The notes under the pieces are model-generated. The model was not told the origin of the DNA and did not search any database. It worked only from the letters and a program-made list of their open reading frames with translations. Below, one piece after another: positions 1-64,000 of a stretch of DNA of 64,000 nt. Source of the DNA: Planctomycetota bacterium. Its GTDB lineage: Bacteria > Planctomycetota > Planctomycetia > Gemmatales > Gemmataceae. A program made the position numbers and the translations under genes. Every line of letters starts with the position of its first letter. Positions within the stretch are counted from its first letter, which is position 1. The stretch is taken from positions 21,702-85,701 of the forward strand of contig JACPPF010000045.1 in the NCBI GenBank assembly GCA_016191165.1. Reading direction: 5' to 3'.

Positions 1-2
1 TT

Positions 3-1790
3 GACCCGATTCCGACCAGGGACTACTACGCCCTGGCCGGCATTTTCAAGAGCACCAAGTTCATCGTGCATTCCAACGTGTCGAAATGGATGGAACGCCC
101 GCTGCCCGCACCGAGCCTCGAACTCGAGCGGGCGATTGCCAAACACGAATCCGCCCTCGCCGCCCTCAAACGGCAAATTCAAATCGTCAAGGCGAAAAAC
201 CCCGGCATCGTCACCAACCCGATCAAGGGCACGCCGCTCGACCCGAAAACGCTCCCTGGCATCGTCGTCGATGACACGCAAGCTCGCAAGGTCGGCAACT
301 GGAAACATTCCACTTTCACCGGCCGCTACATCGGCGCCGGTTATCTCTTCGACGATCGCGCGATGAAGGGAGAGAAGACGCTGACCTTTCAGCCCGAATT
401 CGCCAAGGACGGCATCTACGAGGTCCGCCTCGCCTACGTCCCCCACAGTAACCGCGCCGACAAGGTGCAGGTGCGCATCTTTCATCGCGAAGGCGATGAC
501 ACGGTTCGCGTCAACCAGCGCCTCATGCCGCCCATCGATGGCCGATTTGTTTCGCTGGGCCGTTATCGCTTCACGAAGGGCAGTCAGTGGTTCGTGATGC
601 TTTCCACCGATGGGGCGAACGGGCACGTAGTCGGCGATGCCGTGCAGTTTCTGCCCGAGGCGCTGGCGGATAAGGAACCCGCCAAGCCCGGAGGTAAGCG
701 CAGCGAACTCCTGGGGTCGAGCAGCCTCGCCGACCTGCTGGCCCGCTTGAAGCAGCTCGAAAAAACCGCGCCGAAGCGACCGATGGCGATGGCCGTCGCC
801 GAGGGAGACAAGATCGCCGACATGCACGTCTGCGTCCGCGGCATCTACCACAATCGGGGTGCGACGGTTAGCCGTGGCTTTCTTCAGGTCGCGACCGCTC
901 CGGGCGCCAACGCCCCGCGGCTCGCCAAGAACGAGAGCGGTCGACGGCAACTCGCAAGCTGGATCGCGAGTGCGGACAACCCGCTCACCGCGCGCGTCTA
1001 CGTCAATCGCGTCTGGCATCACCTCTTCGGCGCAGGCCTGGTACGCACGGTCGATAACTTCGGCGCCACCGGCGAACGACCGTCCCATCCGGAGCTGCTC
1101 GATTACCTGGCGGTCAAGTTTTCCTTACCTCACCGGCCCGGAGCGCAAGCAACGGGCTACGGCTGGTCCACGAAAAAACTCATCCGCGCCATCGTCCTCT
1201 CGCACGCCTTCCAAATAACAAGCGAACCGAACGCCGCGGGTCTCAAGGCCGATCCGGAAAATCGCCTATTGTGGCGCATGAACCGCCAGCGGCTCGAAGC
1301 CGAGGCGATTCGCGACACGATCCTCCTGGTCAGCGGCCAATTGGACCGAACCCAGCTCGGCAATACGATCCGTCCCGGCACGACGGCCGAGCGCGATTAC
1401 AAGTTCGACGACACACGCCGCAGCGTTTACACGCCGATCTTCCGCAATCGCCTGCACGAGCTGTTCGAGGTTTTCGATTTCCCCGACCCGAACATGGTGC
1501 TCGGCAAACGCAATGTCAGCACCGTTCCCACGCAGGCACTTTACATGTTGAATAGCCCATTTATCATGACGCAGGCCAGGCACGCGGCGACGTTGACGTT
1601 AAAGGAAAGCATCACGGACAAAGCACGCATCGATTTGGCATATCGCAAGACGCTGGGGCGGCTGCCGACGCCGCGCGAAAGCAACCTTGCCCTGGCGTAT
1701 GTGTCGGTGCGGCCTGATCAGCGTCTGGCCGCCTGGGAGCGTTTCTACCAGACGCTTTATGCTTGCGTGGATTTTCGCTACGTGAATTGA
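3..1790 (+). CDS. PSD1/DUF1549-DUF1553 domain protein with golvesin/xanthan-lyase-like domain, C-terminal part (5' end outside window)
   Basis: Frame 3 is open from base 3 (DPIPTRDYYALAGIFKSTKFIV...); motifs NPLTARVYVNRVWHHLFGAGLVRTVDNFG, GWSTKKLIRAIVLS, NPFIM/RRSVYTPIFRN typical of planctomycete DUF1553. Confidence 0.9.
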   Translation, partial: DPIPTRDYYALAGIFKSTKFIVHSNVSKWMERPLPAPSLELERAIAKHESALAALKRQIQIVKAKNPGIVTNPIKGTPLDPKTLPGIVVDDTQARKVGNWKHSTFTGRYIGAGYLFDDRAMKGEKTLTFQPEFAKDGIYEVRLAYVPHSNRADKVQVRIFHREGDDTVRVNQRLMPPIDGRFVSLGRYRFTKGSQWFVMLSTDGANGHVVGDAVQFLPEALADKEPAKPGGKRSELLGSSSLADLLARLKQLEKTAPKRPMAMAVAEGDKIADMHVCVRGIYHNRGATVSRGFLQVATAPGANAPRLAKNESGRRQLASWIASADNPLTARVYVNRVWHHLFGAGLVRTVDNFGATGERPSHPELLDYLAVKFSLPHRPGAQATGYGWSTKKLIRAIVLSHAFQITSEPNAAGLKADPENRLLWRMNRQRLEAEAIRDTILLVSGQLDRTQLGNTIRPGTTAERDYKFDDTRRSVYTPIFRNRLHELFEVFDFPDPNMVLGKRNVSTVPTQALYMLNSPFIMTQARHAATLTLKESITDKARIDLAYRKTLGRLPTPRESNLALAYVSVRPDQRLAAWERFYQTLYACVDFRYVN

Positions 1791-1957
1791 CCTATCGCCA
1801 GCGATTGTAAGACTTACACCCGCACATTGTAAATTTTGGCAAGATCGATGAGCTGGGGAAACTGGCCTTTTTTTTGACGCCGATTCGGACTATAAGCCAG
1901 GCCGCCCGGAGATCGCTTTGCCAATCGAATGGCCTGAAAAAGGGAAGGAACGAAAAC

Positions 1958-2488
1958 ATGCGCAAGGACGCGCGTTTGGGTTGGCTGGTGTCGGCATTCA
2001 TCATGACCTGGTTGAGCGTTGTCCCGGGCCGATCGGGAGCGTCGTGAACGCCGGCCGGTTGCACTCCGCCGGTCGGTGGAGTTCCTTTTTTTGCGATGCC
2101 CGGCTGGCAGGGGCAACCCCCGCGGCCCGCGCCGACGCCCTGGCAGGCGCCCGCTCGGCCAACGTTCACGGCGCGTGGCGTCTCCGGCGCGCCCGCGCCG
2201 GCGCGTTTCGTCATGCCCAGCCCGGAGGCGCTTGGCGTCACCGCTCCAAAGCAAGCCGCCCCGGACGGCCAAATCGACTGGCGCGCCATCCAGGCGCGCG
2301 TCGAGAAACTACGGGTTATTCGCTATAAGAAACAAGTCTTATCCGAAGGCGTGTGCGTCACCCTGTTTCTGCCCACCGCCGACCCGAAGTTGGCGCAACC
2401 CGTGCAAGCTCGCGCATCATCTGAGGGAGCCGCCGTTCTCCTGGCGCTGCAAGCCGCTGAAACCTGGACGGCCAACGCCGGACGATAG
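1958..2488 (+). pseudogene. Putative secreted proline-rich protein interrupted by in-frame TGA at 2045-2047
   Basis: ATG at 1958 encodes signal-peptide-like MRKDARLGWLVSAFIMTWLSVVPGRSGAS; TGA; same frame stays open to 2488 (TPAGCTPPVGGVPFFAMPGWQGQPP...). Confidence 0.5.
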
Positions 2489-2509
2489 GCTGAGGAGGTA
2501 TCCCCGCGG

Positions 2510-2905
2510 CTAGGCGCGGCCGCCTGGGTTCGCCAGCGCCTGCATCGCTGCTATTTGATCGGGGTAGAAGTGAAAAAACCGCTCGATCCCCGTGATACGA
2601 AATAGATCGCGCGTGTGCTCGCTCACCTGAGCGAGCGCGAGGGCGCCGCCCAGGCCTTCAAGCCGGCGCTGCAAGGTGATGAGTTTCGCGAAGAAGACGC
2701 TGATCAGACACTCGGGCTCTTCGGGACCCAGGTTTACGACCATGCGTCGGCAGTTCTCCTCGTCGATGAGCCGGGCCAACTCGCCGCCCAGATCCTCCAT
2801 CTGATGGTCGGCGACGCGCGGCTGCTTGAGCGACACGCAGAACACGTCGCCGACCAATTCGTAGGAAATGAACTCGTACGGGCGTCCCATGGGCGGTTTC
2901 CCCAT
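2510..2905 (-). CDS. STAS-domain (anti-sigma factor antagonist-like) protein
   Basis: ORF VFCVSLKQPRVADH...RRMVVNLGPEEPECLISVFFAKLITLQRRLEGLGGALALAQVSEHTRDLFRITGI; STAS pattern. Confidence 0.7.
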   Translation of the reverse strand: MGKPPMGRPYEFISYELVGDVFCVSLKQPRVADHQMEDLGGELARLIDEENCRRMVVNLGPEEPECLISVFFAKLITLQRRLEGLGGALALAQVSEHTRDLFRITGIERFFHFYPDQIAAMQALANPGGRA

Positions 2906-2929
2906 AATCCGATGGCCGGCGACGGCGGC

Positions 2930-3994
2930 TCACGGCTTGTTCTTGTAGCGATCCGCGACGCGCTTCAGAAAACGCTGCTCCTCGTCGGTCAGCGACTCCT
3001 TGCCAAACTTCTGAATCTTCTGAAGCAAATCGTCCATGCGGCGATCATCCGCCTCGCGTTGCTCCTGTTCCTCCTGCGCACGCTTGGCCGCACGCTGCGC
3101 CAGCCAGCGCTGGATGAAATTCTGCTTGCGCAATTTTGGCGGCGGCGCTTCCTCTTTCTCCAGGCTCGTGTAACCTTGTGAAAAATCGTAGCCGAACAGC
3201 GAGTCCTCATGGGCGTGTTCCAGGATTGTCAATTCCTGGGCGCACGACATGAAGATGAACACCGCCAGAAACGCCATCATCGGCTCGCGGTAAATGACCG
3301 AATACAGGGCGACGCCCGCCATGCACACGAACCCGGCGTAAACCGCGATCTTCGTGGCCTGGAAATGTCCCACCCGCGGCCACAGGATCGCCTGCAACAT
3401 GCGCCCGCCATCGAACGGAATGCCCAGGAGAACGGTGTTGAATAGCAGCAGGATCCAGTTGATCCAGAAAAACCTCATCAAAAGAATCACGGGCAGACGC
3501 TCTTCCAGTTCCAGACCGACGGCGTGCCAGCGCCAGGTTTCAACCGCAATCGAGTCGGCCAGATAACGATAGGGGTACCAGAAAGGATTCACCGGCGGCA
3601 GACGCTCAAAGGCGAAAAACAACACCACGCCGCTGACCAGCGCCAGGACCACATTGACCAGCGGGCCTCCCGCGGAATACACGAAATGGGCGATCGGAGT
3701 CGGCGGCAGGGACCGGGCGTACGCCAGACCTCCCAGCGGCCACATCAGGATTTCGTCGGATTCGCCCTCCATGAATCGCGCCGCGAAGCAGTGCCCGAAC
3801 TCGTGAAGCAGGATGATGAAAAACATCATCGCCACCAACGACAAGGCGTCCTGCCAGGTATTGGCTGGAAAATCCTTGTCCAGCGCGACGCGCGCCACCA
3901 GGCCGATCATCACGAACGGCAGCAGCAAATGCACGCGAATCGCGATGCCAAACAGTTGGCCTATCGGGAACGACCACGTCAACACATCACGCAT
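2930..3994 (-). CDS. Site-2 protease family (M50) membrane metallopeptidase
   Basis: Membrane protein with LLHEFGHCFAARF (HExxH) and N..FDGGRM-type motif. Confidence 0.85.
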   Translation of the reverse strand: MRDVLTWSFPIGQLFGIAIRVHLLLPFVMIGLVARVALDKDFPANTWQDALSLVAMMFFIILLHEFGHCFAARFMEGESDEILMWPLGGLAYARSLPPTPIAHFVYSAGGPLVNVVLALVSGVVLFFAFERLPPVNPFWYPYRYLADSIAVETWRWHAVGLELEERLPVILLMRFFWINWILLLFNTVLLGIPFDGGRMLQAILWPRVGHFQATKIAVYAGFVCMAGVALYSVIYREPMMAFLAVFIFMSCAQELTILEHAHEDSLFGYDFSQGYTSLEKEEAPPPKLRKQNFIQRWLAQRAAKRAQEEQEQREADDRRMDDLLQKIQKFGKESLTDEEQRFLKRVADRYKNKP

Positions 3995-4267
3995 GACGGC
4001 TTCAGCGCTCCAGCAGGGAAGAAAGCGTTAGACGTTATCCTACCAGTCTGCCGGGTAGTTCGCAATCGTCATCGAAGGGACGGGCCTGGCGCACCGATCC
4101 GTCGGCGGCATCCGCACTGGATTCTCGCGGCCTTCAGCCCGCATGTTACACCACGGAGAAAGCGGAAAGCGCTGCGAGATCACACGGCGAAGCTAAAGAG
4201 GAAGTTGTGCTGAGATCGATGATTTGCGATCGAAAAAAACTCGCCACCACGCCGCGAGGTTCCCGAT

Positions 4268-5437
4268 TCAATTGCGCAGAAAGGCCAGCAACAGCAGCGG
4301 CGCCGCCAGGACAATCGCCAGGAATGTGGGGGCGCGCATCACGGAACGAGCCGGACGGCCGCGGGCGAATTTGTCCATGATCGGGCGCATCAACAGGGTG
4401 TCGAGACCGCTCAAGGCGAGCAACACTCCCAGCGCGCTGCCTGGCAGCGGATTGGGGGCGTAGAAATCAAGCGCCATGCCCAGCAGGCCGGGCAGTATCG
4501 GGCCGTAGCACGCTCCGGCCAGCCAGAAGCCCAGCGTACCGCTGCCCACGTCGAACCCGCCGGCCAGGTTCCCCAGCACAAACGCGGAACCGATGACAAA
4601 CAAGAAAGTGACTACGATACCGTGGTCGGGATAAAAATAAAACCACCAGGCCGCGGCTCCGCGCGTGGCGATGAAGGCCAGGCCAAACACGATCAGGTTG
4701 AACTTCACGCCGCGATCCTGATATTGAATATCCCTCAAGAAAGCCTCGGGCCAATACTCGAGCAGATTTTCCAGGGCGAAATAGACGAGGATCACGAACA
4801 CGGCCAGCATCAGGTAAGGATGGGTGGCAAGCTCCAGCCAGGGCGTCGTGTTGAGTCGGGGTTCAGGGAAAATCTCGCGCTCGCACAACGCCACCAAGGC
4901 CGCGGGCGCGATCAACAGGACGCTGAAATAGAGCAGCCCCTGACGCGGGCCCCACCAGTGCTCGATGGCTTGAACGAGCCACGGACCGACGAGGGCCCCC
5001 AGACCGACCATCACAAAGCCAAGATTCAGGGAAGCCAGATTGAGACGATATTCGACCGACTCTTCCGGAAAGAAGGCCACCGTCATCAGGCGTACCGTGG
5101 CGGTGGTGATTAGCGAATAGGCGGTTCCCAGTAGCAGGGAATTCAGCAACAGCGAGGGAAGGTCGCGCAGGAGGGCCAGCCAGGCCATGCCGAGGATCAA
5201 GGCGATCAGGCCGAGGAAAAGGATTTCGCGGTTGGGCCAGGCGTCCAAAAACCAGCCCGCGGCGGGCATGCCGGGAAGCCAGGCCAGGTAGAACAGGCGT
5301 CCAAACCACACCGCCCGCCCCACGGGTAGACCGAGCCGGGCTTCGATGGGCTTTTGAATTCCGTCCACCAAAACCGGCAGGAGACCCATGAGCAGGGCGC
5401 ACGTCAAGGTCGCAACGGCAAAGAGAGAAAAAGTCAT
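4268..5437 (-). CDS. MFS-like multi-pass membrane transporter
   Basis: 389 aa, about 12 hydrophobic segments. Confidence 0.6.
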   Translation of the reverse strand: MTFSLFAVATLTCALLMGLLPVLVDGIQKPIEARLGLPVGRAVWFGRLFYLAWLPGMPAAGWFLDAWPNREILFLGLIALILGMAWLALLRDLPSLLLNSLLLGTAYSLITTATVRLMTVAFFPEESVEYRLNLASLNLGFVMVGLGALVGPWLVQAIEHWWGPRQGLLYFSVLLIAPAALVALCEREIFPEPRLNTTPWLELATHPYLMLAVFVILVYFALENLLEYWPEAFLRDIQYQDRGVKFNLIVFGLAFIATRGAAAWWFYFYPDHGIVVTFLFVIGSAFVLGNLAGGFDVGSGTLGFWLAGACYGPILPGLLGMALDFYAPNPLPGSALGVLLALSGLDTLLMRPIMDKFARGRPARSVMRAPTFLAIVLAAPLLLLAFLRN

Positions 5438-5742
5438 GAAGGATCCAGTGAAGTCGGTTGAACGTTCCGACCCAGTCCATTCTACGGTCTATCGCCCGCC
5501 TGGAGAAAGTATTTTGGCTAGGCCCTTGGTGTTCATCGCGCAGTCGGTATAACAATCCCACAGTTTTCGGAAAAAAAACAGCCCGGGAAGTAAATGAACC
5601 TCACTCCCCGCGAAACTGTCTTTTCGTAAGATAACCGGGCCAACTAGCCCGGGCGGAAAGCGGCGGAAGTCAACGAAGGCGCCGGCGAAAGTCAACTTGC
5701 AAGGCTTTCGCGGACCTTCTATACTCACCATTTCCACGCTTC

Positions 5743-5814
5743 GCTAGCGTAGCTCAATGGTAGAGCTCCGGTTTTGTAAACCGGGGGTTGTGGGTTCAAG
5801 TCCCTCCGCTAGCT
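5743..5814 (+). tRNA. tRNA-Thr(TGT)
   Basis: Cloverleaf: gctagcg...cgctagc acceptor, anticodon loop tt-TGT-aa, T-arm ttcaagt. Confidence 0.95.
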
Positions 5815-5860
5815 TCGCGAGTCATCGCGAATGCCTAGCCGCAAGCGGCTTGAAAAACCA

Positions 5861-5944
5861 GGGCAGGTGGCCGAGCGGCCAATGGCATCAGACTGTAAAT
5901 CTGACGGACTACGTCCTACGGGGGTTCAAATCCCTCCCTGCCCA
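5861..5944 (+). tRNA. tRNA-Tyr(GTA)
   Basis: gggcagg...cctgccc acceptor, cagact-GTA-aatctg, long variable arm. Confidence 0.95.
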
Positions 5945-5947
5945 ATT

Positions 5948-6003
5948 GCCGCTTGCGGCTTAGCGTTCGCAGGACGCCGCGCGAGCGCGAAGCCGCAAGC
6001 GGC
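5948..6003. repeat. Palindromic REP-like element gccgcttgcggcttagcg...gcgaagccgcaagcggc
   Basis: Inverted repeat between tRNA-Tyr and tRNA-Gly; partial copies at 5837-5850 and 12025-12045. Confidence 0.8.
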
Positions 6004-6013
6004 AGATCGGGTC

Positions 6014-6084
6014 GCGGGTGTAGCTCAATGGTAGAGCCCCTGCCTTCCAAGCAGGCCACGTGGGTTCGATTCCCATCACCCGCT
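6014..6084 (+). tRNA. tRNA-Gly(TCC)
   Basis: gcgggtg...cacccgc acceptor, ct-TCC-aa anticodon loop. Confidence 0.95.
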
Positions 6085-6093
6085 TGTGAAAGA

Positions 6094-6174
6094 ATTGCAG
6101 ATTGCAAGAATTGCAGATTTCAAATTGCGAAACCTGAGATTTCAAGCCGAAATCTGCAATTTGCATCCTGCAAT
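6094..6174. repeat. Miniature inverted-repeat element A (attgcagattgcaagaattgcagattt ... inverted)
   Basis: Left ATTGCAGATTGCAAGAATTGCAGATTTC vs reverse complement of right ATTGCAGGATGCAAATTGCAGATTTC. Confidence 0.8.
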
Positions 6175-6183
6175 GAGCGATCT

Positions 6184-6256
<73 letters not shown>

Positions 6257-6323
6257 TCTTGATGTGTGTTTTCACCTGGGTTCTGGCCCGCCGTGGCCGG
6301 AGTTTTTGTATTTCGGAGGAACG

Positions 6324-7550
6324 ATGGCTAAGGAACTTTTTCAGCGGACCAAACCCCACGTCAACGTCGGTACGATCGGCCATATCGACCACGGCAAAAC
6401 CACGTTGACCGCGGCGATCCTTGTCCGGCAGGCGCACAAGAACAAGCTCCAGAAGGTCAAGAGCTATTCCGAAATCGCCAAGGGCGGTACCGTCCGCGAT
6501 GAAAACAAGACGGTCACCATCGCCGTCGCCCACGTTGAGTATGAAACGCCGAACCGGCATTATGCCCACATCGACTGCCCCGGGCACGCCGACTATATCA
6601 AGAACATGATCACCGGCGCCGCCCAGATGGATGGCGCCATCCTCGTGGTCGCCGCCAACGACGGTCCCATGCCGCAAACCCGCGAACATATCCTCCTGGC
6701 TCGCCAGGTCGGCGTGCCGCGCATCGTCGTCTTCATGAACAAGATCGACACCGTCGATGATCCCGAACTCCTCGACCTCGTCGAACTCGAACTGCGCGAG
6801 CTCCTGACCAAGTATGAGTTCCCGGGCGACGAAATCCCGATCGTGCGAGGCTCCTCCAAGCCCGCCCTCGATACTCAGGGCAAAGACGATGACGCCGGCA
6901 AGTGCATCGACGACCTGATGGTCGCCCTCGACACCTACATCCCCGAACCCAAGCGCGAAGAGGACAAGCCGTTCCTCATGAGCGTCGAAGATGTGTTCTC
7001 CATCGAAGGTCGCGGCACCGTGGCCACGGGCCGAATCGAGCGCGGCATCTGCAAGATCGGCGACGAAGTCGAAATCATCGGGCTCATGAAGGCGCCCAAG
7101 AAGACCACCATCACGGGCGTCGAAATGTTCAACAAGACGCTCGACAAGGGCATCGCTGGCGATAACGTCGGCGTCCTTGTCCGCGGCCTAAAGCGTGAGG
7201 AAATCGAACGCGGCCAGGTGCTCGCGAAGCCCGGTTCGATCACGCCGCACACGAAATTCGAGGCCAACGTTTACGTCCTGTCCAAGGAAGAAGGCGGACG
7301 CCACACCCCGTTCTTCGTCAACTACAGGCCGCAGTTTTATTTCCGCACAACGGACGTCACCGGTTCGATCACCAGCCTCACCGGGTCCGATGGCAACAAG
7401 GCGGAAATGTGCATGCCTGGCGACAACATCAAGGTGACCGTGGAATTGCTTCCCGATAGCCCCATCGCCATGGACGAGGGGCTCCGGTTCGCCATCCGTG
7501 AAGGTGGCCGCACCGTCGGTTCCGGCGTCGTGACCAAGATCATCGCGTAG
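6324..7550 (+). CDS. tuf: Elongation factor Tu
   Basis: [32 protein letters not shown]...; follows Thr-Tyr-Gly-Thr tRNAs as in E. coli tufB locus. Confidence 0.98.
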
Positions 7551-7564
7551 TTCTTACCGCCAGG

Positions 7565-7593
7565 CCCAGGGATGAGCGCAGCGAATCCCTGGG
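7565..7593. repeat. Hairpin cccagggat-gagcgcagcga-atccctggg downstream of tuf
   Basis: Perfect 9-bp stem, 11-nt loop; partner copy inverted at about 7612-7640, another at 60589-60611. Confidence 0.8.
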
Positions 7594-7655
7594 ATATTCA
7601 ATCATGCCTGATCTAGGCGGTTCGCTGCGCTCACCCCTGGACTTTGGGTATTACC

Positions 7656-7808
7656 ATGCGAGAATACGTTTGGCTGGAATGCACGGTCTGCAGCGCGAAA
7701 AACTACCGCACGCAGAAAGAAACCCGCGGCGCCGATCGGCTGGAACTCAAGAAATTCTGCCGCAAGGAACGCAAGGTTACCCCGCACAAGGAATCCAGAA
7801 AGAAATGA
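7656..7808 (+). CDS. rpmG: 50S ribosomal protein L33 (50 aa; missing from supplied ORF track)
   Basis: MREYVWLECTVCSAKNYRTQKETRGADRLELKKFCRKERKVTPHKESRKK. Confidence 0.93.
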   Translation: MREYVWLECTVCSAKNYRTQKETRGADRLELKKFCRKERKVTPHKESRKK

Positions 7809-7891
7809 TTGCGGATTGCGGATTGTGGATTGCAAGCGAGAACTTGGGGCGGATACGTCCGATTCAATCTGCAATTTGAAATCGGCAATTG
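7808..7891. repeat. Miniature inverted-repeat element B (gattgcggattgcggattgtggattg ... caatctgcaatttgaaatcggcaatt)
   Basis: Short-period tandem repeat with degenerate inverted counterpart, abutting rpmG stop codon. Confidence 0.7.
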
Positions 7892-7896
7892 AATGA

Positions 7897-7969
7897 AGGG
7901 GCGTAGCTCAATTGGCAGAGCAGCCGTCTCCAAAGCGGCAGGTTGAGCGTTCGACTCGCTCCGCCCCTG
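7897..7969 (+). tRNA. tRNA-Trp(CCA)
   Basis: aggggcg...cgcccct acceptor, gccgtct-CCA-aagcggc; upstream of secE as is common. Confidence 0.95.
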
Positions 7970-8028
7970 CTACCCGGGCCGAGGCGCGAACACGAGAGCG
8001 CAGGCAACTCAAGTATAAAGGATAGACC

Positions 8029-9054
8029 ATGTCGGTCACGGAAAAACCACTAACGGCGCCGGTACACCAGGACCCCCACCAACAGCTTTTGGTCGGTAGC
8101 GTCCTTGGCGCCGTCGTGGTGCTGGCGGCGCTGGGGATTGTCTTCGCCGGCTTGCCGTGGCTTTGGTGGGAAGCCTGGAACACCCTGTTCGCCAACAACG
8201 ACGACATGAGGAGAAACACCTTTTTGTCGCGTGCTCTGTTGATTTTGGTGGACCTTCTCGCCATGGGTGGGTTGGCCTACGGCGCCCATGGCGCGTTGCA
8301 AAGGATCAGCCAACCGGGCCTGCGGGCAGGAATCTTTTTTCAGGCGGTCGTCTTTTGCGTTGCCGGCGGGGTGAGTTTTTGGATCGGGGCCGCGATGGAG
8401 GGCAATGAGCAATCTGCCACCGTCGGATGGTCGGTGATGGCCGTCGTCGCCGGCGCCGCCATCGCCGGGGCCGCCTACCTCTATCTCAAGTCTCCCGCCT
8501 GGTTGAATTTCCTTGAAACCCTTGAACAGCAGGGCTGGTTTCACGGCATCTCCTACAAGGGCAACCAGGGCGTGCGCGTTCGCCGCGGCAGCATTATCGG
8601 TCTGCTCGCGGTCGGATTGTGCGGCATCATCACGCTGAGCATGAATCGCTTCTTCGGCGTCGAGCGGCCCGATCTTCCGTCCAACGACTGGTTTTTGGAC
8701 ATTCCATTCACGGAGCAAACCAAGTTCATTCCGCTCTTTTATTCGGTCCACCTGATCATCCCGTTGGTGCTGGGCGTGGCCTTGATGTGGGTGGCCTGGC
8801 GCGTCGTCAATGTGCCGGCCTTCGCGGATTTTTTGATTGCGACCGAAGCCGAGATGAATAAGGTATCCTGGACGAACCGCCGCCGGCTGTACCAGGATTC
8901 GATCGTGGTGTTGGTGACCACGTTCTTGATGACGGCCTTTTTGTTCGCGGTCGATATCGTCTGGATCCGCGTGCTCAGCGCTCCGGGCATTCAGGTTCTG
9001 GTGATCGACTTGAAAGAAGCCGAAAAGCAGCAACAAAAAACCGCGGAATGGTAG
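8029..9054 (+). CDS. secE: Preprotein translocase subunit SecE with long multi-TM N-terminal extension
   Basis: C-terminal FLIATEAEMNKVSWTNRRRLYQDSIVVLVTTFLMTAFLFAVDIVW; located before nusG. Confidence 0.88.
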   Translation: MSVTEKPLTAPVHQDPHQQLLVGSVLGAVVVLAALGIVFAGLPWLWWEAWNTLFANNDDMRRNTFLSRALLILVDLLAMGGLAYGAHGALQRISQPGLRAGIFFQAVVFCVAGGVSFWIGAAMEGNEQSATVGWSVMAVVAGAAIAGAAYLYLKSPAWLNFLETLEQQGWFHGISYKGNQGVRVRRGSIIGLLAVGLCGIITLSMNRFFGVERPDLPSNDWFLDIPFTEQTKFIPLFYSVHLIIPLVLGVALMWVAWRVVNVPAFADFLIATEAEMNKVSWTNRRRLYQDSIVVLVTTFLMTAFLFAVDIVWIRVLSAPGIQVLVIDLKEAEKQQQKTAEW

Positions 9055-9087
9055 GTCGTCCCCCATTCGCCATCTGGATTGGTTCCC

Positions 9088-9732
9088 ATGACAACGGACT
9101 CCACCACGCCTGAGTTGACCGCGCCGAGCGCCTCTTCCGCGCCGCCAGCGGACGTCCCGCCCGATGCGCCCGAGGAACAACCGGCCCCGAACAACCTGCA
9201 ATGGTATGTCGTCAAAGTTCAGTCGAACCGAGAGGAATCGATCAAGGAAGCCATCGAGAAGAAGGTCAAGATCGAGGGCCTGCAAGCAGGCTTCGGTCAG
9301 ATCGTCATTCCCACCGAAAAAGTGAGCGAGATGCGTAAAGGGAAACGCTATATTCGCGAACGCAAGCTGCTCCCCGGCTACCTGATGGTCCAGGTCGAAT
9401 TCAACGAGGAAATGCTCTACCTTTTCCGCGAAACATCCGGGGTTGGCGATTTCGTCGGCGCGGGGCTAAACAAGAAGCCGTTGCCGATGGGTGAAAATGA
9501 CATAAAAAAATGGATTGGCCAAAAGGACGGCGGCATCAGCCCGACGACCGAAACGAAGGCTTCTCCCTACAGCGAAGGCGACCGCGTCAAGGTCAAGGAC
9601 GGCATGTTTTCGGGTATGGAGGGCGCGGTCAAGACCATCCTCGAAGCCAAGGGCGCCGTCGTCGTGGAGCTAACCATCTTCGGCCGGCCCGTGCCCGTCG
9701 AATTGGAATACTGGCAAGTGGATTTCGCATGA
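9088..9732 (+). CDS. nusG: Transcription termination/antitermination factor NusG
   Basis: WYVVKVQSNREESIKEAIEKK...; KOW SEGDRVKVKDGMFSGMEGAV. Confidence 0.95.
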   Translation: MTTDSTTPELTAPSASSAPPADVPPDAPEEQPAPNNLQWYVVKVQSNREESIKEAIEKKVKIEGLQAGFGQIVIPTEKVSEMRKGKRYIRERKLLPGYLMVQVEFNEEMLYLFRETSGVGDFVGAGLNKKPLPMGENDIKKWIGQKDGGISPTTETKASPYSEGDRVKVKDGMFSGMEGAVKTILEAKGAVVVELTIFGRPVPVELEYWQVDFA

Positions 9733-9734
9733 TC

Positions 9735-9829
9735 TGGTGAGTGATGCGTGGTGCGTGGTGAGTGATGAGCGGCATCTAATTGGCCGACTCGGCACTCGCG
9801 GCGCACCACTTGCCACTCGCCACTTACCA
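9735..9829. repeat. Miniature inverted-repeat element C (ggtgagtgatgcgtggtgcgtggtgagtgatgag ... cactcgcggcgcaccacttgccactcgccacttacc)
   Basis: Short-period G/T tandem repeat and inverted A/C counterpart between nusG and rplK. Confidence 0.8.
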
Positions 9830-9839
9830 AGGCAACCTC

Positions 9840-10304
9840 ATGGCAAAACATGTTACCGCTCAGGTGAAACTTCAATGCCCCGGTGGGCAAGCGACGCCGG
9901 CCCCGCCGGTAGGGCCCGCGCTGGGTCAGCACGGCGTCAATATCGGTCAGTTCGTGTCGCAGTTCAACGACAAGACGAAGGATCAGCGCGGCATGATGAT
10001 CCCCGTGGTCATCAGCGTTTTCAGCGACCGCACGTTCACCTTTGAAATCAAGAGCCCGCCCGCCGCGGTCCTCATCAAGCAGGCCGCCGGGATCCCCATC
10101 GAAAAAAAGAAGGGCGGCGACGTTTTGCCCGCCGAAGAAAAAGAAAAAAAGACCGGGAAATACAAGGGTTTCAAGGTCACGAAAACCCAGGTGCGTGAAA
10201 TTGCCAAGCGAAAACTGGTTGACCTCAACGCCCGGGATGAAGACCACGCCATGCGCGTCATCGAAGGCACCGCCCGCAGCATGGGCATCACCGTGGAAAG
10301 TTAG
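9840..10304 (+). CDS. rplK: 50S ribosomal protein L11
   Basis: [31 protein letters not shown]. Confidence 0.96.
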
Positions 10305-10491
10305 CCAGCAAGCGAAAGCGACCGTTTCCTGACGCAGCGCCGTCCGGAAAAAATACGGCCTCTCGCGCGGAGTCAAGAAAAAAAAGTTCCTCAGCACCGA
10401 AAAAAAGCGGACACCGCAACCTGTTGGATGTATAACATCCAGACGGGTCGGGTCGCTTTTTCGATGCGTTTTTGTTTTTACGAGTTCATCC

Positions 10492-11430
10492 ATGGCCAAG
10501 AAACAAACGGGCGATGCCGCCGACGCTAAACCCGCGGACGACGCCGGTCAAGCAAAACAAGCCAATCCCGAGGTAAAAGAGCCGAAGAAACCCAGGGCGG
10601 CAAAGGCCCCCAAGCCTGAGGTTGCGCCGGACGGCGCGCCCGCGCCGGCCGATGCCGCCAAGCCCGCGGCGCCAAAGCCAGCCTCCGCAGCTGGCGCGGA
10701 CGGTACGAAAAAAAAGAAAAAAGGAGGCATTTCGCCTGCCCGAGGCAAAAAGCTGCGCAACCAAATAAAGAATACTCTCCAGCGCATTGAAAAAGAGGGG
10801 GCTGTTCCGCTGCCGCGCGCGGTGACCTTGCTCAAGCAGTCCAAGCGAGTCAAGTTTGATGAAACGGTCGAGATCCACATGTCGCTCGGCGTGGATACGA
10901 CTCAAAGCGATCAACTCGTGCGTGGCACGGTGCCCTTGCCGCACGGCGTGGGCAAAAAAGTTCGCGTTGTCGTGTTTTGCCAGGGGGATAACGTGGCCAA
11001 GGCCATGGAGGCCGGCGCCGACTTCGCGGGGTCTGATGATTTGATTGAGAAAATCCAAAAAGGCGGCTGGCTCGATTTCGATGTGGCGCTGGCAACGCAA
11101 GACCTCATGGGCAAAGTCAGCCGCCTTGGCAAAGTGCTCGGGCCCCGCGGTCTGATGCCGACGCCCAAGGCCGGGACGGTCATCACCGGCGATGTGGCCG
11201 GGGCCGTGCGCGATTTCAAGGCGGGCAAGGTGGAATTCCGCACGGACAAGGGGGGCAACGTCCACGCTGGCGTCGGTAAGCTTAGCTTCGAGGAAGACAA
11301 GATTGCCGCCAACGTCACTGCTTTCGTCGATGCCATCCGCGCCGCCAAGCCGACCGGAATCAAGGGCAACTACGTAAAATCGATCACGCTTTCCTCCACG
11401 ATGGGGCCAGGTATCGCCCTGGCGATGTAG
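10492..11430 (+). CDS. rplA: 50S ribosomal protein L1 with about 75-aa Lys/Ala/Pro-rich N-terminal extension
   Basis: [20 protein letters not shown]1 signature. Confidence 0.95.
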
Positions 11431-11484
11431 TCATGCCGATTGGTGGCCTGGCAGCTGAACCCTCGACTCAACCGGATTGTCCAC

Positions 11485-12024
11485 ATGAGTAAAGTCATCA
11501 AGCAAATGCAAATGAACGCCTTGACGAGCGACTTCAAGGACGTTCGCGAGATGGTGCTCCTTAATATCGTCGGGCTTGACGCGATTGGTGAGAACCAGGT
11601 TCGTCTGGGTCTGCGTAAAAAGGGCATTCGCCTGCAGATGGTGAAGAACAGCCTGGCGCGGCGCGTGTTTGGCGATCTGGGACTGCAAATCCAGACGGGC
11701 TGGGAAGGCTCGACCACGGTGGCATGGGGCGCCGGCAGCGTCGCGGAGTTGGCCAAGGAGATCGAAACGGTCGTCAAGAAGTACGACAAGAAAATGAAGG
11801 TCAAGACCGCGGTCGCGGACGGCCTGGAGGTGGCGTTCGACATCGCCCTCAAGATGCCCACGCGCCAGGAATCGCTGAGCCGGGTTGCCATGCTGGCGCT
11901 CGCGCCGGCTCGCCGCATCGCCGCCCAGATTGTCGGGCCCGCCTCGCAGGTGTGTGGCCAGATCAAGGGAATCAAGGACTCGAAGAAGGAAGAAGAGGCC
12001 CCGGCAGAGACGCCGCCCGCCTGA
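11485..12024 (+). CDS. rplJ: 50S ribosomal protein L10
   Basis: MSKVIKQMQMNALTSDFKDVREMVLLNIVGL...; between rplA and rplL. Confidence 0.92.
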   Translation: MSKVIKQMQMNALTSDFKDVREMVLLNIVGLDAIGENQVRLGLRKKGIRLQMVKNSLARRVFGDLGLQIQTGWEGSTTVAWGAGSVAELAKEIETVVKKYDKKMKVKTAVADGLEVAFDIALKMPTRQESLSRVAMLALAPARRIAAQIVGPASQVCGQIKGIKDSKKEEEAPAETPPA

Positions 12025-12138
12025 CGCCGCTTGCGGCTTGGCGTTTGCGAATTGGAAGAAAGCTATTACGCATGCTGCTCAGCTTCAAGCAGCACCTGGT
12101 GATACAAGAACGAACAAACGAACGAAAGGAAAGTTGCA

Positions 12139-12549
12139 ATGTCCGACCGTGCATGGGGCGATGATATCAAAGACATCGGCGACAAGATCGCCGCTCTTAC
12201 GGTTTCCAAGGCCGTGGAACTGGGCGATTACCTCGAAGAAGTCCACAAGATCAAGCCGGCCGCGGGTGGTGGTGGCGGCGGCCCGATGATTCAGCAGCAA
12301 GCGCCGGCGCCCGAAAAGGCTGCCGAGCCGACCGAGTTCCGCGTCGTCCTCGAGGGCTTCGACCCGGCCAAGAAGATCAACGTCATCAAGGTCTGTCGCG
12401 AGATCACCGGTCTTGGCCTCAAGGAAGCCAAGGACCTGGTCGAGGGCGCGCCCAAGGCCGTCAAGGAAGGCCTGAGCAAGGAGGATGCCGCCAAGATCGA
12501 AAAGCAGTTGACCGACGGCGGCGCCAAGGCGTCCGTCAAGCCGATGTAA
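12139..12549 (+). CDS. rplL: 50S ribosomal protein L7/L12
   Basis: [41 protein letters not shown]. Confidence 0.96.
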
Positions 12550-12562
12550 GGGACCGCCAATT

Positions 12563-12600
12563 CGTTTAGCGCCCGCGCGACGCCAGGCGAGCGCTAAACG
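12563..12600. repeat. Palindrome cgtttagcgcccgcgcgacgccaggcgagcgctaaacg
   Basis: Same family as 30266-30301 and 48852-48887. Confidence 0.8.
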
Positions 12601-12959
12601 ATCAACGGCATGAATCAACCAAACCGGAATGAAGTCGAGGCTGCGGCAGCGAGGCGGATGTTGGGCACAGGAAGTCCCGCCACTCGTCTGCGACCATCAC
12701 GTTGTCGTGCGGTGGGAACAGCGTGAAGCGCATTCATCAATTCCAAGAGACCAGAAGCTCCTCCCAATCGAGGTGTGCTTCCAGGGTCTTTTTTCATTCC
12801 AGGTTCGTACGGCGGACCCGGTTGTCGCGCGTGGCAACCCACCCTGATTTTCGCGCCATCTGCCCCGGATGCATCTACCCTGAGCCATACTCTCGTCGCG
12901 CGCGTCTGGCCTGTTCCAGGCGCGCGGGCGTGTTCCCTTTTCTGGGAGGAGCCTGAGTC

Positions 12960-16739
<3,780 letters not shown>

Positions 16740-16812
16740 TTTCATTGCAGAGTTGAGAGTTCAGAGTGCAGAATGTGGGGAAAAATCACGCACCCATTCT
16801 GGAGACTCTGCG

Positions 16813-17187
16813 ATGAAGAACGACAACCTGAAATTGCGAACGAAAGAATTCGCGAAACGAGTCATCAAGCTATGCCGGCAATTGCCCAGGACGGAGGAAG
16901 GGGCTTTGATTCGTCGGCAGGTTTTTCGCTCTGGTACCTCGGTGGGCGCCAATTATCGCGCGGCATGCCGTGCTCGGTCGAAAGCCGATTTCGTCTCCAA
17001 GATGGGTATCGTTCTGGAGGAAGCCGACGAAACACTCTATTGGCTGGAGATTATCGTCGAAACCGAAATTATCAAACAAAAACTGCTTGGACCGCTAATG
17101 AAGGAAAACAACGAGCTGGTTTCCATCTTCGTCGCGAGCCTGCGGACAGCAAAAGAACAGGATTCGCGAAAAGATGACAATGTGTGA
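16813..17187 (+). CDS. Four helix bundle protein (S23 / 23S rRNA intervening-sequence protein family)
   Basis: RQVFRSGTSVGANYRAACRARSKADFVSKMGIVLEEADETLYWLEI family signature. Confidence 0.88.
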   Translation: MKNDNLKLRTKEFAKRVIKLCRQLPRTEEGALIRRQVFRSGTSVGANYRAACRARSKADFVSKMGIVLEEADETLYWLEIIVETEIIKQKLLGPLMKENNELVSIFVASLRTAKEQDSRKDDNV

Positions 17188-17189
17188 CC

Positions 17190-17354
17190 ATGGAAACGAA
17201 ACTAACTATTCGGAATTGCCCCACGGCATTCCGTTTTCAGTGCCCAAGGGATTGGGAAGAGCTTGAGCGAACCATGTCGCCCAAGTTTCGTCACTGTGCG
17301 GCCTGTAATCGGGACGTTCATTTTTGCGGATTTGAGATGGGCCGCACCATATGA
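17190..17354 (+). CDS. Small Cys-rich protein (54 aa, not in ORF track)
   Basis: METKLTIRNCPTAFRFQCPRDWEELERTMSPKFRHCAACNRDVHFCGFEMGRTI; starts 2 nt after the four-helix-bundle stop; four or more Cys in CxnC pattern. Confidence 0.6.
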   Translation: METKLTIRNCPTAFRFQCPRDWEELERTMSPKFRHCAACNRDVHFCGFEMGRTI

Positions 17355-17416
17355 CACGGTTTGGAAAACTGCACTCTTAACTCTGAACTCTGCATTGTTT
17401 TTGAAGGAGGCTAACC

Positions 17417-20400
17417 ATGAGCGCCGGTGAAGCCAATTATGATCGCATCAATGACTATGGCTCGGTGAGAATCAGCCTCGCCAGCCCGCACGACATCCGT
17501 TCCTGGTCGTTCGGCGAAGTCAAAAAGCCGGAAACGATCAACTACCGCACCTACCGGCCCGAAAAAGACGGCCTGTTCTGCGAGCGCATCTTCGGCCCGG
17601 AAAAGGACTGGGAGTGCTCCTGCGGCAAATACCGCGGCATGAAGTACAAGGGCATGATCTGCGACCGCTGCGGCGTCAAGGTGACGCACTCGCGCGTGCG
17701 CCGCAAGCGCATGGGGCACATCGAACTGGCGGCGCCCGTTGTCCACATCTGGTTCTTCAAGGCCATGCCCAGCCGGCTGGGGACGCTGCTGGAGATGAAG
17801 ACCACCAGCCTGGAAAAGATCATCTACTTCCAGGACTACGTCGTCGTCGATCCGGGCGACACCCCCCTGAAGGAAAAACAGCTGCTCACCGAGGACGAGT
17901 TCCGCCGCAGCCGCGATCAGTACGGCGAAGCTTTCAAGGCCGCCATGGGCGCCGAAGCGATGAAGATGCTGCTGGAACGGCTCAACCTCGTCGATCTCTC
18001 GCGCGACCTGCGCGAAAAACTGGCCGCCGAAACCGCCAAGGACAAATCGTCCAAGCAAAAGCTGCGCGACTATGTCAAGCGCTTGAAGGTGGTCGAATCG
18101 CTGCGCGACAGCGGGCTGGGGGGGCCTCCCAACAAACCCGAATGGATGGTCCTCGAGTGCATCCCCGTCATCCCGCCCGACCTGCGCCCACTCGTGCTGC
18201 TCGATTCGGGCAACTTCGCGACCAGCGATCTGAATGACCTTTACCGCCGCATCATCAATCGCAACAATCGGCTCAAAAAGCTGGTCGATCTCAACGCGCC
18301 CGAGGTCATCATTCGCAACGAAAAGCGCATGCTTCAGCAGTCCGTGGACGCCCTGTTTGACAACAACCGCTGCAAGCGGCCTGTCCTGGGTTCGTCGAAT
18401 CGGCCGTTGAAGTCGCTGACCGACATGATCAAGGGCAAACAAGGACGATTCCGCGAGAACCTTCTGGGCAAGCGCGTCGATTACTCGGCCCGCTCGGTGA
18501 TCGTAGTCGGGCCCGAACTCAAGTTGCACCAGACCGGCCTGCCCAAGAAGATCGCGCTCGAATTGTTCCAGCCTTTCATCATTCGCCGTCTGAAGGAGCT
18601 CGGCCACGCCGATACCATCAAGTCGGCCAAGAAAATGCTGGAGCGCAAGGCCGACGAGGTGTGGGACATCCTGGAAGAGGTGATCAAGAACCATCCGGTG
18701 CTGCTCAATCGCGCGCCGACCCTGCATCGCATGGGCATTCAAGCGTTTGAGCCGGTGCTGATCGAGGGCAACGCCATTCGCATTCATCCGCTGGTTTGCA
18801 AGGGCTTCAACGCCGACTTTGACGGCGATCAGATGGCGGTCCACCTGCCGCTCTCGATCGAGGCCCAGGTCGAGGCGACGGTGTTGATGATGGCGACCAA
18901 CAACATCTTCAGCCCGTCCAACGGCCATCCAATCATCACGCCCAGCCAGGACATCGTCATGGGCTGTTATTACCTGACCGCCGATCCGCTGGCGATGTTC
19001 ATGTCCCCCGGCGGCGTCATCGACGAGCGCGTCAAGGACTATCGCAAGAACCTGCCCGCCAACCTCAAGGGGGAGAACATGAAGTTCTCCAGCCCGGCCG
19101 AGGTCTTCCTGGCGTTCGCCCTCAAGAAGCTTGGCATTCACGCGCGCATCAAGGTGCGTTTGCCGATCGAAAAGAAGGTCGTCAGCGAGGTTGCCGTCGA
19201 TAAGGACAAAACCAGGGTCGAGGAGACCGCGCGCGATCCCAAGAACCTGCTGGTGTCAACAACGGTCGGCCGCGTGATTTTCAACGACATCCTGAAACCG
19301 CTCATGCCCTTCTACGATCTCGCTCTTTCGGGCAAACACCTGAGCCGCATCATCGCGGATTGTTATCAGTTGCTCGGCCGGCGCGAGACGATCGAGCTTT
19401 TGGATCGTATGAAGGAAACCGGCTTCCGCGAATCGACCCGCAGCGGGCTGTCGTTTTCGACCGACGACCTCAAGACGCCGCTCAGCAAGGAACAGTTCAT
19501 CAAGGATACCGAGAAGGAAGTCGACAAGGTGCAGAAGCAATACTCCAAGGGCTTCATCACGGGCCCGGAGCGCTATAACCGCATCATCGACCTCTGGACC
19601 GACGCGCGCGACAACATCACCAAACAAATGATGCAAGAACTCAAGCACGATGTCCGCGGCGGCATCCCTTACCTGAACCCGATTTTCCTGATGGCCCACT
19701 CCGGCGCCCGCGGCGGCGTCGAACAGATTCGCCAGCTCGCCGGCATGCGCGGTCTGATGGCCAAGCCCTCAGGCCAAATCATCGAGACGCCGATCAAGGC
19801 CAACTTCCGTGAAGGCCTCAGCGTGCTCGAATACTTCAGCTCCACCCACGGCGCCCGCAAGGGATTGGCCGATACCGCCCTCAAGACGGCGGACTCCGGC
19901 TACCTCACGCGCAAGCTCGCGGACGTGGCGCAGAATGTCGTCGTCACCATGAACGACTGTGGCTCCACGCAGGGCATCACCAAGCGCGCCATCTACAAGG
20001 GCGAGGAAATCGAGCGCTCCTTGAGCGAAACCATTCGGGGCCGCGTCAGTCGCCACGCCATCACCACCCGCGTCGATGACGACGAGGTCACCGTCGTCGG
20101 CGAAAACGAAATGATCAACTGGGAACAGGCGCGCCACATCGAAAAGCTCGGCATCGACAACGTCGTCGTCCGTAGCCCCATGACCTGCGAAGCGACCCTG
20201 GGCATCTGCCGGCTTTGCTACGGCATGGACCTGGCGACCGGCACGCTCGTCGAGGAAGGCATGGCCGTCGGCATCATTGCCGCGCAGTCAATCGGCGAAC
20301 CCGGCACGCAGTTGACGATGCGCACCTTCCACATCGGCGGCGTCGGCAACCGCGAGATCGAAGAAAAGGAACGCAAATCCAAGCGTGGCGGCGTCGTCAA

Positions 20401-21811
20401 GCTGATCCGCGTCACCGCCGTCGAGGACGACAAGGGCCAAACCATTGCCTTGACCCGCAACGGCCAGCTGCAAATCCACGGCGCCAAGGGCATCATGGAA
20501 GAGTTTTCCATCCCCAACGGCGCCTACCTGTTCGTCAAGGAAGGCCAAACCATCCATGCCGGAACTCGGTTGTGCGAATGGGACCCCCACGTCACGCCAA
20601 TTTTGGCCGAGCGCGGCGGCCGCATCCGCTTCGAGGACATCGAAGAAGGCGAAACGCTGCGCAAGGAACGCGACGCCTCGGGCGCCGAGCGCTGGGTCAT
20701 CATGGAACATAAAGGCGACTTGCACCCGCAAATCATCATCGAGGACGAAAAAGGCCAGGGCCTGGAGGTCCACTACATTCCAGAAAAAGCCCACCTGGAG
20801 GTTCGCGCCGGCAATGCCGTCACCGCCGGCAGCGTCCTGGCCAAGACGCCCCGCGAAGTCGCCGGCACGCAAGACATCACCGGCGGTCTGCCGCGCGTCA
20901 CCGAAATCTTCGAGGCGCGCAAGCCGCGCGATCCCGCCGTCATGGCCGAGATTTCCGGGCGTGTTCGGCTCGGCGAAACCAAGAAGGGTAAACGCGAGAT
21001 CATAGTCGAATCGATGGACGACAGCGGCAAGCCGATCGGGCACGAAATCCCGCACGCCGTCCCGCGTGGTAAGCCGCTGCGTGTCCACACGAACGATTAC
21101 GTCAAGGCGGGCGACCCGCTCGTCGATGGCCCGCTCGTCCCGCACGATATCCTGCGCATCAGCGGTCTGGAGGCGGTGCAAAACTATTTGGTGCGCGAGG
21201 TGCAAAGCGTCTACCGCAGCCAGCGCGTCGATATCGACGACAAGCACATCGAGATCACCATCTCGCAGATGCTGCGCAAGGTCAAGGTCGAGACGATGGG
21301 CGACACCGGCCTGCTGCCCGGGTCGGTCATCGACCGGTTCGCGTTCCGCGAGGTCAACAATCGGCTCAAGGATTGCGTGAAGATCAAGAATCCGGGCGAC
21401 TCGAAGTTCGAGCCGGGCAAGATCATTTCCAAGGACGCCTACGAAGAAATTCGTAACGCCCTGGAGGCGGACGACAAGACGCCCCCCACCCACGAGAAGG
21501 CCGTGCCGGCGACGTGCAGCACCCAGCTTCTGGGCATCACGAAGGCGGCGGTGCAGTCCGATAGCTTCATCTCGGCGGCCAGCTTCCAGGAAACGACCAA
21601 GGTGCTGACCGAGGCGGCGCTCTCGGGCAAGGTCGATTACCTCGTGGGCCTGAAGGAGAACGTCATCCTCGGGCATCTGATTCCGGCCGGCACCGGTTTT
21701 CAGACGCATCAGGAGGCGGAGGTGCGGATTTATCCCAAGGCCCTCGAAAGCCTCGCCGCCGCTCACGCCAGCGAGGCCGCCAAGGCGCCGGAACTGTCAA
21801 CCAAGGAATAG
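17417..21811 (+). CDS. rpoC: DNA-directed RNA polymerase subunit beta'
   Basis: 1464 aa; [39 protein letters not shown]. Confidence 0.98.
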
Positions 21812-21841
21812 GCGCAGTACCATTTGTCGAAGAGCCTTTTG

Positions 21842-21912
21842 ACCAGCCCCCAGCGCAAGCTGGGGGGGTGGGAGGCTGCCCTAATCCCCCGCGCTTGCGC
21901 TTGAGGCTGGTA
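21842..21912. repeat. Inverted repeat accagcccccagcgcaag ... cttgcgcttgaggctggt
   Basis: Arms are near-reverse-complements, between rpoC and rpsL. Confidence 0.7.
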
Positions 21913-22082
21913 GTTCTTTGCCTGGCGATGCCGACGAATGCTTTTGCGAAGCGTCGCCCACCGTTCGGGAAGGCCAATATTTCCCGTTTCCCTATTGACC
22001 CTTGGTGAAAACGGGAATAACGTATCCGTTTGCCGAATTTGAATGGCCCGCTGCGAAGGCATCGGGCGGTACGGAGTCAGGA

Positions 22083-22457
22083 ATGCCGACGATCAACCAG
22101 CTGGTGAAAAAGGCCCGCATCCCGCAAACCAGGAAGCCGCGTCACCCGGCCATGACGGGTTGCCCGCAAAGGCGCGGCGTCTGCCTGCAAGTCAAGATCA
22201 TGACGCCCAAGAAGCCGAACTCCGCGCTTCGCAAGGTGGCGCGCGTCCGACTGTCGAATGGAATCGAGGTCACCGCGTACATCCCGGGCGAAGGGCATAA
22301 TTTGCAGGAGCACTCGATCGTGCTCGTGCGTGGCGGCCGTGTGCGCGATCTGCCCGGCGTGCGTTATCACATCATCCGCGGCGTCCTCGATTCGCAGGGC
22401 GTTGCCGATCGGAAGCAAGCGCGGTCCAAATACGGCGCCAAGAAGGAGGGCGGTTGA
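22083..22457 (+). CDS. rpsL: 30S ribosomal protein S12
   Basis: [57 protein letters not shown]. Confidence 0.97.
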
Positions 22458-22591
22458 GCGCGGGCGGTTCCTCTCCGTCGCTGTTGGGTTGGAAGTGGGT
22501 TCGCTCTTCTTCGCCGAAGGCGAACAGTCCGATATCCTTCACCTTCGAGGACGAAAGCTGCATGTTAAGTCTCCTGCTTTGCCTGAAGTTC

Positions 22592-22795
22592 ATGTGTACC
22601 GGTTGTGGCAGCGCCATCGACACGGCTCTTCAATGCGAGAGCCCCGAGACGCAGGATCAACAAGGAGCGACTACCAAAATTCACTGCCCTTTCTGCAAGG
22701 CGAAGAATCAGGTGGTTTTTACCACGGACGGGGCCATTCACGCCGTGACCCGGGCGCGAACCTATGAACGGATTCCAGAGCCGAGTGTCAATTAG
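22592..22795 (+). CDS. Small zinc-ribbon-like protein (start uncertain)
   Basis: MCTGCGSAIDTALQC...KIHCPFCKAKNQ: two CxxC pairs, between rpsL and rpsG. Confidence 0.4.
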   Translation: MCTGCGSAIDTALQCESPETQDQQGATTKIHCPFCKAKNQVVFTTDGAIHAVTRARTYERIPEPSVN

Positions 22796-22900
22796 CAATC
22801 GCGTGGGACGAGCGCGGCGATCCCCACCAGCGATGTTTTCCGCCAAACCGGTGGGTTTTGCCGCGCTCGACCCACCCTACCAAAGATCAGAAAAAAAGAC

Positions 22901-23371
22901 ATGGGACGCAAGACCGCTAGTGCCACCACGCTGAAGCCCGATCCGGTCTACGGGTCGAAGTTGGCTTCCAAGTTCATCAACTGCCTGATGTGGCAAGGCA
23001 AAAAGGCGACCGCGCAGCGCATCTTCTACGGCGCGATGGCCCAGATCAAGAAGCGCCTGCCGGACGTCAGCCCGATTGACGTCTTCACCCAGGCAGTCGA
23101 AAATGTCAAGCCGCCGATCGAAGTCCGCTCCAAACGCGTCGGCGGGGCCACCTACCAGGTTCCCATGCAGGTGAATCGCACGCGCCAGCAGAGCCTGTCG
23201 ATTCGCTGGATCCTCGCCGCCTCGCGCGGCAAGAAGGGCAGGCCGATGTTCCTGCGCCTTGCCGACGAGCTCCTCGCCGCCTACCGCCGCGAAGGCGAAG
23301 CCATGACCAAACGCGAGAACACCATCAAGATGGCCGACTCCAACAAGGCGTTTGCTCACTTTGCCTGGTAG
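22901..23371 (+). CDS. rpsG: 30S ribosomal protein S7
   Basis: [31 protein letters not shown]..., [13 protein letters not shown]. Confidence 0.97.
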
Positions 23372-23380
23372 CGAACCAAG

Positions 23381-23490
23381 TCAAAAGTAAAAAGGAAAAA
23401 GGAAAAGGGATGCGGGCATTGGCCCTGCCTTTTTCCTTTTTCTTTTGGTATCCTACTTTTGCCTTTTTACGTTTGCCTTTTTACTTTCGA
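23381..23490. repeat. Miniature inverted-repeat element D (tcaaaagtaaaaaggaaaaaggaaaagg ... cctttttacgtttgcctttttactttcga)
   Basis: Reverse complement of right: TCGAAAGTAAAAAGGCAAACGTAAAAAGGCAAAAG matches left periodic repeat; between rpsG and fusA. Confidence 0.75.
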
Positions 23491-23496
23491 GTTCTC

Positions 23497-25614
23497 ATGG
23501 CTACCTTCGACCTAACCAAGATCCGCAACCTCGGCATCATCGCCCATATCGATGCCGGCAAGACCACGACCACGGATCATGTGCTCTTCTATTCCGGCGC
23601 CAAGCACAAGCTCGGCACCGTTGACTCCGGCACGACCGAAACCGATTATGACCCTGAAGAGCAAGAGCGCGGCATCACGATCTACAGCGCCTGCATCCCG
23701 TTCAAATGGCGCGACTGCACGATCAACCTGATCGATACGCCCGGACACGTCGATTTCACCGCCGAGGTCGAGCGCAGCTTGCGTGTGCTCGACGGCGCGG
23801 TCGTGGTATTCGACGCCCAAAAAGGCGTCGAGGCCCAGTCCGAGACGGTCTGGCGGCAGGCGGACAAGTACAGCGTGCCGCGCCTCGCCTTCATCAACAA
23901 GATGGACGTCGTCGGCGCCAATTTCGAGAATGCCGTTCACGAAATCAAGGACCGGCTCGAAGGGACGCCCGCCCCGCTCATCATCCCGTTCGGCAGCGGG
24001 TCGTCCAAGGATAGCCAGACTCCCTTTGCCGGCATTGTCGATCTTCTGGAGGGCAAGGCGTACTTCTTCGATCCGCAGACCGAGGGAAAAAAGTTTCATT
24101 CGGCCCCGATCCCCGAAGAAATGCACGACCGGGTCCAGCACTGGCGCGAATACCTCTTCGAGGTGCTAACGCAGTTCGACGACAAGGACCGCATCACCAC
24201 GCTCTACCTCGAAGGGAAAGAAATCCCGCTCGACATCTTGCGACAAGTCATTCGCGAACAAACCCTGGCCAGGCAGATCCAGCCGGTTCTTTGCGGCTCG
24301 GGCCGCGAGCACGTGGGCATTCAGCCGCTCATGGATGCGGTATGTCATTATCTGCCCTGCCCGCTCGATCGCCCGCCGGTCAGGGGCGTGCATCCCAAGA
24401 AGAAGGACAAGGAGGAGCAGCGCAAACCCGATCCGAAGGAACCCCTCGCCGCGCTCGTGTTCAAGATCGTGGCCGATTCGCATGGTGATTTGTATTTCCT
24501 GCGCATCTACTCCGGGACGCTCAAGGCCAACAGCCGGGTGCTCAATCCCGACTGCCGGCTCTTCAATCCCCCGAAGGAAGTGAAGGAGTTCGCGAGCAAG
24601 ATTTACCACATTCATGCCGATCCAAAAAACCGCGAGGACATGCCGCTCGCCCATGCGGGCGACATCGTCGGCATCATCGGCCCCAAGGATTCCATCACGG
24701 GCGACACGCTGTGCGACCCGCAGCACCCGATCGTGCTCGAGCAGATCCAGTTTGCCGAGGCCGTCGTCAGCATGTCGATTGAACCCGAATCCTCCGGCGA
24801 CAAGGACAAGCTGACCGAGAAGCTCGACTGGCTCAAGCGCGAGGACCCCACATTCACCTGGCGCATCGACGCGGACACCGGTCAAATGTTGATGAGCGGC
24901 ATGGGCATCCTGCATCTGGAAGTCAAACGGCATCGACTCGAACGCGATTTCCGCCTGAAAGTGCGCGTGTCAAAGCCGCGCGTCAGCTACCGCGAGACCC
25001 TACGAAAAGCGGTGAAGATTCAGGGTGAGTGCGTCAAGCAGGCGGGGACGACGGGGTTGTTCGCCAAGGTGACGGTCGAATTCGAGCCGATTGGCGTCGA
25101 GAAGGGCATCGAGGTGATCAACGCGATCCCGCCCGAAGCCCTGCCGGGGGAATTCTCGCTGGCCGCCGAGCAGGGCATCCGGTTTGCGTTACAATCGGGG
25201 GAGCTGGGCTATCCGGTGATCGGCGTCAAGGCGACGATGCGCGCCGCTCAATTGCACGAGGTCGATTCCAACGACATCGCCTTCCAGGCCGCGGGCGCCG
25301 ATGCCGTCAACCGCGCCTTGAAGGGGAACATGACGCTGCTCGAACCGGTTATGAATACCGAGGTCATGATCCCCGAGGATTACCTGGGCCCCGTCACCGC
25401 CGACCTGAACGCGCGCCGTGCGGAGATTCGCGAGGTTCTGACGCGGGGGAAGCTGCGCGTGATCGAGGCGCTCGTGCCGCTCGCCAAGATGTTCGATTAC
25501 TCCGACAAGGTCCGCAGCTTGACGCAAGGCCGCGCCAGCTGGACCATGGCCCCCAGCGCCTATGCCCCCGTCGATGCGGAAACTCGTCGCCAGATGGAAA
25601 GCGGCGAATGGTGA
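23497..25614 (+). CDS. fusA: Elongation factor G
   Basis: IAHIDAGKTTTTDHVLFYSG, ERGITIYSA, LIDTPGHVDFTAEVERSLRVLDGAV; follows rpsL-rpsG. Confidence 0.93.
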   Translation: MATFDLTKIRNLGIIAHIDAGKTTTTDHVLFYSGAKHKLGTVDSGTTETDYDPEEQERGITIYSACIPFKWRDCTINLIDTPGHVDFTAEVERSLRVLDGAVVVFDAQKGVEAQSETVWRQADKYSVPRLAFINKMDVVGANFENAVHEIKDRLEGTPAPLIIPFGSGSSKDSQTPFAGIVDLLEGKAYFFDPQTEGKKFHSAPIPEEMHDRVQHWREYLFEVLTQFDDKDRITTLYLEGKEIPLDILRQVIREQTLARQIQPVLCGSGREHVGIQPLMDAVCHYLPCPLDRPPVRGVHPKKKDKEEQRKPDPKEPLAALVFKIVADSHGDLYFLRIYSGTLKANSRVLNPDCRLFNPPKEVKEFASKIYHIHADPKNREDMPLAHAGDIVGIIGPKDSITGDTLCDPQHPIVLEQIQFAEAVVSMSIEPESSGDKDKLTEKLDWLKREDPTFTWRIDADTGQMLMSGMGILHLEVKRHRLERDFRLKVRVSKPRVSYRETLRKAVKIQGECVKQAGTTGLFAKVTVEFEPIGVEKGIEVINAIPPEALPGEFSLAAEQGIRFALQSGELGYPVIGVKATMRAAQLHEVDSNDIAFQAAGADAVNRALKGNMTLLEPVMNTEVMIPEDYLGPVTADLNARRAEIREVLTRGKLRVIEALVPLAKMFDYSDKVRSLTQGRASWTMAPSAYAPVDAETRRQMESGEW

Positions 25615-25705
25615 GCCGGGCGCGGTGCATTCTCCAAACAACCCCTTGCCAGAGGGCATTTTTTCTGCGATAGTGGCGTCCTCTCGTTTTTTGGAGAGAA
25701 CGCGT

Positions 25706-26869
25706 ATGGTCGCCGGGATGTTTCATGTCGAGGTCTTCGCCGGTCAGGGTGAACGAGATGACTTGCGCGCCTGGCTAAGTGGCGCGGGCCACGAAGTGGG
25801 CGTGCGTTCCTTCCAGGATGCGCAAGCGCCGGCTCATCTTGTGGTCGTGGATGGCGGAGTCCAGATCGAACCGGCGCTTCAGCTTTGTCAGCGGCTTCGC
25901 TCCGCGCAGAACGGGCATTATACGCCCATACTTTTCATCACGCCGGATGCTTTTGCCAGGGCGCGCCTGGCCGGCCTGGAAAGCGGCGCCGACGCGGCGA
26001 TTGCCCGTCCGCTTGATGCCGCCGAATTCCTCGCCCAGGCGCACGCCCTGCTTCGCGTCAAGGAACGCCACGACCGCCTGGCAAGCCAGGCCGACGAGGC
26101 GCTGACCATCTCGCGCCGACTTCAGGAAGCCCACGAACGCATGGAGAGCGAACTCGCGCTGGCCCAGCGCCTGCAAGAGAGCTTCCTGCCGCAAACCCTG
26201 CCCGAATTGCCGCGCGTCAAGCTTGCCGTCAAGTACAAGCCCCATGACCGCGTGGGGGGCGATTTCTATGACGTCTTTCGGCTCGATGAAAAGCACCTCG
26301 GCTTTTACGTCGCCGACGCGATGGGCCACGGCGTGCCCGCCAGCCTGCTGACCATCTTCGTCAAGCGCGGCGTGCGCGCCAAGGAAATCTCTGGGCAGAC
26401 CTATCGCCTGGTGGCGCCGACCGAGGTGCTCTATCGGCTCAATCGCGACCTTCTTGAACAGCAGATTCCCGACTTGCCGTTCATCACCATGATCTACGCT
26501 CTGTTCAACTGCGAGACCGGAACGCTACAGTTTTCGCGCGCGGGGCACCCCTATCCCCTCTACATTCCCAGGCACGGCAAGCCGGTTCTTTGGCAACAGG
26601 AGGGCAGCCTGCTTGGCGTCTTTGAGACGAAATTTCACCTGCAAACCAGGCAACTCAAACCCGGCGACAAGTTGCTGCTCTACACCGACGGCATGGATGG
26701 GGCGTCATTCGAGCAGCACGCCGTCGGCCTGACAAGCCTACTGGCCGCCGCGGAGGAGTTTCAGGCGTTGCCGATCGATGAGATGGTGGAGCGCCTGGCG
26801 TCCGATCTTTTCACCCAGACGGTGCAAAAGGACGACCTGACCGTATTTGGCGTGGAAATGACGGATTGA
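25706..26869 (+). CDS. Response-regulator-like receiver plus PP2C (SpoIIE/RsbU) phosphatase
   Basis: QRLQESFLPQTLPELP...VGGDFYDVFRLDEKHLGFYVADAMGHGVPASLL...LLLYTDGMDGA. Confidence 0.88.
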   Translation: MVAGMFHVEVFAGQGERDDLRAWLSGAGHEVGVRSFQDAQAPAHLVVVDGGVQIEPALQLCQRLRSAQNGHYTPILFITPDAFARARLAGLESGADAAIARPLDAAEFLAQAHALLRVKERHDRLASQADEALTISRRLQEAHERMESELALAQRLQESFLPQTLPELPRVKLAVKYKPHDRVGGDFYDVFRLDEKHLGFYVADAMGHGVPASLLTIFVKRGVRAKEISGQTYRLVAPTEVLYRLNRDLLEQQIPDLPFITMIYALFNCETGTLQFSRAGHPYPLYIPRHGKPVLWQQEGSLLGVFETKFHLQTRQLKPGDKLLLYTDGMDGASFEQHAVGLTSLLAAAEEFQALPIDEMVERLASDLFTQTVQKDDLTVFGVEMTD

Positions 26870-26961
26870 AAACGACGACCCAACATTCGCAGCGTGCCAA
26901 CCGACGCGCTGCAAATGACGCTTGACGGTTTCGCGCGGCGGGCGAAATCGACAACAAAATC

Positions 26962-29061
26962 CTACTGCTGATCCAGCGAGTCCAGCCAGCGGACGGCCTC
27001 GGCGAGGTCCTTGGTCGTCAGGTACTGGCGGCCGCGCTCGGGCATCTCGCGGTAGAACGCGGGGTAACGGCGCTCGGCCAGGCGTGTGCGGCTCTCGGCG
27101 ATGGTTTTGACGATCGGGTCGAGACTGCCCGCGGCGAGGTAGAACGAAAGCCGTTGACTGGGGACGTTGCTGCTGATCTTCTGCGCCGAGGCGCCGACCG
27201 AGCAGGCGCCGCGGAACAGGTCGCGATGATTGAAAGCCAGGTGCAGCGCCATCTGCCCGCCCACGCCCATGCCGTGCGCGACGACGCGGCGCGGGTCCAC
27301 CGTGTAGGTCTTCATCGTCTCGCGCGCCGATGCAATCACGTAATCCGAATAACTCGGCAGCCAGGTCCCCTGTTTCTCGATCGGCATCACCAGGATGATG
27401 TGGTTGTTCTTGCAGTAGTCATCCCAGAGTTCCTGGAATTCTTCCAGGTCGTCCTTTGAGTTTTTATTTGGCGGGTGCAGCCAGACCAGGAGAGCATGGG
27501 CGACTTGCGGATCGTAATCCTCGTGGACGTAGATCCAGTATTTGTGCTGACCATCGGGCGTGTTTTTCTCGATGAGGCCCGTGTCGGGCATCGCCGGCTT
27601 TTGCTCGACCTCCTTGAACGCTTTGCCCAAGACTTCCAGGGGCGAGAGGGCCTTCTTGAAGGACGCCTCGGCCGGCAGCTTGTCCGGAATGGCCGCCGGG
27701 GCGCCAGGCGTCGATCCGGGCAGGTCGCCGAGCGTGACGCTCAGCGTGTCGGTCTTGCCGTTGCCTTTGCGCTTGACGGCGACCTTGATCTCGGCGCCGG
27801 GGTAGAGGGTGTTGAGCCATTCGGTGAATTGAGTTTGTCCTCGCTTGGCGCCGCTGAAATCGATCAGCTTGTCGCCGGTGCCGAATCTCACGATGCGATC
27901 GCCAGATTTGAGTCCGGCCTTCTCGGCTGGGCTTTTGGCATAGACATGGCGAATCTCGACGCCAAGCCGGGGATCGTCGCGCATGGGCAGAATGCCGAAG
28001 AACGGGTGGGCGACGGTGATGGTCTGGCCGACGAGTTCCAGCCCCTTGATCTCCTTGACCTCGCCGCCGCGCTGGTACTTGAGGGTAATGCGATCGCCTT
28101 CGTACTTGACGCCAAGCGTGTGCAGGACCTGGGCCATGCTGACGACCGCCTTGCCCTCGATTTCGACGAGCACGTCGCCAGGCCTCAAACCCGCCTTCTC
28201 GGCGGCGGAGTTTTTCATCACGGTGCCGATGGTCGGGGCCACGCTGTACATGTCCTGGCTTTTCATGGCGACGCCCAGCAGGCCCTTTTGCAAATCCTTG
28301 CCCAGTTTGAGGCGGGGCAGGATGCTCATCACGTCCTCCATGGGGATCGCGAAGCCGATGCCGGAGTCGTACCATTCAAAGCCGGAGATCTCGTCGTTGC
28401 CTCGCGGCGAGGCGGGGATGAGAATGCCCTGCACGCGCCCCTGGATATCGACGATGGGCCCGCCGTAGTTGACGGGGGAAATCTTGGCGTCGGTCTGGAT
28501 CGCCTTGCCCCAGATTCGGCCCAGGGCGCTGACGACGCCGACGGAGACCGCGGGGGCCCTTTCCATTTTCAGGTCAAGCGCCCGGCCAAGCGCGATCGAC
28601 CATTGCCCTTCCTTCAGATCTTTTTTCGGGACGATTGCGGGCACGGTAAGGTCCTTCGCGTTGACCTTGAGGAGCGTCAGCATGCGCGACTTGTCGGTCG
28701 CCACGCGCTGGGCGACGAGCGGTTCGCCCGCGTGGCCCGCGATGCGCACGAGGATGATGGTCGGGCTGTTCAGGAAGTTGAACGCGCTGGAGATGATGTA
28801 CCCGTCGGCGGTGAGGATCACGCCGGTGGTCGGACCCAGCGCCTTGCGAAACGTCTGCCCCTTGGGCCCGGCGACGATGATGTCCGTCCCGCCGCGTGTC
28901 TCGATCTGCACGACGCTGGCGCCCGCCTTCTTGGCGGCGTCCTTGGTCATCTTCTCGAGCACCGCGTTCAGGTCGTCCTGAGCGCGCACGCCCGAGGCCA
29001 GAACGGCGATCGACACGACAGTCAACACGCACACACGTTGCCACATGGCTTCATTCCTCAC
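26962..29061 (-). CDS. Trypsin-like/PDZ/alpha-beta hydrolase fusion with degraded active sites
   Basis: DegP-like fold region, two PDZ segments (SAAEKAGLRPGDVLVEI; SPAEKAGLKSGDRIV), C-terminal esterase-like domain. Confidence 0.8.
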   Translation of the reverse strand: MRNEAMWQRVCVLTVVSIAVLASGVRAQDDLNAVLEKMTKDAAKKAGASVVQIETRGGTDIIVAGPKGQTFRKALGPTTGVILTADGYIISSAFNFLNSPTIILVRIAGHAGEPLVAQRVATDKSRMLTLLKVNAKDLTVPAIVPKKDLKEGQWSIALGRALDLKMERAPAVSVGVVSALGRIWGKAIQTDAKISPVNYGGPIVDIQGRVQGILIPASPRGNDEISGFEWYDSGIGFAIPMEDVMSILPRLKLGKDLQKGLLGVAMKSQDMYSVAPTIGTVMKNSAAEKAGLRPGDVLVEIEGKAVVSMAQVLHTLGVKYEGDRITLKYQRGGEVKEIKGLELVGQTITVAHPFFGILPMRDDPRLGVEIRHVYAKSPAEKAGLKSGDRIVRFGTGDKLIDFSGAKRGQTQFTEWLNTLYPGAEIKVAVKRKGNGKTDTLSVTLGDLPGSTPGAPAAIPDKLPAEASFKKALSPLEVLGKAFKEVEQKPAMPDTGLIEKNTPDGQHKYWIYVHEDYDPQVAHALLVWLHPPNKNSKDDLEEFQELWDDYCKNNHIILVMPIEKQGTWLPSYSDYVIASARETMKTYTVDPRRVVAHGMGVGGQMALHLAFNHRDLFRGACSVGASAQKISSNVPSQRLSFYLAAGSLDPIVKTIAESRTRLAERRYPAFYREMPERGRQYLTTKDLAEAVRWLDSLDQQ

Positions 29062-29122
29062 GATGCAAAGGAAGCCCCGGGACGCGCGGAACGAGTCCCG
29101 GGGATTTGCGAATCCACTTCAG

Positions 29123-30280
29123 CTATTTGGACACCGGCGCCTTCGGCTGGGCCGTGAGTTTCATCTTGGCGCTAATCAACTGATTGCCGCGCTGAAACTG
29201 AATCGTCACCTCGCGACCAGGCTCATACGCCTTGATGGCTTCGCGGAAGTTCTTGATCGTGGGCACCGACTCGCCGTCAACGTAAAGGATCAGGTCATCT
29301 GGCTGCAAGCCAGCCAGGGCGGCGGGTGAACCCTGGGCCAGTTCTTCGACATAAGGAGGCGTCGAGCTGACCGCGTTCACCACGAGGGTGATGCCGTGGT
29401 AGGCGCCCTTATCTTCGCGTTTGGCTTTTACTGTCGCCTCATATTTACCCACAAGGGCCTTTTGCACGAAGGTGACGATGCTCTCTTTGTTCGTAACGGT
29501 CTTGCCGGCCTTGACGTCCAGCCGCTGCACCTCGACGGTGGCCTGGATCGGAACGGCATAGTTGACCCAGGTGTTTGTGCTGGTGCTTTTGAGTTCGCGG
29601 CCCAGAACGCCGAGCAGTTCGCCCTTGCGATTGGTGAGGACGCCGCCAGCGGCGCCGGGGTTGCACGCGATGACGTCGAGGAAATACGCTTCGCCGGCAT
29701 AGGGCGCGTCGAAGACGCCGCGCCGGCCGCGCAGGTCCGCGACCGACATGATGACGCCGCGCTGCACCGACATCGGTTCGTCGCGCAGAGCGATCTTGAA
29801 CTGGTTCGAAAACGCCAGAATCCAGTCGCCGTTCTCCGCGAGCGGCTTGGTGGCCGCCCCTTCAAACGTGAAGTGCGGCAAGAAGTTGATCTCCTCGTCG
29901 ATCTTCAACAGGGCGACATCCAGTTCTGGCTCGCGAACGAGCACCTTGGCCTGATACTGCCGGCCATCGTACAGATGAACCAGGATGCCGGGCGTGTTGA
30001 GAATGTGGTTATTGACGGTGAGGATATGCCCCTTGGCCGAGACGAGGATGCCGGAGCCATAGGACGGCAGGTTCTTGAACCCGCCGATGCCAAACAGCTT
30101 GACCATGCGTTTGTTGACATCGCCGACGACCCCGGTGACCGGCGCCTGCGCGGCGACGTTAGTCGCGGCGATACCGATCACGCAGCACGCCAGGGCGAAC
30201 TTGCAGGTATAGGTGAATATTCTTGTCATGGTTTGAGTACCGGTTCTTCCGTTTTTCGGCTTGTCGTTTAGCGCTCGCAA
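29123..30280 (-). CDS. S1C serine protease-like/PDZ protein, catalytic Ser replaced
   Basis: GSGILVSAKGHILTVNNHI, ELDVALLKI, CNPGAAGGVLTNRKGELLG; PDZ SPAALAGLQPDDLILYV. Confidence 0.85.
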   Translation of the reverse strand: MRALNDKPKNGRTGTQTMTRIFTYTCKFALACCVIGIAATNVAAQAPVTGVVGDVNKRMVKLFGIGGFKNLPSYGSGILVSAKGHILTVNNHILNTPGILVHLYDGRQYQAKVLVREPELDVALLKIDEEINFLPHFTFEGAATKPLAENGDWILAFSNQFKIALRDEPMSVQRGVIMSVADLRGRRGVFDAPYAGEAYFLDVIACNPGAAGGVLTNRKGELLGVLGRELKSTSTNTWVNYAVPIQATVEVQRLDVKAGKTVTNKESIVTFVQKALVGKYEATVKAKREDKGAYHGITLVVNAVSSTPPYVEELAQGSPAALAGLQPDDLILYVDGESVPTIKNFREAIKAYEPGREVTIQFQRGNQLISAKMKLTAQPKAPVSK

Positions 30281-30301
30281 GGCGCCGCGCGGGCGCTAAA
30301 C
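30266..30301. repeat. Palindrome gtttagcgctcgcaaggcgccgcgcgggcgctaaac
   Basis: Same family as 12563-12600 and 48852-48887. Confidence 0.8.
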
Positions 30302-30312
30302 AATAAGCGGGC

Positions 30313-32100
30313 CTACTTGAGGTTGTAACTCGTGATGGTGAAGGTGCCGTAGTGAACGCCTTCGTAATACACTTGCATGCGGTGCGGGAGTTGCCGGCCG
30401 CTGACCGCCCGGTAATCGGAGAAATAGACCTCGCATGGATCCTCGTTGTATTCTTGCATCCGCAGCTCGAAGCCTAAAAGTTTTTGATCGGTCTTGGCGT
30501 AGAACCATTTGGTCTTGTAGTTGCCCATCGTGCTGGTGATTACCTCGGTGTCCACGCGTTGCTTGGCCCATTCCTTGGGGACCGAGTTGTCGGTCGGCGG
30601 CGGATAGAACGGCTCGGTCCCGCCGCGAATGCACTCCGACAGACCGACTTCCCCCTTGGTCAGGAAATGTTTCCATACGTAGAGCGCTGGCATGAACCCG
30701 CCGCTCCCCTTGGGCATGCGCCGTTTACTGATCTCGACTTCCTTGTCACCCGGGAAAATATCGAGCGTGTCCGCGAAAGCGCCGATCTTGAGGATTACCG
30801 TCGGCTTCTCGCTGGCGCCGACCTTGATGTCCTTGATTTCCGCGACGAAATCGCTCGGGAAATTTGCCTTGAGCAGGCGAATCTTGCCCTCGAGTTTCCA
30901 GTCGCCGCCCACCGTTGAAAAATCGCCGTTCTTCTTGAAAGCCGCGAGCAGGTTTTCTTTTTCGAGCTTGTTGAAGTAGTAGTTTGCGAACCCGGCCCTG
31001 GCGACATAAAACTTGGCGGCGGGGCCTTGCGGGCCTTTTTTGCCCGGCAATCCCTTGGGTGGCTTGGGGTCCACTTTCGGTTTGGTCGTGTCGGGAATTT
31101 CCTTGCGCTGGGCGCCCATGAGGCGGACCAGAATCTCCTTGCGCGTGTCGCCCCGGCTATAAACGAGGGGCACGCGCCAGCCGCGCGGGAAGATGCCGAC
31201 GACGTTTTTGTAATGGTTATCGCTGCTGATGAGGCGGTCGGCGAACGAGACAATTTGATCATCGACCTGCAAGCCGCGGCGGGCGGCGTCGGCCTCGTCG
31301 AGGATGGTCGTCACGTTGGTCTTGCCGATGCCGAAACCTTCCGCCTCGGTGCGGACCAAAGCGCCCAGGCTCGCATGATCGCTGTCCAGCCCCGCGCGCA
31401 GATGGCCCATGAAGTTCTTGATCTGGTTGATCGAGATCGCGTAGCCCACGCCGGAGTTGATTCGGCCACGCTTGTCGAACGACCCGCGGCCGTTGATGCC
31501 GATGACTTCGCCCTTGAGATTGAAGAGCGGCCCGCCCGAGTTGCCCGGGTTGATCGACGTGTCGATCTGGATGCAATCGGTATATTCCAGTAGTCCGCTG
31601 CCGGCCGGGGGCTGGTAGCGATGCACGCCGGAGACGAGGCCGAAGGTCACCGTGGGGGTGAAATCGGTCGCCAGCAGGAACGGGTTGCCCATGGCGATCG
31701 ACCAGTCGCCTTCGCGGACCAGGTCGGAGTTGCCCATCTGGGAGAATGGGAATTTCTGCCCCTGTTTCTTCGGGAGCAGTTTGATCAGCGCGACATCGCC
31801 GATCTTGTCCCAGCCGACCAGAACGCCATCGTAGAGCACGCCGTCGGCCAGGCCGCACTGCATCGTCGGGCCGGTCGGCGCGACGACGTGGAAGTTGGTG
31901 AGGGCATAGCCGTCATCGGAGATCAAGACGCCGGTCCCGCCTCCCTGCCCACCGCGTGCGAACACCGCCACGACCGTCGGCTTGACCCTGGCGATCACCG
32001 CGACGCGGTCGGCCTCCTGCTTGAGCGCCATCGGCGGCTGCGCGACGGCCAACGACGTGAAGACAAACAAGGCCGCCACGGCGGGGAGGTATCGTCTCAT
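30313..32100 (-). CDS. S1C trypsin-like serine protease (intact triad)
   Basis: MRRYLPAVAALFVFTSLAVAQ signal; ALTNFHVV, GDVALIKL, SINPGNSGGPLFNLKGEVIGI; longer ORF start (32229) would translate a palindromic repeat. Confidence 0.88.
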   Translation of the reverse strand: MRRYLPAVAALFVFTSLAVAQPPMALKQEADRVAVIARVKPTVVAVFARGGQGGGTGVLISDDGYALTNFHVVAPTGPTMQCGLADGVLYDGVLVGWDKIGDVALIKLLPKKQGQKFPFSQMGNSDLVREGDWSIAMGNPFLLATDFTPTVTFGLVSGVHRYQPPAGSGLLEYTDCIQIDTSINPGNSGGPLFNLKGEVIGINGRGSFDKRGRINSGVGYAISINQIKNFMGHLRAGLDSDHASLGALVRTEAEGFGIGKTNVTTILDEADAARRGLQVDDQIVSFADRLISSDNHYKNVVGIFPRGWRVPLVYSRGDTRKEILVRLMGAQRKEIPDTTKPKVDPKPPKGLPGKKGPQGPAAKFYVARAGFANYYFNKLEKENLLAAFKKNGDFSTVGGDWKLEGKIRLLKANFPSDFVAEIKDIKVGASEKPTVILKIGAFADTLDIFPGDKEVEISKRRMPKGSGGFMPALYVWKHFLTKGEVGLSECIRGGTEPFYPPPTDNSVPKEWAKQRVDTEVITSTMGNYKTKWFYAKTDQKLLGFELRMQEYNEDPCEVYFSDYRAVSGRQLPHRMQVYYEGVHYGTFTITSYNLK

Positions 32101-32126
32101 GTTGCAATTCCAAAAGGTGCTCTTGA

Positions 32127-32224
32127 CTCGTTCCCAGGCTCTGCCTGGGAATGCACTGGAAACGAGGCTCCGCCTCGTTGGGACCTCGCCCGTTTGCGTT
32201 CCCAAACGGAGTTTGGGAACGAGG
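32127..32224. repeat. REP-like inverted repeat ctcgttcccaggctctgcctgggaa ... ttcccaaacggagtttgggaacgag
   Basis: Imperfect long inverted repeat with inner hairpins; second copy at 40885-41008. Confidence 0.8.
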
Positions 32225-32235
32225 AACACGGCGCA

Positions 32236-33420
32236 TCACTGGCTAATGTGGGCGTTCACCAGCATGGCGTGCCCGGAGAAGCCAGTAAAGTTTGAGCCCG
32301 ATACAACGATTCGCAATGTGCTTGCGTCCTTCACGTTGATCAAAATCGGGATCGGCGCCTTCGCCGACACCGCGTACTCGCCACGCTTCTCGCGGTCGCA
32401 GTAAATCGTCACCTTGACCTTGTCTTGCCCTTCCTCCGCGATGCGGGCATCCACGCCAAGGATTGCCTTGAAGCTGGCGTATTTGCCGTTGAGGTTGTAC
32501 TCCAGCTCGGTGCCAGCATACATCGACAGCCCCTTGTCGTATTTCTTGTCCTGGAGAATGATCGGATCGCCGTCAAGGTTCGCGTTCTTGCGCACCGGAT
32601 TGAACCCGCCCAGGAGCGGCGTCTCCGGCATCTTGGCGTCCAGGTCCGACAGGTAGGTCAAGCGGCCAAAGTTGAAGTCCAGCCGGGCCACCACCTTGGC
32701 GTCCAGCGAGACCTTGTGCCCAAACGGCGTGCCAAGCTGCATCACGCCCGCGTCGAAGGTCAGCTTGGACGCGACGAGCACGTTGCCGTCCACATCAATG
32801 ATCTTGCAAAGGCTGGCCTCGCCCGGCGCGTCGGTGCGCGTGAATTGCAGGCCCTGATACTTCTCGATCGGCGATTCGATCTCCGGCAACGAATCCGGTT
32901 TGAATTTCATCGTTTGCTTGGCGACATCGATGGCGCCGAGTCGGCCGTTGATCGGATTGAGGTTGTCGTCACGCAAGAGCGCGATACGATCGACGTTCTT
33001 CTTATCGCGCAGGAGCCGATCCCACTGCTTCTTCAAATCGGCCTTGTGGGCGTCGCGCAGAATGGCAAAGAGCGCGGTCAAGGGCACCTTCACGGTGGCG
33101 CCCGACGTCAAATCGAGCGTGGCTTCCTTCAGGCCGAAGGTCACCTTCTTGCAACGCAGCAGCGAATCGTCAGTGAGTTGAACCTCGATGTACTGGGAAA
33201 GCGTCGGGTACGGATTCCCCGGCCGGAGCGAGACATCGAGAACCTGCGACAGCGGGGTGGCCAGCGATTTGCCGGCGACCTGCAGGACGATCTCGTTGCC
33301 GGTGATCTTTTCCAGCGTGCCCGTGGCCGACTTGCCCGCGAGGGTTTTGATTTCGTCGGCCCGTACCGGTGTGAACGCGAAGAGAACGCCGAGGACGGCG
33401 GTGAAGAGCAGTCGAGTCAT
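32236..33420 (-). CDS. Secreted NPCBM/NEW2-domain protein
   Basis: Signal peptide; C-terminal KYDKGLSMYAGTELEYNLNGKYASFKAILGVD. Confidence 0.78.
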   Translation of the reverse strand: MTRLLFTAVLGVLFAFTPVRADEIKTLAGKSATGTLEKITGNEIVLQVAGKSLATPLSQVLDVSLRPGNPYPTLSQYIEVQLTDDSLLRCKKVTFGLKEATLDLTSGATVKVPLTALFAILRDAHKADLKKQWDRLLRDKKNVDRIALLRDDNLNPINGRLGAIDVAKQTMKFKPDSLPEIESPIEKYQGLQFTRTDAPGEASLCKIIDVDGNVLVASKLTFDAGVMQLGTPFGHKVSLDAKVVARLDFNFGRLTYLSDLDAKMPETPLLGGFNPVRKNANLDGDPIILQDKKYDKGLSMYAGTELEYNLNGKYASFKAILGVDARIAEEGQDKVKVTIYCDREKRGEYAVSAKAPIPILINVKDASTLRIVVSGSNFTGFSGHAMLVNAHISQ

Positions 33421-33441
33421 GGCAAACCTCGCGATTCATTG

Positions 33442-33521
33442 GTAGGTCAGCCTTTCCAGGCTGACGTTTCGCCAGCGTTTCCAGGGTCACAAAACTCGTC
33501 AGGCTGGAAAGCCTGACCTAC
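33442..33521. repeat. GTAGGTCAGGC-type palindromic repeat
   Basis: gtaggtcagcctttccaggctgac ... gtcaggctggaaagcctgacctac; copies at 37254-37316 and 63774-63835. Confidence 0.85.
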
Positions 33522-33538
33522 GCCGGGGCGATGGAAAC

Positions 33539-33572
33539 AAGGGCCGTGGCCACTGTTGTAGCCACAGCCCTT
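33539..33572. terminator. Hairpin aagggccgtggc-cactgttgta-gccacagccctt
   Basis: GC-rich stem in intergenic region; T-rich tract weak. Confidence 0.35.
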
Positions 33573-33642
33573 CTTTTCGTGGGGCACGAATGATTTATGC
33601 CGAGGAGAGGACGGCACGACCGGGCGTGCCCCACGGGATCGA

Positions 33643-34776
33643 CTAACGCCGGTTGAGAGCCGGGTCGGTCAGGTTACGGAAGTAATTCTCGATGGCCTCG
33701 CGGTAGCGGGGCGCCATGCCGCGGGTCAGCTGCTGCAAGGCGGCCTGTTTTTCACGCGGGGGGAGCCGACCCCAGTCGGCGACCAGCTTCTTGAACTTGG
33801 CCTGATCGACGGCGCCCGTGGTGTTGCCACCTGGATCGCCAACATCCTGGGCTGGGTTCTTGGACGGGTTCGTGCCCTTGGGCGGTCCGGGCTTGCCGGG
33901 TCCAGGCTTGCTGCCGCCGTCGGGGCATTCGCCGTCGCCGGGCATCGGCGGGCCATCCTTGGGATCGCCGTCGCCGTCGTCGTCTTTCTTTTTCTTCTTG
34001 TTTTGGTTCTCGAGTTTCTTGATGATCTCATCGAGACGGTTGAGAACTTCGCGCTGCTGGCGCTGGGTTTCCGGACCGCCGCGAGCGATGTCAAGGCGGC
34101 GCTCGATGTTGTCCATCTTGCGTGCGATGTCGCCGAGGTCCTTGCCCTTCCAGGTGTGCATATCGAGCAGCATCAGGGTCGCGACCGTCTTGTAGCGGTC
34201 GGGAGAGATGGCTGCCGCTTCTTCGAGGAGCCGGGCGATGGTCTTGTTCGCGTCGGACTTCTGAAGCATGGCGTGCTCGCACACGGCCTGGTGGAACAGG
34301 AACGAGGCGGGATCGACGACCTGCTCGGCCTTGAACAGCTTGAGGGTGCTCAGGGCCTCCTCGTAGACGCGCCGATTGATGAGCGACCGGGCGTAGATCA
34401 GGCCCAGGTTGGCGCGGTAGAAGGCCGAGGTCTTTTCGTTCTTGAAGACCGCGGGCAACACGATCGGCGCCGGAGCGGCCGGGTCGCGCGCTTCTTGCAT
34501 CAGCTTGGCGGCCACCGCGTCGCCCAGGGCGAGTGATTCGGCCATGCGGTCGAGCGCGCTACGGCTGGATTGCTTCCAGATCGCGTCGAGTTTTTGCAGG
34601 GTCGCCGGGTCGGACTTGCCGACCTCTTTAAGCCAGCCCGCGAGCTTGGCCTTGGCGGCGTCGGCGGTGATGGCCTCCAGCGCGCCGAAGTTCGGTTGCT
34701 GGTTCTGGCCCAGGGCCACGCTGTTGCTCAATGCGAGGAACGCGAGCGCGGCGACGGTGGTTAGGATGCGCTTCAC
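33643..34776 (-). CDS. Secreted hypothetical protein with Lys/Gly/Pro-rich linker
   Basis: Signal peptide MKRILTTVAALAFLALSNSVALG; helical region; KKKKDDDGDGDPKDGPPMPGDGECPDGGSKPGPGKPGPP linker. Confidence 0.6.
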   Translation of the reverse strand: MKRILTTVAALAFLALSNSVALGQNQQPNFGALEAITADAAKAKLAGWLKEVGKSDPATLQKLDAIWKQSSRSALDRMAESLALGDAVAAKLMQEARDPAAPAPIVLPAVFKNEKTSAFYRANLGLIYARSLINRRVYEEALSTLKLFKAEQVVDPASFLFHQAVCEHAMLQKSDANKTIARLLEEAAAISPDRYKTVATLMLLDMHTWKGKDLGDIARKMDNIERRLDIARGGPETQRQQREVLNRLDEIIKKLENQNKKKKKDDDGDGDPKDGPPMPGDGECPDGGSKPGPGKPGPPKGTNPSKNPAQDVGDPGGNTTGAVDQAKFKKLVADWGRLPPREKQAALQQLTRGMAPRYREAIENYFRNLTDPALNRR

Positions 34777-36953
34777 TTGTTATCTCCTTTCGCAATTTTC
34801 TCGACGATTTGCTGAATCCGCTGTTGACGTTCACCCAGGTTGCGCAGTTCGCGGATGATCTGGGGTTCTTTCGCCTGTTCGCCTGGGAACTGACGGGCGT
34901 AGGTCTTGGTACGATCGTTGACGCGTTTCTGTAACGCGCGAACCATCTTGAGCTCTTGCAGGAGCTCAAGCAACTTCTTGTCGCCTTGCTTGCCCTGCTT
35001 GCCTGACTTGCTCTTGCCGCTCTTGGACTCCTGGTTTTTTTCTTGCTCCTTCTTGAGGGCGTCGATCATGTCCTTGAGGGATTCGATGATGTCTTTCTCG
35101 ATCCCTTGAGTGACGCCGTGAACGTCGGTAAGCTCGAGTCGCTTCTGGACATGGATCATGTCCTGGCGGATTTGCTGGAACACCTCGGGGAAGGCGACCG
35201 CGGTGCCTTCGGATTCCAGGATGTCGATGCACTTGTTGACTTCCTGGACGATTTCCTTTTCCTGGTCGGCGAGCTTGAGGGCGTCTTTCTTGTCGCCGGA
35301 GTCAGCCTTCTTGCCGGGCCGTTTCAGGACGCGAGCGTCCACGTCAATAGTGCCAGCGAGAACTTGCTGCTGCATGACGAGCATCTTTTCGCAGCGAGCT
35401 TGGAGAGCTGCGAGGACGCGTTCGATTTCCTCGTCGCGAAGTTGCTGAAGGAGTTTTTCGAGCTTCTTCTTGGCTGCATCCAGGTCCTTGGCTGCTTGAG
35501 CTTGCTTGTTGGCCGCGTTCTTGGGATCGCCGGCCTTGATGTCCTTGGCAGCCTGGTTTTGTTCGTATCCAGCTTCTTGAACTTTCTTTTTGCTTTGAGC
35601 GATGTTTTGATCTTCCTTATCGCCGCCGCCTGGGGGGGGAGGCTGATCGCCGCCCTTTTGAGCGGAGGGGGGCCCTTGCTGGGCTTCCTTGGGATCGCCG
35701 CCGCCGGCTTTCGCCTGGCCCTTGCCGGCCTTGGAGTCGCCCGCTTTGGCCTGGCCCTTGCCGGCCTTGGGTTCACCGCCCGCCTTGGGGTCGCCGCCAG
35801 CTTTCGCCTGGCCGCCCGCCTTGGGATCGCCGCCCTTGTCGGCCTTGGAACCGGGCTTCTTGCTATCGGGATTGCCCTTGTCGCCCGCCTTGGCATTGGC
35901 GTCGGGGAGGCCAGGCTTTTTGTCTTCGTTGCCACCGGCCTTCTTGTCTTCGCTGCCCTTGGCGGAGCCTGGCTCGCCGGCTTTCTTGTCGCCGCCCTTG
36001 GCCGCGCCTTCTTGGCCCTTGCCCTTGCCGCCCTTGCTATCCTTGGCGGCGCCTTCTTGCCCCTTGGCGCCGGCTTTGCCCTTGGCGCCGGCCTTGGCGC
36101 CTTCTTGCCCCTTGGCGCCGGTCTTGTTGCCTGACTTGGGTTCGCCTGATTTTTCGCCCTGCCCGGCCTTGGGGTCGGCGGATTTGGATTCGCCCTTGGC
36201 GCCCTTGGATTCCTTGCCGCCGTCTTTCGCTTCGCCCTTGGCGCCTTCTTTACCTTTTTGGCCGGCGTTCTTGGCTTCGCCCTTGGCGCCTTCACCCTTG
36301 CCGCCGTCTTTGTTCTTGCCCTTCTGATTCGCCGCCTCAAGGCCTTTGCCGTCCTTGTCGAGTAGTTTGCCGATATCCTTTTCAATTTCGCCGGTCTTAT
36401 TGGCGGCAGCTTCCTGTTCCTTGCGGAGCTGATCCGGATCGGTCTTGCCGAGGCGATTGCGGGCTTCGAGATCCTTTTGCCGCTGGTAGGCGGCGTCGAG
36501 GTCCTTGATAATCTTTTCGAGCGTCTTGCGATTGTTCGACAGATCGCCGCGGTTATCGCGCATGGCCTCGAGAATCGTTTGCAACCGGCGCGTCAGGTCA
36601 TCGCTCTGGTTGGTGAGTTTTTCGAGATCGTCGGTGTTTTGCAGCCGCGCGGTCTTCATCATTTCGATCATCTTGACGAATTCCTGGTTGACCGCCAGTT
36701 CGCGACAAAGGTCGAGGACCTTGCCCAGCGCCTCGGCGCGGCGTTTTTCTTCCGGCGTGCCCTTGGAGAGCCTGTTCTTGAGCTTCAAGAGCGAAGTCTG
36801 GAAATCGCCGAACTGGCGCAATAGCTGCTGCTCGCCGTTGACGATGTCGTCTTTTTGTTGCGAGGATTTGGCCTGCTCCTGGGCGTAGGTGCCAATCGCG
36901 AAAAGCGACAGAACCGCGAGCCCGATCGAAGCGAGGATGAGACGAGCTTTCAT
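34773..36953 (-). CDS. Secreted coiled-coil protein with long Gly/Lys/Ala low-complexity segment
   Basis: Signal peptide; helical ends; central GAKGEAKDGGKESKGAKGESKSADPKAGQGEKSG repeats; overlaps downstream start by ATGA-like junction. Confidence 0.7.
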   Translation of the reverse strand: MKARLILASIGLAVLSLFAIGTYAQEQAKSSQQKDDIVNGEQQLLRQFGDFQTSLLKLKNRLSKGTPEEKRRAEALGKVLDLCRELAVNQEFVKMIEMMKTARLQNTDDLEKLTNQSDDLTRRLQTILEAMRDNRGDLSNNRKTLEKIIKDLDAAYQRQKDLEARNRLGKTDPDQLRKEQEAAANKTGEIEKDIGKLLDKDGKGLEAANQKGKNKDGGKGEGAKGEAKNAGQKGKEGAKGEAKDGGKESKGAKGESKSADPKAGQGEKSGEPKSGNKTGAKGQEGAKAGAKGKAGAKGQEGAAKDSKGGKGKGQEGAAKGGDKKAGEPGSAKGSEDKKAGGNEDKKPGLPDANAKAGDKGNPDSKKPGSKADKGGDPKAGGQAKAGGDPKAGGEPKAGKGQAKAGDSKAGKGQAKAGGGDPKEAQQGPPSAQKGGDQPPPPGGGDKEDQNIAQSKKKVQEAGYEQNQAAKDIKAGDPKNAANKQAQAAKDLDAAKKKLEKLLQQLRDEEIERVLAALQARCEKMLVMQQQVLAGTIDVDARVLKRPGKKADSGDKKDALKLADQEKEIVQEVNKCIDILESEGTAVAFPEVFQQIRQDMIHVQKRLELTDVHGVTQGIEKDIIESLKDMIDALKKEQEKNQESKSGKSKSGKQGKQGDKKLLELLQELKMVRALQKRVNDRTKTYARQFPGEQAKEPQIIRELRNLGERQQRIQQIVEKIAKGDNK

Positions 36954-37253
36954 GAACAGAGTCCTCCCAGGAAGAGGGTGCCGGATCCGTGCGCGGGATC
37001 CAGGTTGTTTCGTGCAGCCCGCTCGGCCAAAGGAAGAGAACCGGCGTCGCAGGCGATATTATGACGAGTTATTGTGAAACTCCAAACAAAATTCGGGAAA
37101 ATTTGCAACAAATGACTCTTACGCTTGTACACCTATTCGTTCCCGATGCGCGAAACGGCCACGCCTCCTCAAGGTAGTACACGAGGCCAACCGTGCCTTT
37201 GAGCATTTTACCATTACCTGCCAGGATTTCCTACTCCGTTGTTGATGGCGGTT

Positions 37254-37316
37254 GTAGGTCAGGCTTTCCAGCCTGACAGCGGCGGTCACCCGGTCAGGCT
37301 GGAAAGCCTGACCTAC
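37254..37316. repeat. GTAGGTCAGGC-type palindromic repeat
   Basis: gtaggtcaggctttccagcctgac / gtcaggctggaaagcctgacctac perfect 24-bp arms. Confidence 0.9.
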
Positions 37317-40300
37317 CAGGCCGGCGCCACGACGGCGGAGCGCTGATTCGACTTCGTTCCGGGACCGATTGCCAGGAAACCGGAATAGCTCCCCGCGACC
37401 TGGGGTCTCGCAGCTGACTTGTCTTCTTCGGCTCCGGTTTCTTTTCATCCTTCTTGTCCTTGCCGAGGAGTTTTTCGATCTCTTCACGGATGATCCGCAG
37501 ACGCTCCTCATCGAGGAAGCGGGTTCGTTCGCGTTGCCGTTGTTCGATGGACGCCAGCAGGGCGATCAGCTTGGATTCGACGACGCCTTCCTCCAGGGCG
37601 TCGAGCAATCGTTTGATGTCGTTGGAAAGCACGCTCATCTGGCGCTGGGCGGCGGACATCGCTTTCTGGTGGGCGTCGGCGTCGGGGGGTTGCTGGGCGC
37701 TGGCGTCGCGTTCGACCTGCTGGCGGGCGAGGTCGAAGAGTTCCTCGGCGCGCGGGTGCGTGCCGGTGACGGGGTTCTTCGGATCATCGAATGAGTTTTG
37801 CATGACGATGTCGGTCAAGGGTTGAATGACGCGCTTCTCGATGGTCTCCATGCGATCGGCGCGGATGCGGTTGACCTGCATTTCGCGCAGAATGTTCTGG
37901 TAGGCGTTGTTGGTGTCGCGCAGGTTATTGCCCGCCAGCGAAAGGGCGGTGCGGATTTCGTTCATGCGATGCAACACGGTTTCCATGTCGGTCTTCGGGT
38001 CGCGCACCTTGCTCTGCTGTTCGAGCAGGCTGACGATGCTGGCGTCCACTTTTTCCTTGGCCGACTGGAGTTTTTCCAGCAAGGTTTCTTCTTCCAGGGC
38101 GATCTGGGCCAAGAGCTCGTTTTCGCTGATGACGAGGAAGTTGATGAACCCGTTGGGGTTTTTCTTGGTGGTGCCGCGCAGGGTCTTGCCGGTGGGCCCG
38201 CGATAGCCCGGACCGGTCTCGACGTTGTTGTCGGTGGCCTGCACGGCGATTTGCAGGTGGTAGTGCATCTGGCCGATCTTATCGGGATCGACGGCGCGCA
38301 GGGCGGGCAGGACTTCCTTGACGTCGAACGCTTCGCGCCGATCCTTGAAATCGAATTCCCAGCCGCGCGCGACGCGGCGCGCGGTGAGCGCCTTTTGAAG
38401 TTGATCGAGCGTGATCATTTCGCCATTTTCGACGCGGTTTTGCAGATCCTTTTGAAACTCGACCGCGTCGGCGTAGCCATCCTCGAAGCCCTGCGATTGC
38501 CGCAGGTGTTCCTGGAGAATGTCGGACGTGATGGCGACGTGATAGTTGCCGAAATGCCAGCTGATCGGGTTGCCTGGCCAGAACTGGAGGTTGCTCAGGA
38601 CGAGGCCGCTGCGGTAGCGCACGACGTTCTTATCGACTTCGAGCCTGGGGAGTTTCTTGGCGCCGCCGGTGGCGATCAGCTCGAAGTCCACCTTGCGGTA
38701 GCGGTGCTGGTAGCCGACCTTGACGAGGCCGTAGTCGTCCTTGACGATGCACTCGAAGGGAATGCGGGCGACGGGAGTGATGAGGAAGGCGCCGGTGAGG
38801 TCGGCCTGGTCGCGTGGGTTGCCTGCGTCCTTGGCGGCCGGTTCGGGGGCGCGGAATTTCGCCTTGCGCAGCAGCACGCCGTGGACGCTCAGGTTGCTGA
38901 CCTGCGGTTCGCCATCGAGGATGGAGAGGATCTTGAAACGGCGCCGCCCGCGGATGTTGTCCTCGTCGATGAATTCGACCGTGAAGTCATGCCGGCGCGA
39001 AATCTTGTCCATTTCGATGGTGAAGCCGCCCTGATCGGCGTCCGCGCTCACCTTGCCCTGGAAGCCGAGGTAGCCTTCGGGCAGGACGGGCGGGTCGCGG
39101 GTGAACACGGCGCGATCCTTGCGCAGCGGGCGGTCGATGCGCACGTGCACGGCGAGCTTCGAGCCCAGCGCCACGTCGATGGTGTTGGTGTCGCCCGTGA
39201 AGGAGAGCGGCAAATCGCGGGTCAGGTGCTTTTGCCCTCGCAGCGGGGTCTGGTCCGGGCCGATGAGCCGATGGTAGATGTAGGCCGGCTCGTCCTTGTC
39301 GATGGTGATGCCCTTGGGCGCCGGGGCGCCAACGAGCGTGATGGATTTCTTGGGCGTGAAGAAGTCCTCGCCGCGGGCGCGGAAGTTGAACTTCGTCGAA
39401 TCCTTTAACTCGCGCAGGGAAATCGTGAACTTGTTGGCGTTGGGCTTGTCGATCGATTCGCTGCGCCCCGATTCCTCGCCGCGGAAGACCACGTCCACGC
39501 GGGAGGGGACGGCGAGCTTGCGCAGCGTGCGGCCCATGCTCGGGGAGTCGCGGAGTTCGTCGAGCTTCGTGAATATCTCGTCGAGAGCCTGGAAGTTATC
39601 GAGCTGGAGCGCCACGCGCACGTCGGGGTCGGTCCGTTGGCGATCGATCTCGTCGATCATCCAGGTGCGCCAGTCGAGCCATTCGTCGAGTTCCGTCTGG
39701 GCCTCGCGCTGGTCGATCTTGGCCTTGATTTCAGGGCGCTCGAAATGGGCGCGCACCTTGCCGCTGGTTTTGCCGGGCGGGACGTTTTCAAAGAGAGCGG
39801 CGACCAGATTGGGTTCGAGCTTGTCGGCATCGATTTTCCAGTCGGCGAAATCGGCCGGGATCTTGACGCGATCGAGCAGCGCCGGCTCGATGAGTTTCTC
39901 TTCGGAGAGGTCCTTCCAGCGCAAGGGCCGCCAGCCGTAGGGCGCCTTCGGGTCGGCGATCACCCATTCGACGGCGCGGATTTGCAGATCGGGCCGGCCG
40001 CCCGGATCGTCGCGCGGCACGCGCATGTCGTTCGCATCGGTCTTGGATCGCTGGAAGCCTTCGATCTCCAGATGCGCGTTACGCGGCCAGTAGGAGGCTT
40101 GAATCAGCAGGTTGCGTTCCGTCCAGATGGACGCGACATGGTAGAAGTTCCAGCAGTAGCGATACGGGTTGATGCCCTGTTCCGCGACGACGTACGAGCC
40201 GCCGCTGATGACGACCAGGTTGACGATAAACAGGCCAATGGTGACCACGCCGACCAGAAACCACAGCACGAAGAGCCGGCTCCAGTTGAAGACGCTTGAC

Positions 40301-40836
40301 ACCGGCAACTTCTTGAGCGTTTCCACCGCTTCGCCAATGGTCTTTTCAACCATCGCTTGCGAATAACCGTAGCGTTTGGAGAGCTTGGGATCGGCCAGTT
40401 CGACGGCGGTGATCAGGCGATCGCCCAGCTCTTTCTTGAAGCGGCGTTCGAGCACCAGGGCCAGCGCCTGATCGTTGAAATCGCGCAGCCAGCGCACCAC
40501 CACGCGCGTGACCGCCAGATAGGCCAACCCCAGCGAGATCACCGCCAGGACCATGATGCGGCAGACCCGGCTGCTCGCCAGACTGGGATCGACGTCGTCA
40601 AGTTCGAGGAGCCAGTCCAGACCGTGGATGTTGACAAGGTCGATGTGGATCAACGTCAATCCGAAGTCGAGCGCCAGCCCGAGCCAGAACAGGATGGAGG
40701 CCGCCAGGATCGTCAGGGCGAGCCCTTCGAGGATGACGTAGCGGCGAATATATTTGCGCAGGAGTTGCAGCGGGTGGCGAACGCGCCGCTGCGACTCCTC
40801 GTGATTGAACGTTTTGGGTTGCGTCACCGTTGCCAT
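37294..40836 (-). CDS. Large planctomycete membrane-anchored coiled-coil protein (DUF4175-like)
   Basis: N-terminal TM segments from MATVTQPKTFNHEESQRRVRHPLQLLRKYIRRYVILEGLALTILAASILFWLG; C-terminal coiled coil; C-terminus runs into palindromic repeat. Confidence 0.65.
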   Translation of the reverse strand: MATVTQPKTFNHEESQRRVRHPLQLLRKYIRRYVILEGLALTILAASILFWLGLALDFGLTLIHIDLVNIHGLDWLLELDDVDPSLASSRVCRIMVLAVISLGLAYLAVTRVVVRWLRDFNDQALALVLERRFKKELGDRLITAVELADPKLSKRYGYSQAMVEKTIGEAVETLKKLPVSSVFNWSRLFVLWFLVGVVTIGLFIVNLVVISGGSYVVAEQGINPYRYCWNFYHVASIWTERNLLIQASYWPRNAHLEIEGFQRSKTDANDMRVPRDDPGGRPDLQIRAVEWVIADPKAPYGWRPLRWKDLSEEKLIEPALLDRVKIPADFADWKIDADKLEPNLVAALFENVPPGKTSGKVRAHFERPEIKAKIDQREAQTELDEWLDWRTWMIDEIDRQRTDPDVRVALQLDNFQALDEIFTKLDELRDSPSMGRTLRKLAVPSRVDVVFRGEESGRSESIDKPNANKFTISLRELKDSTKFNFRARGEDFFTPKKSITLVGAPAPKGITIDKDEPAYIYHRLIGPDQTPLRGQKHLTRDLPLSFTGDTNTIDVALGSKLAVHVRIDRPLRKDRAVFTRDPPVLPEGYLGFQGKVSADADQGGFTIEMDKISRRHDFTVEFIDEDNIRGRRRFKILSILDGEPQVSNLSVHGVLLRKAKFRAPEPAAKDAGNPRDQADLTGAFLITPVARIPFECIVKDDYGLVKVGYQHRYRKVDFELIATGGAKKLPRLEVDKNVVRYRSGLVLSNLQFWPGNPISWHFGNYHVAITSDILQEHLRQSQGFEDGYADAVEFQKDLQNRVENGEMITLDQLQKALTARRVARGWEFDFKDRREAFDVKEVLPALRAVDPDKIGQMHYHLQIAVQATDNNVETGPGYRGPTGKTLRGTTKKNPNGFINFLVISENELLAQIALEEETLLEKLQSAKEKVDASIVSLLEQQSKVRDPKTDMETVLHRMNEIRTALSLAGNNLRDTNNAYQNILREMQVNRIRADRMETIEKRVIQPLTDIVMQNSFDDPKNPVTGTHPRAEELFDLARQQVERDASAQQPPDADAHQKAMSAAQRQMSVLSNDIKRLLDALEEGVVESKLIALLASIEQRQRERTRFLDEERLRIIREEIEKLLGKDKKDEKKPEPKKTSQLRDPRSRGAIPVSWQSVPERSRISAPPSWRRPGRSGFPA

Positions 40837-40884
40837 TGCAGGTCTCCAAGGCCGCGCGGGCCGCGCGGCGCCATTTGCTTTGAG

Positions 40885-41008
40885 CTCGTTCCCAGGCTCC
40901 GTCTGGGAACGCATTGCCTTGCAGGCTCTGCTTGCCGAATTTCGGTCGCGGTTCGGCGCGGCCGAGTCTCGCGCACCGGGCGTTCCCAGGCGGAGCCTGG
41001 GAACGAGG
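40885..41008. repeat. REP-like inverted repeat ctcgttcccaggctccgtctgggaacgc ... gcgttcccaggcggagcctgggaacgag
   Basis: Same family as 32127-32224. Confidence 0.85.
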
Positions 41009-41015
41009 AATATCA

Positions 41016-44000
41016 TCAAGCCAGCCGCAGAAGTTTGCGGGCCAGCCATTCGATGCCGAGCAGGCTGACGATCATCAGCATCAGGTACGAAAAATTCACG
41101 GGCAGCAAGCCTTCAAACAGATTCGCGAAGATCAGGTCGGTCGCGAACACGCACCCCGACATGAAGACGCACACGCCGAAGAACGCCAGCGCGCTGATCC
41201 ATTGCCTGAGCACCAGCAGGATCGTCGAGCCGATGAAACCGACCACGATCGGCGTGATCAGGACGCCCCAGAAGATCGAGACCGATTGACCGGCAACCAG
41301 CGTGATCAACAGCGGCACGAGCCCCAGGACCAGCCCGCCGACAAAAGCGATGATCCCCGCCTGCCATTGTCCCACAATGACCAGGACCAACGCCACCAGC
41401 AGACCCAGGACCAGCGGGATCAAGGTCATGGTCCAGAAAATCTCCCAGGGCCATTCACGTGGAATCGGCGCGTCCCACAAATCCTGGAAGCGGCCCTTGA
41501 TGATGTCGGTCTTGGGCGGCACCGGCACGATGCACTTCGCCACCGCGTCGGCCGAGCTCAGCGGAAAGAAGAGCCGTTTCGACGATTTCGTTCCCTCGGC
41601 AACCGGCTGATCCACCGGCACTTGAATACTTGACTCGATCTCCTTGACGATGTCCGGCGGCAGCTTGCTCGCCTCCGACGCCAGCTGGTACAGGTAGCCA
41701 AAGTTCGTCCGCACGTTGTCCAGCTCCGGGTTCGGTTTGCGGACGATGAGACGGGCACGTAGCGACTCGTTGGGCAAATCCTTGATCGGCACAATGAACT
41801 CGTATTCGCCCGGTTCCTTGATGGTATGCTGCCCGACGAAATAGCCCTGCCACGGGCCGTCGCCGACGCGCGCCTTCAGAACGAACGAACTGATGGCGGA
41901 GCCTTGCTTCGACCCCGCCTTCTTCCCCTTACCAGGCTGGTCCTCGTCGGGGCGATTCTTGTCGATGCGTTTGACCTGGACCGTGGGCGATTCTTCCGGC
42001 CCAAGGAACAGCAGACCTTTGCGCTTGATCTGGGCCTCGAAGTTGATCTGCCCGACCGGGGCGCTGCGGGCCATCAGGATGCGGCCATACTTTTTCTGCT
42101 CGGTGGCGCCGGAGGCGACGTAGCGCGCCATCTTGATCCAGATGCGCTCGTGGAAGCCGTTCTTGTAGGCGCGCAAGCGCCACAGTTCGCCCGAGCCGAG
42201 GTAGAGCGTCTTGCCGGAGCCGAATTTCATGGAGACGATGAACGGTTGCTGATCCTTGAATTCTTCGGACTTTTCGCCGATGCGCGAGGTCACGGGACCG
42301 GCGAACGTGGCGGCCACGTTGGAATCGGTTTTCAGGCGTTCGACCGGGTAATAGTTGAACATACCGCGGCGCGGCTTGACCAGCTTGGACTCGGCTTCGC
42401 TGATGCTCTCGTTGTTCCAGAAAAAGCCCTTCCAGCCGGCGATGGGTGACTTGCCGCCCTCGTCGAGCTTCAGAAAATCAAACTGCGAAGCGACCGGGCT
42501 GAAATTGAGCGGGTAAGGACGCGACGAATCGTGCCCACCGCTCCCCGGCAGGTCCAGGCCGTGGATGCGGCTATCTTTCAGAACGACCGGATAGACCGAC
42601 AGGATCGAACTGTAGTCTTGACCGCCTGGCCTGGCCAGCTTGTAGGAATTGACCGGACCGGCGACGAAGATGACGCCGCCCGCGTGTGTGCCCACCCATT
42701 CCTTGAGGGCGGCGCGTTGCTTCATGGTCAGCTTCTCCCAGTCCGGGTCGAACGCGATGATCACGTCGTAGTCGCTCAGGCTCATGAATTTCTGACCGCC
42801 GACGTTTGGGCCCACTCGGTCGGGGAAGCTCGGCAGCAGGCGATCCGGCTCGACGTCCTGGTCAACGTGATCTTCACGCCCTGATTGCAGCAAGATGGAC
42901 ATCTCCATGCGTTTTTCGATCGTCTCGCGATAAAGAATCGAGCGTAGGAACTGATACTCGCGCGTCGGCCCGCTGGTGACCAGGAGCACGCGCAGGGCGC
43001 GCTTTTGCACCTGCACCTTGACCGATTCGGACACGTGGAACGGCTCCGCGAACGGTTCGTTCTTGTGCCGCGGAGTCTTCGCCCAGATGTGCCATTCCCC
43101 TTCCAGGATGGCGTTCTTGTCCTGAGGCGCCTTGACCTTGCGCAGCTCTTCAAGGTCGATGATGTAGTCGATCTTGCCCTCCTGGAAATCGCCGGCGCCC
43201 TTGAAGACGCCTTCCTTTTCGCCCAGCGGGATGGGCGCCTCATCGACGACCTTGCCGGTCACATCCTTCTTGCGTTGGATCCAGGCGTTGAGCAGAAATT
43301 TCTCGCCTTGCAGACCGGTGCTGACCACGGGGATCTTGATGACAAACTTGTCGTCGGGCCGGGTCTCTTCCGGCGCGTGAATGTCGTCGATGCGAATGCT
43401 GGTCGGCATGCGGAACTGCCCGACGCCGATCGTGATGACCGGGATCGAACGTTTCGAGTTGTTGACCCGGCTCAGGAAATCGATGCGGGCGTCGTCGGAG
43501 CCGAGGTTCGATTGCCCGTCGGAGATGACAATGATCGCCTGGATGTAGCTGCTATTCTCCAGCTTGTGCGCCTGCAAACAGGAAAGCCCGATGTTGGTGC
43601 CCGACTTCAGCGTATCGACCATGTCGATGCGCCGGGCGTATTCCGCCATCTTGGCCTTGGCTTCGTCCTCCTTGAGGTTGGTCACGTCCGGCTGCTTGAC
43701 ATCAATCTTGCTCGGATTGAGGAACTTGCTGGCGCTGGCAAATGAGAAGGTCTTGTCTTTCTTCGGGTGAAGTTGAATCACCTCGCCCTCATCGAGAATC
43801 GGCCCGAAGCGGTACATCGACAGGTGCGTCTTGGCCAGCACCTGGTCGATGAACGACACCTTGTCGCGACCCTGCTCATCGACGTTGCCGGCGAGGAACT
43901 TCAGGATCTTGTCTTGCCGGGTGGGCAACTTGGCGGGGTCTTTGCCTTCCTCGGGCAGGTCGTCCTTGGTGCCCATGCTGCCGGAAACGTCGTAAAGGAT

Positions 44001-54500: not shown

Positions 54501-56834
54501 GCGGCGGAGCGGGAGGTAATAGATATCCTTGCTGGCGACGCCCTGGCCGGAGGGGAGGTCCCCGGTGGAGGCCGCCCAGCGCTGGCTGCCATCCTTGAGG
54601 TCCAGAGCCCGAATGCCGGTCTCGCTGACGACGATGGCTTTGCCCTTGAAAACGCCCGCGAGGAACAGGTCTCCCTTTTGCTGGGCTTTTTTCCAGACTA
54701 ATTTGCCGTCGCGCAGGCTGATGCAATGCACCGAGTCGGCATCCGGTGCCGTGAACACGATTTTGCCATCGGCAATCACCGGTGGCGAGGATTTCCATTT
54801 CGAGATACGGGGCGGACCGAAGTTGCGATTGACCTGCGGGAACCCAGGGCGCGGATTGAATAGCCCGGGCAGCATCACCTGTTGCGGGGAGTTCTCGCGG
54901 TAGGGATAGGACCAGACCAGGCTGCGCGTCACCACGTCGATGCCGAATACTTCGCCCGCGTTGGTCGGGCACACCAGGACGCCGTCGCCAAACGCCAGCT
55001 GCACGGCATTGACGCGCCGACTGACTTCTTGCACAAAGCGGTTGTCCTGCTGCACCGTGCCGAGCACCTGGATTGGCTCGACGATGGTCGGTCGCGGTCC
55101 GGCCCCCTTGGTCGGATCGATGCAAACCAGGCGCAACTCGGATTCGCCGGCGATGGGATTCATCCGCCCGCCGATGAACGGGTTCGGGTTGCCGTTCTGG
55201 TTCGGGTTGATCATGCGCTCGTTGAGGACATAGAGCTTTCCGCCAACCGCGAGCGGCAGGCTGAGGAAATGGCTATTCTTGAATTCCGGATCCTCCGTTT
55301 TCGCGTCGTCCGGATTGAGTTCCCATTTCAAACGCCCCGAGAACAGGTCGAACGCCAGAAGCTGATTCTGCATGAGGAGCGGTTTGAGATTCTGCGGATT
55401 GAACTGCGGCTGATTGAACGCGAACTGGGTAAAAACATTGGGATGCGGCGGAACGGCCAGGTCATTGATGGCGTAAACATGGCGGTGATCGGTCGCAAGG
55501 GTGCCGATGACGGTGTTGTCGTAAAGCAGACTGTTGTACCCGACGACCTGGTTGTAGTTGTCGAGCCAGCCTTCGCATTTGGTGCGCGTATCGTTTTTGC
55601 CCAGCAGGATGGACAGGCTGCGGTTCAACTCCATCGACTTCCAGATGATTTCGCCGGCCTTGAACTCAAAGACGCGGTCGTCCTCGTATTTGATCTTCAT
55701 CGGCTTGAGGGCGATGGCGCGCACATCGCGATGGCTGCGATAAACCATGATGCCCTGGGAGCAGATTGGGAAGAAGCCAGGCATGACCGGCTGATTGGCG
55801 TCGGCGACCTGCTTCATGGCTGCCTGGATGCGCGTCTCGGCCGCCTGGTCGTTGTCCTCGGCAAGGTCCTCGAGTTTGTCCCGCAGGATCTTTCGGCTGA
55901 AGAGTTTATCATCCAGAAGGGGAGGGCTGCCGTTGGCCTGGGCGGCGTTGCGGTTGTTGCCATGCCAGCTGGGCCAATCGTGAACGTTGACCTGATCGAC
56001 CGAGGGAGTTTCATTGATGACGGTCATGAGCTTGGCGACCGGGATGGGATCGTCGCCGCCGAGTTTGAGACCGGCCGTGCCTTCCAGTTTCTTTTCGAGC
56101 CTGGCCCAGGTCAGATCGAAATTCCGCGTGTCCCCCGCGCGGCGAAACGCGAGGGCGGCCTTGAACAGCGTGAGATTGCTGAGCTTGGCCCGCTCAGGAT
56201 CCATTTGCAACAGTTTCTCGAAGCGCAGGGCCGCGGTAAAGACCTGTCCGCGCGCAAGGTAGAGGGTGGCGAGAATTTCGTTCGCCTCGATGCCGGCCAG
56301 CGTGTGGCAGTAGCGCTGGGCAACCTCGGCGAGCAACTCCCGATCGCCGTTTTTCTTGGCGTCGTCGAGCATGGTCTTGGCTTTTCCGCCGGAGGCCAGT
56401 TCGTAGGCGGCCAACCCGTCCGGCTTCATGGAGCCGATTAGGTTGTTGGCCTCGAACTTTGCGCTGGTCCAGCGCTGTACGCTTTGGCGGCCCGTGGCGT
56501 CCGTGTCGCTGATCTGGACGTAGTAATCCTTCTTGTCGTCAAGAATTCCCTGAAGCGCCTTGACGGCCTGGTCCCACGCGCCGTCAATGATACATTCGCG
56601 GCCCACGTCGATGACTTGTCGGACGCGGGAATCCTCGATGATTTGCACGGAGCTAAGCCCGGCTGCCCGGCCGCTCGTGCCGCCTTTCGGCGGTGGGTTT
56701 TGAAAGGCGGGTTGCTGGAAGATCGCTTTCTGAGCTTCCGCGGTCCCGGCGCCGCGTTCGAGGACGAACGCTGTCAACGCCAACACGCCCAAACCCAGCC
56801 CAAGCCACGCAGTCCAACGGCGCATGTGTCGCAT
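51570..56834 (-). CDS. Giant secreted PQQ-like beta-propeller protein with TPR-like regions
   Basis: Signal peptide MRHMRRWTAWLGLGLGVLALTAFVLERGAGTAEA; repeats such as DGKLVWKKAQQKG, DGDTGTKLWESRT, LLAFDLFSGRLKWELN; Pro/Gly-rich C-terminus. Confidence 0.82.
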   Translation of the reverse strand: MRHMRRWTAWLGLGLGVLALTAFVLERGAGTAEAQKAIFQQPAFQNPPPKGGTSGRAAGLSSVQIIEDSRVRQVIDVGRECIIDGAWDQAVKALQGILDDKKDYYVQISDTDATGRQSVQRWTSAKFEANNLIGSMKPDGLAAYELASGGKAKTMLDDAKKNGDRELLAEVAQRYCHTLAGIEANEILATLYLARGQVFTAALRFEKLLQMDPERAKLSNLTLFKAALAFRRAGDTRNFDLTWARLEKKLEGTAGLKLGGDDPIPVAKLMTVINETPSVDQVNVHDWPSWHGNNRNAAQANGSPPLLDDKLFSRKILRDKLEDLAEDNDQAAETRIQAAMKQVADANQPVMPGFFPICSQGIMVYRSHRDVRAIALKPMKIKYEDDRVFEFKAGEIIWKSMELNRSLSILLGKNDTRTKCEGWLDNYNQVVGYNSLLYDNTVIGTLATDHRHVYAINDLAVPPHPNVFTQFAFNQPQFNPQNLKPLLMQNQLLAFDLFSGRLKWELNPDDAKTEDPEFKNSHFLSLPLAVGGKLYVLNERMINPNQNGNPNPFIGGRMNPIAGESELRLVCIDPTKGAGPRPTIVEPIQVLGTVQQDNRFVQEVSRRVNAVQLAFGDGVLVCPTNAGEVFGIDVVTRSLVWSYPYRENSPQQVMLPGLFNPRPGFPQVNRNFGPPRISKWKSSPPVIADGKIVFTAPDADSVHCISLRDGKLVWKKAQQKGDLFLAGVFKGKAIVVSETGIRALDLKDGSQRWAASTGDLPSGQGVASKDIYYLPLRRGEILAVDVVTGQVKARNRGNGGAAPGNLVFYDGMVLSQTPTEIIAYPQLSVRLASAKIDAAKNPQDMTKLADLGELLLKDGQVKLAVENLLKVYNGNPAGPLAKRVKDRLFEALTDLMHIDFSNAAKDHLTVYKALCAVPDNATEEQNRKAKYFRLVGEGREAEGNLVEAFQMYKDFGGLPMFRDGGGVPSAEDPNQKIPVNVWLRGRISAMLANAKPAQREPLEAKIADEWKTVEAKKDLDAIRTFVGMFDTPVRVGREARVKLAQIIIERNDRAGYLEAELSLLQVFGSEFGTDPQLGGRALAALAQLEEKKGTVDSMRLAATYYRQLGQDFAAVKVRGNKTGADLLNELATDKRFLPFLEQSGNSWGPVKMAARDLGVNAIPVGLNGFVMTPQGDQTPFAKQYRLIFTFNHPKNVGQPVLCLRNLATNEDRWVTTVAQGFGINQTILYQLYQQNNSNQKYHPDARHRFYHVKGHLIVCQVGVMVYCIDGDTGTKLWESRTTEAFANNGFISLQQTIFDDDGNAEFLCRNQQTGQMFKMTLGHIGAVQASYVALVTNQGLNVVDPLRGTTLWKKADVSMNSHVFGDDRHLFLAEANENNTIGAGRTLRAIDGEPVAAKDFGNAYQTRVAVSGRRILSAQQGVGNLTLRLYDIVSGKDIWSKAFAPGAYVLKSEDPTVTGVLDLKGQLTVLGVADGKELVTSNILQGRVTAQDLVNLREPLLLADSDRFYVALNRPIDKGKVADISIYVNGVNKLVTSLNNNINIGTRCTVVNGWLVAVHRRDGQRNLGQRKLAWKKGDLAWHTYMPVTNQMLVLEQFADSPVVLFTARYIQIHANGGRTWVSVTQSFSKASGKMIFDSGPRQTNGASALFSGFRIDPKNRTVNLIGNFGAGSIQHYIDDGKGPPALPRQGTMINPGLNPPGLVGGPGAMPFPPNGIGLPPNFRLPPNGNFPPGRILPPRVRVLPNRPPVVPQKR

Positions 56835-57350
56835 CACGGCTTTCTCCCGCACGGTGTCGTCGTTTGATCCGTCTGGATAAACTATGCAAAGATTTCTGAT
56901 TGTCGCACAGCTATTTCGCCTTGGCAAGAACAATCCAGGTGGATTTTCAGGTAAACACGGAATTCGCTCCCTATCTTTATAAGGACGATTCAAATCGCCT
57001 ACACCAACATCGGCACCAAACCAGCCCGCGTACTTTCACGTTTTACCCCATGTGGTGAGAAAAGGCCCATTCGCTTAGCCGCGACCGGAAGGGGAGCGTG
57101 GGCGCGCCCGGGCGTTTTCCCACGCGCGCTTCCCTTCGGCGCAGCCTAAACGTGTCCAACCCCGCCGCATGCCAAATACAAAATGCTCTTTTGTTCGACC
57201 GGGCATCTGGTCCAAACTCCCTTGCTTTTTTGCGAGGAATGTCTATTAGTGCGGAACGCCATTCCTTTCATTGGTTTGATTTTGACGAAAAACGGCCCCG
57301 ATTCCATGTGGGTCGTCAAACTCTTCAGTTTCATCCGTGAGAACCACGCC

Positions 57351-58232
57351 ATGCGGTATTACTTGATCGATCGAATGATGATTTCCGGCCTTTTTGCCCT
57401 GGCGCTCGCGGCATCCGGGTCGGTCGAGCGAATGGCCGCTCAGGAAAAGGCAGGCGGCCCCCTTCGATCAAGCGACCAGGCCGCCCTGGTGCAGAAGGCC
57501 GAGCGAATTGTCCAGCTGACCAGGCAAATCCAGACCGACCAGCAGGAACTCCGCGACGCCGAGGCCAGGTTGAACCAACCCGGCAGCGAACACACCCGTG
57601 CTCTGGTGAACCTGCAAGAAATCGAGGCCGACTACCAAATCACAAGCCGCAGGATGGCCCAACTGAAAAGCGCCAAAAAGAACCAAGAGGTGGCAGAACT
57701 GGAGAAGACCCTAACCAAACAAAAGGAACGTATTCGCCTGGCACGCGACCGATTTGTCCTGGCCCTGAGCGAGCGGCAGATCTTGCGTGATCAGATCGCG
57801 ACCCTTCACGAAAAAACACGCAAGGAGTTCGAGGAACTGATCCGAACCACCGGAAAAAGCGACGTGGAGCGCGTCTCGTCGCTTCAGGTGTCGCTGGAAC
57901 TCGACGCCGTTCAACTGCAAAAAGTGAAGGCCGAATTGACGAATTCCGAACCCGGCTACCTGAAAATACACCGGGCGTATCGGGATGTGGATTCAACCTT
58001 GCGGCAAAAGCTGGATGAGTTGTCCACGCTCAAGTCGCGAAAAAAGCTCAAGGAAGCCCTGGCGCTTCAGGTGGACATCGACGCGCTAAAAAAGGAGTCG
58101 CGCGCGGCCCGCGAGCAAATGGAACAGGCGCGCGATAAGGCGAGCGGCAGGAAAATATATCCCCACCAGCCCGGAGCGCAAGCGACGGATCCAGCGGACA
58201 TCTGCCCCGTCGCTTGCGCTCCGGGCTGGTAA
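57351..58232 (+). CDS. Secreted coiled-coil protein; C-terminus encoded by palindromic repeat
   Basis: Signal-like N-terminus then long heptad-rich region; last residues YPHQPGAQATDPADICPVACAPGW fall in repeat 58163-58230. Confidence 0.6.
   Translation: MRYYLIDRMMISGLFALALAASGSVERMAAQEKAGGPLRSSDQAALVQKAERIVQLTRQIQTDQQELRDAEARLNQPGSEHTRALVNLQEIEADYQITSRRMAQLKSAKKNQEVAELEKTLTKQKERIRLARDRFVLALSERQILRDQIATLHEKTRKEFEELIRTTGKSDVERVSSLQVSLELDAVQLQKVKAELTNSEPGYLKIHRAYRDVDSTLRQKLDELSTLKSRKKLKEALALQVDIDALKKESRAAREQMEQARDKASGRKIYPHQPGAQATDPADICPVACAPGW
58163..58230. repeat. Palindromic repeat ccagcccggagcgcaagcgacgg ... ccgtcgcttgcgctccgggctgg
   Basis: Perfect 23-bp arms. Confidence 0.92.
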
Positions 58233-58356
58233 GTTAATACCGACCGCTCGCCTAAGCGAGTCGCGCTTTTTCAACGCGAGGCGACTCTGGAGAAGGGCAT
58301 GGCCTTCCGCAAAAGATTGCTAGCGAGGTTTCAGCTGAGACCAAAAGGCCCGCCAC

Positions 58357-58420
58357 ACAAGCCCGAAGCGTTAGCGAGGGAAATCTTCCGCATCCTCCCT
58401 CGCTAACGCTTCGGGCTTGT
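58357..58420. repeat. Palindromic repeat acaagcccgaagcgttagcgaggga ... tccctcgctaacgcttcgggcttgt
   Basis: Perfect 25-bp arms. Confidence 0.93.
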
Positions 58421-58460
58421 ATCGAAACTTGACTCATGCGCTATGAGTTTTTTGGATTAA

Positions 58461-58970
58461 GGAACCCTAGCCACCCTGCGAAAGGATTGGCGCCTGGTCA
58501 CGATTGACGGCGAACGCATCACCTTGCGCATGACCGTCGTGCGCGACATCGAGGGGACGGTTCACTTCATTCCCAATGGCCAGATCACCGCCGTCAGCAA
58601 CCTGACTCAAGAATGGTCCCGCGCTCTGTTTGACATCTCGGTTGCGTACAAGGAAAATGTCGACCAGGTGCTCGACGTCCTCCGCGCCCTTGGCAACGAG
58701 CTCCGCTCCGACGACGCCTTCATGCCCATGATACTCGAAGACTTGAAAATGCTCGGCGTGGAAGCCTTCGGCGATTCCGCCGTGGTCATTCGATTTTACA
58801 TTCAGACCTGGCCCGGCAAACAATGGGACGTCAAACGCGAGATGCTCCGACGTATCAAGAATCGCTTCGACGAATTGCACATTGAAATCCCGTTCCCGCA
58901 GCGCACCGTCGTGCTGCGGCACGAGGACCATGACCCGAAGAAGGCCGGGTCCGATAGCCAAGCCGCCTGA
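58461..58970 (+). pseudogene. C-terminal fragment of MscS-family mechanosensitive channel
   Basis: RLVTIDGERITLRMTVVRDIEGTVHFIPNGQITAVSNLTQEW...; no pore/TM segment; in-frame TAA at 58458. Confidence 0.65.
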
Positions 58971-58973
58971 AAA

Positions 58974-59118
58974 CAACGATAATATACCGCACGCGCTCGA
59001 AAATAGCACAATCATTACGAGCCGCGACCGTGAAGGAGCGGGAACAAGCCCAACGCTCCCTGACGGTCGCGGCGTGTTAATGAGGACGCGTCATTTCGTG
59101 GCGCGTGCGGTATCGTTG
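58974..59118. repeat. Nested inverted repeat: outer caacgata(atata)ccgcacgcgc / gcgcgtgcggtatcgttg, inner gccgcgaccgtgaaggagcg / cgctccctgacggtcgcggc
   Basis: Outer arms match apart from a 5-nt insertion; inner arms 59021-59040 and 59054-59073. Confidence 0.8.
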
Positions 59119-59131
59119 TGAAACAGGCGCT

Positions 59132-59202
59132 TCCGAGCCTGAGCGCCAGCGAAGGGCAGACGACCGCCCGAACCGCGCCCTTCGCTGGCGCTCAGCCTCG
59201 GA
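59132..59202. repeat. Palindromic repeat tccgagcctgagcgccagcgaaggg ... cccttcgctggcgctcagcctcgga
   Basis: 25-bp arms, one mismatch. Confidence 0.9.
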
Positions 59203-59231
59203 TCTCTTTTCCCCTGAAGGACACCCAAAGC

Positions 59232-60137
59232 GTGTACACCCCTCCGCGACGATTCAAGCTTGGCCTGATTCAAATGAAATGCGATCTGGAACCCGCGCGC
59301 AATCTTGAGGTCGCGGTCGAGCGCATCACGATGGCGGCCGGGCTAGGCGCGGACATCATCTGCCTGCCGGAATTGTTCCTGTCGCACTACTTCTGCCAGC
59401 GCACCGATTGCGCGCTGTTTGACCTGGCGGAGCCGATCCCCGGCCCGACAACGGACCGGCTCGGGCGACTCGCCAAATCGCTGGGCAAGGTCATCGTCGC
59501 CTCGATCTTCGAGCGGCGCGCGGCCGGCATCTTTCATAACACGGCCGTCGTGTTGGATGCCGACGGAACGCTGCTTGGCCTTTATCGCAAGATGCACATT
59601 CCGGATGATCCGCTTTATCACGAGAAATACTATTTCACGCCAGGCGATCTTGGCTTTCGCACGTTCGACACGACGTTTGGCCGAATCGGCGTCTTGATTT
59701 GTTGGGATCAGTGGTTCCCGGAAGGCGCGCGCCTGACCGCGCTGCAAGGGGCGCAGGTGTTGATCTACCCGACGGCGATTGGCTGGCACCCGCGTGAGAA
59801 GGCGGAATTCGGCGTGCAGCAGCATTCCGCGTGGGAGACGATCCAACGCGCTCATGCAATTGCCAATGGCGTGTATGTGGCCGCGATCAATCGGACGGGA
59901 CATGAAGGCCCAAAGGACGGCGGACTGGAGTTCTGGGGCGCGTCCTTCGTCAGTGATCCTTTTGGCGTGGTCGCAGCCAGGGCGGCACACGACGTGGAGG
60001 AAATTCTTATTGCCGAGTGCGAGCCGGCGCGCATGGAGGACGTGCGGCGCAACTGGCCGTTCTTGCGCGACCGCCGGATCGATGCCTACGGCGGCTTGAC
60101 GAAGCGCTGGGGCGACGGAAGCGCAAACCAGTCGTAG
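59232..60137 (+). CDS. Carbon-nitrogen hydrolase, N-carbamoylputrescine amidase-like (start uncertain)
   Basis: LPELFLSHYFCQ, YRKMHIPDDPLYHEKYYFTPGDLGF, GVLICWDQWFPEGAR (E-K-C triad); 59118 start would translate a repeat. Confidence 0.9.
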   Translation: MYTPPRRFKLGLIQMKCDLEPARNLEVAVERITMAAGLGADIICLPELFLSHYFCQRTDCALFDLAEPIPGPTTDRLGRLAKSLGKVIVASIFERRAAGIFHNTAVVLDADGTLLGLYRKMHIPDDPLYHEKYYFTPGDLGFRTFDTTFGRIGVLICWDQWFPEGARLTALQGAQVLIYPTAIGWHPREKAEFGVQQHSAWETIQRAHAIANGVYVAAINRTGHEGPKDGGLEFWGASFVSDPFGVVAARAAHDVEEILIAECEPARMEDVRRNWPFLRDRRIDAYGGLTKRWGDGSANQS

Positions 60138-60198
60138 GACGGATGCTCGATCGTGCCCGTCCAGGCTTTGGTCGCCGAGATGTTGCTGCCAGAGCGGT

Positions 60199-60429
60199 CT
60201 AACGACGCGCGCCGCCCTTGTTCATTTCCGCTTTGACCTCGGCCTCGGCTTCCAGCCAGTCTTGCTGGTGATTACCATGCTGACAGCCTTTTTGGATCCA
60301 TTTCTCGTAGGCCAGCATGGCGATCTTGTCCTGCATGGCACACGTCGGCGGGGCGGCGGCCGCCGGCTGCGGCTTCGCGGCCTGGGCCTGTTGGCTCTTG
60401 GTGGCGGTCGGCGTGCTGGTTCTGGACAT
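60199..60429 (-). CDS. DUF2934 domain-containing small protein
   Basis: IAMLAYEKWIQKGCQHGNHQQDWLEAEAEVKAE. Confidence 0.75.
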   Translation of the reverse strand: MSRTSTPTATKSQQAQAAKPQPAAAAPPTCAMQDKIAMLAYEKWIQKGCQHGNHQQDWLEAEAEVKAEMNKGGARR

Positions 60430-60588
60430 GGTGTCCCTCCCTGGTTGAAAAGTGTTGTGCGGGGCGTCGTCCCCGATTATGGGCGTTATTTCACGAATTC
60501 AATTCTCCGGTGGCAAGGATGCTACCAAAAAAACAACTATTTTACCTGGGCCAAAAATTTCGCCTCGTTTACCAGCTGGGCAAGCCCA

Positions 60589-60611
60589 AGGCGTGAGCGC
60601 AGCGAACGCCT
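60589..60611. repeat. Hairpin aggcgt-gagcgcagcga-acgcct
   Basis: Same 11-nt loop as 7565-7593 with different, self-complementary stem. Confidence 0.75.
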
Positions 60612-60646
60612 GAGATCGAGGGCCTGGTTCAAGCTGACGGTCACAG

Positions 60647-60720
60647 CGAGCCGCCGGGCTTGTCCCGGCGGTGCATCCTGATCCGCCTTGGTTCACCGCC
60701 GGGACAAGCCCGGCGGCTCG
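60647..60720. repeat. Palindromic repeat cgagccgccgggcttgtcccggcggtg ... caccgccgggacaagcccggcggctcg
   Basis: Perfect 27-bp arms. Confidence 0.93.
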
Positions 60721-60819
60721 CGGATTGTTTGTTACCCTAGCTCGATGGATTTGAACCCGGCCAACTCGAGTGTTCCAAAGCCTCCGTTAATCCCGCTCCT
60801 CGTCCGCAGTTAGTCCAAC

Positions 60820-61722
60820 ATGAAACTCGCCGCCGTCATCACCTGGGTGCCAATTCTGATCCTGCCGGCGGCGTTCATCCTGGTGGCGCCGACTGGTTTG
60901 GACCGCTGGGCGTTCATGTGGGTTCTGGCGTGGACGATTTTCGTCGGTTGCAAATGGCTGACCTGGCGATCGGTCCCAACCACGGGCGCTTCGATCCCCC
61001 TCCAATTGGGCTACCTGTTCGCCTGGCCTGGGCTCGACGCACCCGCTTTCCTGAATACGCCGAATTTGCAACGGCCGCGAGTTTCCGCCTGGTTTTTCGC
61101 CGCTGCGAAACTCACAATCGGCCTCTTGTTGATTTTTGCGGTCTATCCGATCATGCCAGCTGAGGCTGTCCTTTCGCGCGGTTGGATTGGGATGATCGGG
61201 ATCGTTTTCGTTCTCCATTTCGGAGTGTTTCATCTGCTCAGCCTCGCCTGGCGCGCGGCAGGCGTGACCGCCAGGCCCATCATGGACTGGCCGGTGCTGG
61301 CATGTAGCGTCAGCGATTTCTGGGGCAAACGGTGGAATACGGCCTTTCGCGACCTGACCCATCGCTTCCTCTTTCGCCCGTTGACCGCGCGCTTTGGCGC
61401 GAAGGCCGGCCTGGCCGTGGGTTTCCTGTTCAGCGGATTCGTGCACGATCTTGTCGTCTCGGCGCCAGCGCAAGGGGGGTACGGCGGTCCGACGCTTTTC
61501 TTTCTCCTCCAGGGCGCCGCCATATTGTTTGAACGTTCGGCGACAGGTCAACGGCTCGGTCTGGGCAAGGGCGTGCGCGGGTGGGCGTTCACCGTGGTCG
61601 TACTGCTGGCGCCGTTGTTCTTGCTGTTTCACCCGCCTTTTGTGCGTGAAGTGATCGTCCCCTTCATCGACTGGATATTACAAGCCGGGGGGAGCGCCGC
61701 GAACCCCGGGGACTCGTTATGA
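60820..61722 (+). CDS. Membrane protein, wax-synthase/MBOAT-like
   Basis: SDFWGKRWNTAFRDLTHRFLFRPLTARFG...FLFSGFVHDLVVSAP (conserved His in hydrophobic context). Confidence 0.6.
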   Translation: MKLAAVITWVPILILPAAFILVAPTGLDRWAFMWVLAWTIFVGCKWLTWRSVPTTGASIPLQLGYLFAWPGLDAPAFLNTPNLQRPRVSAWFFAAAKLTIGLLLIFAVYPIMPAEAVLSRGWIGMIGIVFVLHFGVFHLLSLAWRAAGVTARPIMDWPVLACSVSDFWGKRWNTAFRDLTHRFLFRPLTARFGAKAGLAVGFLFSGFVHDLVVSAPAQGGYGGPTLFFLLQGAAILFERSATGQRLGLGKGVRGWAFTVVVLLAPLFLLFHPPFVREVIVPFIDWILQAGGSAANPGDSL

Positions 61723-61731
61723 GAAATAAAC

Positions 61732-62142
61732 ATGAACGAAAATCTACCTATCATCCTTTTTTGCGCCGGCTGGGCCCAGCTGGGCGTGTTGGTGGCGTCG
61801 TCGCTGGTCCCGCTGCGGCTTCAGTGGAAAACGTCGCTCGACGTCTTGCCTCGCCTGCATCGCCAGCTCTACTGGATCTACGGCGGGTATGTCGTGATGG
61901 CGATCATCGCCAACGGCCTGATCTGCGTCGTGAACGCCGACGCCCTGGCGGACGGTTCACGCCTGTCGCGCTTCGTATGCGCCTACCTCGCAATCTTCTG
62001 GGGCGTGCGCCTTTCCCTGCAAACCGTCCTGGATGTGAAAGAACACCTGACTATCTGGTGGCTCCACGCGGGCTACCACACCCTGACCGGGCTCTTCCTC
62101 ACCTTCACGCTGGTTTTCGCCTACGTGGCGTTTCGAGGTTAA
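61732..62142 (+). CDS. Small four-TM membrane protein
   Basis: 136 aa hydrophobic ORF closely downstream of wax-synthase-like gene. Confidence 0.6.
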   Translation: MNENLPIILFCAGWAQLGVLVASSLVPLRLQWKTSLDVLPRLHRQLYWIYGGYVVMAIIANGLICVVNADALADGSRLSRFVCAYLAIFWGVRLSLQTVLDVKEHLTIWWLHAGYHTLTGLFLTFTLVFAYVAFRG

Positions 62143-62237
62143 TTGGTTCCCTTTTGGAAAACCCTGTACTTTCCGTTGGAGGGGCGTAATCTTTCTGGGA
62201 TATTCCTCGGTCCGCAATCATCACGGAATCTTCGTCC

Positions 62238-63707
62238 ATGACGGCACGTTCGGTCTACTGGCAAGACGGCATGTTCATGTGGCCCCACCACATGCAACAG
62301 GAGGAACGCTTCGATTTCGAGCGGAATCGGCTCAGTCATCGCTGGAACGTTCACCACAACTGGGGCCTGCGCAAGCTGGAACTGGATACCGATGCCTTCA
62401 AGAACGGCCGACTGCAAATCCGCGAACTGCAAGCCAGGCTTCCGGATGGGAGCCTGATTGACGTGCCCGCGGAAGGCCGACTGCCGACGCTCAACCTCAA
62501 TGAGATTTTGCTAGCCAAGGAGCAGGTGGTCGTGTATCTGGCGATCGCCAAGTTGCACCCGAATCGGGTCAACGCGGTCCCGCGTGTGGCGGGCCTTCCG
62601 GTTCCTGGCGCGGCGGCGGCGGGCGACACCCGGTTTCTGATCGAGGACCTGGAGGTGGAGGACGAGAACAGCGGTGAGGATCGTCAGACCATCCAGTTCC
62701 GCGCCTTCAACCTCCGGTTGCTACCCGACACCGAGGATCTGGCCGGTTACGAAATTTTACCCATCGGCCGCTTCCTGCGCGGCGCCGCCAATGGTTTGCC
62801 CGAACTCGATATCAACTACATCCCCCCGCTTTTGGCGTGCGACGCCTGGAAGCCGTTGGCCGTCGATATTCTCCAGGGCATGTATCACCACATGAGTAGC
62901 CGGATGGAGAACCTGGCCAAGAAGGTGATCACGCGCGGCATCACGTTCGAGACGCGCAATCCGGGCGACGACGTGATGTTAGGCCGACTCGCTGTGCTGA
63001 ACGAGGCCTCGGCCGTGTTGAACACGGTGGCATTCGCTTCGGGCATTCACCCGTTCACGGCCTACCTGGAGTTGTGCCGCCTGGTCGGGCAGCTGGCGAT
63101 TTTCACGCCCGAACGCCGCGCGCCCCAGTTGCCCGCCTACGATCATGACGACCTCGGCATGTGTTACTACCGGGTCAAGCGACAGCTTGACGACATGGAC
63201 GTCGACTTTTTCACCTACGAGGAACGCGCCTTCATCGGCGCCGGCTTGCGCATGCAGGTCGCGATGGAGCCGAAATGGCTCGAACCCGCCTGGCAGCTCT
63301 TTGTCGGCGTCCAGTGTCCCTTGCCGCAGGCCGAGGTCATTCGGCTTTTCACCAAGGCCGGGCAGATGGATATGAAGATCGGCAGCGGCGAGCGCGTCGA
63401 TGCGATTTTCGAGCGCGGTCTGAAGGGCCTGGAATTCACGCACGCCACCCAGCCGCCGCGCGTGCTGCCCTCGAACACGGGCTTGACCTATTTCCAGGTG
63501 AACCGCGATGCGCACAACAGCGAGTGGATTGAGGTGCAAAAATCGCTGACCCTGGCGATTCGCGTCAACCAGAGTCGATTTGAGTTGGCTGTGACAGGCA
63601 CCATCCAGGGACAGCGCGTGTTGTCCCTGAAACAACAGGGAACGCAGCCGGCCACCACCATGGAATTCACACTCTTCCTGGTTCCCGGAGAGACCAAAGT
63701 CCAGTGA
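62238..63707 (+). CDS. tssK: Type VI secretion baseplate subunit TssK
   Basis: YWQDGMFMWPHHMQQEERFDFERNRLSHRW... N-terminal signature; length 489 aa. Confidence 0.82.
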   Translation: MTARSVYWQDGMFMWPHHMQQEERFDFERNRLSHRWNVHHNWGLRKLELDTDAFKNGRLQIRELQARLPDGSLIDVPAEGRLPTLNLNEILLAKEQVVVYLAIAKLHPNRVNAVPRVAGLPVPGAAAAGDTRFLIEDLEVEDENSGEDRQTIQFRAFNLRLLPDTEDLAGYEILPIGRFLRGAANGLPELDINYIPPLLACDAWKPLAVDILQGMYHHMSSRMENLAKKVITRGITFETRNPGDDVMLGRLAVLNEASAVLNTVAFASGIHPFTAYLELCRLVGQLAIFTPERRAPQLPAYDHDDLGMCYYRVKRQLDDMDVDFFTYEERAFIGAGLRMQVAMEPKWLEPAWQLFVGVQCPLPQAEVIRLFTKAGQMDMKIGSGERVDAIFERGLKGLEFTHATQPPRVLPSNTGLTYFQVNRDAHNSEWIEVQKSLTLAIRVNQSRFELAVTGTIQGQRVLSLKQQGTQPATTMEFTLFLVPGETKVQ

Positions 63708-63773
63708 AACTCGCTGCCACATTTTGCGTCCGCATGGCGCCATGGGAACGCCAGGAGGGTCCAAAGAAATGAA

Positions 63774-63835
63774 GTAGGTCAGGCTTTCCAGCCTGACTTT
63801 CCAGCCCGACGGTCAGGCGGGAAAGCCTGACCTAC
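63774..63835. repeat. GTAGGTCAGGC-type palindromic repeat
   Basis: gtaggtcaggctttccagcctgac ... gtcaggcgggaaagcctgacctac. Confidence 0.88.

Positions 63836-64000: not shown

Follow-up and report, generated by a model that had tools for sequence, protein, structure and literature searches.

A putative minimal mobile element between rpoB and rpoC: IVP genes flanked by inverted heptamer arrays in a planctomycete and across bacteria

The rpoB and rpoC genes of the planctomycete studied here are 677 nt apart, and the space between them holds a small gene bounded by inverted short repeats. What is this insert, and how did it come to lie within an essential operon? On the evidence below, it is a stand-alone form of the intervening-sequence kind, for which a defining anatomy and evidence of insertion can be given and for which we infer a moving mechanism. 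We consider it probable that the insert belongs to a family of minimal mobile elements, about 480 bp in size, that is spread across bacteria and would move by means of an IVP protein and a heptamer hairpin in the manner proposed here.

Anatomy of the rpoB–rpoC insert

The insert was found in a 64,000-nucleotide stretch of DNA that was analysed as a whole (the window). Its features, with those of the host genes, are as follows.

12960..16739, plus strand: rpoB, upstream host gene (gene call)
16743..16771, plus strand: left heptamer arm, CATTGCAGAGTTGAGAGTTCAGAGTGCAG (inverted-repeat search and TRF; 90% complementary to the right arm)
16813..17187, plus strand: IVP/S23-type four-helix-bundle gene, 124 aa (PF05635, TIGR02436, AlphaFold, Foldseek)
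17190..17354, plus strand: second small ORF within the arms, 54 aa, Cys-rich, a possible passenger (read from the sequence)
17369..17397, plus strand: right heptamer arm, the inverted copy (inverted-repeat search and TRF)
17417..21811, plus strand: rpoC, downstream host gene (gene call)

The element occupies positions 16743-17397 (655 bp), with the onset of its left arm 3 nt past the rpoB stop codon, and consists of terminal inverted repeats flanking an S23p-type ORF. The inverted short-period ends described in the first-pass annotation are borne out: the arms are 29 nt each, 90% complementary and 597 nt apart, both have a period of 7 by TRF, and they form the longest inverted pair of the region. 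An arm score of at least 34 was reached by one of 500 random windows from the same genome, and that one was the rpoB–rpoC element itself; among 300 small ORFs of the genome, a score of 34 was met only by the two IVP genes of the window. An Rfam scan of window positions 5500-24500 returned tRNAs only, and the element thus lies outside any rRNA gene there. The 54-aa ORF has no Pfam match and was assigned to no family.

The 124-aa product matches PF05635 (E = 9e-18, 64.9 bits, cut-off 33.8) and TIGR02436 (E = 2e-26, 92.5 bits, cut-off 24), and its AlphaFold model is a confident four-helix bundle (pLDDT 95), so that the S23/IVP assignment made at first reading holds. In Foldseek, 2RLD and 2GSC rank at the top (query TM 0.89 and 0.86, respectively), followed by the Avd structure 4DWL, and the matches also include ribonucleoprotein chains of diversity-generating retroelements (DGRs). 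The protein carries no known catalytic signature. It is under purifying selection, with dN/dS values of 0.06, 0.07 and 0.17 for three unsaturated orthologous pairs (two further near-identical pairs were uninformative). In the protein tree, phyla are interleaved, and horizontal transfer of IVP genes is no more than suggested, because most forks are weakly supported. No IVP match was found among 50,697 phage records.

Heptamer arms around IVP genes

Eight PF05635 genes occur in the genome (7.2 Mb, 183 contigs), and inverted heptamer arms flank every one of them, each element with a unit of its own: AGTTGTC, AGGGGTT, AGTGCTG, GAATGAA, AAAAGGA, CAGAGTT, CAATTNN and TCGAAATCCGAAA. A 23S rRNA gene, also sought, was not found in the assembly. 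Besides a second IVP element, the window contains four heptamer hairpins that carry no gene, and the three that were folded exceed shuffled sequences in RNA stability.

47389..47889, minus strand: second IVP element of the window (L008), unit TCGAAATCCGAAA, gene domain at 47487-47777 (repeat and profile searches)
6090..6185, plus strand: gene-less heptamer hairpin between two tRNA genes (RNA fold z = -3.8)
7806..7890, plus strand: gene-less heptamer hairpin (GATTGCG), preceding a tRNA gene (TRF, Rfam context)
9735..9829, plus strand: gene-less heptamer hairpin (TGGTGAG / CCACTTG) in a ribosomal-protein cluster (RNA fold z = -6.2)
23377..23484, plus strand: gene-less heptamer hairpin (AAAAGGA) in a ribosomal-protein/elongation-factor cluster, before the elongation-factor gene (RNA fold z = -4.4)

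The last of these shares its unit, AAAAGGA, with the IVP copy L005. In 385 kb of sequence from this genome there are five strict inverted arrays at a lag of 7, compared with 0-2 at other lags; two are IVP elements and three are gene-less with the units of two resident IVP copies, although these numbers are small. Repeats of another sort also occur in the window: at 35702-36311 lies a set of long, GC-rich tandem repeats, 18-54 in period, that is probably coding, with repeated amino acids.

The PF05635 family is present in 22 of 41 genomes (this one and 40 relatives). At 64 IVP loci of this set, the upstream flank was scored against the reverse complement of the downstream flank, which gave a median of 42 compared with 18 for flanks paired across elements, and 44 loci lay above the 99% level of the null. 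The two arms of an element match one another and not the arms of other elements. A period of 7 or 14 was found in 47/64 upstream and 52/64 downstream flanks, compared with 1.6% of random 200-mers. Beyond these relatives, a profile scan of genome contigs yielded 80 named IVP loci from many phyla (Planctomycetota, Pseudomonadota, Bacillota, Bacteroidota, Acidobacteriota, Gemmatimonadota, Chloroflexota, Kiritimatiellota, Verrucomicrobiota, Fibrobacterota and several candidate-phyla lineages), 57 of which beat every shuffled control. Repeat ends are far commoner beside these genes than elsewhere: of 123 loci whose flanks are long enough, 66% reach a score of 30 or more around the gene, compared with 0% in matched windows 1 kb upstream, with strong arms missing by this score at about 30% of loci. 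In cyanobacterial plasmids, heptamer arms were present at every IVP gene inspected and weak at some. None of the IVP loci fetched was found in an rRNA context.

The anatomy of the family is thus one IVP/S23 gene between inverted arrays of, mostly, four to six heptanucleotide units (four being the minimum of the detector), with a median span of 482 bp, and this architecture is bacteria-wide and specific to the IVP gene family. Left arms are skewed in base composition (G 0.33, C 0.14), and right arms are the mirror image. Most elements have a period of 7 (or 14); a minority, candidate-phyla and Bacteroidota members among them, have one of 8. Arms of period 8 were seen in L124, L134, L142, L143, L149 and L171, mostly TTAGNNNN-like in candidate-phyla lineages.

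Filled and vacant sites

The rpoB–rpoC junction had been described as normally tight, which is not the case in this clade: its length ranges from 82 to 748 bp in four relatives of the same genus and from 27 to 848 bp across the family. All four same-genus relatives lack the IVP gene and have other inserts there. Two junctions are 170 bp long, one contains an 82-bp hairpin and one, of 748 bp, holds another ORF; both 170-bp junctions and the 82-bp junction contain inverted hairpins like those that flank the Y1 (RAYT-type) transposase genes of the genus. The flanks of the element are about 85-91% identical to those of the IVP-free relatives. In the family, this junction is an insertion-prone spot inside an essential operon. 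Across the junctions L009-L038, species-specific inserts were seen (RAYT-type hairpins and unrelated ORFs).

The flanks of all eight elements of the genome were sought within the genus. Five elements (L002, L005, L006, L007 and L008) were found in no relative examined, L001 and L003 are shared with one relative, and the L004 site has an IVP gene in two relatives as well. At the L007 site, two relatives have instead a gene-less heptamer hairpin with another unit, TAGTCCG, which in this genus is also the unit of IVP elements at other sites.

Closer comparisons come from cyanobacterial plasmids. In one family with 96-99% identity, the site filled in L262 is vacant in L267-L270, the vacant sequence being AAAAAGTAATTAACAAATAA and the filled one AAAAAGTAAT[423 bp]GTAATTAACAAATAA, which amounts to a 5-bp duplication of GTAAT. 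In a second family, from Nostoc, L281 has an IVP element where L288 and L289 are uninterrupted (3-bp overlap, ATG). L288 carries a different IVP element at another junction, with the unit AGGAGTC, and the same unit makes up gene-less hairpins of about 145-195 bp in L289/L290; gene-less hairpins, too, occur as presence/absence inserts. The IVP elements are therefore present or absent at orthologous or near-identical sites, and since filled and vacant pairs at near-identity show insertion, the proposal of a self-contained mobile unit is well supported. Several vacant sites have differences beyond simple insertion. In plasmid pC052_E of Nostoc sp. C052 (L271), a decayed IVP remnant was observed at a site where Trichormus has the element and others have none, indicating loss by internal deletion.

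The target duplication that the first-pass annotation had suggested looking for was seen at one site only, the clean GTAAT plasmid site; short flanking direct repeats show no general excess across 105 elements, where target duplications are not visible as a rule. Neither of the two outcomes named beforehand as counting against mobility, a gene carried by all close relatives at this junction or repeats no commoner beside such genes than elsewhere, was found.

Among elements with two neighbours of assignable orientation, 42 are co-directional with both and 2 run against both. Such a bias is consistent with either a step at the RNA level or selection against insertions in antisense, and the data do not tell the two apart.

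A proposed mechanism and its rivals

How might so small an element move? The IVP protein is probably the dedicated factor of these elements, acting on the folded heptamer hairpin. When transcribed or single-stranded, an element would pair its arms into a long hairpin, and the IVP protein, which has a pentameric relative of solved structure (2GSC), could then bind the arms with their 7-nt period. The oligomer would read this period and not a fixed word, and units could thus vary between elements while the arms of each still match. Bound IVP might mark or protect the hairpin for re-insertion by host replication or repair or by another enzyme. Gene-less hairpins could be moved in trans by the IVP of an element with the same unit, as has been proposed for REPINs and RAYTs. 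Insertion at transcribed junctions might be tolerated since the hairpin reads in the direction of the host genes and RNase III could process it, as it does the 23S rRNA intervening sequences, which are excised without ligation. The mechanism of movement is putative.

Other accounts of these data deserve consideration. That the arms arose by chance, or that simple repeats were misassembled, has next to no probability: the arms are indeed short and of low complexity, but the controls, at 0-0.7% compared with 66-70%, refute this account, and elements occur in complete plasmids and many independent genomes. It is also quite improbable that the elements are now immobile, with arrays that slippage during replication produced around a gene gained by horizontal transfer and that form RNA-processing or stability hairpins, the protein serving in host RNA handling. 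Heptamer repeats are frequent in some bacteria and variable in copy number (PMC4679880, PMC4990558), the arms fold as RNA, and the purifying selection on the protein would fit a host function as well. Slippage sits poorly, however, with precise presence and absence at near-identical sites; independent slippage would not be expected to give matching inverted arms on either side, nor is one architecture across very different phyla and genomic sites what this account leads one to expect.

We regard as rather unlikely a further possibility, in which another enzyme (a RAYT/Y1 transposase or a reverse transcriptase) mobilizes the elements in trans and IVP is an accessory, as Avd is in DGRs, or a passenger. 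The likeness of the IVP fold to Avd and DGR ribonucleoprotein chains speaks for it, an RNA intermediate would give strong co-orientation, and the genome has both reverse transcriptases and Y1 transposases. Against it, two relatives that are >90% complete (G012 and G013) have an IVP element and no match to PF00078 or PF01797, and G003 and G015 have several IVP genes without PF00078. As G012 and G013 have neither enzyme, the elements do not everywhere depend on a reverse transcriptase or Y1 transposase, and the case for either as an obligate partner is weakened, although these genomes are incomplete and mobility may lie in the past. RAYT genes, moreover, are flanked by hairpins of their own, of a non-heptamer type. 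The Y1 transposases L301 and L302 were considered as heptamer-flanked and rejected, as their flanks hold a short fixed motif and not an array. The rpoB–rpoC element has no Y1 (HUH) transposase, IVP being its sole family match; the neighbours of its IVP gene are rpoB and rpoC, and PF00078 was not found on contig C38.

If the elements are moved by their own IVP proteins, a broader reading suggests itself, which we advance tentatively and hold with less than even confidence: IVPs would be the only mobility factors encoded by the elements of a class that spans bacteria, uses no transposase, recombinase, nuclease or reverse transcriptase of known type and would recognize a 7-nt-periodic hairpin and not a fixed sequence, with 23S rRNA intervening sequences (IVSs), the IVPs of cas operons and some gene-less hairpins as copies. 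Were this true, an element that moves without a recognized mobility enzyme would mark a real gap in the understanding of how DNA moves. With heptamer arms as its definition, the moving unit can be located and tested in any genome. This anatomy also links a very common protein family without an assigned role to a function, and some intergenic heptamer hairpins may derive from such elements.

The closest relatives of the rpoB–rpoC element are the 23S rRNA IVSs, which have been suspected of mobility since about 1990, with transposition proposed without a defined unit (PMC4990558). The IVS of Coxiella burnetii, about 430 nt long, has an S23p ORF, a 28-bp terminal stem and tandem GACAGAT heptamers upstream of the ORF, and it is cut out by RNase III (PMC4990558). 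Both kinds share a protein family, terminal inverted repeats, heptamers and a suspected selfish or mobile nature, but the IVS lies in rRNA and the copy described here between protein genes, and heptamers had been reported for one IVS, as a curiosity (PMC4990558). The known 23S IVSs, that of Coxiella included, look like copies in another site, and the family may account for long-puzzling inserts in some bacterial rRNA genes. In the literature covered, with most subscription journals and all of bioRxiv outside its scope, no paper links the IVP family generally to heptamer arms; nor had this family been connected with units that are specific to each element, with matched arms, with gene-less partners or with vacant sites.

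The nearest working analogy is that of REPINs, intergenic hairpins moved by RAYTs (PMC3116915). There, too, dispersed intergenic hairpins share their sequence with the flanks of the protein's gene, and in this genus REPIN/RAYT-type hairpins and IVP elements occupy the same gene junctions. RAYT, however, is an HUH/Y1 transposase with a catalytic Tyr, which IVP lacks, and REPs are conserved palindromes, whereas IVP arms are heptamer arrays with variable units. Avd of DGRs (PDB 4DWL, 8UB7) has the same four-helix-bundle fold; unlike in DGRs, the IVP gene has neither a reverse transcriptase nor template and variable repeats beside it, and reverse transcriptases are missing from some element-bearing genomes. 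Galileo, a eukaryotic Foldback-type transposon with a P-superfamily transposase, likewise has inverted ends with internal tandem repeats (PMC3573991) and differs in its transposase, size and hosts. Heptamers are also known without a protein gene, as in the P6b region of the Nostoc trnL intron, where two complementary runs, of unknown origin, form a stem (PMC4476775), and in TAACTGA repeats of other bacteria (PMC4679880); these share the 7-nt period and the occurrence of more than one unit class, and the trnL intron heptamers may, we infer, be related to IVP elements.

Earlier reports place IVP genes in cas loci (PMC3936711) and, in candidate-phyla bacteria, within 16S/23S inserts (PMC11270868), and the elements described here are a possible explanation for both. 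The IVP gene between cas6 and cas4 on a plasmid of Anabaena sp. 90 has heptamer arms. Two kinds of element occur at this cas6–cas4 junction: the IVP element of pANA02 (L261) has its counterpart in Dolichospermum (L285) in a 270-bp hairpin of another type, TAGGTTGGGTTGACG.
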